Position numbers and translations under genes: made by a program. Positions 1-57,742 of a stretch of 57,742 nt of DNA are shown here, piece by piece. The stretch is from positions 1 through 57,742 of the forward strand of contig PXTT01000051.1 in the NCBI GenBank assembly GCA_003022535.1, read 5' to 3'. Each line of letters begins with the position of its first letter. The stretch's first letter is position 1. This stretch comes from Bacteroidetes bacterium QS_9_68_14 (GTDB lineage: Bacteria; Bacteroidota; Rhodothermia; Rhodothermales; Salinibacteraceae). The notes beneath the pieces are model-generated. The model was not told the DNA's origin. It searched no databases and saw nothing but the letters and a program-made list of their open reading frames with translations.

Positions 1-1323
1 GCGCGTGTGGCCGCTCCACGAAAGGCGGCGCTTCACGACGTGCGGCTGCACGACACGCCCGCCATTGGCCAGGGCCGCGTAGGCCCCTGCCAATTGCAGC
101 GGCGTGGCCGTCACCCCGTACCCGATGGCCAGGCGCGACTGCGTGGGGCGGTGCCACTGGGCAGGCGGGCTCAGGCGTCCCTCCACCTCGCCCGGCAGGT
201 CGATCCAGGTGCGCTCCCCGAAGCCGAGGTCGCGGATCCGACGGTAAAAGGCGCCTTCGGGCACTTGCATGGCCGTCTTGGCCGCGCCGATGTTGCTGGA
301 CTTGACGATCATCTCGGCGAGAGAGATCGTGCCATTGGCGTGGGTGTCGTGGAGCGTGCGCCCGCCGACGCGCGCGGCCCCGTCGCCCGTTTCGATCGAG
401 TCGCTCAGGCCCGCGACGTTCTCTTCGAGCGCGGCGATGGCGGTCATCAGCTTAAACGTCGAGCCGGGCTCGATCTGGTCGGTGATCGTGCGGTTGCGCC
501 GCGCCGACTGCCGGGACGCGTTCGGGCGGTTGGGGTTGTAGGTCGGGACGCTCGCCATCGCGCGCACCGCGCCGGTCTCGGGGTCGAGCGCGACGGCGGC
601 GCCCCAATTCGAGCCGCTCTCCTCGAGGCCACGCGCGAGCTCTTCCTCGAGGATGGTCTGGCGCACGAGGTCGATGGTGAGGTGGAGGTTCTCACCGTGC
701 CGGGGCTTCTTGCGGGGCGCGCCGAGGAGCGCCTCGATGCGGCCGGCCCGGTCGCGCCGCGCGACGCGGTAGCCCGGCTCCCCGCGCAGGTGCTCCTCGT
801 AGCGTAGCTCCAGCCCCGCCAGGCCTTGCCCGCCCGCGCCGGTGTAGCCCAGGACGTGCGCGGCGGTGCGGCCGTAGGTGTAGCGCCGCCCAAAGCGGGG
901 CGTAAGGATGGCCCCCGGCACGCCGAGCGTGTCGAGCGCCTCGTTCTGGCGGGGGCGGAGGTCGCGTGCGAGGCGCACGTACTCGGGGCTCGCGCGCTCG
1001 GCCACGGCGCGGCGGTAGTGCGCGGCCGGGCGCCCCGTGAGCTTGGACAGCTCGGCATAGAGCCGCTCGCTCTTTTCAGAAAAGCCGTCCACGGTTGGGT
1101 CTACGGCCAGGTTGTAGCGCGCAGTGTTGACGGCGAGGGCGCGGCCCCGGCGGTCGAGGATGCGCCCGCGCATGGCCGGCACCTCCTGGCGCGCGGTGCG
1201 CTGCTCCTCGGCGCGGGCCGTCAGGGTCGTCCCCTGGCTGCTCTGGATCCACGCCAGGCGCGCGCCCACCGCCAGCGGCAACGCGGCCAGTAGGGCCAGC
1301 ACGGCGTACATGCGCACGGTCAT
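1..1323 (-). CDS. ftsI: Peptidoglycan transpeptidase / penicillin-binding protein (FtsI-like), C-terminus beyond window start
   Basis: Reverse-strand translation from ATG at 1323 (MTVRMYAVLALLAALPLAVGARLAWIQ...) with PBP dimerisation-domain text (MRGRILDRRGRALTVN) and transpeptidase motif EPGSTFKLMT; located downstream of ftsL/rsmH/mraZ. Confidence 0.9.
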   Translation of the reverse strand, partial: MTVRMYAVLALLAALPLAVGARLAWIQSSQGTTLTARAEEQRTARQEVPAMRGRILDRRGRALAVNTARYNLAVDPTVDGFSEKSERLYAELSKLTGRPAAHYRRAVAERASPEYVRLARDLRPRQNEALDTLGVPGAILTPRFGRRYTYGRTAAHVLGYTGAGGQGLAGLELRYEEHLRGEPGYRVARRDRAGRIEALLGAPRKKPRHGENLHLTIDLVRQTILEEELARGLEESGSNWGAAVALDPETGAVRAMASVPTYNPNRPNASRQSARRNRTITDQIEPGSTFKLMTAIAALEENVAGLSDSIETGDGAARVGGRTLHDTHANGTISLAEMIVKSSNIGAAKTAMQVPEGAFYRRIRDLGFGERTWIDLPGEVEGRLSPPAQWHRPTQSRLAIGYGVTATPLQLAGAYAALANGGRVVQPHVVKRRLSWSGHTR

Positions 1324-1420
1324 TTCGTCGCGGGCGTCCACGGGGTTGCGGTTTCGGGTTGGGTGGCAGGTTGAAGATTCATGCTCCGCGGCGTAGGGGC
1401 ACGGTACATCGTGCCCGGTT

Positions 1421-1801
1421 TCATGGCGCCGTCTCATCCGCCGCTTCGCCCACGTGAATCGCAGGGCCGCGCCCGAGGCCTTCCTCGAGCCCCAGCTCCT
1501 CGGCGCGGCGATAGATGACAGCCGGGGCCGTGGCTTCGTCGAACGTGCTCTGCAGGCGGTTTTTCTTCAGTTGCAGGCGTTGCCGCTCCGCGCGGGCCGC
1601 CTCCACCTTTGTCAAGAGCGCCTGCGTGGCGTGCACGTGGCCGATGTAGAGAGCGCACGCGCACGCTGCCGCCAGCACGCCCAGCACGAAGCGCGGCGTG
1701 GAGACCTTCGCCAGGAGGCCGGGCCGCTCGCGCTCCGCGGGGCCAGAGAGGTCGCTCCAGCCGGGCAAAGGCGCGTTACCACGTGTGTTTTTCGCCTTCA
1801 T
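1421..1801 (-). CDS. ftsL: FtsL-like septum protein (short, single TM, coiled coil)
   Basis: ORF 1421..1906; likely start MKAKNTRG at 1801; one TM segment followed by a coiled coil; position between rsmH and ftsI. Confidence 0.6.
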   Translation of the reverse strand: MKAKNTRGNAPLPGWSDLSGPAERERPGLLAKVSTPRFVLGVLAAACACALYIGHVHATQALLTKVEAARAERQRLQLKKNRLQSTFDEATAPAVIYRRAEELGLEEGLGRGPAIHVGEAADETAP

Positions 1802-1892
1802 TGGAAGATGAGCATTGGGAGATGAGGGTGCGTGCGCGCAGAGGGCGTTGCCGTATTTCGGGGGCCTGTTGCTCAGAGAAACGATCCACCAT

Positions 1893-2927
1893 CTACGATC
1901 CGCCATCCGCCACCCGCTTGCGCCATTCGGCGACCGCCTCGTCGGGGCGGCGGGCGGCCACGCGGAGGTGCGCGCTGCGAGCGCGGGGGTTGCGCTGGAT
2001 CTCTTCCTCCGCGGCGGTAAAGGGGCTGCCGTCCACGGGCGCCAGCGGGGCGAGGCGATGGCCGTAAAGGTCGCGCACGGGCGTGGCCTCGAAGTGGCCG
2101 TGGCGCAGGAAGCGCTTCGCGCGCCGGTCCTCCAGTGAATGGTAGGCGATCACGGCCACGCGCCCGCTCGCTTCCAGCACGCCGGGCAACGCGCGTAGCG
2201 CCGCTTCGAGCGCGTCCAGTTCACCGTTGACGGCGATGCGGAGCGCCTGAAAGACGCGCGCGAGCGTCTTCGTCTCCTCGGGCGGAATGGTCGCGGAACG
2301 CACCGCCTCGGCCAGCGCGCCGGTCGAGTCGAGCGGGCGCGCCTCGACGATGGCACGGGCGACCTGTGGCGCGCGCGGCTCTTCACCGTAGTCGTAGAGC
2401 AGTTGCTCGAGTTCGCCCTCCGGCCAGTCGCCCACGACCTGCGCAGCGGTGCGGCGCCCGCTCTCGCGGTCCATGCGCATGTCGAGCGGGCCGTCCTTCC
2501 GAAAGCTAAAGCCCCGCTCCGCCGCGTCGAGCTGGCGGGAAGAGACGCCCAGGTCCAGCAGTACCCCGTCTACCGGCGCGCCCGCGTGCTCCTCGGCGAG
2601 CGGCGCGAGCTGGGCGAAGTCGCCTTTCGCCGCCGCGAAGCGCCCTTTCTCCCGCGCCTCCGCCAGCCGCCCCCGCGCCTCGCGGAGCGCCTCGCCGTCA
2701 CGGTCGAAGCCGGCGACGCGCCCCTCGGGGCCGAGGGCGTCCAGGAGCGCCGCCGCGTGGCCCCCGCCGCCGAGCGTGGCGTCGACGTACGTGCCGGCCG
2801 GGTCGGTGACGAGCTGCTGCGCGACCGCCTGCGCCATCACCGGCGCGTGGTAGGCGGTGGCATACGCGCCGCGCGGCGCCACGCCCGGTGGCGCGCTCGT
2901 CTCGTTCTGTTCGTCTCGTTTGCTCAT
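1893..2927 (-). CDS. rsmH: 16S rRNA (cytosine(1402)-N(4))-methyltransferase
   Basis: HAPVMAQAVAQQLVTDPAGTYVDATLGGGGHAAALL...LLDLGVSSRQLD...RAKRFLRHG; start at MSKRDEQNE. Confidence 0.95.
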   Translation of the reverse strand: MSKRDEQNETSAPPGVAPRGAYATAYHAPVMAQAVAQQLVTDPAGTYVDATLGGGGHAAALLDALGPEGRVAGFDRDGEALREARGRLAEAREKGRFAAAKGDFAQLAPLAEEHAGAPVDGVLLDLGVSSRQLDAAERGFSFRKDGPLDMRMDRESGRRTAAQVVGDWPEGELEQLLYDYGEEPRAPQVARAIVEARPLDSTGALAEAVRSATIPPEETKTLARVFQALRIAVNGELDALEAALRALPGVLEASGRVAVIAYHSLEDRRAKRFLRHGHFEATPVRDLYGHRLAPLAPVDGSPFTAAEEEIQRNPRARSAHLRVAARRPDEAVAEWRKRVADGGS

Positions 2928-3119
2928 GTCATTGCGTGGCGCAGGTCGCGGGGCCGAGTCGTAGGACCGCTTGTGGGGCGGCCGGTCGCGTCGGCAACGC
3001 AGCGCGACGTTTAGCTTCGGGGCCGGTCCGGCAGAAAGCGCGGGCATCATCGATTCGGTGTGGCTCGTGCAGTTCGCAGTGCGGCGCAATCGAAGTTCAA
3101 CATCCAAAACCCAGAATCG

Positions 3120-3566
3120 CTACCCGCTCATGACGCGCTCGGCGAGCGTTTCGTACTCGACGGGCTGCTCGTTCATGTACTGGTCGAAGACCTTGGGCGC
3201 CCAGATCTCGACGTGGTCGAAGGCCCCGATGATGCGTCCTTCCCCGTCGATCTCGGCGAAGTCGATCAAAGGGCTCGGGAGCTTGATGCGGCCCTGCGCG
3301 TCGAGCGCGACCTCCTCGGCCCAGCGCATGATGATGCGCACGAAGTGGCGCGCCTCACGGTCGTAGCGGCTGAGGTTGGCGATTTCGTTTTCTTCCATCT
3401 CGGTCCAGGTGTCCAGCGGGTAAAGGTAAACGCACTGGTCGAAGCCGCGCGTGACCGTGAACGTCCCGTCCGCCTCGGGGCTGAGCTCATCGCGCATCTT
3501 GGCCGGGATGGTGACCCGACCCTTGCTGTCGACGGAGTATTCGGCCTGTCCTTTGAACCCGGCCAT
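3120..3566 (-). CDS. mraZ: Transcriptional regulator MraZ
   Basis: 148 aa; SVDSKGRVTIPAKMRDEL and second AbrB-like repeat DAQGRIKLPSPLIDFAEI; heads the dcw cluster. Confidence 0.95.
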   Translation of the reverse strand: MAGFKGQAEYSVDSKGRVTIPAKMRDELSPEADGTFTVTRGFDQCVYLYPLDTWTEMEENEIANLSRYDREARHFVRIIMRWAEEVALDAQGRIKLPSPLIDFAEIDGEGRIIGAFDHVEIWAPKVFDQYMNEQPVEYETLAERVMSG

Positions 3567-3680
3567 AATGAGAAGCGAGGCGCGAGCAGGCCGCCGGGAA
3601 GCCGAACCGTGGGGGGCCGATTCACCGGCGAGAGCAGTCGCGCACTGGGTTGGAGGCGTCGAAAAAGGCGTTGGGCGTAT

Positions 3681-3698
3681 TCCCCACTTTTCCCCACG
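3681..3698 (-). promoter_or_regulatory. Putative MraZ operator (two GTGGGGA direct repeats, 10-bp period)
   Basis: Minus strand reads GTGGGGAAAAGTGGGGA about 115 bp upstream of mraZ; matches the GTGGG direct-repeat pattern known for MraZ boxes. Confidence 0.7.
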
Positions 3699-3705
3699 GG
3701 CCTTA

Positions 3706-3734
3706 CAAGGTACGGGTTTTCGGGGTCAAGTCAA
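3706..3734 (-). promoter_or_regulatory. Candidate Bacteroidota-type promoter (TTG-N19-TACCTTG) for mraZ
   Basis: TTG at 3734..3732, 19-nt spacer, TACCTTG at 3712..3706, resembling the -33 TTG / -7 TAnnTTTG pattern; MraZ box lies just downstream. Confidence 0.5.
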
Positions 3735-3826
3735 GGACTAAGCGCCAGAAATGCGCTTTTTTCGGGGTCTCGGCAGGGTGTCCATCGCATGTGCACATGT
3801 GGATATCAGGCGCCTCTCGGGCCTTG

Positions 3827-3844
3827 GGTGAAAACATGTTCACC
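3827..3844. promoter_or_regulatory. LexA-like operator 1 (GGTGAAAACATGTTCACC)
   Basis: Inverted repeat GGTGAA-N6-TTCACC upstream of the lexA-like gene; core GAAA-ACAT-GTTC resembles GAAC-N4-GTTC SOS boxes. Confidence 0.6.
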
Positions 3845-3851
3845 ACCAGAA

Positions 3852-3883
3852 AAGGCGGGGTGAAAAAGTGTTCACCCCGCCTT
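3852..3883. promoter_or_regulatory. LexA-like operator 2 inside a 13-bp-arm perfect inverted repeat
   Basis: AAGGCGGGGTGAA-AAAGTG-TTCACCCCGCCTT; contains the same GTGAA-N6-TTCAC half-sites as operator 1, centres 32 bp apart. Confidence 0.6.
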
Positions 3884-3960
3884 ACGTTGTAGGCCGGGCG
3901 TCCCACATGTGCGCCCCTCGCCTGCCGTCCTCTTCGCCTCTTTCCTTCTCCCCTTCTTCC

Positions 3961-4608
3961 ATGAAAGACCGCCTGACCGAGCGCCAGAACGAAGGCTATG
4001 AGTTTATCCGCTCCCACATGCGCCGCGAGCGCAGGCCGCCGACCCTGCGCGAGATTGGCGAGGCGCTGGGCATCCGCTCGACCAACGGCGTCTCGAAACT
4101 CCTCGACGTGCTCGAAGAGAAAGGCTACGTCGAGCGCGAGCCGCACGCTGCGCGCGGCCTTCGCCTCGTCGAGGAAGAGCGCGCCCCCCTTGCCTCCGGC
4201 GGCGGCGCCCCCGACCTCCCGCTCGTCAGCCGCACGCCCAGCGACCAGCCCGATGAACTGCGCCGCCGCCCGCGCAGCTATCTCGCGGTGGACCCGCGCT
4301 TCTTGCGCAAAGCCGATGACCCGAGGGCGTGCCTCCTCGCCCGTGCCGGCGACGACGGCATGAGCAGCGACGGCATCCGCAAGGGCGACCTGCTCGTCGT
4401 CGAGGAGCAACGCGCCAACGCGCTGGACAACGGCGACATGGCCGCCTTCCTCGTCGGCGAGGAGCTGCGCGCGCGGCGCTTCTACTACGCCAATGGCACG
4501 ATGCACCTGCGCTCGGCCGACTCCCACTATACTGAGGAGACCTATCCGCCCGGCGCCGCCGGCTGCCACCCCGTCGGGCGCGTGCTGGGGCTGTTTCGCA
4601 CGTTCTAA
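3961..4608 (+). CDS. lexA: LexA family repressor, apparently lacking autoproteolysis residues
   Basis: wHTH LTERQNEGYEFIRSHMRRERRPPTLREIGEALGIRSTNGVSKLLDVLEEKGYVERE; C-terminal S24-like fold text GIRKGDLLVVEEQ...VGRVLGLFRTF; see finding on missing catalytic residues. Confidence 0.85.
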   Translation: MKDRLTERQNEGYEFIRSHMRRERRPPTLREIGEALGIRSTNGVSKLLDVLEEKGYVEREPHAARGLRLVEEERAPLASGGGAPDLPLVSRTPSDQPDELRRRPRSYLAVDPRFLRKADDPRACLLARAGDDGMSSDGIRKGDLLVVEEQRANALDNGDMAAFLVGEELRARRFYYANGTMHLRSADSHYTEETYPPGAAGCHPVGRVLGLFRTF

Positions 4609-4804
4609 GGTGCGCAGCCTGCGCGTTGCCCTGTCGCGTTGCCGCCGGTCAGTTCCAAAGCGGCAGATGCTCGTTCAGCACGAGGCGCTCGACGTGCAAG
4701 CCGAAGTCGTACGCCCCGCTGCGAAAGTTCGCCGCAGACAACCGCAACGCCCGCGAGGTGTAATCTTTCGCCCCCTTCTTTTTTCCCTCGTCCCCACAAG
4801 CGAA

Positions 4805-6031
4805 GTGAGCAATCGCATCCTGCTTTTCACCGGCAAAGGCGGCACCGGCAAGACCACCTGCGCCGCCGCGACCGGCCTCAAAGCCGCCCGGCGTGGGCAG
4901 AAGACGCTCGTTCTCTCCTCGGACCCCGCGCACAGCTTGTCGGACGCCTTCGATGCCGAACTGGGCCCGGAGCCGCAAACCGTCGCGCCGAACCTCGACG
5001 CGCAGGAGGTGGACCTCTACTACTCGATGCAGAAGTACTGGGGCAACATGCGTGAACTCATGCTGGCGGTCTTCCGCTGGCAGGGCGTCGAGCAGGTCGC
5101 CGCCGAGGAGCTGGCCGCGTTGCCGGGGATGAACGAAGGGTCGGTGATGCTTTGGCTCGAGAAGTTCTGGGCAGAGGGCGACTACGACCTGATCGTCCTC
5201 GACAGCGCGCCGACCGGTGAGACGCTCACGCTCCTGACACTCCCCCAGGCCACGCAGTGGTGGCTCACGAAGGCGTTCCCGTTTCAGAAAACGGCGTTCA
5301 AGACGCTCGGCTTCGGCGTGCGCCAGGCCACGGGGCTCCCACTGGACAAAGCCTACGACGACCTCGACTACCTCTTCGGCAAGCTCGAACAGATCCAGGA
5401 GGTCCTCGCCGACCCGGAGCAGACGAGCGTGCGCCTCGTGATGAACCCCGAGAAGATGGTCATCCAGGAAGCGCGGCGCGCCTACACCTACCTCCAGCTC
5501 TACGGCTACGGCGTGGACGCGGCCCTCGTCAACCGCGTGTGGCCGGAAGAGGGCGTGGGGCCGGCGATGCAGAAATACGTCGAGGCGCAGCAGGGCTATC
5601 TCGATGAGATCGAGGGCAGCTTCGCCCCGCTTCCCATCCTCAGGGCCCCCCACCTCGGCGAGGAAGTCTTCGGGCTGGAGCGGCTCGAAAAGGTCGGCAA
5701 CGCGCTCTACGGGGCCGCCGCCGAGGGCGACGCGGATACGACCGAGGGCGTCCGTGCCCCCGCTGCGCGCCTGCACCAGTCGCAGACGTACCGCGTGGCC
5801 GAAATGGAGCAGGGCGACGGCTACCGCGTGGAGCTGCACCTGCCGTTTCTGAAAGAGGAGGACGTGGACGTCCGCCAGTTCGGCGACCAGCTCGTCGTGC
5901 AGGTCGAAAATCAGCGGCGGCACTACGTGTTGCCAAACTTCCTCGGCTACTATACTTTGCAGGGCGACCACCTGCGCGAGGACGGCTGGCTGGAGGTACG
6001 GTTTGCGCGAGGCGCGAAGCGAAGAGCGTGA
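4805..6031 (+). CDS. ArsA/GET3-type anion-transporting ATPase with C-terminal HSP20-like domain
   Basis: P-loop FTGKGGTGKTTCAAATGLKAAR, SSDPAHSLSDAFD, DSAPTGETLTLLTLP; C-terminal RVELHLPFLKEEDVDVRQFGDQLVVQVENQRRHYVLP resembles ArsA_HSP20. GTG start in frame. Confidence 0.85.
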   Translation: MSNRILLFTGKGGTGKTTCAAATGLKAARRGQKTLVLSSDPAHSLSDAFDAELGPEPQTVAPNLDAQEVDLYYSMQKYWGNMRELMLAVFRWQGVEQVAAEELAALPGMNEGSVMLWLEKFWAEGDYDLIVLDSAPTGETLTLLTLPQATQWWLTKAFPFQKTAFKTLGFGVRQATGLPLDKAYDDLDYLFGKLEQIQEVLADPEQTSVRLVMNPEKMVIQEARRAYTYLQLYGYGVDAALVNRVWPEEGVGPAMQKYVEAQQGYLDEIEGSFAPLPILRAPHLGEEVFGLERLEKVGNALYGAAAEGDADTTEGVRAPAARLHQSQTYRVAEMEQGDGYRVELHLPFLKEEDVDVRQFGDQLVVQVENQRRHYVLPNFLGYYTLQGDHLREDGWLEVRFARGAKRRA

Positions 6032-6124
6032 GAAGGTTTGAAGGAGTGTCCGCTCCACCCTCCGCCTTGCCAACGCGAAGACCGCCTCTCCTTTCTGCTC
6101 CCCCCTCAGGACCTTTCTCCTGCC

Positions 6125-7687
6125 ATGGAAGTCCCCTCGATGCTGCTGAAGCAGCTCTACGACTACAACAGCCTCCACAACACCGACGGCGGCGACGACG
6201 TGCAGTTTACCGTCATCAACCGCCTGAGCGACGCGAGCCTCACCGGCATCAGCCGTGTGGCCCTCGACGGCGAGACGGTGGCCCCAGAAGACATCCGTCT
6301 GCGCACCGGCGACGGGCAGACGCTTGCGCCCGGCGACGTCTCAGAGGAGGACCCGCTCGCCTTCGCGGTGCAAGACACCCTCGACGTGGTGCTCGAAGGG
6401 CACGGCCCGCTCGACGAAGGCAAGCACGACCTTGCGCTCTCGTTTGCCAGCAAGCCCTTCGGCGCGCTGACGTTGGAGGTCGAAGACGCGATCAGAGGCG
6501 AGGGCGAGCCGAAGCAACGCAAGATCCCGCGCCGCGAGGGCGAAGACGACTACACCGTCGCCGCCATGCAGGAGCGCCAGCAGTTCGTGCGCGACTTCAC
6601 CGACGCGGACCCCGAGCACCTGTTCAGCCCGTCGTTCGCGCCGCAGGAGGCGCAGGGCAACATCGAGCACTACACGGGCGTGGCGCAGGTGCCGCTAGGC
6701 TTCGCGGGGCCTTTGCGCATGCGCGGCGAGGAGGCTGAGGGCGAGTTTCTGGTCCCGATGGCCACCAGCGAGGGCACGCTCGTGGCCAGCTACAACCGCG
6801 GCATCAAGGTGGTCAACGCCAGCGGCGGGGTCGAAGCAGCCGTCGTGGCCGACCACATGCAACGCGCTCCCGTCTTTGTCTTCAGCAGCGCTCGCGAGGC
6901 GCGCGACTTCACCCACTGGGTAGACGAGCACATGGACGAGATTCGCGCAGAGGCGGAGGCGACCACCTCCGTCGGCCGGCTCAAGTTCATCGACCACTAC
7001 CTGTCCAACCAGTTCGCCTACCTGCGCTTCAACTACTCCACCGGCGATGCCGCCGGGCAGAACATGGTGGGCCGCGCGACCTTCGCGGCCTGCAGCTGGA
7101 TCATCGACGCCTACGGCGAGGAGCACATCGACCACTTCTTTCTCGAAAGCAACTTCGCCACCGACAAGAAAGCCAGCCAGGTCAACGTCATGCGCACGCG
7201 CGGCAAGCGCGTCACGGCCGAGATCACCTTGGAGCGCGAGGCGCTCGAACAGATCATGCGGGTAGAGCCAGAGGTCCTGGACTATCACCTGCGCGTGGCC
7301 ACGACGGGTGCCTTTTTCAGCGGGGCCGACAACAACGGCGCGCACTCCCCCAACGCCATCACGGCGATGTTCATCGCCACCGGGCAGGACGTGGCCAACG
7401 TCGCGGAGTCCTCGGCGGGCCTCCTCTTTAGCGAAATGACGCCCGAGGGCGACCTTTACATCTCGCTGACGATTCCGTCGCTGATCGTGGCCACGCACGG
7501 CGGCGGGACGAACCTGCCGACGCAGCGCGAGTGCCTGAAGGTGCTGGGCTGCTACGGCCCCGGCCACGTCAGGAAGCTCGCGGAGATCATCGCGGGCGTG
7601 GCGCTGGCGGGCGAGGTGTCGCTCGGCTCGGCGATCTCCAGCAGCGACTGGGTGAGCAGCCACGAGAGCTACGGGCGCAACCGGTAG
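6125..7687 (+). CDS. Hydroxymethylglutaryl-CoA reductase with an extra ~115-aa N-terminal domain
   Basis: GNIEHYTGVAQVPLGFAGPL, VPMATSEGTLVASYNRG, RFNYSTGDAAGQNMVG, NFATDKKASQVN, and C-terminal SSHESYGRNR keep the recognised HMGR Glu/Lys/Asp/His positions. Confidence 0.88.
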   Translation: MEVPSMLLKQLYDYNSLHNTDGGDDVQFTVINRLSDASLTGISRVALDGETVAPEDIRLRTGDGQTLAPGDVSEEDPLAFAVQDTLDVVLEGHGPLDEGKHDLALSFASKPFGALTLEVEDAIRGEGEPKQRKIPRREGEDDYTVAAMQERQQFVRDFTDADPEHLFSPSFAPQEAQGNIEHYTGVAQVPLGFAGPLRMRGEEAEGEFLVPMATSEGTLVASYNRGIKVVNASGGVEAAVVADHMQRAPVFVFSSAREARDFTHWVDEHMDEIRAEAEATTSVGRLKFIDHYLSNQFAYLRFNYSTGDAAGQNMVGRATFAACSWIIDAYGEEHIDHFFLESNFATDKKASQVNVMRTRGKRVTAEITLEREALEQIMRVEPEVLDYHLRVATTGAFFSGADNNGAHSPNAITAMFIATGQDVANVAESSAGLLFSEMTPEGDLYISLTIPSLIVATHGGGTNLPTQRECLKVLGCYGPGHVRKLAEIIAGVALAGEVSLGSAISSSDWVSSHESYGRNR

Positions 7688-8114
7688 CCGCGCGTGGCTG
7701 GGCGGCGGACCGTGGGCGGCGGTTCTCTGTGGTCCGGCGGCGACGCGGGGATGCCACCGCACTCACTTACTCTCCAGATCACTTTCTTACTTCGATCAGT
7801 GCCATGGGCGCAGGGACCGACATTTCGATCATGGATCGGCGGCAAACACGAAGAGGGGCTCGAAAGAGGGGTCCAACTTTCCGTACTTGGCGACTCGCGC
7901 TACGGAAAATTGGGAACAGAAAGCGCTGACTTTGCGCGCAAGACGGTCGCAGAGCTGGGCCAGAAAAAAAAGACACCCCGTAATCAGCAAGCGCAGTAGT
8001 GCGCAGGAAACGGTAGAGCTTGCCTCTGTCCCGAAATACGCCGGATTCGAGGACGCGGGGAAAAACCGTTCGTAGGCTGATTTGCCTGTCAGAATGCTCG
8101 TCACCTCCGATACC

Positions 8115-9083
8115 ATGAGCTACGCCTCTTCCGTCACCGTCCTCGCGTTGCTGCTCGCCGGGTGCGCCCCTGCCAGCACCACCGTCGCCCAAGAAGCCAC
8201 GCCCTCGCCTGTGCCTGCCGGGGGCGCCGCGGTCGAGGCCGTCGCCGACGGCTTTCAGTTCACCGAAGGCCCCTACTGGCGCCCCGAGAGCGGCACGCTG
8301 CTGTTCAGCGACATCCCGGCGAATACGATCTACCAGTGGCACCCCGAGGCCGATAGCACGAGCGTCTACCGCCGCCCCTCGGGGCGCTCGAACGGCATCG
8401 TGGCCGGGTCGATCGTGGCCGGGCCGGCGGAGGGTAGCCTGCTTCTCGCCCAGCACGGGTGGCGCCGCGTGGCGCGCGTGGCGCCCGACGGGCGCGAGAC
8501 GGCCCTTGCCACTCACTACAACGGTCAGCGCCTCAACAGCCCCAACGACGTGGCCCTTCGCTCCGACGGCACCGTCTACTTCACCGATCCGCCCTACGGC
8601 GTCGGAGCGGAGGCGCGCGAGCTGGACATCGCCGGCGTCTACCGCCTCCCGCCCGGCGCCGAAGAGCCGGTGCTCATTACTGGCGAGTTCGCTCGGCCCA
8701 ACGGCATTGCGCTCTCGCCGGCTGGCGAGTCGCGCCTCTACGTCAACGACACGCGGCAGGGCCTCATCCGCGCCTACGACGTGGCTCCGAGCGGTGAAGT
8801 CTCGGACGGCGAGGTCTTCGCGCGGCTGGAGGACCCGGACGCCGAGGGCGCTCCCGACGGCATGACGGTGGACGCGACAGGCCGCCTCTACTCCACCGGC
8901 CCGGGCGGGCTCTGGATCTTCGCCCCCGGCGGCGAGCAGCTCGACCGTATCCGTCTCCCCGCGCGGGCGACGAACGTGACTTTCGGCGGCGCGCAGGGCC
9001 AGACGCTCTTCGTCACGACCCCCTCGACGGTCTACCGCGTGCCCGTGGACGCCACCGGCGTGCGCTGGGCACCGGCGCGCTGA
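8115..9083 (+). CDS. SMP-30/gluconolactonase-family lipoprotein
   Basis: Lipobox LLAGCAP; EGPYWRPESGTLLFSDIPANTIYQW, GRSNGIV, NSPNDVALRSDGTVYFTDPPYG, RPNGIALSP, PDGMTVDATGRLY. Confidence 0.88.
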   Translation: MSYASSVTVLALLLAGCAPASTTVAQEATPSPVPAGGAAVEAVADGFQFTEGPYWRPESGTLLFSDIPANTIYQWHPEADSTSVYRRPSGRSNGIVAGSIVAGPAEGSLLLAQHGWRRVARVAPDGRETALATHYNGQRLNSPNDVALRSDGTVYFTDPPYGVGAEARELDIAGVYRLPPGAEEPVLITGEFARPNGIALSPAGESRLYVNDTRQGLIRAYDVAPSGEVSDGEVFARLEDPDAEGAPDGMTVDATGRLYSTGPGGLWIFAPGGEQLDRIRLPARATNVTFGGAQGQTLFVTTPSTVYRVPVDATGVRWAPAR

Positions 9084-9120
9084 TCGTCAGCGCGCTGATC
9101 GTCGGCGTGGCCTCTTCCCG

Positions 9121-9378
9121 GTGGGCTACGGCTACGCCTCGCGGCGCCGAGCCGGCGATGGCAAGATCAAGACCCCAAAGAAATTCCACGCCGGTGCACT
9201 GAATCGTCCTCTCAAACCCGAACAGTCCGATCACTTCCTGATTGGCCTTCGACAGCCCCTCAGTGAGCCGGAAGAGGCGCGCTACAGACTCGAAGAGTGG
9301 TTCTATGACAACCCGGACAAGCGCGTCTCAATTCTGCACTACTACGACGACAACCGAATAGAAGAGGTGACACCATGA
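9121..9378 (+). CDS. Small hypothetical protein (upstream partner of an ATGA-overlapping pair)
   Basis: 85-aa ORF in AT-richer local sequence; stop overlaps next ATG (ATGA). True start uncertain. Confidence 0.45.
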   Translation: MGYGYASRRRAGDGKIKTPKKFHAGALNRPLKPEQSDHFLIGLRQPLSEPEEARYRLEEWFYDNPDKRVSILHYYDDNRIEEVTP

Positions 9379-9590
9379 AAGCGATGAGCCGCGAAGCCTA
9401 CATTGAAGACCTCGAAGACCTCTTCGAGGAACAGCCTGACCCGATGCCGCGCGATGCAGCGCTGGCCATACATGGCTATCTCAAAGGTCTCTCGCACTCT
9501 CACGTCATCACTCTGGATGACTACAAGAAATTTCGAGAGCGCATTCCTCTTAGTGGGGAGGAGCTATCCGAATCGGGCGTGAGTATCTGA
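9375..9590 (+). CDS. Small acidic hypothetical protein
   Basis: 71-aa ORF starting in the ATGA overlap; MSREAYIEDLEDLFEEQPDPMPRDAALAIHGYLKGLSHSHVITLDDYKKFRERI. Confidence 0.45.
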   Translation: MKAMSREAYIEDLEDLFEEQPDPMPRDAALAIHGYLKGLSHSHVITLDDYKKFRERIPLSGEELSESGVSI

Positions 9591-9752
9591 TCCTGCCCAC
9601 AAAAGGGATTCTTTAGCCCCCCGGATTTCGAAAGGCGCTTACAAGTAATGCGCAAACGGTCGATCAGCGTCAGCGAGTCTACGCACGATAACGACCCATG
9701 TCGATTTTTAGCCTCTCGACGCCGCTTATTTGTTGCAATTGCGGCCCTCTTT

Positions 9753-10355
9753 TTATTTCACTCTCCAACACGACGCTGCTCCTTCGCGCGGGACCTTCGC
9801 GGCCTCCACGCGCTCCTCAACGTGCCGGTGCAGCGCCTGGCGGTCCTCCTCGTTGGGCAGGCCCAGCGCGGCGACGGGTCCTTCGCGGGCGCGCAGCAGA
9901 AGCACCGGTGTGGCCGTTCTCCCGAGGAAGGGGCGCACCGCCGCGTAGCGCCGTTCGTGGCGGTGAAAGCGGCGCGCCGTCACGACCGCGGGCGGCCCCA
10001 TCGTGTCGTACAGCAGGCGCATCTGCTCGCGCCCCCGCTCGACCGTTACCGCCTGGGGGCCGACCCGGACGACCGCTCGCGGGCGCCTTCCAACCACGCC
10101 CGCGCCCAGCCCTGCGAGGAGCGCCGCCCCGGCAAGCCCGCCTGCCAGCGCGAGCGAGGGCATCCCGAAGAGCCCGGCAGCCGCTTCGGCAGCGTAGACG
10201 CCCATCAGCCCCGCCAGCGCGGCCCCCGTGAGCAACGCAATCTGGAGCGCCTCGGCGCGCAGGCGGTCGCCCGTGCGACGGCGCAGCGCCCGCCCCAGCG
10301 GCGAGAAGCGCGGGTCGAAGCCGCCGGGAATGACGAACGGGGGCGGGGCGGACAC
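9753..10355 (-). CDS. Hypothetical membrane protein
   Basis: 200-aa ORF with two hydrophobic segments (ALQIALLTGAALAGLMGVYA; LALAGGLAGAALLAGLGAGVV); at the 3' end of the co-oriented envelope cluster. Confidence 0.55.
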   Translation of the reverse strand: MSAPPPFVIPGGFDPRFSPLGRALRRRTGDRLRAEALQIALLTGAALAGLMGVYAAEAAAGLFGMPSLALAGGLAGAALLAGLGAGVVGRRPRAVVRVGPQAVTVERGREQMRLLYDTMGPPAVVTARRFHRHERRYAAVRPFLGRTATPVLLLRAREGPVAALGLPNEEDRQALHRHVEERVEAAKVPREGAASCWRVK

Positions 10356-10468
10356 AGGCGCACGGCAGGCAACGCGAGAGAGGCGACGGGTCCTCTCGAA
10401 AGCACAGCCGGCGAGAAGTGTCCCGGTTTAGAAATCGTTTTGATTTCAGATCGGAGCGAGCGTGACCG

Positions 10469-11986
10469 CTACCGCTCCCGGCGCCGCGTCTCGGGATCAG
10501 AGGCGGGCATGCCGTAGGACGAGAGGTCGAGCGTAAACTCTTGGCGGTACGCCTTGTAGATCGTCATAATCAGCGCCGTGGCCGGCACGGCGATCAGCGC
10601 CCCGAAGACGCCCATGAAGGAGCCGAAGACCAAAAGCGAGAGTATGATCAGCACCGGGTGCAGGCCCACCTGGTGGCTCATGATGTTGGGCGTGAGCACG
10701 CTCTGCTCCAGCAGCCCCTGCCCCGTCAAGACGGCCACGACCGCGACGGTGTCCAGGAGCCACGGGTCGCCGAAGATCGTTGTGATGGCCACCGCGACCA
10801 CCATGCTGAGGATGGCTCCGAGGTTCGGGATCAGGTTGGCGATCCCGGCAATCAGCCCGATCAGGAGCCACAGCGGCACGTCGAACGCCAACGGGGAGAG
10901 CAAGAGCGACACGTTGAAGCCGGCGATGGCGCACACCAGCAGTTGCCCGCGCAGGTAGCTGCCGACGATGCGGCTGGCGTTGACGAGGTAGTCGCGCCGC
11001 CCCCCGAGTGTCGGGAAAAGCTCCATGAGGCGGCGCGTAATGAAGGGGTAGTCTTTGAGCGTGTAGAAGAGAATGACCGGCATGATCGCAATGATCGTCA
11101 CCGCGCCCAGGAGCGAGTTGAGGGAGCCGGCCAGCCCCTGGATGACGGCGGGCAGGTCGCTGGCCAGGCGCCCGCTCTGCGACTCCAAGAGACGGTTGAG
11201 CTGGTCGAGCAGTTGCTGCCGGCTTACCAGGCCCGTCGATTCGAGCCCCGTCAGGACCGGCGTGTTTTCGACCCAGGTGCGCACGTTGCCCACCCCATCC
11301 AGGAGCCGTTGCAGGAGCACCTCCACCTGCCCGGCCAGACGCGGCACCAAAAGCACCATCACCAGCACGAGCGCCCCCGACACCACCGCCGAGATCAACA
11401 GCGACGAGAACCGCCGCGAGACTCCAAGGCGCCGGCGCAGGTACCCCACGAAGGGGTCGAAGAGATACGCCATCACGTACACGACCACAAACGGAATTAG
11501 GATCGCGCTCAGCTTTGCCAGGAACCACAGCAAAAGCAAGAACCCGCCCGACACCATGAGCGCCCGCACGGTGCGGTGCTCGCGGAGCGGCCACAGCAGG
11601 AGCGCGCCCGCCAGCCCCAGCAGTGGCGGGTTGATGAAGCTGCCCCACATGCCGTAGAGCAGCAGAACAAACACCACCACGCCCCCGGCCACCAGCACCG
11701 TCTCGAAGGCCGTCAGGCGCTGGTAGAGCGCCCGGTTCTCGGAGGGCGTCACCTGCTGCTGCCCCTCTCCAGAGCGGTTTCCGCGCGCCTGGCGGTCCTC
11801 CTCGGTCGCCCCCTCCTTCTCTGGCGAGCCGGGCCGGCGGGGCGGTAGGCCCAAGCGCCGCGCCGCCACGTGGCCTTGTGGCCGCAGCCTCGACGCCTCG
11901 TCTGCCGGTGGCGCTCCGTCGCCCCGGCGGCGAGGCGCCCCCTGCTGCTCCGAAGAGTGCGTTGCCGGGGAGCCCGCATCAGCCAT
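10469..11986 (-). CDS. AI-2E transporter (PerM/YdiK) family protein; start uncertain
   Basis: Multi-TM protein with FVVVYVMAYLFDPFVGYLRRRLGVSRRFSSLL, VGSYLRGQLLVCAIAGF, IPNLGAILSMVVAV, LEQSVLTPNIMSHQVGLHPVLIILSLLVFGSFMGVFGALIAVP. Confidence 0.9.
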   Translation of the reverse strand: MADAGSPATHSSEQQGAPRRRGDGAPPADEASRLRPQGHVAARRLGLPPRRPGSPEKEGATEEDRQARGNRSGEGQQQVTPSENRALYQRLTAFETVLVAGGVVVFVLLLYGMWGSFINPPLLGLAGALLLWPLREHRTVRALMVSGGFLLLLWFLAKLSAILIPFVVVYVMAYLFDPFVGYLRRRLGVSRRFSSLLISAVVSGALVLVMVLLVPRLAGQVEVLLQRLLDGVGNVRTWVENTPVLTGLESTGLVSRQQLLDQLNRLLESQSGRLASDLPAVIQGLAGSLNSLLGAVTIIAIMPVILFYTLKDYPFITRRLMELFPTLGGRRDYLVNASRIVGSYLRGQLLVCAIAGFNVSLLLSPLAFDVPLWLLIGLIAGIANLIPNLGAILSMVVAVAITTIFGDPWLLDTVAVVAVLTGQGLLEQSVLTPNIMSHQVGLHPVLIILSLLVFGSFMGVFGALIAVPATALIMTIYKAYRQEFTLDLSSYGMPASDPETRRRER

Positions 11987-12060
11987 CGTGCGTCACGGGG
12001 CAGGGGATCGGGGAAAGAGCACCGTTCCGGGCACCGGGGACTCGCGCGCGGAAGGCCGGC

Positions 12061-13272
12061 TTACTGCTCGTCGGCGTTGCCCGCCGCCGCCTCTTTCGCA
12101 GAACCGCCGCCCGTAGCGCCCGAGGCGTCGCTCGCCGGCGTACCCTCCTCCCCGCTGGCAGCGTTGCCTTCTTGCTGCGCCTCGAGGCGCGCCTGGAGCT
12201 CATCGAGGCGCGCCTGGCGCCGCTCCAGCTCGCGCCGCATCTCTTCGAGGTTGTCGTACGTGTCTTCGATGGCGCTCTCGCGGATCTCGAAGTCGGCCTT
12301 TTCCATGTAGCCACGCTCCTCGAAGTACGACTTGAACAGGAAGTTGTGCTTGAGCGCTTCCATGTTCTCCGAGAAGCGGTAGGCGCCCAGCGACGCCCAC
12401 TGCGTGGCGTTCTCCGCGTTTTCGAGCACGCTCTCGATGCGCTGCGTGCTGGCCACGAGCGTGTCGGCCGCCGCGAGGAACTGGTTGTAGGCCGCCTCGT
12501 CGTTGAGCAGCTTCCCGAGCGTGCCCTCGCCCTGGTTCACCTTGCTCAATATTCGCTGGAGGCGGGCAGTGGCCTCCTCCGCGCTGGCGGTGATGCGGTC
12601 GGCGCTGGCCGAGAGGTCGGTCATGAGCTGCTGCGTCTCGGCGGCGGTGGCCTCGGCCTGCTCGATAGTCGCCACGCTGCGGTTGTAGAGCGCGTCGTCG
12701 TAGATGAAGCGCCCCAGCGAGCCGCGCCCGCGCTGAATGTCCTGCATGATCTGCTTCGCCTCCACGGCCACGGTGGCGAAGGTGTCGACCGTCCCCAGCA
12801 GCTGGTCGCTCGTCTCCGAGATACTAAACGGCTCCTGCCCGCGAATTTGCGGGGTTCCCTCCTGCGGATCGACCGGCTCGAGGTCGTCCGGCGCCATGCC
12901 CTGCCCGGCCAGTTCGCTCTGCGAGGGGTTCACCAGCACGACCATCATGTTACCCCCCACCAGGCTCTGGCTCTTGATCTGCGCGATGGTGCTGTCGTTG
13001 ACGACCCCCTGGTAGTTATTTTTGATGGCCATCTCCACCGTGAAGCGCCCGCCCGGGTCGTCGGGAACGGCGATGCCCTCGACGCGCCCGGCCCCGGCCC
13101 CTTGGTACTGAACCGGGGCCCCCACGCTCAGGCCGGCGAGGTTGTTGAACTCCGACTCCAGCGGGAAGGTGTTGCTAAAGAGAAACGACCGGCTGGCAAT
13201 GGCAAAGAGTGCCACCAGAAAGAGCGCCAGCCCGGCGAAGACGAGAATACCGACGCGCGCTTGCCGAGACAT
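12061..13272 (-). CDS. mlaD: MlaD/MCE-domain lipid transport protein with long helical C-terminus
   Basis: N-terminal TM then FNNLAGLSVGAPVQYQGAGAGRVEGIAV (MCE domain), long helical region; next to MlaF and MlaE homologues. Confidence 0.88.
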   Translation of the reverse strand: MSRQARVGILVFAGLALFLVALFAIASRSFLFSNTFPLESEFNNLAGLSVGAPVQYQGAGAGRVEGIAVPDDPGGRFTVEMAIKNNYQGVVNDSTIAQIKSQSLVGGNMMVVLVNPSQSELAGQGMAPDDLEPVDPQEGTPQIRGQEPFSISETSDQLLGTVDTFATVAVEAKQIMQDIQRGRGSLGRFIYDDALYNRSVATIEQAEATAAETQQLMTDLSASADRITASAEEATARLQRILSKVNQGEGTLGKLLNDEAAYNQFLAAADTLVASTQRIESVLENAENATQWASLGAYRFSENMEALKHNFLFKSYFEERGYMEKADFEIRESAIEDTYDNLEEMRRELERRQARLDELQARLEAQQEGNAASGEEGTPASDASGATGGGSAKEAAAGNADEQ

Positions 13273-13379
13273 GCTTGCGTGGAAGCCTGGGAGAAAGGAA
13301 ACGGCCTGCAGGAGGGAACGCTTGCCGACCGAGCAACGCCCTCTTCTGGGCCCTGGGCTCACCCCATCCTGCCGAACCC

Positions 13380-14234
13380 CTAACTTCCGAAGAAGTTGCG
13401 AAGCACCGGGTGGTTGGAGCGCTCGAGGGCCTCCAGCGAGCCGCTTTCGATAATCTCACCCTCGTAGATGAAGTGCGCTCGGTCGGCGATGATATCGGCG
13501 CAGAGCAGGTCATGCGTAATGGCCACCGAGCTGATGCCTCGCTCGTCGCGCAGGCGTACGATCAGCTCGCTGACGGTGCGCACCGAAACGGGATCCAGGC
13601 CAGTCGTCGGTTCGTCGTAGAGCAGGATCTCCGGCTGCAAGATGATCGCGCGCGCCAGCCCGATGCGCTTCTGCTGGCCGCCCGACAGCTCGGCCGGGAA
13701 CTTCGGCGCCGTGTCGGCGAGGTTGACCCAGCTGAGCGTTTCCTCGATGCGGTCGGTGCGCTCCCCTTCAGAGAGATCGGTATGGCGGTTCAGGAAAAAG
13801 TTCATGTTCTCCTCCACGCTCATCGAGTCGAAGAGCGCCCCGCCCTGAAAGAGGTAGCCAATGGAGAGGCGCAGGTCGTCGAGCTCGTCGCCAGTCATCT
13901 CGTCCACGCGCTTCCCTTTCACCCAGGGCTCGCCGTGGTCGGGCGTCAACAGCTTCACGATGTGCTTCAGCAGCACGCTCTTGCCCGCGCCCGAGCCGCC
14001 CATCACGACCGCCGAGGTGCCCTTCTCGACCGCCAGGGAAGCGCCGTTCAAAACGTTGAGGTCGCCGAAGGACTTGTGCAGGTCCCGCAGCTCGATGATC
14101 GTGTCCTCGGGCGGCGGCCCGCTGCCGACCTCGGCCACGCGGTTGGGCGCGAGCTCGCCGTTGCCAGCGTGGTCCTCGCCGGGCTGCTCGCCGCGGGGGC
14201 GTTGCGCGCCGCCGGTCGCTGCACGTTCAGCCAT
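13380..14234 (-). CDS. mlaF: MlaF-type ABC ATPase
   Basis: VVMGGSGAGKSVLLKHIVKLL (Walker A), LSGGQQKRIGLARAIILQPEILLYDEPTTGLDP (signature, Walker B). Confidence 0.93.
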   Translation of the reverse strand: MAERAATGGAQRPRGEQPGEDHAGNGELAPNRVAEVGSGPPPEDTIIELRDLHKSFGDLNVLNGASLAVEKGTSAVVMGGSGAGKSVLLKHIVKLLTPDHGEPWVKGKRVDEMTGDELDDLRLSIGYLFQGGALFDSMSVEENMNFFLNRHTDLSEGERTDRIEETLSWVNLADTAPKFPAELSGGQQKRIGLARAIILQPEILLYDEPTTGLDPVSVRTVSELIVRLRDERGISSVAITHDLLCADIIADRAHFIYEGEIIESGSLEALERSNHPVLRNFFGS

Positions 14235-14252
14235 TGTGGGGGGAAGTGATTA

Positions 14253-15059
14253 TTAATGGTCAGTTGTGGAAGGGGGGGGGGGCATCAGCGAGATGCGCAC
14301 GACGATCACGTCGGCCAGCAGGATCAGTAGCGAGGAGACGACCACCGCGCGCATCGCCGCCTGGCCTACCTCGCGCGTGCCGCCGCGCACGTTGTAGCCG
14401 AGGTAGGAGCTGACAATGGCGACGATGAACCCGAAGATGCTCGTTTTCATCGTGTCCACGAACAGGTCGGCGAATCGGATCGTCGAGAAGGCGGTGGTGA
14501 AGAACACACGATAGTCCATGCCGCTGGCGATGAGCGACTCGAAGTACCCGCCGATCATGGCGATGGTGTCGGCCCAGATGGTGAGAACCGGGAAGATGAA
14601 CACGCAGGCGACCACGCGCGTGACCACGAGATAGTGAAAGGGCTTCAAGGCGGCCACCTCCAGCGCGTCGATCTGCTCGGTTACGCGCATCGAGCCGATT
14701 TCCGCCCCGATTCCCGCCCCGAGGCGCCCGGCCAATACCAGCGACGTAAAGACCGGCCCGATCTCCTTGATGATCGAAAGCGCCAGCATATTGGGCAGGG
14801 CGTACTCCGCGCCGTAGGCCGCGAGGGTCCCACGGCTCTGCATGGCCATGACGATCCCGATGGCCAGCCCCGTCACGCTGACGAGTAGGAAGCTGCGCGC
14901 CCCGACCTCATCCATCTGTTCGAGCGTCTCCTTCCACTCATACGGCGGCTTCCAGAAGCGCGCGAAGAACTCGCCGACGAAGGAAGCCAGCTCCCCGGTG
15001 CGCTCCAGGCCGTTGGCAAGGGCGCTCCCGCGTCCGGGCAGGAGATTGGTAAAGCGCAT
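14253..15059 (-). CDS. mlaE: MlaE-type ABC permease
   Basis: Family text ALSIIKEIGPVFTSLVLAGRLGAGIGAEIGSMRVTEQIDALEV and GYNVRGGTREVGQAAMRAVVVSSLLI. Confidence 0.93.
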   Translation of the reverse strand: MRFTNLLPGRGSALANGLERTGELASFVGEFFARFWKPPYEWKETLEQMDEVGARSFLLVSVTGLAIGIVMAMQSRGTLAAYGAEYALPNMLALSIIKEIGPVFTSLVLAGRLGAGIGAEIGSMRVTEQIDALEVAALKPFHYLVVTRVVACVFIFPVLTIWADTIAMIGGYFESLIASGMDYRVFFTTAFSTIRFADLFVDTMKTSIFGFIVAIVSSYLGYNVRGGTREVGQAAMRAVVVSSLLILLADVIVVRISLMPPPPSTTDH

Positions 15060-15227
15060 TGCTCGCGTGCGAGAGTGCGGGGGTACGGGAGTGGGGGGGA
15101 GTGTTCGTTATCTCTGTGAGAGCGTGGCCCGGGCCTGCGGCGCACCGGTAGTGCCGCGGGCAACGCTTTTAGAGAAGCGGAAGCGCCGCGGTATGGGTCG
15201 CTTCCACCTCTCTGCACTCCCGCGTTT

Positions 15228-18200
15228 CTAATAAGCGTACTCGTAGCGCAGGTTCAGGCGGATGGACTCGCGGCGCAGCAGGCGCACCAGAAGGCCCTCG
15301 GTTACTTCGTACTGAATCGTGACCTCCGTCTGGATTCCGGCGTCGCCCGCGTCGCCGGCGGCCGCCCCGAGCGGCTGGCCGACGGCCACGAAGAACGGGT
15401 TCGGCAGCACGCCAGAGTAGATGTACTCCCCGGCCGTGAGCACGGTGCCGCGTTGCGGGTTGGTCCGAATCTCGATCACGTCCAGCCCCACTCCCTGCGC
15501 GCTAGCGAACCCTTCCACGAGGTTGGAAATCTGGCCGAGGGCCGCGCCGGTGGCCAGGCTGGTGGCGCCCCTCCCCCCAGCGCCAGTGCGCGCGCCGGCC
15601 GGCTGCCCTGTGGCAATGTAGGAGAAAATGTCGGTCGTAGACATCGGCGTGCTGGAGCCGAGCTCGAAGTTGAGGTCGCCGGGACGCCCGCGCACCGCCA
15701 GGGTAATCGTCACCTCGTTGCCGCGCGACTGGCGGGCCTGCACGTTGTACTCCGCCTCCAGGTCGATGGACGGGTTCGCGGGGTTGCCGTTGAAGGTGAT
15801 AACCCCGCTGGCGATCTCGAAGCGCTTGCCGAACTGGACCACGCGGCTCCGCTCGGGCACAACCTCGATGGACCCGAAGAGCTGAAGGTCTTCCTGCGCG
15901 TCTTTCCGGAGGTCGATGTCGCCCTCGAGCTGCACGTCGAGCTCGGGGTTGGCCGTCGAGCGCAGCCACGTGTCGCGCTCGATTTCCATGTCGAGGTTCA
16001 TCGCCAGCGCCTGGTAGACCTGCGAGCGGGTCGTGTCGGCCTCGGTGACGCGCACGCCGAAGTTTTCGCGCAACGCGCGCAGGTCCTGCTCCCCCAGGGT
16101 GGCCTCCGCGTAGTTGCTTTCCCCGCCGCGCAGAGCATCGAGGTAGAGGTCCGCGTCGCGCACCGTCAGGTCCCCGCGCAGAACCGGCGCCTGCGTGGTC
16201 CCTTGCAGCCGGAGGTCGCCGCTGGCGGTGGCGCGGTACCCGTCGGTTTCCACCGCGCGGAAGTTGCTCGCCCGGGCAGTCAGGTCGAGCTGGCCGAGCG
16301 TGAGCTCCTGGAGGGCCACCGTGCCGTCGATGGTGAGGCGCCCGTCTCCCGCTTCCACGACGGCGCGCTCGACCTGCACCCGGTCGTCGGTGAAGCGGAG
16401 CTGGGCGCGCACGTTCTGGTAGGCCGTCCCGATGTTGGCGAGGTCGAAGGTGCCGCCGGCCAGCGTGGCCGTGCCCCGAAGCTCCGGCGCGCCGAGCGTG
16501 CCGCCGAGCACTCCCTCCAGCCCCTCGTAGCCGAAGAGGTCCGCCACCGCCCCGATGCGAAACGCCTCGATGGTGACGACGAGGCTCTGGCGCCCATCGA
16601 AATCCACCACCCCGTCGGCAGCGATCTGCTGGCCGCCTTCGGTGAAGAGCAAAAGGCCCGAGACGCGGTACTCCTCGCCGTAGGAGATCGTCGCGTCCTG
16701 GAGGAGCTTCCAGCGGTCGGACCCGGAGCGCACGTTCAGGGTGTCGAGGCGCACGCGCTGGGCCTCGGGGCGCGGGTCGACCACGCCGGCGAGCTGAACG
16801 TCGCGCTCCGGGTCCACCTTCGCGCGAAGGCGGAGGTCGATGTCCTTCCCCCCGTAGATGGCGCTCACGTCTGCCCGGCGCACCGACGCCTGGCCGCTGG
16901 ACAGGTAGCCGGCCTCTCCGCGCACCTGCGCGTCGCGGAGCGCCTCCACGCCGCGTGCGGCGAGCGCCCGGGCCGCTGGTAGCAACCCGCCCGCCCCCGT
17001 CGAGCCGCGCGCTGTGGCGGCCGTGGCGCGCACGGCCCCGTCGAAGCTGGACACGCGCGTGTCGCCGTAGACGAGCCCGGCGACGTTCACGTCCGACTGG
17101 AGGCGGAGCGGCCCGCCCGGCTGGCCGGCGAGGCGCCCCTGGAAGCGGTTCCCTGCCACCGCCAGGGCCGCGAGGCTGTCGCCGAGGAGCGGGCGCACCG
17201 GCGCAAGGGTGTCCACACTGGCGGTGAAGCGGAAGTTGGAGGCGTATCGCTGCCCCGGGTCGTAGAGCGCGAGCGGGCCGCTGCCGGTCGCGTCGGCCAC
17301 GTTGGAGCGCACGGCGAGCGTGTCGACCACCAGCAGGCCCTCGTTCAGATTGTAGTCCAGCAGCAGGCGTTGCGCGCGGATGCCGACCGCGCGCCCGCCC
17401 GTGAGCCGAATGCGCCCCTGCGAGGTGGCCGTGCGCGGGTCGGTGCCCTGGCCCCGCACGTTGAGCGAGAGGGAGAGCAGCCCCGCGCGCGCCCCGTCGC
17501 CGAGGAGCTGGCCGACGCTCAGGCTGTCGAGGATGCCCTCGGCGCGGTACGAGAGCCGGCCGCCCGTCTGGTCGAGGCGCGCCTGGACGTCCGCACGCCC
17601 GCCGCCCTCGAACCGCAGGTCTGCCGCCAGGTCCGTCACGCCCTCGCTAGCGTCGAGGTCGAGCGTGCCACGGGCGATCGTCGCGTCGTTGATGCGCGAG
17701 CCCGTCAGGTCGATGCGCGCGTTGCCGCGAAGCTCCTCCAGCGAGAACCCCTGGCCTTCGAGCGACCGGATCTCGCCCTGGAGGTTTGTGTCGAGCCCTT
17801 CGACCCCCGCCAGCGCGCCTACGTCAATTCCCGAAAACGTACCGCTCGTGACCGCGAAGGTTGGATCCTCGGCGAAAGGCCGCCCCGTCCCGGCGAGGCG
17901 CGTCTGCCCCTCCGGCACCTCGAGCGTCCCGTCGTAGGCGAGGCGCCCGCCCGAGAGCGTAATCTCGACGGTCGCGCTCTGGATGATCTGCCGGTTCAGA
18001 CGCGAGGAGTCCAGCCGCGCAGTTCCGGCCAGCGACATCGTCTGCGGGTCCAGGCCCTGCCCGTCGAGCGTGACGCTTCCGTTCAGGCTGCTGGACTGCT
18101 CGACGTCGCCGCCGCGGTATTGGCCAAGCCGCCCGATGTTCACGTCCTGGAACGAGGCGCTTCCCACGCTGAACGATGGCGTGGCCGCGAACGGGTAGAC

Positions 18201-20239
18201 GACCGCGTTGCTCAGAGCGAAGGAGCCGCCCTCCAGGTCGGCCTGCCCGTCGAGGGCCACGCGCCCCCCGGCGACCGCCGCGTCGAGGTTGGTCGCGTTG
18301 ATGACGTAGGGCCCGTAGTACGAATCGGTGAGCTGGAGGCCGGCCACGTCCAGGCGCAGGTCGCCCTGCGGGGTGGTGCCGCTCCCGTCGAGGCGAAAGG
18401 TGCCCGTGATCGACGAGCGCGTCGTGTCGCCCGCCAGCGCGGCCACGTCGAGGTTCTGGACGCGCCCCTCGCGGATCTGGTAGCGCACCGGGTCGGCGGT
18501 GAGGGCCACGCGCCCGTCTACGTCGGCGGTGCCCTCGGGAGAGCGCACGCGCGCCTGCAGGCGCAGGCCGCCGTCGATGAGGCGCGCGGTAAACTGCCCT
18601 TCGTCGATCGCAAACCGGTTGACGCGCGAGCCGCCCAGCCGGAGCTGCGCAGTCACGTTGGCCTCGGCCACGCTCGTGCCGTAGCCTTCCACGCTGAGGC
18701 GCCCGTCGAGGTCGCTCCTCTGGCCGCTGCCTTCGGAAAAGCGCGCGAGGTCGAGGTTCTGAAAGCGCCCGTCCAGGTCGTAGGCCGGCGGCTGGCCGAA
18801 GGGGCGCACCGTGCCTTCGGCGGCGAAGGACGCCCCGCGCAGCCCGCCCTGCGCATCGAGCACCACCGTGCCGTCGCCCGGAAAGCGCGCGTCGAGGGTC
18901 GTGCGGTCGAAGAGGTACTCGCCGACGCGCGTGTCGAAAACGGCCGCACGGGCAGTGCCTTCGAGGGTTTCGGCAGAGGTCCCGCTGAGGTCCACCGCCA
19001 CGTCGCCGTTCACTTCGCCGACGGGCGCCCCCTCCATGAGAAAGCCGGGGTCGAGGCCGCGCACCTGCCCGTCGAGGTCCGCCCCCAGCGGCGCGTTGCC
19101 GAAGCCCGTGGCCACCGTGCCGCTGAGGGTGGCCGTCCCCCCGTCGCTGAAGGTGGCGTCGAGCGTCGGCCGCAGCCGCTCGCTCGTCCCGGCCACGCCG
19201 AGGTCGAACCGCACGCTGCGGCTCGGGTCGATGTTCGGCACGAAGCCGGCCAAGTCACGGAAGCTCAAGGGATCGGCGTTGAGCCGGAAGTCGATGTTCT
19301 GCACCGGCCCGCTCTCCGCGTCGGGAAGCAGCAGCGTGCCCTGCCCGCTCACGTCGCTGTACGGGGAGTCGAGCCCGAGATTGCGCAGCGTGAGCGTGCG
19401 CTCCGCCCTCCACCGAAGTTCATGTCGGCGGCGAAGAACTCGAGGCCCCGCGCGCGCAGGGTCGAGTCGGTCCCGTTACGGGTGTGGAAGCGGGCGTCGA
19501 GCCGTCCGCCCCGCAGGCGCACGCTGTCGAGGCGGACCGTCCAGGCGCTGGCGGTGGTATCCGCCGTGTCGTTCACGAAGGGCTGGAGCAGGTCCCACGA
19601 GCCGTCGGCCTGCTGAGCCATGCGCACGTCGGGGCCAAAGACCTGCCCTCCGCTCAGGTGCACGCGGTTCGAGAGGAGCTCGAGCAGGCGGTAGTCGCTG
19701 TTGAGCGAGTCGATCTGGACCATACGCACCGAGTCGGGCGCAGTGCGCGGCGCGGGGCCGGGCGCGGCGGGCACCTCGTCGGAGGGCGTAAGCGGGCGCA
19801 CCCCGAGAGTACTTCCTTGCTTCGCTGCGGGGCGCACGAGACGCACGCCCTTCGCCTCCAAGTGGGTGATCCAGTTGCCGTCGAGGTCGTCGATCTGGAG
19901 CTGCGCCTCCCCGAGCGGGTTGACCTTTGCGAGGATCAAGTCTTTGGCCGCGCGCGAGCCCCACTCCGTCTGCAACAGCAGAAGCCCTACGCCCAGCAGC
20001 ACCAACACCGCCGCCACCAGCCCGCCGAGGCCGTAGGCAAAGCGCTTGGCCCCGCGCCACGCGAGGGCGGCGCTGCCCGGGCGCTCCTCACGCTCCTGCT
20101 GCGTGGAGTCGCCCTTGGGTCCGCTCTCCGAGGCGTGGCCGCCGGCCCCTTCTTCGCCCGCCGACGCGCCGGGGCTGTTCCCGCCGGTTGCGTCGGCGGA
20201 CCGGTCGCGGTCAGGTCGGTCGCGGTCGGGAGAAGGCAC
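15228..20239 (-). pseudogene. tamB: TamB-family (DUF490) protein split into two ORFs by a 1-nt frameshift near 19406-19408
   Basis: N-terminal ORF 19349..20239 (TM anchor, AsmA-like N-terminus) and ORF 15228..19352 (repetitive beta, C-terminal TamB domain FEIASGVITFNGNPANPSIDLEAEYNVQ). Restoring one G gives GGG-AERTLTLRNLGLDSPYSDVSGQGTLL. Could be a sequencing error. Confidence 0.8.
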
Positions 20240-20396
20240 AGGCGTTGCCGATGAGGGAATCAGAGGGCGGGCACGGCTGTCGTGCCCTCACGTCAAGGGG
20301 CGCGTGCGGCAGATGCCCGAAGAACCCGTCTGCGTGCAAAACGACCGCCGTCCGCGGTCCACCGTTGAACGCCACAGGCATTCAAGCCACAGGCGT

Positions 20397-22655
20397 TCAA
20401 AACGACTGCCCGATGCTCAGGTGCAGGCGCAGGCGGCGCCAGAAGCGCGCGTCGGGGGCGTTGCACCCGCCGGTGCCTCCTGCCCGGCACTGCCGGTACT
20501 CGAAGACCTCCTGGGGGTCGCGCAGGTCTTCGAAGTCTGGGTTGAGCTTGTAGGCCAGGTCCAGGCGCAGAAAGCCCACGGGCGTGCGGTAGCGAAGGCC
20601 CGCCCCCGCCCCGTAGCGAAAGTTCGCAAGCGAAAACTGGTCCAATGCCTGCTCGGCCGCGGGCACGGGGCTCTGGGCGTTCCACACCTGCCCGCCGTCG
20701 AGGAAGGCCGCGGTGCCCCAGCTTTCGCCCAGGCCGGGAAAGGGCATGCGCAGCTCGGCGCTGAGGGACACCTTCGCGCGCCCGCCAACGGCCTCGTAGA
20801 CGTAATCGGGGTTGTCGGGCTCCGACTCGTAAACCACCTCGCGCGCGACCTTGGGGCCGGCCAGGCGCTCGACCCAGCCGCGCACGTCGCTGGCGCCGCC
20901 GGCGTAGTAGTAGACCGGGTCGAAGCGGTTCTCGAACGTCGTAAACGCCTCGCCCGCCGGGTCCCCCAGCGCGCGCCGGCTCCGGCCGTAGGGCCACACG
21001 CGCCCCCCTTGCACGCGCCCGGCGAGGCTGGTCCCGTCGGTGAGCGGCTGATAGCCGGTCAGCTGGGCGCCGGCCTTGACGTACTCGGTGCCGGAGCGGA
21101 TGGGCAGGTTCAGCCCCGCTTGCACGAACGGACGCACCAAGAAGCCGCGGCTGGGGCTTACGTAGTCGTCGGCGCGGCCCAGCGTGGCGCTGGCCGTGAG
21201 CACGCTGCGGTTGAAGATGTCGCGCGTGCGCTCCGGCTGCACGCCTGGCACGCCCTCGCCCGGCTCCGGGGGACCTTCGCGCAGGTCGGTGCGAAACTGA
21301 AACGCGCGCGTTAGCTCGTACTCGAGCGTGACCGTGCGGTACGGGAAGAGCTCGTAGACGGCCGTCGCGTTGAGCCCCACCTCCGCAGAGTTGGTGCCCA
21401 GAAAGCGGTCCGACTTCAGCAGCTGCGGGTTGCTGCCGAACTCCCCGAAGACCGTCCCTACGCCGCTGAGCTTGGTGGTGAAGAGGTACGGCTGGCGCAC
21501 CGAGGCGCTGGCGCGAAAGAGGCGCTCGGCCGCCACGCGGTCGGCCCCGCCGCGCGCGCCGAAGCCGGTGTTGGCCACGAGGCTGAAGCTCAGCTCGCGC
21601 GCGTCGCCGAGGAAGTTGCGGTGCGTCCAGCTTCCTTGCCCCGTCAGGCCCAGGGCGCGCGAGTAGCCGCCCTCGGCGGTGAGGTAGCGCAGGCTCGCCT
21701 CGCGCACGTTGTAGCGCACCGTCACCGTCGAGTCGCGCGGCTGCCCCTCCGGCACCTGCGCGAGGGCCACGCGAAAAAGCTGGAGCCCGAAGAGCTCGCG
21801 TTGTCCTCGCGCCAGCGCCTCGGCGTCGAACCAGTCTCCCTCCGCGAAGGGCAGCTCGCGCAGCACCACGCTCCGGCTCACCGACTCGTTGCCCTCCACG
21901 ATAATCGAGTCGATTCGCGCGCGTGGCCCTGCATCGAGGAAGTAGTTCAGGTCCGCCGTGTTGGCCGAGGAGTCGATCTCGACGGCCGAGCTGGTGCGGG
22001 CGAACGCGAACCCCTGGTTTTTGAGCTCTTCCAGAATGCCGCTTTCGATCTGTGAACGATTGAACTGATTGTAGCGGTCCCCGAGCCGGAAGTCTCGGCT
22101 GTCGCGGAAGTCGTTCCAGCTTTCGCGGATCTCGCCGGTGAACTGCTGCCCGGCGTAGGTCGTCGAGTCCGGACCCAGGAAGTTCACGTCCTGGATAATC
22201 AGCGGCGGGCCTTCTTCGATGGAAAAGACTACGTCGATCTCGTTGGCGGCGGTGTCGAGCACCGTCGGGCCGTAGCTGATCTTCGGTTTCAGAAAGCCGT
22301 TTTGCTGGTAGTACTGGCGCAGGCGCGCCACGTCGCGTTGCAGTTCGAGGGGCGAGAACGGGTGCGGCGCCACGTCCAGGAAGAATGAGAGCGGCGGCGT
22401 CCCCCTCGCCTTGTCGTAGAGCGAGGGCCCCTCGGTAGCCACCTGCGCGGCGAGCTCGCTTTCGCTGAAGGTCTGTGTGGAACGGAAGCGAAAGTCAACG
22501 TCGCCGGTGGTCGTGTTCTCGTTGACCCGGAAGAGCGGCACGCTTTCCTGCGCGGTCGCGGGCGGAGCCCCCAGCGCCAGCCCCCCCAGCAGCAGCAACG
22601 CGGCGACCGGCCCGGCGGCGGCGGGCCACGACAAGGCCAGACGACAGCAGCGCAC
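20397..22655 (-). CDS. BamA/TamA-family outer-membrane beta-barrel assembly protein
   Basis: Signal peptide, POTRA-like domains (IDSIIVEGNESVSRSVVLRELPFAEGDWFD), C-terminal barrel ending in aromatic F; directly upstream of tamB. ORF track extends to 24611 but coding ends near the GTG at 22655. Confidence 0.87.
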   Translation of the reverse strand: MRCCRLALSWPAAAGPVAALLLLGGLALGAPPATAQESVPLFRVNENTTTGDVDFRFRSTQTFSESELAAQVATEGPSLYDKARGTPPLSFFLDVAPHPFSPLELQRDVARLRQYYQQNGFLKPKISYGPTVLDTAANEIDVVFSIEEGPPLIIQDVNFLGPDSTTYAGQQFTGEIRESWNDFRDSRDFRLGDRYNQFNRSQIESGILEELKNQGFAFARTSSAVEIDSSANTADLNYFLDAGPRARIDSIIVEGNESVSRSVVLRELPFAEGDWFDAEALARGQRELFGLQLFRVALAQVPEGQPRDSTVTVRYNVREASLRYLTAEGGYSRALGLTGQGSWTHRNFLGDARELSFSLVANTGFGARGGADRVAAERLFRASASVRQPYLFTTKLSGVGTVFGEFGSNPQLLKSDRFLGTNSAEVGLNATAVYELFPYRTVTLEYELTRAFQFRTDLREGPPEPGEGVPGVQPERTRDIFNRSVLTASATLGRADDYVSPSRGFLVRPFVQAGLNLPIRSGTEYVKAGAQLTGYQPLTDGTSLAGRVQGGRVWPYGRSRRALGDPAGEAFTTFENRFDPVYYYAGGASDVRGWVERLAGPKVAREVVYESEPDNPDYVYEAVGGRAKVSLSAELRMPFPGLGESWGTAAFLDGGQVWNAQSPVPAAEQALDQFSLANFRYGAGAGLRYRTPVGFLRLDLAYKLNPDFEDLRDPQEVFEYRQCRAGGTGGCNAPDARFWRRLRLHLSIGQSF

Positions 22656-22831
22656 CACGAGCGTACCGCGAGTTCGGAGGCGAGAGCAACGGGGAGGAGC
22701 CGCCCCGGAGGCGGCCGTTCCAGAGGCGCCCTTGAAGGTAGAGAAACGCGCCGGCAAGCAGGAAGCACCGGCGCGTGGGACGTCCTCCCCAGACTTCCCG
22801 CGCAATCCTCGTGCCACCGAACGGGCCGCGG

Positions 22832-24025
22832 TCACGACGCCCCTTGCTCCGGCGGGGACTCGCGCGGCGGAGACGGTGCCTCCGGGGCCGCGCTTTCCGC
22901 GTCGTCGGAGGGCGGCGCGGGCCTGAGCTCGGCGCGCTCGATGTCGAGCGGGGCATCGAGTGGGTCGTGGTCCGGGCGGCGCAGGCGCTCGCGGGGCGGA
23001 GTCTCCGGCTCGGGAGCGCGCGCGCCCGGCGCCCCGTCGCCGAGGGGCCGCTCGCGCGCGGCGGCCTCGAGCTTGTCCCCGGAGGGCGTCGTCCAACCGC
23101 TGTCTTCGCGGATGCGTCGCCGCTGTTCGTGGAGCGAAGCCACCACCGCGCCGACCATCAGCACGATGCCAGACCAGTAGACCCAGAAGACGAACGCGAT
23201 CAAGAGGCCGAAGCTGCTGGTGAGGGCCGCCACCCCGCTGCCGTCGCCCTCGAAAGGAAAGGTGCCCACGTAGGTGGCGTAGAGGGCAAAGCCGTACTTG
23301 GCCGCTTCCCAGAGCACCGCCGTGACGAAAGCCCCGAGGGCCGCGCTGGTCCGGGGGGGGTGCGGCACCGGGGTAAAATAGAACAACTGGAAGAACATCG
23401 CCGCGCTTACCAGCAGCGGCACCAGCAACGAGAGCGCGTCGAACACCCCGCGCCAGCCGGCGCGCAGCCAACGCTCCAGGCCCCACTGGCGCATCAGCTC
23501 CAGCCCCTCGGCGTTGAGGGCCTGCGCCAGAAAGGAGAGGCTCACCGTCAGCAGAAAGAGCCCGCCCACTTGCGCCACCATGCGCAGGTCGAAGGCGTAT
23601 CCGCGGAGGATGGAGCGCTCTTCGTTCCAGTCTTGCTCGAAGGCGCTGGCCACGGCCAGGCGCATCGTCGTCGCCAGCGTCATGGCCGCCAGCACCAGCC
23701 CCACCGTCCCGATGCTGATGAAGGCCCCGCTCGACCCCTGAAAGACGCCCAGAAAGTCGATCACCTTCTGGCTCTGGTACGGCGGCAGAAACCCGCGCAC
23801 CACGCGCGCCACCGCCGAAAACGGCTCCCGGTAGCGCAACACGCTCCCCAGCACCCCCGTCAGCAGGATGACGATGGGCACGATGGTAACGAGAACCTTG
23901 AAGGCGATGGCCTGCGCGAAAAGGAAAACGCGCTTGGAGTTCAGCTCGCGCCAGAGGCCGTCGGCGTAGTAGCGCGGCATCGGCTGCATGCGCGCCCGGT
24001 AGGGCTTGTCCAAGTTGCTGCTCAT
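22832..24025 (-). CDS. YihY/virulence factor BrkB family membrane protein
   Basis: LNSKRVFLFAQAIAFKVLVTIVPIVILLTGVLGS, FQLFYFTPVPHPPRTSAALGAFVTAVLWEAAKYGFALYATYVGTF, WVYWSGIVLMVGAVVASL. Confidence 0.9.
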   Translation of the reverse strand: MSSNLDKPYRARMQPMPRYYADGLWRELNSKRVFLFAQAIAFKVLVTIVPIVILLTGVLGSVLRYREPFSAVARVVRGFLPPYQSQKVIDFLGVFQGSSGAFISIGTVGLVLAAMTLATTMRLAVASAFEQDWNEERSILRGYAFDLRMVAQVGGLFLLTVSLSFLAQALNAEGLELMRQWGLERWLRAGWRGVFDALSLLVPLLVSAAMFFQLFYFTPVPHPPRTSAALGAFVTAVLWEAAKYGFALYATYVGTFPFEGDGSGVAALTSSFGLLIAFVFWVYWSGIVLMVGAVVASLHEQRRRIREDSGWTTPSGDKLEAAARERPLGDGAPGARAPEPETPPRERLRRPDHDPLDAPLDIERAELRPAPPSDDAESAAPEAPSPPRESPPEQGAS

Positions 24026-24217
24026 GACGGGCAGGCCGAGCAGAGAAAAGAAGCGGCGCTGGGGCGGTCACGCGGCACACGAAAGCCGTCGGCGAACCCC
24101 CATGCGAGGTCTTCGCATACGCCGAGCGCCGCCTGCTCGGTCCGGTCTGGCGGATTGCGACGCTCCCTGACCGCACCTCCCGCACGCAAGCGTTCCACAC
24201 GACCTGCGTAGCGCCCT

Positions 24218-24436
24218 TCACGAGTCGAGCCCTTTTTGCTTCTGCTCGGCGACGTCCGTCTGGTTGTAGACGGTCCGGCGCACGGCCAGCGGCACATCGA
24301 TGCGACTGAACGCCTTCGGCGTTCCTCCATGCCCGGTGACGACGACCGTACCGCAGCCGAGGAGGCGACCGAATATTCCCTGCCTGATGTCCAGCCCTTC
24401 CAGCTTCGAGAGCGACAGTTCGTACGTGCATCTCGA
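24218..24436 (-). pseudogene. 5'-truncated remnant of a bacterial PH-domain (bPH_2-like) protein
   Basis: Minus-strand reading RCTYELSLSKLEGLDIRQGIFGRLLGCGTVVVTGHGGTPKAFSRIDVPLAVRRTVYNQTDVAEQKQKGLDS-stop resembles the end of bPH_2 proteins; no start or N-terminal part before clpX begins 58 bp further on. Confidence 0.6.
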
Positions 24437-24493
24437 ATCGCATCAACGCGGCGTGCAGCGACGGCCTCTGCGCCACGCTCCCTGCGCTCGCGC

Positions 24494-25867
24494 TCACGCC
24501 CGCCGCGCCCACGGCCGGTGGGCGGGGTCCCCCGTGGGCTCGCCGGGCTCCGCGAGCGGCTCGTACACGGGCGCGCCTTCCCCCTCCACCACGCCGCGGG
24601 TGATGCGGCAACGCGCCGGCTTCGACGACTGCCGGTGCAGTTCGAACGTCACGTCGAGCATGACCTCTTCGAGCACAGCTTTGAGGCCACGCGCCCCGGT
24701 GTCCAGCGCCTGCGCGCGCTCCACGACCGCCTCCAGGGCCGCCTCGTCAAAGACCAGCTCGAACCCGTCGAGGGCGAAGCGCTTGCGGTACTGCTTGACC
24801 AGCGCGTCGCGGGGCTCGGTGAGAATGCGCCGCAACGCTTGTTTCGAGAGCGCCTCCAGCGGCCCGATCACCGGCAGCCGCCCCACCAGCTCGGGGATGA
24901 AGCCGTAGTCGAGCAGGTCCTCGGGCGTGGCCTCGAAGAGCAGGTCGCGCCCCTCTTCTCCTCCGGCCGCGCTGTTGCCACCGGCCTCCGCGCGCTCCCC
25001 TGCGTGCGGCGTGGCGCGGAACCCGACCTCCGCCTGGCGCGAAAGGCGTCGTTCCACGACCTCCTCGAGCCCGTCGAAGGCCCCGCCGCAGATGAAGAGA
25101 ATACCCGTCGTGTCGACCTGCACGAGCGGCTGCTCAGGGTGTTTGCGCCCGCCCTCGGGCGGGACGCCGGCGATCGTGCCCTCCAGGAGCTTCAAGAGCG
25201 CCTGCTGCACGCCCTGCCCCGAGACGTCACGCGTGAGGGAGGCCCCGGCGCGGCGGCGGGCGAGCTTGTCGACCTCGTCGAGGTAAACGATGCCACGCTC
25301 GGCGCGGTCGGTGTCGAAGTCCGCCGCGTGCAGGAGCTGCGACAGGATCGACTCGACATCTTCGCCGACGTAGCCGGCCTCCGTCAGCGTGGTGGCGTCG
25401 GCGATGCAGAAGGGCACGTCCAGGAGCCGCGCGAGGGTGCGCGCCAGCAGCGTCTTGCCCGTGCCCGTGGGGCCCAGGAGCAGCACGTTGGCCTTTTCGA
25501 GCGTCACATCGCGCAGGTCGCCCTCGGCCGCCGCGCGTTGCGCATGGGCTCCTTGCTCCGTTTCCTCGGCCGCAGCGCGCACGCGCTTGCGGTGGTTGTA
25601 GACGGCCACCGACAGGATTTTCTTGGCACGCTCCTGCCCCACGACGTGCTCGTCGAGGCGCTCCTTGAGGCGGTGCGGTGCAGGGAGCGGCCCGTCGAGC
25701 CGGCGGGCCGCCGCGCGCTCTTGCTCGCGCTCTCCGCTCACGATGCCCGCCGCGTCGCTGATGCAACGGTCGCAGATGTACACGTCGGGGCCGGCCACCA
25801 GCGAGTCAGTCTCGCGGGCGGGGCGCTCGCAAAACGAGCAGCGTGGCGTGTCGCTGGGGGAAGGCAT
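24494..25867 (-). CDS. clpX: ATP-dependent Clp protease ATP-binding subunit ClpX
   Basis: Zinc finger CSFC...ICDRCI, Walker A LLLGPTGTGKTLLARTLA, pore loop GYVGEDVES, RKH-loop GGRKHPEQPL, VGF loop. Confidence 0.93.
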   Translation of the reverse strand: MPSPSDTPRCSFCERPARETDSLVAGPDVYICDRCISDAAGIVSGEREQERAAARRLDGPLPAPHRLKERLDEHVVGQERAKKILSVAVYNHRKRVRAAAEETEQGAHAQRAAAEGDLRDVTLEKANVLLLGPTGTGKTLLARTLARLLDVPFCIADATTLTEAGYVGEDVESILSQLLHAADFDTDRAERGIVYLDEVDKLARRRAGASLTRDVSGQGVQQALLKLLEGTIAGVPPEGGRKHPEQPLVQVDTTGILFICGGAFDGLEEVVERRLSRQAEVGFRATPHAGERAEAGGNSAAGGEEGRDLLFEATPEDLLDYGFIPELVGRLPVIGPLEALSKQALRRILTEPRDALVKQYRKRFALDGFELVFDEAALEAVVERAQALDTGARGLKAVLEEVMLDVTFELHRQSSKPARCRITRGVVEGEGAPVYEPLAEPGEPTGDPAHRPWARRA

Positions 25868-26296
25868 GGGGGGCGGGCCGAAAGGCGCGGGTAAACGAAC
25901 GGCTTCCAATGCGCCGAAGGACTTCCATGATAGGCCCTGGTACGCCCGTCGCGCAAGCGCATGCCGCTCGCGCCTCCGGTATCGCAGAGAGGCAAGCTGT
26001 CGTAGACGTGCGAGATGGTCTGTGGGACCGGCGTTTGGCTTTCCTGAAGACCTCCGCCTACCGCACACAGAAAGTGGCAGATGGGGAGATCGTGGGTGGA
26101 GGCGTGCCTGCTGTCGCTCTGGGGGTTGGCAAACCGAGTACCGTCTACCATCGGTCATCTACCGTCGGGATCCGGCGCTCGATCTCACAAGTGCAGGGCC
26201 AGAAGCCACGCCGCTCCGCGAACCGTGCCCGCTGCACTGCGTGGGGACACGGGCAACGCGCCTCCTCTTTTCCGCGCCCCGCTTCCGGCTTCTTCG

Positions 26297-27109
26297 ATGC
26301 CTGCCGACTCTGCCGCCGCTTCCACGCCGCACGCCTCTTCTGGCCGCGGTGAGGCGTCGCCCGCTCTCCTGCGCCCTGCCGTCTTTGAACAGGCCGAGGG
26401 GCTCGTGGCTGGCTTCTCCACCCGGGCCGGGGGGGTGAGCGAGGGCGCCTACCGGTCGCTCAACCTGGGCCTCTCGACCGATGACGCGGCCACGCGCGTG
26501 TCAGAGAATCGCCGCCGCCTGGGCGCGGCCACCGGCTTCGCGCCAGAGCGGTGGGTCGTGCCCAGGCAGGTGCACGGCGACCGCCTCCTGCGCGCGACGG
26601 AGCCGGGCGTCGTTCGCGGCTACGACGGCCTCGTCACCGACCGCACCGGCCTGCTGCTCTGCATCAGCGCGGCGGACTGCGCGGCCGTCCTGCTGGCGGA
26701 CGCAAAGGCGGGCGTCGTGGGAGCCTGCCACAGCGGGTGGCGCGGCACGGTGAAGCAGATTTCCGAAAAGACCGTCGCGGAGATGGACGCCCTCGGCGCG
26801 CGCCCCGGCCAGACGCGCGCTTACGTCAGCCCCTGCATTTCGGCCGAGCACTTCGAGGTCGGCGACGAGGTGGCCACGCAGTTCGCCGAGCGCTTCGTGC
26901 GCCGCCCGGCAGACGCCCCCGGGCTTGAAAAGCCGCATGTGGACCTGAAGGCCGCCATCGCGTCGCAGCTGCGCGAGGCCGGCGTGCCCGAGGCGCAGAT
27001 CGAGGTCAGCCCGCGCTGCACGGTTGGCGAGCCGGAGGTGCTCTTCTCCCACCGCGCCAGCGGCGGCACGACCGGCCGCATGATGGGCTTCATCGGCTTC
27101 GAGGCGTAG
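26297..27109 (+). CDS. pgeF: Peptidoglycan editing factor PgeF (laccase-domain/YfiH family)
   Basis: GFSTRAGGVSEGAYRSLNLGLSTDD, PRQVHGDRL, SAADCAAVLLAD, GACHSGWRGTVKQI. Confidence 0.92.
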   Translation: MPADSAAASTPHASSGRGEASPALLRPAVFEQAEGLVAGFSTRAGGVSEGAYRSLNLGLSTDDAATRVSENRRRLGAATGFAPERWVVPRQVHGDRLLRATEPGVVRGYDGLVTDRTGLLLCISAADCAAVLLADAKAGVVGACHSGWRGTVKQISEKTVAEMDALGARPGQTRAYVSPCISAEHFEVGDEVATQFAERFVRRPADAPGLEKPHVDLKAAIASQLREAGVPEAQIEVSPRCTVGEPEVLFSHRASGGTTGRMMGFIGFEA

Positions 27110-27388
27110 CCTCTTTGCTAGACGACAGGCTTCTCGGACACGCTCTTTCGAGCAACGCATCACCGGCCACGCGCCATGAAATGCTTCAGGCTCCTCACGC
27201 TCAGTGTGCGGTCGGCGTTGCCGCTGGCGCCTTGGCTCATGTAGGTCGCATAGGGGGTGCGCACGCCCCGGCGGGGCGGCCTCGCCAGGACCGCGTGGCT
27301 GGCCACCGTCCCGCACCGGCGCGGCACTTCCCCCCGCCGGCCCCGTTTCTTACTACCTCTCCTGCTCCCGTACCCCCACGCCCGGAAC

Positions 27389-27925
27389 GTGCCCATCCAA
27401 GTTCTCACTGCCGGCGGGACGATCGACAAGCTCTACTTCGACGCCCAAAGCGACTACGAAGTCGGCGAGCCGCAGATCGGGGAGATCCTGCGCGAAGCCG
27501 GCGTCACGGCCGACTACGACATTGAGGTCGTGCTACGCAAGGACAGCCTCGAGATGACCGATGCGGACCGCCGCACCCTCGTGCGCCACGCGACTGGCGC
27601 GGAGGCTCAGCGCGTGCTCATCACCCACGGCACCGACACGATGGTGCTCAGCGCGCAGGCGCTTCGGGAGGCGCTGGCCGCTAGCGACGCGCCCGAAGGG
27701 AAGACCGTCGTTCTGGTCGGCTCCCTCAGTCCGGCGCGCTTCAAAGCCAGCGACGCAGCATTCAACATTGGCTTTGCGATGGCGGCGGTGCAGACGCTGC
27801 CTCCCGGCGTCTACCTCGCCATGAACGGGCAGGTCTTTCGCCCCGAGGAGGTGCGCAAAAATGCCAGGGCCAATCGCTTCGAGCCCGTCAGCGACGCGCC
27901 TGCGAAAACGGCTTCTCCCGACTGA
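27389..27925 (+). CDS. Asparaginase N-terminal-domain protein (single-domain)
   Basis: TAGGTIDKLYF, LITHGTDTMVLSAQAL, VLVGSLSPARFKASDAAFNIGFA; GTG start. Confidence 0.85.
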   Translation: MPIQVLTAGGTIDKLYFDAQSDYEVGEPQIGEILREAGVTADYDIEVVLRKDSLEMTDADRRTLVRHATGAEAQRVLITHGTDTMVLSAQALREALAASDAPEGKTVVLVGSLSPARFKASDAAFNIGFAMAAVQTLPPGVYLAMNGQVFRPEEVRKNARANRFEPVSDAPAKTASPD

Positions 27926-28262
27926 ACAGCGGGTCGCCTAACGGCTGCCTCCCTTCGCTTCGCCCGACCCGTCGCCTGAGCCGTTCGCGCTCGCGGGCGG
28001 GCTCGCATCTTGCAAAGCGGGAGACCTAGATATCGGCACCGGAGGGGGCTTCGGTCAGTTTCCCCCTGCCATGCTCAACAGCAGGAGCGCCGCGCTCCAC
28101 GACCAGCTCGAGCTCGTCGCGGCGGGCACGACCGGGCACTACATCAACAGCCCCCTCTCTGCCCTCGGCGCCAGTGAGCAGGGCAAGGCTTTCCGCGCTC
28201 TCCGGGGCCTGGGCTTTTGCAACACGGGCGAAGGGTTGTTCCTTGAATCGCCCGTTGCCTGG

Positions 28263-28550
28263 TCACGGCTTCTCGGTGGCCACGAAGTCCGCACGGATCC
28301 CGGAGGGCGTGTCGACCACCTTCTCGACGCGCACTGGGAAGCTCTTCTCGCGCTCGCGGCTGCGGTCATAGAGAATGCCGCTGAACTCGTGCTCGCTGTC
28401 TTCCTCGGTCAGCTCGTCGGGGTCGGCGTTGCCATTGTCGAAGAAGAAAACGCCCTTGTAGGCCTTGCCGTAGACGGTCTTCTCGGAGTAGGCATAGCCT
28501 TGGCCTTCGTCGTCGTTGAGGGCGGCGTCGTGCAGGTCGTAGAGGCTCAT
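28263..28550 (-). CDS. Hypothetical acidic protein
   Basis: 95-aa ORF MSLYDLHDAALNDDEGQGYAYSEKTVYGKAYKGVFFFDNGNADPDELTEED...; no competing ORF with a recognisable product. Confidence 0.55.
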   Translation of the reverse strand: MSLYDLHDAALNDDEGQGYAYSEKTVYGKAYKGVFFFDNGNADPDELTEEDSEHEFSGILYDRSREREKSFPVRVEKVVDTPSGIRADFVATEKP

Positions 28551-28694
28551 CGGAAGGCGGCGGGAACGGGAGCGAAAAAAGGCGAGCGCAGACGGTCGGC
28601 GCCATGCGGCGCGGCGTCCTACGCGACAATCCTGCTATGGCATTTGCTGCTATACGCTGCAACGAGGCGCGGGGTCCCACGGCGGCGGCACGCG

Positions 28695-29150
28695 TCAGCC
28701 CTCCTCGGGCATGACCTGCACCTTCAGGTCGGCGGTGACGCCGTCTTCGTGGACCTCCACCGTCGCGGCGTAGATGCCGAGGCGGCGAATGGGAGACTCC
28801 TCCAGCTCAATGTCGCGCCGGTCGATCTGGTAGCCTCGCTCCGCGAGCTCCACAGAGATTTGCTGCGACGTGACGGAGCCATAGATCTCGTCGTCACTGC
28901 TCACGCGCGCGCTGACGACCACGAGCAGGTCTTCGAGCTCCTCGGCCAGCTCCTCAGCCTCCTCGCGGCTCTGCGCGCGGCGCTTGGCGGCCTGGCGCTC
29001 TTCTTCTTCGAGCGCTTTGATGGCGCCTTCGGTAGCGAGGCGGGCCTTCTGCTGGGGGATCAGGTAGTTGCGCCCGTAGCCATCGGCCACCTCTGCAAGG
29101 TCTCCGCGCTGGCCGACGTGCTCGACGTCTTCGAGCAGGATGATGTTCAT
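28695..29150 (-). CDS. rplI: 50S ribosomal protein L9
   Basis: MNIILLEDVEHVGQRGDLAEVADGYGRNYLIPQQKARLAT. Confidence 0.96.
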   Translation of the reverse strand: MNIILLEDVEHVGQRGDLAEVADGYGRNYLIPQQKARLATEGAIKALEEEERQAAKRRAQSREEAEELAEELEDLLVVVSARVSSDDEIYGSVTSQQISVELAERGYQIDRRDIELEESPIRRLGIYAATVEVHEDGVTADLKVQVMPEEG

Positions 29151-29243
29151 GAGAGGAGTGGGGAGCTTAGGTGTCGGTATTCGATCTTTCGGTCGCCGGG
29201 GTAAGAAGCAGAGAAACTCCGAAGCCAACGACCGGCAACCAGC

Positions 29244-29459
29244 TCACCGAACCGAGTCGGTCACGTACGGCAAGAGCGCCATGTGACGCGCGCGCTTAAC
29301 GGCCTTCGAGAGCTGGCGCTGGATGTGGGCGGGAGCGCCGGTTACGCGGCGCGGCAGGAGCTTACCCTGATTGTTGAGGTGTTGCTCGATGAAGTCTACG
29401 TCGCGGAAGTCCACGTAGTCCATCGACTGGTATTCGCTGCGGTCGGCTCCTCGAGGCAT
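29244..29459 (-). CDS. rpsR: 30S ribosomal protein S18
   Basis: YVDFRDVDFIEQHLNNQGKLLPRRVTGAPAHIQRQLSKAVKRARHMALLPY. Confidence 0.96.
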   Translation of the reverse strand: MPRGADRSEYQSMDYVDFRDVDFIEQHLNNQGKLLPRRVTGAPAHIQRQLSKAVKRARHMALLPYVTDSVR

Positions 29460-29538
29460 GGGGCGTAGCGGGGAAAGGGAGAGTTGAGAAGAAAGGGGCC
29501 AAGCGGGCCCTCTTTTTCACCTTGAGTGCTCGAACGTC

Positions 29539-29931
29539 TCAGCTTTCGTCGTCAGCTTCTTCGGCGGCGGCCTCGGCGGCCTCGCGGTCTTCGCGTTCGA
29601 GGCGCCGGCGGCGCTGGCGGCGCATCTTCGAGTCCATCCGTAGCGTTATGTAGCGCAGAATGTCGTCGTTGCGCTGCAGGCGGCGCTCGACCTTCGGGAC
29701 CAGCTCGCCGGGCGCTTCGAAGTAGGTGCGCACGTAGTAGCCGCTGCGCTTCCCGTCGATGCGGTAGGCCAGGCGCTGGGAGCCCCATTCGTCCACCTCT
29801 TCGACGTCTCCTCCGTTGCCGGCCAGGTAGTTGCTAATATCGTCGATGGTGCTCTGCGTATTGTCGTCGCTCAGCACGCCGCTGACGGCGTAGGTGAGCT
29901 CATACGGATACGTCGGGTCGTCGTCGGCCAT
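29539..29931 (-). CDS. rpsF: 30S ribosomal protein S6
   Basis: YELTYAVSGVLSDD...WGSQRLAYRIDGKRSGYYVRTYFEAPGELVPKVERRLQRNDDILRYITLRMD. Confidence 0.94.
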   Translation of the reverse strand: MADDDPTYPYELTYAVSGVLSDDNTQSTIDDISNYLAGNGGDVEEVDEWGSQRLAYRIDGKRSGYYVRTYFEAPGELVPKVERRLQRNDDILRYITLRMDSKMRRQRRRRLEREDREAAEAAAEEADDES

Positions 29932-30144
29932 AGTAGTGATGCGTCGGGGGTCCCTGTGGGATGACGGGCGAGTCACACCCTCGCCGCTTAGGACGAAGGC
30001 AGGGTAAGAGCATGTTCGTATGTAACCGAGACGCCCCGCCGAAGTCGCACCGATTCGTTGAAAAGCGCGCGTAATTTGGTCGTCGGTTTTCTATTCTCAG
30101 TCGTCAGCGGGCACGCTGAAAACCAAATCCCGACAGCCCACGCC

Positions 30145-31218
<1,074 letters not shown>

Positions 31219-31561
31219 GGCGGCGGCTCTCTGGCGGGCGCCTGGGAGAGGGGCGACGGACGCTCTGCTGTACCTGCGAGCCGGCTTCATCGAGGCGCGC
31301 CTGCGCGCCGCGCAGCGGGGGTAGGGCGTGGCGATGCGAAAGACGCGCGTGGGCAACGCCGCCCCCGGTCCCGTAGACCACGACGCCGGCCACGCCGTGG
31401 GCCAGGTGTGCGCCGGCTCTCGCGCCCGCCGGGTTGCCCAGAAAGCGGTAGCTCGGCAACGCGTCGGTGAGACCGGCATGTGGCGTAGGCCAACTCGGCG
31501 GGCGACCAACCCATCGAGACGCTCGGCGTGGCCAGCCTGAAGCCCGAAGCCCCCTCGCCAC

Positions 31562-33478
31562 TCACTCCACCGTTACGCTCTTGGCGAGGTTGCGGGGCTG
31601 GTCCACGTCGCAGCCGCGCATCACCGCCATGTGGTAGCTCAGCAGCTGGAGCGGCACGACCGTCAGGAGCGGAGAGAGGTACTCCATCGTCTCGGGGACG
31701 CGCATGACGTACTCCGCGAGGTCGTCGAGCTCGTGATTGTCAGCGTTAGTGATGGCGATGACGGCCCCGTCGCGCGCGTCGACCTCTTCGATGTTGGAAA
31801 CGACCTTGTCGTAGGTCGAGTCCTTCATGGCGATGAAGACAACCGGCATGAACCGGTCGATCAGCGCGATGGGGCCGTGCTTCATCTCGGCGGCGGGGTA
31901 GCCCTCCGCGTGGATGTAGGAAATTTCCTTGAGCTTCAGCGCGCCTTCGAGCGCCACGGGGAAGTTGTAGCCACGCCCCAGGTAGAGGAAGTTCGAGGCC
32001 TGACGGTAGATCTTCGCCAGGTCGGCCACCTCCTCCTCGCGTTGCAGCTCGGTGCGCACCTTCTCGGGTACGCCGGCGAGGGCGTCGAGGTGCTCCTGCA
32101 TCTGGCCGTCGGTGAGGGTGCGCCCTTCGGCCATCGCCAGAGCGATCATCGTCAGCACGCACACCTGGCAGGTGAAGGCTTTGGTCGAGGCCACGCCGAT
32201 CTCGGGGCCGGCGTGCAGATAGACGCCCGCGTCGGTCTCGCGGGCGATGGTGGAGCCGACGACGTTGCAGATGCCCAGCGCCAGGGCGCCCCGGTTCTGC
32301 GCCTCGCGCACGGCCGCGAGCGTGTCGGCCGTCTCTCCGCTCTGGCTGATGGCGATCACCACGTCACGGGCCGGGCGCAGGATCGGCTCGCGGTAGCGAA
32401 ACTCCGAAGCGTACTCCACCTCCACGGGCACTTCCGCAAGCGACTCGATGAGGTACTCTCCCACCAGCGCGGAGTGCCACGAGGTGCCGCAGGCCACCAG
32501 GATCACGCGGTCGGCGCCCCTGAGCGCGTCCATCACGTCTGTCAGCCCTCCCAGCAGCACCTGCCCCTTTTCGGGGTTGATGCGGCCCCTCATGCAGTCC
32601 TCCAGGGCGGTAGGCTGCTCCATGATCTCCTTGAGCATGAAGTGCTCGTAGCCGCCCTTCTCGATCTCTTCGAGGTCCCACTCCAGCTCGTGGATCTCTT
32701 TTTTGAGGTCAGCCCCCTCGATGGTTTTTACATCGTAGCCATCACGGCGCACGACGACCATCTCTCCGTCTTCGAGGTAGACGACCTGGCGCGTGTGCTC
32801 GATCAGCGGGGCCGCGTCGCTGCCGATGAAGTGCTCCCCGTCGTCGCCGACGCCGAGGATGAGCGGGCTGCCGTTGCGCGCGGCGATCAGGAGGTCCGGG
32901 TCCTCGGCGCTGGCCACGACGATCCCGTAGGCGCCGACCGTCTGGGTGAGCGCCTGGCGCACGGCTTCCTCCAGCGGCAGGCCCGTTTCCTGCTGCACGT
33001 CGTCGATGAGACGGACGAGCACCTCCGTGTCGGTATCGCTCTCGAAGGCATGCCCCTTTTCCCGGAGGCGCTCTTTGATCGCCGCGTAGTTTTCGATGAT
33101 GCCGTTGTGCACCAGCGCAAAGCGGCCGTCGCTGGAGGTGTGCGGATGGGCGTTGACGTCGCTGGGCGCCCCGTGCGTGGCCCAGCGCGTGTGCCCGATG
33201 CCCACCGAGCCGGGCAGGCCACCGCCGCTTCCGTTCTTCCGCTCACCCAGCGCGTCGCGCAGCGCGCTCACCTTGCCCTTCTTCTTATGCACCGACAGAT
33301 GTCCGTTGCCGGGGTTTTTCTCGTCACTGGGCGCCTGCCCGTTGCCGGCAGAGCCGTCTGGCCCGTCCACGATGGCCACGCCGGCGGAGTCGTAGCCGCG
33401 GTATTCGAGGCGCTCTAGGCCTTTGACGAGGATGTCCTCAGCCTCGCGGTCGCCGATGTAGCCTACGATTCCGCACAT
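31562..33478 (-). CDS. glmS: Glutamine--fructose-6-phosphate aminotransferase (isomerizing)
   Basis: [35 protein letters not shown]...[11 protein letters not shown]...ending [11 protein letters not shown]. Confidence 0.96.
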
Positions 33479-33993
33479 GCCGTTTCTGTCAGGATGGTGA
33501 ACAAAGAAGAGCGTTGCGGTCGCGCGCTGCTGCTGCAAAGTCACGCAAAGCTGCTGCAAAGAGGACGCCGACTGCCGCGCAGCATTTCTTTGGAAGGGTG
33601 CCCGGTCGTCGGATACAGGTAGCTTACCAAAATAGCAGGCCACCCGGCCATTTGCTACCACCGGCGGCGCACAGACGCAATCTTCCAGGAGTGGAAAAAG
33701 CGGAAACGAAGAGATGGGTCAATCCTTCCGAGGAGGCTTCAGGGGGAAAACTGTTGCCTCGCCTGGGCGAGGCGTCTTGCTCAGGCGAGGCGCTTGCACG
33801 AGACGTTCTTGCCGACACTGCATGCAAAGGGCTGCGCTTGGTTGTCGTAACGAGAGCTGAAGGACGACTTGGCATAATTTGTGAGCGCGCGTGCGGCCCG
33901 GACTGGCCGGAGATAACGTCCCCCGTTCGGCCGGTTGCGTCCTTTCGCTTCTGCGCACGTGTTTCCTTTCTTCCCATCTGTCCCGGTTCCCTC

Positions 33994-34599
33994 ATGTCTG
34001 CCTCTTCCCTTCCGAAGTCTGCTGTTTCCGCGCTCGCGCTCGCAAGCCTTCTGCTGTTCACGGTCGTCGGGTGCGACGGGGCCGGCGAGGACGGCGGTCG
34101 GACCGGCACCCTCCAGGTCATGCTCACCGACGCGCCCTTCCCCTTCGAGAGCGCTGAGGCGGCCAACGTGACCATCGAGCGCGTCGTCGCCCTCCCCGCC
34201 TCCGACTCCCCCGACGTCGAGGAAAACAATCGCTTCGTCCTGACCGACGAAACGCAGTCGTTCAACCTGCTCGAGCTGCGCGACGGCGTGACCGCCCCGC
34301 TGGCCGGCGAAGAGCTACCGGCCGGCACCTACGAGCAGATCCGCCTGATTCTGGGGGAGGAGGCGTCCGTCGTGATGGATGACGGAACGACCTACGACCT
34401 TCAAGTCCCCAGCGGCACGCAGACGGGCGTGAAAGTTCTGCTTGAAGGACTCGATATCAGCGCCGGCGAGGAGACCGAGCTGACCCTGGACTTCGACGTG
34501 AGCAAGTCGTTCGTGACGAAGGGAAATCCCGGCGCCCCCGGGGGCGTTCAGGGATTCCTCTTCAAGCCCGTCGTTACGGTCGAGCGCATCGACGAGTGA
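33994..34599 (+). CDS. DUF4382-type lipoprotein
   Basis: Lipobox LLLFTVVGCDG; GTLQVMLTDAPFPFESAEAANVTIERV, NLLELRDGVTAPLAGEELPAGTYEQIRLIL. Confidence 0.82.
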   Translation: MSASSLPKSAVSALALASLLLFTVVGCDGAGEDGGRTGTLQVMLTDAPFPFESAEAANVTIERVVALPASDSPDVEENNRFVLTDETQSFNLLELRDGVTAPLAGEELPAGTYEQIRLILGEEASVVMDDGTTYDLQVPSGTQTGVKVLLEGLDISAGEETELTLDFDVSKSFVTKGNPGAPGGVQGFLFKPVVTVERIDE

Positions 34600-34724
34600 G
34601 CGGCGAGGGCCCGGTCCATCGCCCTCGGTGGTTTTCGAAGGCCTAGGCCCCTGCCTCGCAGCTCGGAACGGACCACGCGCGGCCGACGACGAGGAATGCG
34701 CACAGAAAGGCTCCTCCTACAAAC

Positions 34725-35540
<816 letters not shown>

Positions 35541-35622
35541 GAGGGGGCGTGAAGGGTCGGGGCGAAAAGCGTAGGGAGGCGAAACGGTTCTCGGGCGAAC
35601 GGGCTCCGCAACGCCAGCACGT

Positions 35623-37731
35623 TCATTCGCCGGTCGGGTCGTCGGGGGCGTTGCCGCCGGCAGCGGTCGCCGGGGGCGGCTCGGCGGGCGGAGGCTCGGT
35701 GGGCGGCGGCTCCTTAGGCCGCGGCTCAGTGGGCGGAGGCGCGTCGGGGCGCACGAGGCGGCGGCGCACGCGCTTCTCGCGCAGGAAGGCGCCTTTGCGC
35801 GGGCGGCGCTCTGGCACCCAGCGGAACCCGTCGAGGCGGAACGGATCGGGCACGTTCGGGGCGCGCGGGGCCACGCCCTCGGGGCTGGAGAGCCAGCGGG
35901 CTTTCTTCAGTTCTCCGCCGCGCAGGTGGAACACGACCGAGTCGCTGGAGGCGCGCACGGCCCCGGCCAGCGTGCCGTCGTCTTTTTTGCGAAAGTAGAT
36001 CACCTCGGCGTTCGGCCGCACCACCAGCCGGCGCAGGGTCGTTTCCCCGGTCGAGTCGCGCGCGAAGCGGCCCCGAATGCGGCGTCCCTTGAGCTGCTGG
36101 AAGCGCCCCTCGAGCACGCTGTCTTCTTGCACGAGGAAGGCGTTGCCCCGCGCGTGGAGGCGGCGCACGGTCCCAGCGCGCCCGGTCACGCGCAGCGAGT
36201 CGCCGCTGAGCTGGCGCCGAGACGGCCCTCCCCCGTTGCCGCCGGCGCTCCAGGAGATCGGGCCCCCGAAGAAGCGCGACTCGCGCCGGGGCGGCGGACG
36301 GCCCGTGGAGTCAGCGCGTGCCGTATCTGTGCGCGCCACGCTGCCCGCGCGCGCCATGTCGGCCCGCGCCGCGGTGTCAGGTGGCGCGTTGCGCGGGCGC
36401 CCAGCCCGGCGCGCTGGTTCCGCGCGGTCAGGGCGCCGGTCGTAGACCGACGAGTCGGCAACGGCCTGAAGGTCTTGTTGCCAGAGACGCACCGAGTCGG
36501 TCGCGGTGAGGCGGCGGAGCGTGTCGGAGCGGGCGGTTTCAAGCCGGCGGGCGCGCACGATGAGCGTGTCGGGGCGTGCCTGCGGGGTAGGGGAAGCGGT
36601 CGTGTCGGCTTCCGAGGGAGCGGCTTCCGGGGGGGCGGCTTCCGAGGAGTCGGGCGGCTGGAGGCGCACCAGGAGCGCGCGCCCCGTGACGCGGCTGTAC
36701 CCGTCCTGCGGGTCGTTGTAAGCGCGCCGGCCCCAGAGTAACGTGCGAGCGGTCGTGTCGGGCAGGAGCGCGCGGCGGGTGGTGTCCACCGGCAGCGGGC
36801 GTCCCAGCAGCGACGGGCGCCGCGCGCGGGCGTCCAGCGTGTCGGGACGAGCGGGGCCGAGGCGCGTGGCCGTGTCGGGCCGGGCCGCTTTGTCGGGGGC
36901 CGCGCTTCCGGGCGCAGCACGCTGTGCCCCTGCGTCCCGGTTTGCGCTCGGCGCCTCTTCGCCCGTCCCCGCTTCCTCTTCCCCAGGCGAGGCACGGTCG
37001 CCGCGGCGCTCGATGAAGACGTTTCCGCGTGCTTTCGTGACCTCGCTACGGCGGCGGTACGTCACCGAGTCCGCCTCCAGATACGTCGAGTCGCTGAAGA
37101 CGCGCACCTGCCGGTAGAACTCGGCGCGCTCCGGTCGAGAAAAGTATTCCCCGCCCCGGCTTTTGAGAACGCGTGCAGAGTCAATGAGCGTGACACGGCG
37201 CGGGAAAAGCGCGCGCTCTTCCTCAAAGAAGTAGCGCCCGACCGGCCCGGCCAGAAGCACCTCCCCGCCCGAGGAGACGCGCACCTCGCCGGTGGCGCGC
37301 CCCACCTTGCGGCGGCTGTCGTAGCGCGCGCGGTCAGCCCAGAGGGAATCGCCCTCGTCGATGATGAGGACGTCGCCGGTAAAGATGATTTCGCCCGCCC
37401 CGGGCCGCTGCGTGGCGCGGTCGGCGCGCAGGCGCATCGTGCCTTGTCGCAGCCGCACGTTGCCGGCGAGGACCCGCTCGCGCCGGTCGCCCGCGGTCGA
37501 GGTTCGCGCCAGCGAGTCAGCGTTTACGATCTCGACCTGCTGCGTGGCGCTGGTGTCAGCCTGCTGCGCGTGCGACGTGGCCGGGCCTGCCCCCAGCAAC
37601 GCCATCAGCGCCAGCGGCGTGGCCATCCATACGGCAAGGCGGCCTTCGCGGAGCAAGCGGACTTGCGGTCTTTTTTCCAAAAGAGAAAAGGCGTGGGACG
37701 GACCATCTTTCGCTTCCCGTTTTCCTTGCAC
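35623..37731 (-). CDS. OstA/LptA-like protein with long low-complexity insertion and Pro-rich tail; start uncertain
   Basis: [66 protein letters not shown]; between lptC-like and lptB. Confidence 0.8.
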
Positions 37732-37768
37732 GCTGCTCGCACGAAGAGGCCGGGAAGCGCCTTGGGGG

Positions 37769-38575
37769 CTACGGCGCGTCCTCGACGGTCACGCGGCCGG
37801 TCACGCGGCCGAGTTGGTAGGAGTCGAGGTTTTCGTCGGCGCGCAGATCGTAGCCTTGAATGCGGTCGGTGGGCGTCGTGATCTCCACGAAGCCGGGCGT
37901 GGCGATGCGCTTTTCCTCCTCGTGCCAGGCCAGGTGCTCGCCCTCCAGGCGCTTGCCCGTAGCGGTCTTCACCACGACGTGGCCCCGCGCGTCGAAGCGC
38001 CCGGCGGCATCGTGGTACACGATACGGTTGGCGCGGATCGTCGCGCTCACACTGTCGCTCGCGGCCTCGGGGTCGCCGCGCGCCGCCCCCCGCCCCTGCT
38101 CTGCTTCCTGGCCGCCGTCCTCGCTACCACTGCGGTAGAGGCGCGCGACCACGCGCCCGGCCGCCGAGTCGCGCCCGGCTGCCTCGCCCGCCTCCGCGGG
38201 GCCGGCCCGCGCGCGGCTCGCCTCCGTGCTGCCGGCGGCAGTGCGCAGGACCGTGTACGTGCTGTCCTCGCGCTCGTAACGCTCCATGAGCGCGGCCTCG
38301 ACGACGGCGCGCGGGGACTGGTTTTCGTAGATGGAAAACGCGACGTCCCGGCTTGCCTGGTCGGGCGCGGTGGCGCGCTGCTGTTCCTGCTGGAGGTCCG
38401 GGCGCGCCTCGGAGGAACGATATTCGCACGCTCCCAGCGTGAGGGCAGCTCCCAACGCGAGGACAGCCCCCAGCACGGGGAGCGCCGACCGCCCGGCCAG
38501 CGGCCTCGACGGAGTGCCCCCCCCGCCAGCGGGCCATGTGTCGTCGAGAGGCCGGGGAGACATGTCACGAACCAA
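37769..38575 (-). CDS. lptC: LptC-like LPS export lipoprotein
   Basis: Lipobox LTLGACEY; SIYENQSPRAVVEAALMERYE..., ATIRANRIVYHDAAGRFDARGHVVVKTATGKRLEGEHLAWHEEEKRI. Confidence 0.75.
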   Translation of the reverse strand: MVRDMSPRPLDDTWPAGGGGTPSRPLAGRSALPVLGAVLALGAALTLGACEYRSSEARPDLQQEQQRATAPDQASRDVAFSIYENQSPRAVVEAALMERYEREDSTYTVLRTAAGSTEASRARAGPAEAGEAAGRDSAAGRVVARLYRSGSEDGGQEAEQGRGAARGDPEAASDSVSATIRANRIVYHDAAGRFDARGHVVVKTATGKRLEGEHLAWHEEEKRIATPGFVEITTPTDRIQGYDLRADENLDSYQLGRVTGRVTVEDAP

Positions 38576-38775
38576 AAGACGGGGATGGAGTATTAGAGGT
38601 GTTAAATACGGTTGTGATAATTCGCACGACCGGTGAATGGGTAGAGTTCACCCGCGCCGAAACCGCCGCGTGGTCGCCCGGCCGTTTCCCTGAGCTTCTT
38701 TGCTTTTATTTCACGCCCCCGCCCTTTCCGGGGCAGCCCGCCTGCCTCCCGCTTTCTCGGCTTCCCTGCTTCCCT

Positions 38776-39159
38776 ATGAGTTTCGATGTCTCCTCGCGCG
38801 CCGATCAGGTCGTGACCATCGACATCGGTGACGCGCTCGACTTTCGCAACGCTTCGGACTTTAAGGCGCTCTGCCAGGAAGAGGCCGACGCGGGGGGGCG
38901 CCACTTCGTGCTCGATTTTTCGGGCACGGGCATCCTCGACTCCACGGGCCTGGGGGCGATTTTTTCGCTGTACCGCAAGGTCAGCCCTGAGGATGGGGAA
39001 GTCGTCTTCGCGGCCGTCTCGAAGCCCGTGGAGGTGGTCGTGCAACTGACCCGCACCTACAAGGTCTTCCAGCAGTTCGACGACGCAGCAGAGGCGCGCG
39101 CCGCGCTCGTGGAAGAGGAAGGCGGCGCCCCCTCGCCGGCTTCCCCCGGGCGTCCCTGA
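38776..39159 (+). CDS. STAS-domain anti-anti-sigma factor-like protein
   Basis: VVTIDIGDALDFRNASDFKALCQEE...HFVLDFSGTGILDSTGLGAIFSLYRKV. Confidence 0.9.
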   Translation: MSFDVSSRADQVVTIDIGDALDFRNASDFKALCQEEADAGGRHFVLDFSGTGILDSTGLGAIFSLYRKVSPEDGEVVFAAVSKPVEVVVQLTRTYKVFQQFDDAAEARAALVEEEGGAPSPASPGRP

Positions 39160-39240
39160 GCATCAACGGGCGCGCCTGAGCATCAAGAACGGTCGCTTGC
39201 GGGACGGCCTTCCACCTGTCTCCAGCTCTTTCGCTTCTCG

Positions 39241-40401
39241 ATGGCCGCCCCGGACCCCTCCTCCACCGAGCCCTCCCCGGCCGAGCAACGCTCGCTGCTG
39301 ATCGTGGAGGACGAACGCGCTCTGCGGCGCCTGCTGGAGTACCGCCTCGGCGGGAAGTACCAGGTCCGCACCGCCGCGCACGGGCGGGAAGCGCTCGACG
39401 TGATCAGCCAGCACCCGCCCGACCTGATCGTGTCGGACATCATGATGCCGCACATGGACGGCTTCGCCCTTCAGGAAGCCCTTCGAGAAGACAAGAACAC
39501 GCGCGCGATTCCGTTCATCTTCCTGACCGCCAAGGATGACGACGACAGCCGTCTGAAGGGTCTGCGCGAGGGCGTGGACGACTACATCACCAAGCCCTTC
39601 GACACCGAGCAGCTGCTGGGGCGCATTGACCGGCTGATGGAGCGGACGGAGGTCTTTCGCACGCACCTGAGCGCGGAGCTGGGCCGGGACTTCTCTGAGC
39701 GCCTCATGCCGCACTCCCTGCCGGAGCCGCCCGGCTGGCGCACCTTCTTCGTAAGCCGCCCGCACGACCAGGGCGGCGGGGACCTCTTCGCGTGGAAAGA
39801 GCCGGAACCCGGCGTCTTCTTCCTGACGGTCGGCGATGTGATGGGGAAGGGACTGCAGGCGAAGTTTTACGCCTACACGTTTCTCAGCTACATTCGCGGC
39901 ACCATCCACGCGATGCTGGCGGAGACGCGCTCCCCGGCCACGCTGATGAGCCGCATCAACGAGATGCTCCTCTCCGACGAGGTCGTCGAGGAGACGTTCG
40001 CCTCTCTCTTGATGGTACGCTGGGACGCAAACGAGGGCACCGTGACCTACGCCAACGCCGGGCACTGCCGCCCGCTCCTGCTCTCTGGCACGAAGGAGAG
40101 CCACGTCGTCGAGGACAGCGACCTCGTGCTGGGGCTCGAAGAGGGCGCGGCCTTCCACGACTACACGCTGTCGCTGGGCACGGGCGAGGCGCTGGTGCTC
40201 TACACCGACGGCCTCACCGAGCAACCCCTCGAAAGCGGGCGCATGCTCGGCGAGCAGGGCGTCCTCCAGATCGCCGACTCGGCCCGCGCGGCCGAGGATC
40301 CGCCCTCGAAGATTCTGAGCGCCATCGAGCCCAACACCCGGCACGGCGACTTCGACGACGACATCCTGATGTTCTGGCTGCAGCGAGAAGCGAGTTCGTA
40401 A
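39241..40401 (+). CDS. Response regulator with SpoIIE/PP2C phosphatase output domain (RsbU-like)
   Basis: LLIVEDERALRRLLEYRL...PDLIVSDIMMPHMDGFAL...FLTAKDDDDSRLKGLREGVDDYITKPFD; GDLFAW...VGDVMGKGLQAKFYAYTFLSYIR; YANAGHCRPLLL; VLYTDGLTE. Confidence 0.93.
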   Translation: MAAPDPSSTEPSPAEQRSLLIVEDERALRRLLEYRLGGKYQVRTAAHGREALDVISQHPPDLIVSDIMMPHMDGFALQEALREDKNTRAIPFIFLTAKDDDDSRLKGLREGVDDYITKPFDTEQLLGRIDRLMERTEVFRTHLSAELGRDFSERLMPHSLPEPPGWRTFFVSRPHDQGGGDLFAWKEPEPGVFFLTVGDVMGKGLQAKFYAYTFLSYIRGTIHAMLAETRSPATLMSRINEMLLSDEVVEETFASLLMVRWDANEGTVTYANAGHCRPLLLSGTKESHVVEDSDLVLGLEEGAAFHDYTLSLGTGEALVLYTDGLTEQPLESGRMLGEQGVLQIADSARAAEDPPSKILSAIEPNTRHGDFDDDILMFWLQREASS

Positions 40402-40489
40402 GTGTTTGTGAACGGCAGGTCGTCTTCACCCTGCGGGCGCGTTGCCCGGCAAAAGCCATCCATCGTCGCCCCCCACCAAGACGGGCCGG

Positions 40490-42070
40490 CTACTCGCGCG
40501 CCTGCGCCTCGAGCTGCTTGGCCTTCTGCCGGAGGAGGGCGCGGTCGGGCTTCATGCCGGTCTCGGCTTCCTCAGGCCACGGGTAGAAGGCATCGGGGAT
40601 CTTGTACCCGGGAAGCGCTTCGCGGAGGGCCTCGCGTAGCTCTTCCGTTGCTTCGTCGGTCGGGGGGAAGGGCGTGCCCGCCGGCCCGCAGATGAAGGCG
40701 ACCGGGCGCTCCCCGAAGGTCGCGTGAGGGACGGGGACGACCGCCGCCTCGGCCACGCCGGGCTGGCGGCGCAGGGCCGCCTCGATCTCCTCGGGCTGGA
40801 CGTTTTCGCCCCCGCTCACGAACTGGCGGTCCAGCCGCCCCGCCACACGCAGGCGCCCGTCCTCGCCGATGCGCCCGCGGTCGCCGGTGGGCAGCCAGCC
40901 GTCTTCCCCGAAGGCGCGCACGAACGGCTCGCGCCGCTCGCCCTCCTCAACGTACCCGGCGAAGCGGGGGCGCCCTTTGACAAGAATCTCGCCGTGCTCG
41001 GCGCCCCCGCTCGCGCGGCGGATGCGGACGCGCCGGTGCGGGAGCGGGCGCCCCACCGTGCGCTGCACCACCGCCAGGTCGTCGCCCAGGGCGGTGGTGG
41101 CGACCTGCGAGGTCATCTCGGTGAGGCCGTAGCTGGTGGCTACGGGCCAGCCGGCCTCGTGCGCTTTTTCGACAAGCGCCGGGGGAATGGGGCCGCCGCC
41201 CAGCAGCATCGCCTTCAGCGAGGGCAGCGCGCCGCGGTGTTCGCGCGTGGCGTCGAGGAGGCGGCGTAGCTGCGCGGCCACCAGCGAGACGTGCGTGGCC
41301 CGGGTGCGCGGGATCGCGCGGGCCGGGCGCTCCTTCCCCCCTCGCGGCAACGCGACGGCCGCGCCGGCCCACAGGCTCCGCAGCACGATGGCGAGCCCGC
41401 CCACGTGGTAGAGCGGCAGCGACAGGAGCCAGCGGTCGTCCGGCCCCAGCGGGATGTTCTTGCGCGCGCCCTCGGCGCTGAAGAAATGGTTGCCGGCGGT
41501 GTGGAGGGCGGCCTTCGGCGCGCCGGTGCTGCCGGAGGTGAAGACGAGCGTGACCGGGCGCCCGGACGGCCACGTCGCCTCGCTTGCTTCCCCCGCGGCC
41601 GGGCCGGGCTCTGCGGGGGCGGCGAAGAGATCGCTGGCGAGGTCCGCGGCGCGCAGCGTCGTGGGCGCCCCTTCGGACGCCCCGTCGGGACGGGCGTTGC
41701 CGCCCGCGACCAGCGCGTCGGCGGCGATAGCGCGGAGCAGACGTTGCCGCCCGGCGGGGGGGACGCGCGCAGGCAACGGGGCCGCAACGGCCCGGCGGCG
41801 CCACAGGGCCAGCAGCAACGTCACGTAGGCCGCCCCGCGCGGCAGGAGGCACGCCACGCGGTCGCCCGGGCCGACGCCAGCGCCCGCGAGGCGCGTGGCC
41901 GCTCGGCCCACTGCGGCGTCAAGCGCGCCGTACGAGACGAACGTGCCCGCCGGTCCCAGCAACGCCGGCGCCTCGGGCGCGCGGCGCGCCCCGCGCCGCA
42001 ACGGGGCCGGGACCGTGTCGGGCATGGTGTCGGAGGGCGGGTCGTCAGGCACCGGAGGGGTCGAGGGCAT
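40490..42070 (-). CDS. menE: AMP-binding acyl-CoA ligase, o-succinylbenzoate-CoA ligase (MenE-like)
   Basis: TLVFTSGSTGAPKAALHT, YGLTEMTSQV, TGDRGRIGEDGRLRVAGRLDRQFVSGGENVQPEEIEAAL; adjacent to menC and menA. Confidence 0.87.
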   Translation of the reverse strand: MPSTPPVPDDPPSDTMPDTVPAPLRRGARRAPEAPALLGPAGTFVSYGALDAAVGRAATRLAGAGVGPGDRVACLLPRGAAYVTLLLALWRRRAVAAPLPARVPPAGRQRLLRAIAADALVAGGNARPDGASEGAPTTLRAADLASDLFAAPAEPGPAAGEASEATWPSGRPVTLVFTSGSTGAPKAALHTAGNHFFSAEGARKNIPLGPDDRWLLSLPLYHVGGLAIVLRSLWAGAAVALPRGGKERPARAIPRTRATHVSLVAAQLRRLLDATREHRGALPSLKAMLLGGGPIPPALVEKAHEAGWPVATSYGLTEMTSQVATTALGDDLAVVQRTVGRPLPHRRVRIRRASGGAEHGEILVKGRPRFAGYVEEGERREPFVRAFGEDGWLPTGDRGRIGEDGRLRVAGRLDRQFVSGGENVQPEEIEAALRRQPGVAEAAVVPVPHATFGERPVAFICGPAGTPFPPTDEATEELREALREALPGYKIPDAFYPWPEEAETGMKPDRALLRQKAKQLEAQARE

Positions 42071-42195
42071 GGGCGCGTCGCCGTTTTCGGGCCTGCCACG
42101 GCGGCGCGCCCCGGTCTACAACGGACGATTACGGCGGACGATCGTGAGGAGCCGCCGCCCGCGATCGGCCGCCCGCGGTCGGCCGTCCGCCACGC

Positions 42196-43302
42196 TCACA
42201 CTTCGCGCAGGAGGTGGCCGTTGAGCGTGCGCTTGACGGTAACAGCTTCCTCCACGTCGATGCTGGAGGCGTCGCCTTCGAGCTTGAGGCGCGGGTGGAC
42301 CACGTCCTGCTCGATGCGGCGGTAGGTGTCGGCGCCCAGCGGAGCGGCGTCGCCCTTCGAGCAGGCGGCCAGCGCCACGAGGCCCATCATGGCCACGCCC
42401 GCCTCGTAGGCCGCGCTCCACACCGGGCGCATCCCGAGGTCTGCCGCCTTGTTCGCAAAGTAGACGAGCCCGCCGAAGCCGCCCAAGATCGTGGGCTTGA
42501 GGACGGCAGCCTCGGCGTAGTCGGCGTGCTCCTCGAGCGTCACGAGCGAGACGTCGCGCATGGTCTCGTCGAGGGCCACCGGCAGCCCCGTCTCCTCGGC
42601 AAAGGCGGGCAGCTCCTCCGGCTCGGCCAGCGGCTCTTCGACGTAGGTCACGTCCACGCCCGCGATCCCGTCGGCGAAGCGGCGGGCCTCCTCGCGGCTC
42701 CAGGCGCGGTTGGCGTCGAGGCGCAGGGCCACGCCCGGCCCCAGCCGCTCGCCCAGCGCTCGGGTGAGCTGGATGTCGTCGTCGAGGGAGCGGTCCTGGC
42801 CCACCTTGAGCTTGACTGCGCGGTAGCCGTTTTCCTTGGTCTCGTCGAGACGGCCCAGAATGTCGCCGCGCTCCCCGGCCAGGAGGCGGCTCAGGGGGAG
42901 CGCCTCGTGCGGGTCGCCATCGGCCAGGAGCCGGTGGACGGGCACCTCGCGCGTCTCGGCAGCGAGCATCCAGGCGGCCTGCTCGAGCGCGAAGTGCACC
43001 GAGGGCGAGAGCTCTGGGTCGCCAAGGGCGTGGCTGAAGTCGTTTCCCTCCTCGAACCAGTCGCCCGCGATCTCGCGGCCGGTAGTAATGCGCTTGAGCT
43101 TGAACGCCTCGCGGGTGGCCTGCTGAAGGCGCTCTTCGCTAAAGCCGGGCAGCGGCACGGCCTCGCCCCAGCCCACGTCGCCTTCGTCGCTGGCCAGGCG
43201 CAAAAGCAGCCCCTCGCGCCGGTAGAGCTGGCGGCGCGGCATCTGCAGCGGCTCGGTGAGCGGCAGCTTGTAGCGGAAAACCCCGAACGAGGAAATGCGC
43301 AT
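42196..43302 (-). CDS. menC: o-succinylbenzoate synthase (enolase superfamily)
   Basis: VKLKVGQDRSLDDDIQLTRALGERLGPGVALRLDANRAWS...YVEEPLAEPEELPAFAEETGLPVALDETMRD...VLKPTILGGF. Confidence 0.9.
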   Translation of the reverse strand: MRISSFGVFRYKLPLTEPLQMPRRQLYRREGLLLRLASDEGDVGWGEAVPLPGFSEERLQQATREAFKLKRITTGREIAGDWFEEGNDFSHALGDPELSPSVHFALEQAAWMLAAETREVPVHRLLADGDPHEALPLSRLLAGERGDILGRLDETKENGYRAVKLKVGQDRSLDDDIQLTRALGERLGPGVALRLDANRAWSREEARRFADGIAGVDVTYVEEPLAEPEELPAFAEETGLPVALDETMRDVSLVTLEEHADYAEAAVLKPTILGGFGGLVYFANKAADLGMRPVWSAAYEAGVAMMGLVALAACSKGDAAPLGADTYRRIEQDVVHPRLKLEGDASSIDVEEAVTVKRTLNGHLLREV

Positions 43303-43398
43303 TTGGGTGTGGCTGGATGAAGCGGTTGGACAAGAGCGTAGCGGGGGCGGGCGACGTTACGATTTGCAGGGGCGCAGTTCTGGACGGCGGTCCGTCCG

Positions 43399-44490
43399 TC
43401 ACAGATTCCACCCCACCGCGAAGGCGAGGCTGTAGGCCACAAGCAGTTGCCCGGTGCGTCCCAGAAGCGGGCGGAAGGCCGCCGGCGTCGCTGCGCGAAA
43501 GAGCCGGCTCGCCAGCAGGCCCCCGCCCAGGAGAGCCACGCCGCTCGCCGCGAGCGCCGCCGCGTGCCGGCCCGTCCGCGCCACCAGCACGACCGGCACG
43601 AGCGCGGCTCCGGCCATGCAGGCCGCGTAGAGCGCGCGCCCAAGCGAGCGCCCGAAGCGCACGACGAGCGTTTTCTTGCCGACGCGCGCGTCCTCCTCGC
43701 GGTCGCGCAGGTTGTTTACCAAAAGGATGCCCGTGGCCAGCAGCCCCGGCGCCAGCCCCGCCCCAAGCACCGGCGCGCTCACGTAGAGCGCCTGCACGTA
43801 GAACGTCCCGCCCACCGCCACCGGCCCGAAGAACACCAGCACGAAGAGGTCCGCCAGCCCCAGGTACGCCAGCGACCAGCGCCCGGCGGTGTACCACACG
43901 CCCGAGGCGATGGACGCCACGCCCACCGCCAGGACCGGCCAGCCGCCGCGCCAAATGAGGTAGAGCCCGCCCGCAGACGCCAGCGCGAACGCTCCCATCG
44001 TGGCTCGCCGCATGGCCTGGGGCGAGACCCAGCCGGCCTGCGTGGCGCGCGTCGGCCCCTCGCGGCTCGGGCGGTCGGCGCCTTTCAGAAAGTCGCGGTA
44101 GTCGTTGCTAAAGTTGGTCCCGATCTGGATGAGCACAGCCCCCAGCAGCGCGCACGCCGCCGAGGGGGCGTGGAAGGCCCCTGCCTCGGCAGCCATCGCC
44201 GTGCCGACGACCACCGGCGCCACCGCCGCGCCCAGCGTCTGGGGCCGGGCCGCTTGCGTCCACACCTTCGTCGTCGAAGGCCGCGGGGCCGAGGAACCAG
44301 GCGGGGCGGGAGCGGCCACGAGAGCGACCGGCACTTGGGGGGAAGGGGAGCGACGCTGTCGAGATAGCCCGGTTTGTACGTCCCAGCGCGCCACATGATG
44401 CCGCACGCTCCGCCACGCCCCCCTCGATTCGCGGCCCGAGCGTGCGAATCTCTCCAGAAAAGTGGGGCCCGTCGGGCCCGCGCTTGCCAT
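43399..44490 (-). CDS. menA: 1,4-dihydroxy-2-naphthoate polyprenyltransferase; start probably downstream of ORF start
   Basis: AARPQTLGAAVAPVVVGTAMA, IGTNFSNDYRDFLKGADRPSREGPTRATQAGWVSPQAM, LLVNNLRDREEDARVGKKTLVVRFG. Confidence 0.93.
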   Translation of the reverse strand: MASAGPTGPTFLERFARSGRESRGAWRSVRHHVARWDVQTGLSRQRRSPSPQVPVALVAAPAPPGSSAPRPSTTKVWTQAARPQTLGAAVAPVVVGTAMAAEAGAFHAPSAACALLGAVLIQIGTNFSNDYRDFLKGADRPSREGPTRATQAGWVSPQAMRRATMGAFALASAGGLYLIWRGGWPVLAVGVASIASGVWYTAGRWSLAYLGLADLFVLVFFGPVAVGGTFYVQALYVSAPVLGAGLAPGLLATGILLVNNLRDREEDARVGKKTLVVRFGRSLGRALYAACMAGAALVPVVLVARTGRHAAALAASGVALLGGGLLASRLFRAATPAAFRPLLGRTGQLLVAYSLAFAVGWNL

Positions 44491-44594
44491 GAATCCTGCC
44501 TCGCGCGCCCCCGTAGCACCTCACGCGCTCGGCGGACGAGCAGCCGGTCCAAAGCCCAAACCTCAAAACCCGAACTTCAAAACCCAAAATCGAA

Positions 44595-45842
44595 ATGGCT
44601 CGCCAGTTCGACGTCCCCGCCTTCTACCAAAGTCCTATCATCGGCACGGTCAAGGACGCGCGCCAGGAGGCGGACCCGCGCAAAAAAGACCTCTCGCCGG
44701 CGACGCTGGACTTCGGACCGGTGCGGTTTAAGATTGCGCGCCACTTCGGCTTCTGCTACGGGGTCGAGAACGCCATCGAGATCGCCTACCGGGCTCTCGA
44801 GGAGCACCCCGAGAAGGCCGAGAACGAGCGTATCTTCCTCCTCTCGGAGATGATCCATAACCCGCACGTCAACGACGACCTGCGCGGGCGGGGCATTCGG
44901 TTTCTCCGCACCACCGGCGGGGAGCAGCGCATCCCCTTCGATGAGCTGCGGCCTGACGACGTGGTGCTCCTCCCGGCCTTCGGCGCGTCCGTCGAGGTCG
45001 AAGAGGAGCTCAAAGAGCGCGGCATCGACATCGAAAGCTACGACACGACCTGCCCGTTCGTCGAGAAGGTGTGGCGCAAGTCCGACCAGATCGGCAGCGA
45101 GGACTACTCCATCGTCGTCCACGGCAAGCGCTACCACGAGGAGACGCGCGCCACCCTCAGCCGCGCCAAGCAGAACGGCCCGACGGTGGTGGTGCGCGAC
45201 ATAGACGAGGCCGGGAAGCTCGCCGCTGTCATTCGCGGGGAGAAAAGCGCGGACTTCTTCTACGACACGTTCGCGGACCGCTACTCCGAGGGCTTCGACC
45301 CCGAGACCGACCTCCGGCGCCTCGGCGTAGTCAACCAGACGACCATGCTGGCGACCGAGACGCAGGCCATCGCCAACCTGCTCAAAGAAGCGCTCCGCGC
45401 GCGCTACGGCGAGGCGGACCTGGAGGAGCACTTCGCCGACACCAGCGACACGCTCTGCTACGCCACCAACGAAAACCAGAACGCCACGCTCCGCCTCATC
45501 GAGGACGGCGCGGACGCGGCGCTGATCGTCGGCGGCTACAACTCCTCGAACACCGGCCACCTCGTGGAGCTGTGCGAAGAGCGGATGCCGACCTACTTCA
45601 TCCGCGACGCCGACTGCGTGCACTCCCCCGCCTACATCGAGCACTACGACCCGCACGAGCAGCAGGAGATCGAGACGGAAGGCTGGATGCCCGAGAAGCG
45701 CCCGGTGGACCTGATCCTGACCGCCGGGGCCTCCTGCCCCGACGCGCTCTTGGACGACGTGCTGAACAAGGTGACCGCCTGGTTCCCCGACGCGCGCGAT
45801 GTAGACGAGGTGCTTGCGCCGTTTCGGCCGGACGGCGGTTAA
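44595..45842 (+). CDS. ispH: 4-hydroxy-3-methylbut-2-enyl diphosphate reductase, long form
   Basis: ARHFGFCYGVENAIEIAYRALEEHP, LLSEMIHNPHVNDDLRGRGIRFL, TTCPFVEKVWRKSDQ, VVNQTTMLATET, GGYNSSNTGHLVELCEE, TAGASCPDALLDDVL. Confidence 0.95.
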   Translation: MARQFDVPAFYQSPIIGTVKDARQEADPRKKDLSPATLDFGPVRFKIARHFGFCYGVENAIEIAYRALEEHPEKAENERIFLLSEMIHNPHVNDDLRGRGIRFLRTTGGEQRIPFDELRPDDVVLLPAFGASVEVEEELKERGIDIESYDTTCPFVEKVWRKSDQIGSEDYSIVVHGKRYHEETRATLSRAKQNGPTVVVRDIDEAGKLAAVIRGEKSADFFYDTFADRYSEGFDPETDLRRLGVVNQTTMLATETQAIANLLKEALRARYGEADLEEHFADTSDTLCYATNENQNATLRLIEDGADAALIVGGYNSSNTGHLVELCEERMPTYFIRDADCVHSPAYIEHYDPHEQQEIETEGWMPEKRPVDLILTAGASCPDALLDDVLNKVTAWFPDARDVDEVLAPFRPDGG

Positions 45843-45911
45843 GCATTGGGAAGCTGAAGGGGGACGCTCGTCAGCCTGCCGAGCAACCTTCCAATCTTCA
45901 GAGGCTGGTCA

Positions 45912-46107
45912 GAGGCTGTTTGGCGAACAGGAATCGAGCGAGCGAGATGAGATTTCGCGCCCAGCGAAGCGCGTTTTTGAGGTTCGTGGCCTGGCTACAG
46001 GCTGAACAAGAGAGCGTAGACGGGCCGAAATGTCACTTGCACAGCGCTGGGAGCGCAGCGACCGAGCACTCCCCGGGGTGCCGCTGAACGTTTCGCCAAA
46101 CAGTCTC
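45912..46107. mobile_element. MITE-like element, 196 bp, 16-bp TIRs (15/16) with TCA target duplication
   Basis: GAGGCTGTTTGGCGAA (45912-45927) and TTCGCCAAACAGTCTC (46092-46107); flanked by TCA at 45909-45911 and 46108-46110; no transposase ORF inside. Confidence 0.65.
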
Positions 46108-46127
46108 TCAACGTTCAACCCACCGCC

Positions 46128-46835
46128 ATGCCCTGGTACGAAGACTGGTTCGACCGGCCGGAGTACGAGGCGGTCTACCCCCATCGCGACGAGGGCGAGG
46201 CCGAGCGGGCCGTGGCTCTCATCGAGCGCGTGGCCGATCCTGAGCCGGACGCGCAGCTCTTGGACGTGGGATGCGGCCGCGGGCGCCACGCGCGGGCCTT
46301 CGCGCGGCGTGGCTACCGTGTGACCGGGATTGACCTCTCAGGCCGCGCCATCGAGGAGGCGCGCGAGCGAGCCGCCACAGAGGGCCTCTCGGGCATCGAC
46401 TTCCGCGAGCAAGACATGCGCGCGCCGATGGGCGAGGCGGCCTTCGACGGCGCGGTGAACCTGTTCTCCTCGTTCGGCTACTTTGGCCACGGCGAAAGCG
46501 ACGAAAATGATGGCGACGAGGGCGTCGGCGCCGACCAGCAGGTCGTCGAGCGCGTGGCCACGGCGCTGCGCGAAGGCGGCTTTTTCGTGCAGGACTTCCT
46601 GAACGCCCCGTCGGTGCGCGCCGGGTTCGTGCCCGAGAACACGCGCGAGGCGGGCGGCCTCCAGATCCGCGAGCAGCGCTGGATCGAGGGCGGGCGCATC
46701 AACAAGGAGATCACGCTTCGCCCTCAGGCGGGCCTGGCGCTGAAGGCCACGTTCGGCGACTACGACGGCGCCCCCTACGACGAGCAAAGCCCCCGCCTGA
46801 TTATGCTGAGTAGGAAAGCGAGGGAGAAGGGTTGA
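46128..46835 (+). CDS. Class I SAM-dependent methyltransferase
   Basis: AQLLDVGCGRGRHARAFARRGYRVTGIDLSGRAIEEARERA, FREQDMRAP, NLFSSFGYF. Confidence 0.9.
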   Translation: MPWYEDWFDRPEYEAVYPHRDEGEAERAVALIERVADPEPDAQLLDVGCGRGRHARAFARRGYRVTGIDLSGRAIEEARERAATEGLSGIDFREQDMRAPMGEAAFDGAVNLFSSFGYFGHGESDENDGDEGVGADQQVVERVATALREGGFFVQDFLNAPSVRAGFVPENTREAGGLQIREQRWIEGGRINKEITLRPQAGLALKATFGDYDGAPYDEQSPRLIMLSRKAREKG

Positions 46836-46892
46836 AGGCAGGGGATCGTTGCCATCCGACGGTAATCCGCCATCCAAAATCCAAAGCCCACC

Positions 46893-48290
46893 ATGGAAGA
46901 CGCGCTTCGCTACGCCGACGACCACCAGGACCGCTTCACCGGCGAGCTCGAAGAGCTTCTGCGCATCCCCTCGATCTCGACGGACCCCGAGTACGCTGAT
47001 GACGTGCAGCAGGCGGCCAACTGGCTGGCCTCACACCTGCGCTCCGTCGGCCTCGCGGGCGTGGAGGTGTGCCAGACCGACGGCCACCCCATCGTCTACG
47101 GCGAGGACCTGCGCGCCGGCGAGGAGGCGCCGACGGTGCTCGTCTACGGTCACTACGACGTGCAGCCGCCCGACCCGCTGGAGCTATGGGACAGCCCGCC
47201 TTTCGAGCCGACGCGCCAGAACGGCGACGGCCACGCCGAGGCGATCTACGCGCGCGGCGCCTGCGACGACAAGGGGCAGATGTTCATGCACGTCAAGGCC
47301 GCCGAGAGCTACCTCGCCGCCGATGGCGAAGGCGGCGCGTTGCCCGTCAACCTCAAGTTCCTCATCGAGGGCGAAGAGGAGAGCGGGAGCGTCCACCTGG
47401 CCCCCTTCATCGAGGACCACAAAGACCGCCTCGACGCTGACGTGGTCCTCATCAGCGACACCGGCATGTTTGCCGAGGGGGTGCCGTCGATCACGTACGG
47501 GCTGCGCGGGCTCGCCTACGTGGAGGTCACGCTCACCGGGCCGGAGCGCGATCTGCACTCCGGGCTCTTCGGCGGCGCGGTCGAAAACCCGGCCAACGCC
47601 CTGGCGCGCCTCATCGCGGGCCTGCATGATGCGGACCACCGCGTGGCCGTCGAGGGCTTCTACGACGACGTGCAAGACCTGACCGACGAGGAGCGCCAGA
47701 CCTTCCAGAAGCTGCCCTTCGACGAAGCCGACTGGCGCGAGGAGATCAGCCTGAAGGAGAGCAAGACCGAAGCCGGCTACGGCGTGCTCGAGGCCGTCGG
47801 CGCGCGGCCCACGCTCGACGTGAACGGCCTGGCCAGCGGCTACCAGGGCGAAGGCGCCAAGACCGTGCTGCCCGCGAAGGCAAGCGCCAAGATCAGCTGC
47901 CGCCTCGTGCCCGACCAGACGCCCGACGACATCGCCGCCAAGCTCGAACGGTATTTCGAGAAGCACGTGCCCAGCACGATGCGCCTCGAGTTCGAGCGCC
48001 TCCACGGCGGCCAGCCGGCTTTGATCGACACCGAGAGCGACGCCATGCAGGCCGCCGCCGACGCGATGGAGGGCGTCTACGGGCGCCGCCCCTTCTTCAC
48101 GCGCGAGGGCGGCACCATCCCCGTCGTCGCCGACTTCAAGAACCTGCTGGGCCTCGACACGGTGCTGATGGGCTTCGGGCTCGAGTCCGATGCCATCCAC
48201 TCGCCCAACGAGCACTTCGGCCTCGGCCGCTTCCGCGAGGGCATCCAGTCGATCATTCGCTTCCACCAGCGCTACGCCGAGCGGCGGTAG
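46893..48290 (+). CDS. M20-family dipeptidase
   Basis: LLRIPSISTDPEY, VLVYGHYDVQPPDPLELWDSPPFEPT, YARGACDDKGQMFMHVKA, FLIEGEEESGS, HSPNEHFGLGRFREGI. Confidence 0.93.
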   Translation: MEDALRYADDHQDRFTGELEELLRIPSISTDPEYADDVQQAANWLASHLRSVGLAGVEVCQTDGHPIVYGEDLRAGEEAPTVLVYGHYDVQPPDPLELWDSPPFEPTRQNGDGHAEAIYARGACDDKGQMFMHVKAAESYLAADGEGGALPVNLKFLIEGEEESGSVHLAPFIEDHKDRLDADVVLISDTGMFAEGVPSITYGLRGLAYVEVTLTGPERDLHSGLFGGAVENPANALARLIAGLHDADHRVAVEGFYDDVQDLTDEERQTFQKLPFDEADWREEISLKESKTEAGYGVLEAVGARPTLDVNGLASGYQGEGAKTVLPAKASAKISCRLVPDQTPDDIAAKLERYFEKHVPSTMRLEFERLHGGQPALIDTESDAMQAAADAMEGVYGRRPFFTREGGTIPVVADFKNLLGLDTVLMGFGLESDAIHSPNEHFGLGRFREGIQSIIRFHQRYAERR

Positions 48291-48450
48291 CCGAAGTACG
48301 GGACGACGGAGAGGCATCCCCTCTGGATCGGGAGGGGGTGGCAAGAGAACGGCGAAGAAAAGCCAGGCCGCGCGCGTTGCTTTTGCCCGCGTCGCTTCGT
48401 TAAAGTAAGTGCGAAACCGTTGCCTGTCTTTCTTCTCTCCACCCGCCCGT

Positions 48451-50292
48451 ATGCGCACGCTTCTCGCTCTCCTCGTCGCGTTGCTCACGGCCGCCACGCT
48501 CGCGCCCCCGGCGGCGCTCGCCCAGGACGGCGACGACGACCGCACCACGCAGCCCGAGGGCGGCGGCGACCGCCTCACCGGCGCGCCCTTCGCCACGCGC
48601 AGCTCCGTCGTCGCGCCCAACGGGATCGCGGCCACCAGCCAGCCGCTCGCCTCCCAGATTGCGGTGGACGTGCTCAAAGGCGGCGGCAACGCCGTGGACG
48701 CGGCCATCGCCGCCAACGCCGCGCTGGGCCTCATGGAGCCGACCGGCAACGGCATCGGCGGGGACCTCTTCGCCATGGTCTGGGACCCGGAGGCGGGCGG
48801 CGGCTCCGGGAAGCTCTACGGCCTCAACGCCAGCGGGCGCGCGCCGCAGAACCTCACGCTCGGCGAGCTCAAGGCCGAGCTGGGCGAGCGCGAGGAGATC
48901 CCGCTCATCGGCCCCGCGCCGGTGACGGTGCCCGGCACCGTGAGCGGCTGGTACAAGCTGCACGGACGCTTCGGCCAGCAGCCCATGAGCGAGAACCTGG
49001 CCCCGGCGATTCGCTACGCGCGGGAGGGCTTCCCGCTCTCGCAGGTCATCGCCTACTACTGGAAAGGCAACACCGACGCCTTCAAGTACTACCAGCGCGA
49101 GACGGATCTCTTGCCTGAGCAGGGCAACTGGCGCGAGACGTACCTCGTCCGCGACGAGGAGGGCGACACGCTCCGCGCCCCACGCCAGGGAGAGATGTTC
49201 ACCAATCCCGATCTGGCCAACACGCTCGAAACCATCGCCGAGAACGGGCGCTCCGCATTCTACGAAGGCGAGATCGCCCGCACCATCGACGCGTACATGC
49301 GCGAGATCGGCGGGCACCTGCGCTATGAAGACTTCGCGGAGCACGAGGCCACCTGGGTAGAGCCGGTCAGCACCGAGTACCGCGGCTACGAGGTCTACGA
49401 GCTGCCGCCCAACGGCCAGGGCATCGCCGCCCTCCAAATGCTCCAGCTCCTGAAAGAGTACGACCTCGAGGAGATGGGGCACAACACCGCCGACTACCTG
49501 CACGTCATGGCCGAGGCCAAAAAATTGGCCTTCGAGGACCGCGCGCGCTTCTATGCCGACCCGGCCTTCTACGACGTGCCGACGGCGGAGCTCCTCTCGG
49601 AGGAGTACGCCGACGCGCGCCGCGAGCAGATCGCGATGGACGACGTGATGCAGACGCCCACGCACGGCAATCCGGAACGCCTCGCCGAGGCGACCGAGAT
49701 GCTTCAGGAGGGCGACACGATCTACCTGACCGTGGCCGACTCGACCGGCATGATGGTGTCGCTCATCCAGAGCAACTACGCAGGCATGGGAAGCGGGCTC
49801 GTGCCCCCGGAGCTGGGCTTCATGCTGCAAGACCGCGGCGCGCTCTTCAACCTCAACCCCGACCACCCCAACGCCTACGCGCCCGAGAAGCGCCCCTTCC
49901 ACACGATCATCCCCGCCTTCGTGACGAAAGACGGGCGGCCGTGGATGAGCTTTGGCGTGATGGGCGGGGCGATGCAGCCGCAGGGCCACGTGCAGATCCT
50001 GGCAAACATGATCGACTTTGGGATGAACGTGCAGGAGGCCGGCGACGCAGCCCGCTACCGCCACCGCGGCTCCAGCTCGCCGACCGGCTCGGGGATCGAA
50101 GGCGGCGGCACGCTGAACGTGGAAAGCGGCGTGCCCGCACCCGTCGTGGAGGCCCTGCGCGAGATGGGCCATGAGGTGGAAGTGGACGCCGGCGGTTACG
50201 GCGGCTACCAGGCCATCCGCTGGGACCCCGGGGAGGGCGTCTACTGGGGCGCCACCGAGATGCGCAAGGACGGCGAAGTCGCCGGCTATTGA
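48451..50292 (+). CDS. ggt: Gamma-glutamyltransferase family protein
   Basis: Signal peptide; VVAPNGIAATSQPLASQIAVDVLKGGGNAVDAAIAANAALGLMEPTGNGIGGDLFAMV; DTIYLTVADSTGMMVSLIQSNYAGMGSG; GVMGGAMQPQGHVQILANMIDFGMNVQEA. Confidence 0.92.
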   Translation: MRTLLALLVALLTAATLAPPAALAQDGDDDRTTQPEGGGDRLTGAPFATRSSVVAPNGIAATSQPLASQIAVDVLKGGGNAVDAAIAANAALGLMEPTGNGIGGDLFAMVWDPEAGGGSGKLYGLNASGRAPQNLTLGELKAELGEREEIPLIGPAPVTVPGTVSGWYKLHGRFGQQPMSENLAPAIRYAREGFPLSQVIAYYWKGNTDAFKYYQRETDLLPEQGNWRETYLVRDEEGDTLRAPRQGEMFTNPDLANTLETIAENGRSAFYEGEIARTIDAYMREIGGHLRYEDFAEHEATWVEPVSTEYRGYEVYELPPNGQGIAALQMLQLLKEYDLEEMGHNTADYLHVMAEAKKLAFEDRARFYADPAFYDVPTAELLSEEYADARREQIAMDDVMQTPTHGNPERLAEATEMLQEGDTIYLTVADSTGMMVSLIQSNYAGMGSGLVPPELGFMLQDRGALFNLNPDHPNAYAPEKRPFHTIIPAFVTKDGRPWMSFGVMGGAMQPQGHVQILANMIDFGMNVQEAGDAARYRHRGSSSPTGSGIEGGGTLNVESGVPAPVVEALREMGHEVEVDAGGYGGYQAIRWDPGEGVYWGATEMRKDGEVAGY

Positions 50293-50350
50293 TCCGGTTT
50301 GGCGTTTGGGACTGGGGGTTTCGCGTCTTTCGTGCCGCCTCGGCGACAGC

Positions 50351-51319
50351 GTGAGCGACTCCGAACCCCGGACTCCGAGCACGCAACTCGCAAAAGCCGC
50401 GCTCATCGGCAACGGGCCGCATGCAGAAATGCGCGCGAGGGCCGTCCGCGCTGCCGACGGGGCCACGCTGGCCGAGCACCTGCCCGAGGCGACCGCCGCG
50501 GGCGTGATTCAGCGGCGGGAGACGGCCCTTGACGTGGCGCTGCTGTGCGGCACGCCCGGGCGGCGGGCGGAGCGCGCCGAGGCGGCGTTGCGGCAGGGAC
50601 GGCACCTCTTTCTGGAGTGGCCCCCGGCGGCCTCGGTCGGGGAGGCCGAGCGGCTGGCCGCCCACGCCGAGGAAGCCGGCGCGGAGGTGGGCGTGAGCCG
50701 CCCGCTGCGCTTCCACCCGCTCTTCGCCGCATTGCCGCGCGGGGCGCACGTCGGCACGGTGTCTGTCCAGCAAGACGTTGAGCGAGCAGGCGACGGGCGC
50801 AACGCCGTCTCGCCATTCCGGGCACGCCTCGCCGACGCGCTGGACCTGAGCGTCGCGCTGGCGGGCGCGGCCGGCGACGAAGGCCCCGCCGCCGGTCGCC
50901 GCGCGGGGCGGAGCGTCACGTATCTCGACGCGCAGGCCGTCCGCGCTGCCGATGGGGCCCGCTTCGAGGCGCTCCTGGCGGGGCTGCGCTTCGCCAGCGG
51001 CACCTACGCGCAGGTCGCCGTGCGGCGTGGCCTCACGGGCGCTCCACGGCGACGCCTCCGGGCCGCCGGCCACGGCGGCTTCCAGCTCGGCGCCGCCCTC
51101 GACGCGCCGGGCGTGCGCGTCCGGAGCGGCGACGCCCGCGACGAGCCACGCGACCCGTCGCCCTCGTCCGGCGACGGCGCGTTTCTGGGCGCGCTCCGGC
51201 GCCGCGAGACGCGCGCCTTTCTCGGGGCGCTTCAGGCCGGCCGCCCCGCGCCGGTCTCGCTCCTCGACGCCGTGGCCGTGATGCGCCTCACCGAACGCCT
51301 GCTGCGGCAGGTGCGTTGA
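50351..51319 (+). CDS. Gfo/Idh/MocA-like oxidoreductase, weakly conserved
   Basis: GTG start; VIQRRETALDVALLCGTPGRRAERAEAALRQGRHLFLEWPPAASVGEAERLAAHAEEAGAEVGVSRPLRFHP resembles the Rossmann and linker text of the family; the N-terminal dinucleotide motif is degenerate. Confidence 0.6.
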   Translation: MSDSEPRTPSTQLAKAALIGNGPHAEMRARAVRAADGATLAEHLPEATAAGVIQRRETALDVALLCGTPGRRAERAEAALRQGRHLFLEWPPAASVGEAERLAAHAEEAGAEVGVSRPLRFHPLFAALPRGAHVGTVSVQQDVERAGDGRNAVSPFRARLADALDLSVALAGAAGDEGPAAGRRAGRSVTYLDAQAVRAADGARFEALLAGLRFASGTYAQVAVRRGLTGAPRRRLRAAGHGGFQLGAALDAPGVRVRSGDARDEPRDPSPSSGDGAFLGALRRRETRAFLGALQAGRPAPVSLLDAVAVMRLTERLLRQVR

Positions 51320-51413
51320 CCTTGAAGATGCGAAAAAAGAAGGTAAGAAGGGAGGCCTCCGACCGCCCCCCACTCTCCACCTCCTTTTCCCCTCCTCTTC
51401 GCGGCGCAGTCTC

Positions 51414-52397
51414 ATGCCGTTCCTTTTCACAATCGCTTTGGCGATTGCGTTTCTGGGCGTCTCGACGGTCGCCTCGGCCATCAAAGTCGTCAACGAATAC
51501 GAGCGCGGCGTCAAGTTCACGTTCGGGAAGTTCACCGAAGTGATGCCGCCCGGGCTGGGCGTGGTCGTGCCCTTCGTGCAGACGTGGGAGCGCGTGGACA
51601 TGCGCGTCAAGGCCGTCGACGTGCCGCAGCAGGAGTCCATCACGCGCGACAACGTGACTGTCAGCATCAACGCGGTGATCTACTACAAGGTGCGCAACGC
51701 CGAGCGGGCCATCATCGAGGTGGAGCGCTACCAATACGCCGTGCGGCAGCTCGCGCAGACGACCATGCGCAACGTCGTCGGCGAAGTGGACCTCGACGCC
51801 CTGCTGGGGGAGCGCGAGAAAATTTCCCAGCAGATCCGACAGATCATCGACGCGGCGACCGACCCGTGGGGCATCGAGGTGCAGAGCGTGGAGCTGAAAG
51901 ACATCATCCTGGCCGACGACATGCAGCGCGTGATCGCCCGCCAGGCGGAGGCCGAGCGCGAGCGCCGCGCTGTGACGATCCAGGCGGAGGGGGAGCTGGA
52001 GGCAGCCGAGAACTTGGCCGAGGCGGCCCGCCGCATGAGCGGTGTCGATGGCGCGCTGCACCTGCGCACGCTCCAGACCTTGCGCGGCATTAGCAGCGAC
52101 GACACGAACCTCGTGGCCCTGCCCATCCCGATGGAGGCGCTGCGCACGCTCGAAAGGCTCGGCGAGGACCTCGGCGAGCGCCTCGAAGCGTCCGACGACA
52201 GCGACGGCGGCGGCCACGCGACCGAAGACGAAGAAGACGAAGGGACGGCCGGCGACCCGGGCACGCTCGAAGAGGGCAACGCGGACGGCGCGTGGCCGGA
52301 CCGCTCGCCCGGTGACGCGCCGGAGTTCGCCCCGTCCCGGCGCGAGGAGCCGTCGGAGCGCGACGCTTCCGAGCGCAGTTCATCCTCCGCGTCGTGA
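51414..52397 (+). CDS. SPFH/Band 7 (slipin-like) membrane protein with acidic C-terminal tail
   Basis: KVVNEYERGVKFTFGKFTEVMPPGLGVVVPFVQTWERVDMRVKAVDVPQQESITRDNVTVSINAVIYYKVRNAERAIIEVERYQYAVRQLAQTTMRNVVGEVDLDALLGEREKIS. Confidence 0.94.
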   Translation: MPFLFTIALAIAFLGVSTVASAIKVVNEYERGVKFTFGKFTEVMPPGLGVVVPFVQTWERVDMRVKAVDVPQQESITRDNVTVSINAVIYYKVRNAERAIIEVERYQYAVRQLAQTTMRNVVGEVDLDALLGEREKISQQIRQIIDAATDPWGIEVQSVELKDIILADDMQRVIARQAEAERERRAVTIQAEGELEAAENLAEAARRMSGVDGALHLRTLQTLRGISSDDTNLVALPIPMEALRTLERLGEDLGERLEASDDSDGGGHATEDEEDEGTAGDPGTLEEGNADGAWPDRSPGDAPEFAPSRREEPSERDASERSSSSAS

Positions 52398-52400
52398 GCG

Positions 52401-52772
52401 TCACTCGCCGGACGCTGAATCGTTGCCGTCGGCCTCGGAATTGAGTTGGCGCAGAAGCGCTTCGGCAGCACGCTTGGGTTTGGGAAGTCTATTTTCCACT
52501 ACGTTCCATGCCTTGTCGTAGTCGAAGCTCAGGTAGCCGTGCACCGCGATGTTTCTAAATCCGGCGATATCGTCTCAGTCGACCTCGGGACGACGAGCTT
52601 TCACCGAATCGGAGAGACGTTGTGTGGATTCGGCCATCGTCCGCAAATTGCGCACCGTAGCGTCTTGCGTCTTCTCGTCTTCAAGAAAGACATGCTTGCC
52701 CTCGGCGGTGTACTGCTCCACACGCTCGATGCTGTCCAGAATGTGCGTCAGGTAAAGCCGGTCGTCTTTCGC
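52401..52772 (-). pseudogene. HEPN-domain (HepT/DUF86-like) protein with in-frame TGA and no clear start codon
   Basis: AKDDRLYLTHILDSIERVEQYTAEGK...RRPEVD-TGA-DDIAGFRNIAVHGYLSFDYDKAWNVVENRLPKPKRAAEALLRQLNSE; RNIAVH matches the Rx4-6H motif. Confidence 0.75.
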
Positions 52773-53061
52773 AGCGGCTGCGCTTCTTCGAGGACTCGTT
52801 GGCGAATATATTCGTGAATGCCCTGCGCGGTGGCCACGTCCACTTGGCGGTCGAGTAGGTCTTGGAGATCCATCAGCAGCCCCCCCCCAAGTCGAACAGG
52901 TCTCGGTCGGCGTCCAAGTCCACCAAAAAATCCACGTCGCTCCCCGGCCCCAGCTCTCCGCACGCGGCGGAGCCGAAGACGCGCACGTTGCGCGCTCCGT
53001 GCTTCTCGGCAAGGCGCAGGATCTCCTCGCGGCGCTCGGCGATGACCGGGTCGAGCGGCAT
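52748..53061 (-). pseudogene. MNT-type minimal nucleotidyltransferase, frameshifted in a G9/C9 tract
   Basis: MPLDPVIAERREEILRLAEKHGARNVRVFGSAACGELGPGSDVDFLVDLDADRDLFDLGG / (G)LLMDLQDLLDRQVDVATAQGIHEYIRQRVLEEAQPL; frames switch at C9 52880-52888. Confidence 0.8.
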
Positions 53062-53139
53062 GGTCGCTCGAGGGGACGATGCAGGAGGAAAGACGAGCAG
53101 GCGCGTTGTCCCGTTTTTTCACCCAACGCCCTCCTGTGC
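53057..53139 (-). repeat. Inverted repeat copy A, immediately 5' of and including the MNT start codon
   Basis: ~83 bp, about 88% identical to the reverse complement of 53313-53394; ends ...CGAGCGACCATGCC. Confidence 0.85.
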
Positions 53140-53208
53140 CGGGCGTTCACGTTCTCTGGAAACGCCTTTTTCAGCCCCGCCACTCCCGAACGCCGCCCCT
53201 CCGTTCGA

Positions 53209-53333
53209 TGCCCGCCGCCTCCGACGTACGCACCGACCCGCAAGGCCACGTGGCCGACGCGCTGGCGCGCCAGCCGTTCGAGGAAGTGCTGCGCCGAATC
53301 GGCCGCGTGGCCGCGCAGGAAGGCGTTGGGTGA
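53209..53333 (+). pseudogene. N-terminal fragment of CCA-adding enzyme, interrupted
   Basis: MPAASDVRTDPQGHVADALARQPFEEVLRRIGRVAAQEGVG-stop resembles the residues that normally precede the GG-VRD core of HD-type tRNA nucleotidyltransferases. Confidence 0.55.
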
Positions 53334-53394
53334 AAAAATGAGGCAACGCGCCTGCTTGTCTTTTCTCCTACATCGTCCCCCGAGCGCCCATGCC
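53313..53394 (+). repeat. Inverted repeat copy B, immediately 5' of and including ATG 53390
   Basis: GCGCAGGAAGGCGTTGGGTGAAAAAATGAGGCAACGCGCCTGCTTGTCTTTTCTCCTACATCGTCCCCCGAGCGCCCATGCC; partner of 53057-53139. Confidence 0.85.
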
Positions 53395-54820
53395 CACCAC
53401 CGCGCACGTCTACGAAAACTTCGGCACGGCCGCCGTGCGCGTCCCGTCCCCGGTCGAGGGCGACGACGCACCGATGGTTCTCGAGTTCGTGGCCGCGCGG
53501 AAAGAGAGCTACCGCTCCGACAGCCGCAAGCCCGACGTCGAGGCGGCCACGCTGGCGGAGGACCTGCGCCGCCGCGATTTCACCGTCAACGCCCTCGCCG
53601 CCGCCCTCGCGCCCGACCGCTTCGGCGCGCTTATCGACCCATTCGACGGCCACGCCGACCTGGAGCGCCAGCTGCTGCGCACGCCGCTGGACCCCGCAGA
53701 CACCTTCGCGGACGACCCGCTGCGCATGGTCCGTGCCGCCCGCTTCGCCGCGCAGCTCGGCTTCGACGTGGCCGCAGAGGCGCGCGCGGCGATGAAGGAA
53801 AACGCCGAGCGCGTCGAGATCCTCTCGCCGGAGCGCATCGCCGAGGAGCTCCAGAAAATCATCGCGGCAGAGGTTCCATCCATCGGGTTCCACGTTCTCG
53901 AAAACGCAGGACTCCTGGAGCGCTTTCTGCCGGAGCTCTCGGCGCTGACGGGGACCGAGCGCCGCGAGGGCGAGAGCCACAAGGACAACTTCCTGCACAC
54001 CCTGCAAGTCCTCGACCAGCTCGCCGAGCGTGTGGCCGCGCGCCCCCTCGACGACGCCGAAGGTGCCACGCGCTGGCTGCGCTGGGCCGCGCTCCTGCAC
54101 GACATCGGCAAGGCGCGCACGAAGCGCTTCCAGGACGGCAACTGGACCTTTCACGGCCACGAGCACGTCGGCGCGCGCATGGTCGAGGACGTCTTTCGCC
54201 GCCTGCGCCTGCCGCTGGACCAGCGCCTGGACTACACCCGGAAGCTGGTGATGATGCACCACCGCCCCGCCGACCTCGCCGGCGACGAGGTGACGGACTC
54301 GGCCGTGCGCCGCCTGCTCTTCGACGCCGGCGAGGACCTCGGTGACCTGATGACCCTCGCCCGGGCAGACGTGACCAGCTCGAGCCCGCGCCGCCGCGCG
54401 CGTCACCAAGAGACCTACGACCGCGTGGCCGAGAAAATGCGCGCGGTGGAGGAGAAGGATCGCCTGCGCAACTTCGAGCCGCCCCTCAGCGGCGAGGAGA
54501 TCATGGAGGCGCTGGGAATCGAGGAAGGCGTGGCCGTCGGCATCGTCAAGGAGAACGTGCGCGAGGCCATCCTCGACGGCGACATCGAGAACGAGCACGC
54601 CGCGGCGCGCCGGTACATGGACGAGATCGCCGGCGAGGCGAAGCGGCGGGGCGCGCTCTTCGAGGAGATGCAGCAACGCCTGGACGGGCCGGAGCAACGC
54701 GCGCTGGGGGCGATCAAGGAAGTGCTTTTCTTCGGCAAGGTGCCCCAGGGGCGCGAGGCGGCCGTCCAGCAGCTTCTGACGGTAAAAGACGAGGCGCTGG
54801 CGGAGGAGGAAAGCGAGTGA
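53390..54820 (+). pseudogene. CCA tRNA nucleotidyltransferase (HD-domain type) lacking the N-terminal catalytic core
   Basis: AHVYENFGTAAVRV...LEFVAARKESYRSDSRKPDV...LAEDLRRRDFTVNALA...DPFDGHADL...DDPLRMVRAARFAAQLGF...WAALLHDIGKARTKRF...FHGHEHVGARMV; starts after the expected GGxVRD/DxD region. Confidence 0.85.
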
Positions 54821-54995
54821 GCCTACGTGGGTCGTGGGAAAACTTAGCGTCTTTCCATCGGTCCGCACTACGCGCCATGAACGCGCGGCCCCACGCGCGG
54901 GCTCATCGGAGCGTCGCGCGCGTCGCCATGGGCCGCTGGCTACATGCTATCTTGCTCGCGTGCGTCTTTCCTTGCATCTACCCGCCGCGCCTGTC

Positions 54996-55175
54996 ATGAG
55001 GCAGCTTATCCAGATCCTCATTGCCATCTTTCTGCCCCCGCTTTCGGTCTTTCTGCAAAAAGGACTCGGCCGGGCCTTTTTGCTCAACGTCGTGCTTTCG
55101 CTGATCGCCCTGTTGCCCGGCAGCATCCACGCGCTGTGGTTGTTGCTCGATAGCGGCTCTGGGCTGGGGCGCTGA
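54996..55175 (+). CDS. YqaE/Pmp3-family small membrane protein
   Basis: MRQLIQILIAIFLPPLSVFLQKGLGRAFLLNVVLSLIALLPGSIHALWLLL matches the two-TM Pmp3/UPF0057 pattern. Confidence 0.82.
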   Translation: MRQLIQILIAIFLPPLSVFLQKGLGRAFLLNVVLSLIALLPGSIHALWLLLDSGSGLGR

Positions 55176-55191
55176 CGGAAGGAGGGGGCGA

Positions 55192-55728
55192 CTACTGTGC
55201 CGCACTGGTCGCTTCTGCTTCGGCCCCCGTTTCCACCTCGGCCCCCGCCTTTTCGGAAGAAGCCGTTTCTTCTTCGTCCGGCGTTGCTTCGTCAGTGCCG
55301 GGCTCAGAAGCCGCCTCGGCAGCGGCAGCCGGGCGTACGTCCCACATCAGCATCGTCTCGATGTCCACGTAGTCCTGCTCGCCGTAGTCGTCCTCGAAAA
55401 TGTAGTCCCCCAGCTCGCCGCGGCGTTGCGGGCTCGTGCGCTTCCACTCCATGCCCTCGCCGTCGGTAAACTCCTCGGGGAAGGGGTTGTTGATTGAGTG
55501 CGACGGGTGGTAGTTGCGGTACGTCTTCTCTGCCTCGTAGAGCGCCGCCCGGCGCGCGCCGGGCTTCGAGGCGCTCTCCCCCTTCACGCGAAACGGGCTC
55601 ACGTTGATCGTGGCCTGCCAGAAGCCGTCGTCCTGCTGGTGATACTCCGGCCGCATGACGGCGAAGTCGTTGGGGTGCGGATAGGCGCTACGGTCGTTCT
55701 GGTCGGGCGTATTGAGCTGGTCGGGCAT
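55192..55728 (-). CDS. Hypothetical protein
   Basis: 178-aa ORF MPDQLNTPDQNDRSAYPHPNDFAVMRPEYHQQDDGFWQATINVSPF... with acidic Ala/Glu tail. Confidence 0.6.
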   Translation of the reverse strand: MPDQLNTPDQNDRSAYPHPNDFAVMRPEYHQQDDGFWQATINVSPFRVKGESASKPGARRAALYEAEKTYRNYHPSHSINNPFPEEFTDGEGMEWKRTSPQRRGELGDYIFEDDYGEQDYVDIETMLMWDVRPAAAAEAASEPGTDEATPDEEETASSEKAGAEVETGAEAEATSAAQ

Positions 55729-55940
55729 ATTGAGCAGGGAGGCGGGGGAGAAAGGGAGCGCGGAAGCTTTTCAGATCGGCGGCGCCGAACTTGCCCGAGC
55801 GGCGGGATGTTCGCGCGGGACGGGGGTCTCCACGCGGGTTTCGCGTTGCTGGGCGGTATGGAAGCCGGCCACGCAGTGCCGTGCGCCGTCGCCTCGAGGG
55901 TCGTCCCATCGGGGGTCGTCTCAGGGGTGTCGTCGCGGCC

Positions 55941-56927
55941 TCATTGCGTGGCTGCCGTCTGCGCCCGCGCTTGCGAAGCGCCGGGCGCCTGCGCCGAGTC
56001 AGCGGGGGGCACCCACTCGGCCACGAGCCGGCGGGGGTTGTTGATCCAGTCGCGGGCGGCGCTCATCTTGTCGGTCACGTCACTGTTGGGCTGGAAGGGC
56101 TGCATCAAGCTGTTGAGCGCCTCGTCCTCATTCACGCGCACGTTGTCGAAGAACTGCACGACACGCTCGGAGTGGCGGTCATCGAAGGTCGTGTCGGCGA
56201 CCATGACGATGTTTTCCGGCTCTCCAAAGACCGGCGACTGGCCCGTCTGCGCGCCTTCGAGGTAGCGCAGGTCAAAGCGCGCCCACTTCCAGTGCGGCTT
56301 CCAGCCGGTTACTACGACGGGCTGGTCTGCCTGCGTGGCCGAGCGCAGGGCCGACCACGCCGCCGGACCGCTGGAGGCGAGCACGTCGAAGCCGCCGATG
56401 TTACCGTTTTCCAACACCTCGCGCGCCTGTTGGTTGATCTCCGCCCCGCTCTCGATGCCGTGAATCTCGCCGTCAAGCTCGTTGCGGTACGTCGGCAGGT
56501 CCGTCACGCTCTCGAGCTTCGAGGAGGCTGGCACTACCAGCCCCACCGACGTGCTGTCATACCACTGCCCCACTTTCGTGAGCGCTCCCTCGTACTTTTG
56601 CCAGCCGCTCTGGTGGGTCGTCGGCAGCCACACCTCCGTAAACACGTCCGCGTCCCCGGAGGCTACTGACGAAAAGGCCAGCCCCGCGCCGGTCACCTCG
56701 GTGCGCTCTACCTCCATCCCCAGGCTGTCGGTGAGGAGCGCGTCCATCACGTGCGCCATGGCCACGCCCTCCACCCAGTTGACGTAGACCAGGTGGATGT
56801 TCTTTTCGTTGCCCTGCGCAGCGCCGGAGTCCGAGCTGCCGCAGCCGGTGGTAAGCACACCGCCCGCCAACAGAAGCGCTGCGGCGAAGGCGGCGAAAAC
56901 GTTTCGCGTCGGGGGGGGGATGCACAT
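55941..56927 (-). CDS. Glycine betaine/proline ABC transporter substrate-binding lipoprotein (OpuAC/ProX-like)
   Basis: Lipobox GGVLTTGCGSS; IHLVYVNWVEGVAMAHVMDALLTDSLGMEVERTEV, DVFTEVWLPTTHQSGW, YRNELDGEIHGIESGAEI, WKPHWKWARFDLRYLE. Confidence 0.92.
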   Translation of the reverse strand: MCIPPPTRNVFAAFAAALLLAGGVLTTGCGSSDSGAAQGNEKNIHLVYVNWVEGVAMAHVMDALLTDSLGMEVERTEVTGAGLAFSSVASGDADVFTEVWLPTTHQSGWQKYEGALTKVGQWYDSTSVGLVVPASSKLESVTDLPTYRNELDGEIHGIESGAEINQQAREVLENGNIGGFDVLASSGPAAWSALRSATQADQPVVVTGWKPHWKWARFDLRYLEGAQTGQSPVFGEPENIVMVADTTFDDRHSERVVQFFDNVRVNEDEALNSLMQPFQPNSDVTDKMSAARDWINNPRRLVAEWVPPADSAQAPGASQARAQTAATQ

Positions 56928-57131
56928 AGAAGCGTGGAGGTTTGGGAAAACTTGTCCGCTCGCTTTGCTCGCCGGATCCGGGTCTGGATCGCCGGCGACA
57001 TGGAGTTCACCATCTGCTATTCGCAATCCATCATTTGCGTTCTCACCAAAATTGGAAGCACTGACCTGAGCGGCAGGCCGCCTCGCGCAGCAGCCCGTTC
57101 GTTCGAAGGCGATGCGCGCTACGCCGTGCTG

Positions 57132-57742
57132 CTACGCCGTGCCGCTACGGACTTCCCCGGCGGCGGCCTTCGCGCCGATGGCCTGCGTGACGCGGTCGAG
57201 AAAAATGGCCAGGATGACAATAGCCAGCCCCCCGTTAAAGCCGGTGGCGATGTCGAGTTGCGTGATGCCGGTCATCACCGGCTGGCCCAGGCCGCTCGCG
57301 CCAATCAGCGCGGCGATGACGACCATCGAGAGCGAGAGCATAATGGTCTGGTTGACCCCGGCCATGATGGTGGGCAAGGCGATGGGCAGTTCCACTTTCA
57401 TCAGCATCTGCGGCGTCGTGGCGCCGAAGGAGCGCGCCGCCTCGACGACCTCAGTGTCGACTTGGCGAATGCCGAGGTTCGTGAGCCGCACCACCGGCGG
57501 GGTGGCGAAGATGAACGTGGCGATGACGCCGGGCACCTCCCCCAGCCCGAAGAGCAGCACCGCCGGAATGAGGTAGACGAACGCCGGCATCGTCTGCATG
57601 AAGTCCAGCACGGGCCGCAGCACCTGATTGACGATCCGGCTCTTCGAGGCCCAGATGCCCAGCGGCACCCCCACCAGCAGCGACAGCAGCGTCGCCACGA
57701 GGATCAGCGCCAGCGTCTGCATCAAGAGCGTCCAGAAGTTCG
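57132..57742 (-). CDS. Glycine betaine/proline ABC transporter permease (OpuAB/ProW-like), truncated by window end
   Basis: LILVATLLSLLVGVPLGIWASKSRIVNQVLRPVLDFMQTMPAFVYLIPAVLLFGLGEVPGVIATFIFATPPVVRLTNLGIRQV. Confidence 0.93.
   Translation of the reverse strand, partial: NFWTLLMQTLALILVATLLSLLVGVPLGIWASKSRIVNQVLRPVLDFMQTMPAFVYLIPAVLLFGLGEVPGVIATFIFATPPVVRLTNLGIRQVDTEVVEAARSFGATTPQMLMKVELPIALPTIMAGVNQTIMLSLSMVVIAALIGASGLGQPVMTGITQLDIATGFNGGLAIVILAIFLDRVTQAIGAKAAAGEVRSGTA

Follow-up and report, generated by a model that had tools for sequence, protein, structure and literature searches.

A LexA paralogue without self-cleavage determinants is conserved beside mraZ in a Rhodothermales-type order and probably represses from the mraZ intergenic region

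The mraZ-linked locus

The window analyzed here (the whole 57,742-nucleotide stretch of DNA from Bacteroidetes bacterium QS_9_68_14) carries at 3961-4608 (+) a gene for a 215-amino-acid LexA paralogue that lacks the cleavage determinants. The protein consists of a winged helix-turn-helix (wHTH) domain (residues 4 to 66) and an S24-like domain (about residues 104 to 208). The divergent gene at 3120-3566 (−) is mraZ, the first gene of the dcw cluster, after which come rsmH and ftsL. A probable mraZ core promoter (−35 TTGACT, 16 nt, −10 TACCTT) was recognized by eye at 3707-3734 (−), and a TGTCAA-type motif recurs in relatives; a sigma-70 consensus scan of the mraZ intergenic region found no promoter. 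Probable MraZ boxes (TGGGGAAAAGTGGGG), also read by eye, lie at 3682-3697 (−) and match the known type of MraZ box. Two conserved palindromes, putative operators 1 (GGTGAAAACATGTTCACC; 3827-3844) and 2 (GGTGAAAAAGTGTTCACC; 3859-3876), are found in the same intergenic region.

Linkage to mraZ is a general property of the gene. A search by protein similarity alone, made without reference to mraZ, found 47 loci, and mraZ was divergently adjacent in 45 of them (the exceptions being L012 and L033). The converse search took mraZ as its starting point in 30 genomes that had no clear orthologue; it yielded two more divergent copies, both in family f5, and none outside f5. On the other side of the lexA-like gene, the next gene downstream in the window (4757-6028, +) encodes an ArsA-type ATPase with a C-terminal HSP20-like domain (PF02374, PF17886). 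Farther along, a run of envelope genes at 12064-26158 (−) comprises MlaD, an ABC ATPase, MlaE, TamB and Omp85, followed by a ClpX-type protein.

A LexA fold without the autoproteolysis residues

The preliminary description of this DNA considered the wHTH domain to be LexA-like, and the protein indeed scored above the cut-offs for both LexA_DNA_bind (PF01726; 69.7 bits) and Peptidase_S24 (PF00717; 48.3 bits) in Pfam. The top PDB alignments were to Escherichia coli LexA structures. An AF2 model built from five input sequences had a mean pLDDT of 63.7, with low confidence in the C-terminal half; using Foldseek, this low-confidence model matched LexA (E = 5.5e-12), and its C-terminal domain matched Mycobacterium tuberculosis LexA with a TM score of about 0.73 by target length. 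Foldseek also returned a weak match to PDB 4n31, a SipA-type inactive signal-peptidase homologue. The SipA type has a related fold in which the catalytic dyad has been lost and functions in pilus assembly; these homologues are not known to bind DNA, whereas the LexA-like protein is predicted to. By its fold and domains (PF01726 plus PF00717 and the Foldseek matches to LexA folds), the protein therefore belongs to the LexA family, while its score of 102.3 bits against the NCBIfam LexA equivalog TIGR00498 falls narrowly below the cut-off of 110.95 bits.

To compare the active sites, we use E. coli LexA numbering for residues 84, 85, 117 to 122 and 156. In the alignment to E. coli LexA, the scissile Ala84-Gly85 is replaced by Ser94-Asp95 (4240-4245, +), the motif G-x-Ser119-M by Asp131-Asp132-Gly133-Met134 (DDGM; 4351-4362, +) and the catalytic Lys156 by Arg172 (4474-4476, +). 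The nucleophile Ser119 itself corresponds to Gly133 (4357-4359), and its flanks are altered too, with G117 and M118 both changed to Asp (AGDDGM). The substitutions of the cleavage site, the nucleophile and the general-base Lys that had been proposed from the sequence thus all hold in the alignment, and the protein lacks each of the three hallmarks of a self-cleaving SOS LexA (Ala-Gly, Ser119 and Lys156).

Conservation across the order

Homologues with 40 to 81% identity are present in many genomes of the Rhodothermales-type order, the nearest being those of the Bacteroidetes bacteria QS_8_68_28 (81%) and SW_4_67_19 (75%). When 146 genomes of the class were searched with a profile, matches of at least 142 bits were confined to the order. 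The next matches dropped to 82 bits, a score that belongs to a divergent mraZ-adjacent copy (G086); the rest were mostly canonical LexA. In a maximum likelihood (ML) tree, all 44 members fell on one side of a branch (support, 98/99), apart from the recO-linked canonical LexA.

The substitutions recur across these 44 relatives: Asp117, Met120 and Arg156 are invariant (44/44 each), Asp118 is found in 41/44 and Gly119 in 41/44 (Ser in two and Ala in one), and Ala-Gly is missing from the scissile columns throughout the mraZ-linked clade. We also looked for a Ser and a Lys in the positions of the canonical dyad; in the ungapped alignment, nearly every relative has Gly and Arg at these two sites. 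As Asp117 and Arg156 are invariant at the old active site, they suggest a structural salt bridge in its place. Two mraZ-linked relatives in family f5 (L116 and L137; G086 and G114) have Ser119 (DDSM) together with Arg156 and an Ala-Pro at the scissile position.

Judging by the comparison with the two nearest relatives (dN 0.119/dS 0.400 and dN 0.168/dS 0.432; dN/dS, 0.30 to 0.39), the mraZ-linked gene is under purifying selection. The same values, taken with the 44 relatives, ruled out decay in a single genome or an assembly error. Nevertheless, some genera have no copy of the gene or a broken one (G004, G005 and G012, with a TGA in G006 and a truncation in G121), which indicates that it is not essential. 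The G006 copy (L030/L115) has its TGA inside the frame and is preceded by an 836-bp intergenic region in which the operators are still present; the G121 copy (L114) is a short truncated frame.

Canonical LexA in the same genome and order

The genome to which the window belongs, probably that of a Salinibacter-like member of the Rhodothermales, is 56% complete and comprises 76 contigs. On contig C1, adjoining recO, it holds a second LexA with the ISAG, SGPSM and SLKR motifs intact. The absence of a canonical LexA from this genome is thereby ruled out. The presence of this Ala-Gly/Ser/Lys LexA, which the preliminary description had left to be sought, and the clade-wide loss of the determinants both favor one of the views put forward there, namely, that the 3961-4608 protein is a repressor not induced by self-cleavage.

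The two proteins represent separate lineages. With the canonical recO-linked LexA of the order and that of Balneolaeota (PMC7739468), the 3961-4608 protein shares the wHTH and S24 domains and the LexA fold. The canonical protein, unlike the mraZ-linked one, retains A84, G85, S119 and K156 (29/29 recO-linked LexAs of the intact families in the alignment), has another recognition helix and a direct-repeat box of the ACACAT type, and neighbors recO. The 3961-4608 protein lies outside the recO-linked clade (98/99), and the palindromes upstream of its gene differ from the canonical LexA box.

The canonical lineage itself is not uniform. No recO-type LexA was found in the Rhodothermus-like f3 genomes checked (G028, G042, G052, G069, G076 and G130), where the sole LexA found is the uncleavable mraZ-linked one. 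In families f10 and f13, there are recO-linked LexAs without Ala84, Ser119 and mostly Lys156 (L090, L131 and L134-L136; G035, G047, G057, G139 and G159), so that a cleavable LexA appears to be absent from these genomes as far as the two lineages considered are concerned. A palindrome of the GTGAC-N8-GTCAC type, which differs from both LexA-type motifs, was seen 5′ of recA at L059, L060, L066, L070 and L073.

A phased operator pair in the mraZ intergenic region

The palindrome GGTGAA-N6-TTCACC is exact at both 3827-3844 and 3859-3876, and the two copies are 32 bp (three helical turns) apart. Allowing up to two mismatches, the window contains five matches, compared with 1.13 expected, a count that was not attained in any of 100 shuffles. 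Families f1, f3, f6, f7, f8, f10, f12 and f13 all have such pairs between mraZ and the lexA-like gene. G028, G033 and G037, which are complete genomes, had palindromes with up to two mismatches nowhere but at the mraZ-linked locus, and some other genomes had a few extra matches, at about the frequency of a reversed control pattern. In a second genome set, searched with at most one mismatch, every match in nine genomes was at the mraZ-linked locus, and three genomes with a diverged motif had no match at this threshold.

The distance between the operators is 32 bp in most cases and 22, 31, 33, 41, 43 or 54 bp elsewhere, corresponding to approximately two, three, four or five helical turns. This phasing differs from that of random spacings (P of about 0.0001 to 0.006, depending on the assumed period); the test was run on distinct spacing values, as related genomes share spacings. 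Spacings near whole helical turns point to two dimers binding cooperatively on one face of the DNA.

The palindromes also vary together with the protein. Recognition helices with STNGVxK or a close variant go with the site GTGAA-N6-TTCAC, while f5 proteins, with the helix SVTSAVK or STTSAVR, have GTGTA-N6-TACAC as the best site (three genomes). This covariation suggests that the neighboring LexA-like protein is what binds the palindromes. We rejected MraZ as their ligand, as TGGGG repeats of the MraZ type are located elsewhere (3682-3697), beside mraZ. The putative operators are closer to the start of the lexA-like gene than to the probable mraZ promoter and lie about 95 to 130 bp beyond the latter, a geometry that does not by itself require mraZ to be controlled from them.

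Proposed function and alternative explanations

The explanation that we consider probable is a noncleavable, autoregulatory, LexA-derived repressor dedicated to the mraZ intergenic promoter. The gene would descend from a LexA paralogue lineage that became fixed beside mraZ in the order. Its S24 domain would have been kept for dimerization, with the Ser-Lys dyad giving way to an Asp-Asp-Gly/Arg arrangement. Two dimers would occupy the two in-phase GGTGAA-N6-TTCACC operators near the start of the gene, and autorepression by a constitutive, dimeric repressor would be the main effect. The expression level of the divergent mraZ/dcw cluster, which is likely under the control of the LexA-like protein, may depend on the operators as well. 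Release would not proceed via RecA-stimulated self-cleavage, and candidate routes are promoter competition, dilution, proteolysis, and a ligand or modification. We infer binding, repression and control of mraZ from the observed sequence changes, conservation and synteny and from the conservation, phasing and near-exclusive location of the operators.

A first alternative connects the locus to the SOS response: the cleavable LexA would bind ACACAT-type boxes on the flanks and so repress the lexA-like gene, DNA damage would release the gene, and the paralogue would then repress mraZ/dcw, slowing division. The LexA of Balneolaeota binds a direct repeat, TTACACATATTTTWTACATA, that has been validated by EMSA, and the de novo motif that we found 5′ of the canonical lexA (ACACATGTTtCACACA) resembles it (PMC7739468). 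Among the 28 intergenic regions from families f1, f4, f7, f8, f10 and f12, 26 have CACATAT or CACATGT elements flanking the operators (shuffle expectation, about 0.07 per region), as do none of the 12 regions of f3 and f13; canonical LexA was not found in the f3 genomes checked, and f13 has lost the box at its recO-type lexA. The counts in other small groups are 0/1 in f6, 1/2 in f15 and 0/2 in f5. In the window, a possible canonical LexA box, GCACATGCGATGGACA (3779-3794, −; 8.5 bits), with similar sequences in the two nearest relatives, and a second, half-site-like flanking element, CCACATGTGC (3903-3912), which is CACATAT in relatives, are suggestive only. On the other hand, the flanking elements are mostly half-sites, the full-motif score is modest in the window and nonsignificant in several f1 genomes, and f3 and f13 amount to just two independent events. 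We therefore regard control of the lexA-like gene by canonical LexA as a minority possibility, and we give the relay as a whole the same modest credence. An elaborated scheme, in which a damage-to-division relay runs from the cleavable LexA through the noncleavable paralogue to the two in-phase operators at mraZ/dcw, pacing division, and in which the protease site has been rebuilt around Asp117 and Arg156 as a structural or sensing site, strikes us as distinctly speculative.

Alternatively, the repressor could be homeostatic and purely autoregulatory, with distant targets overlooked by a search for strict palindromes. Strict palindromes do occur only in the upstream region of the lexA-like gene itself, but the linkage to mraZ has been kept over many families, which favors a local target, and we consider this reading unlikely, if less so than the elaborated scheme. 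Gene breakage and loss in some genera would also fit a decaying, functionless paralogue, a reading made highly improbable by the open frames across the order, the low dN/dS against the nearest relatives, the invariant residues and the conserved operators. Hardest to credit is self-cleavage through shifted residues, which the preliminary description had allowed for: Ser135-Ser136 do adjoin Met134 in the 3961-4608 protein, but Ser is found at position 121 in just 9/44 relatives and at position 122 in 2/44, Lys156 is replaced by Arg in all of them and the scissile position lacks Ala-Gly.

Relation to known systems and significance

The LexA of Synechocystis sp. PCC 6803 has neither the Ala-Gly nor the nucleophile Ser and is an established non-SOS regulator, acting globally on motility, salt stress and fatty acids, with phosphorylation suggested as a means of control (PMC4759255, PMC7567884). 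The 3961-4608 protein fits this type in lacking Ala-Gly and Ser, a likeness at the functional level; unlike the Synechocystis protein, it accompanies a canonical LexA in most genomes, as a second one, and has one strict-motif locus, which is linked to mraZ. A 2021 study described a noncanonical Bacteroidetes LexA with a CI-like HTH (PF01381) and intact cleavage residues and mentions neither Salinibacter, Rhodothermae nor mraZ (PMC8565304). Both that protein and ours are S24-family repressors of the wider group, but the 3961-4608 protein has PF01726 instead of PF01381 and has lost the cleavage determinants, which places it outside the noncanonical type. A search of the open-access literature found nothing on LexA in Salinibacter or Rhodothermus, nor on a LexA adjacent to mraZ. 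Uncleavable LexA is already known, while no description was found in that literature of an mraZ-adjacent paralogue that is order-wide and has an operator pair to itself.

The mraZ-linked protein appears to be a natural, order-wide LexA that has been uncoupled from self-cleavage in hosts that mostly carry a cleavable version too. Synteny and operators tie its gene to the cell division cluster. For the Rhodothermus-like G028 group, where the uncleavable copy alone was found, annotation of a classical LexA-controlled SOS response should be avoided. The locus makes it possible to test how a LexA repressor may work once its switch is lost and whether control of the LexA type may extend to the dcw cluster.
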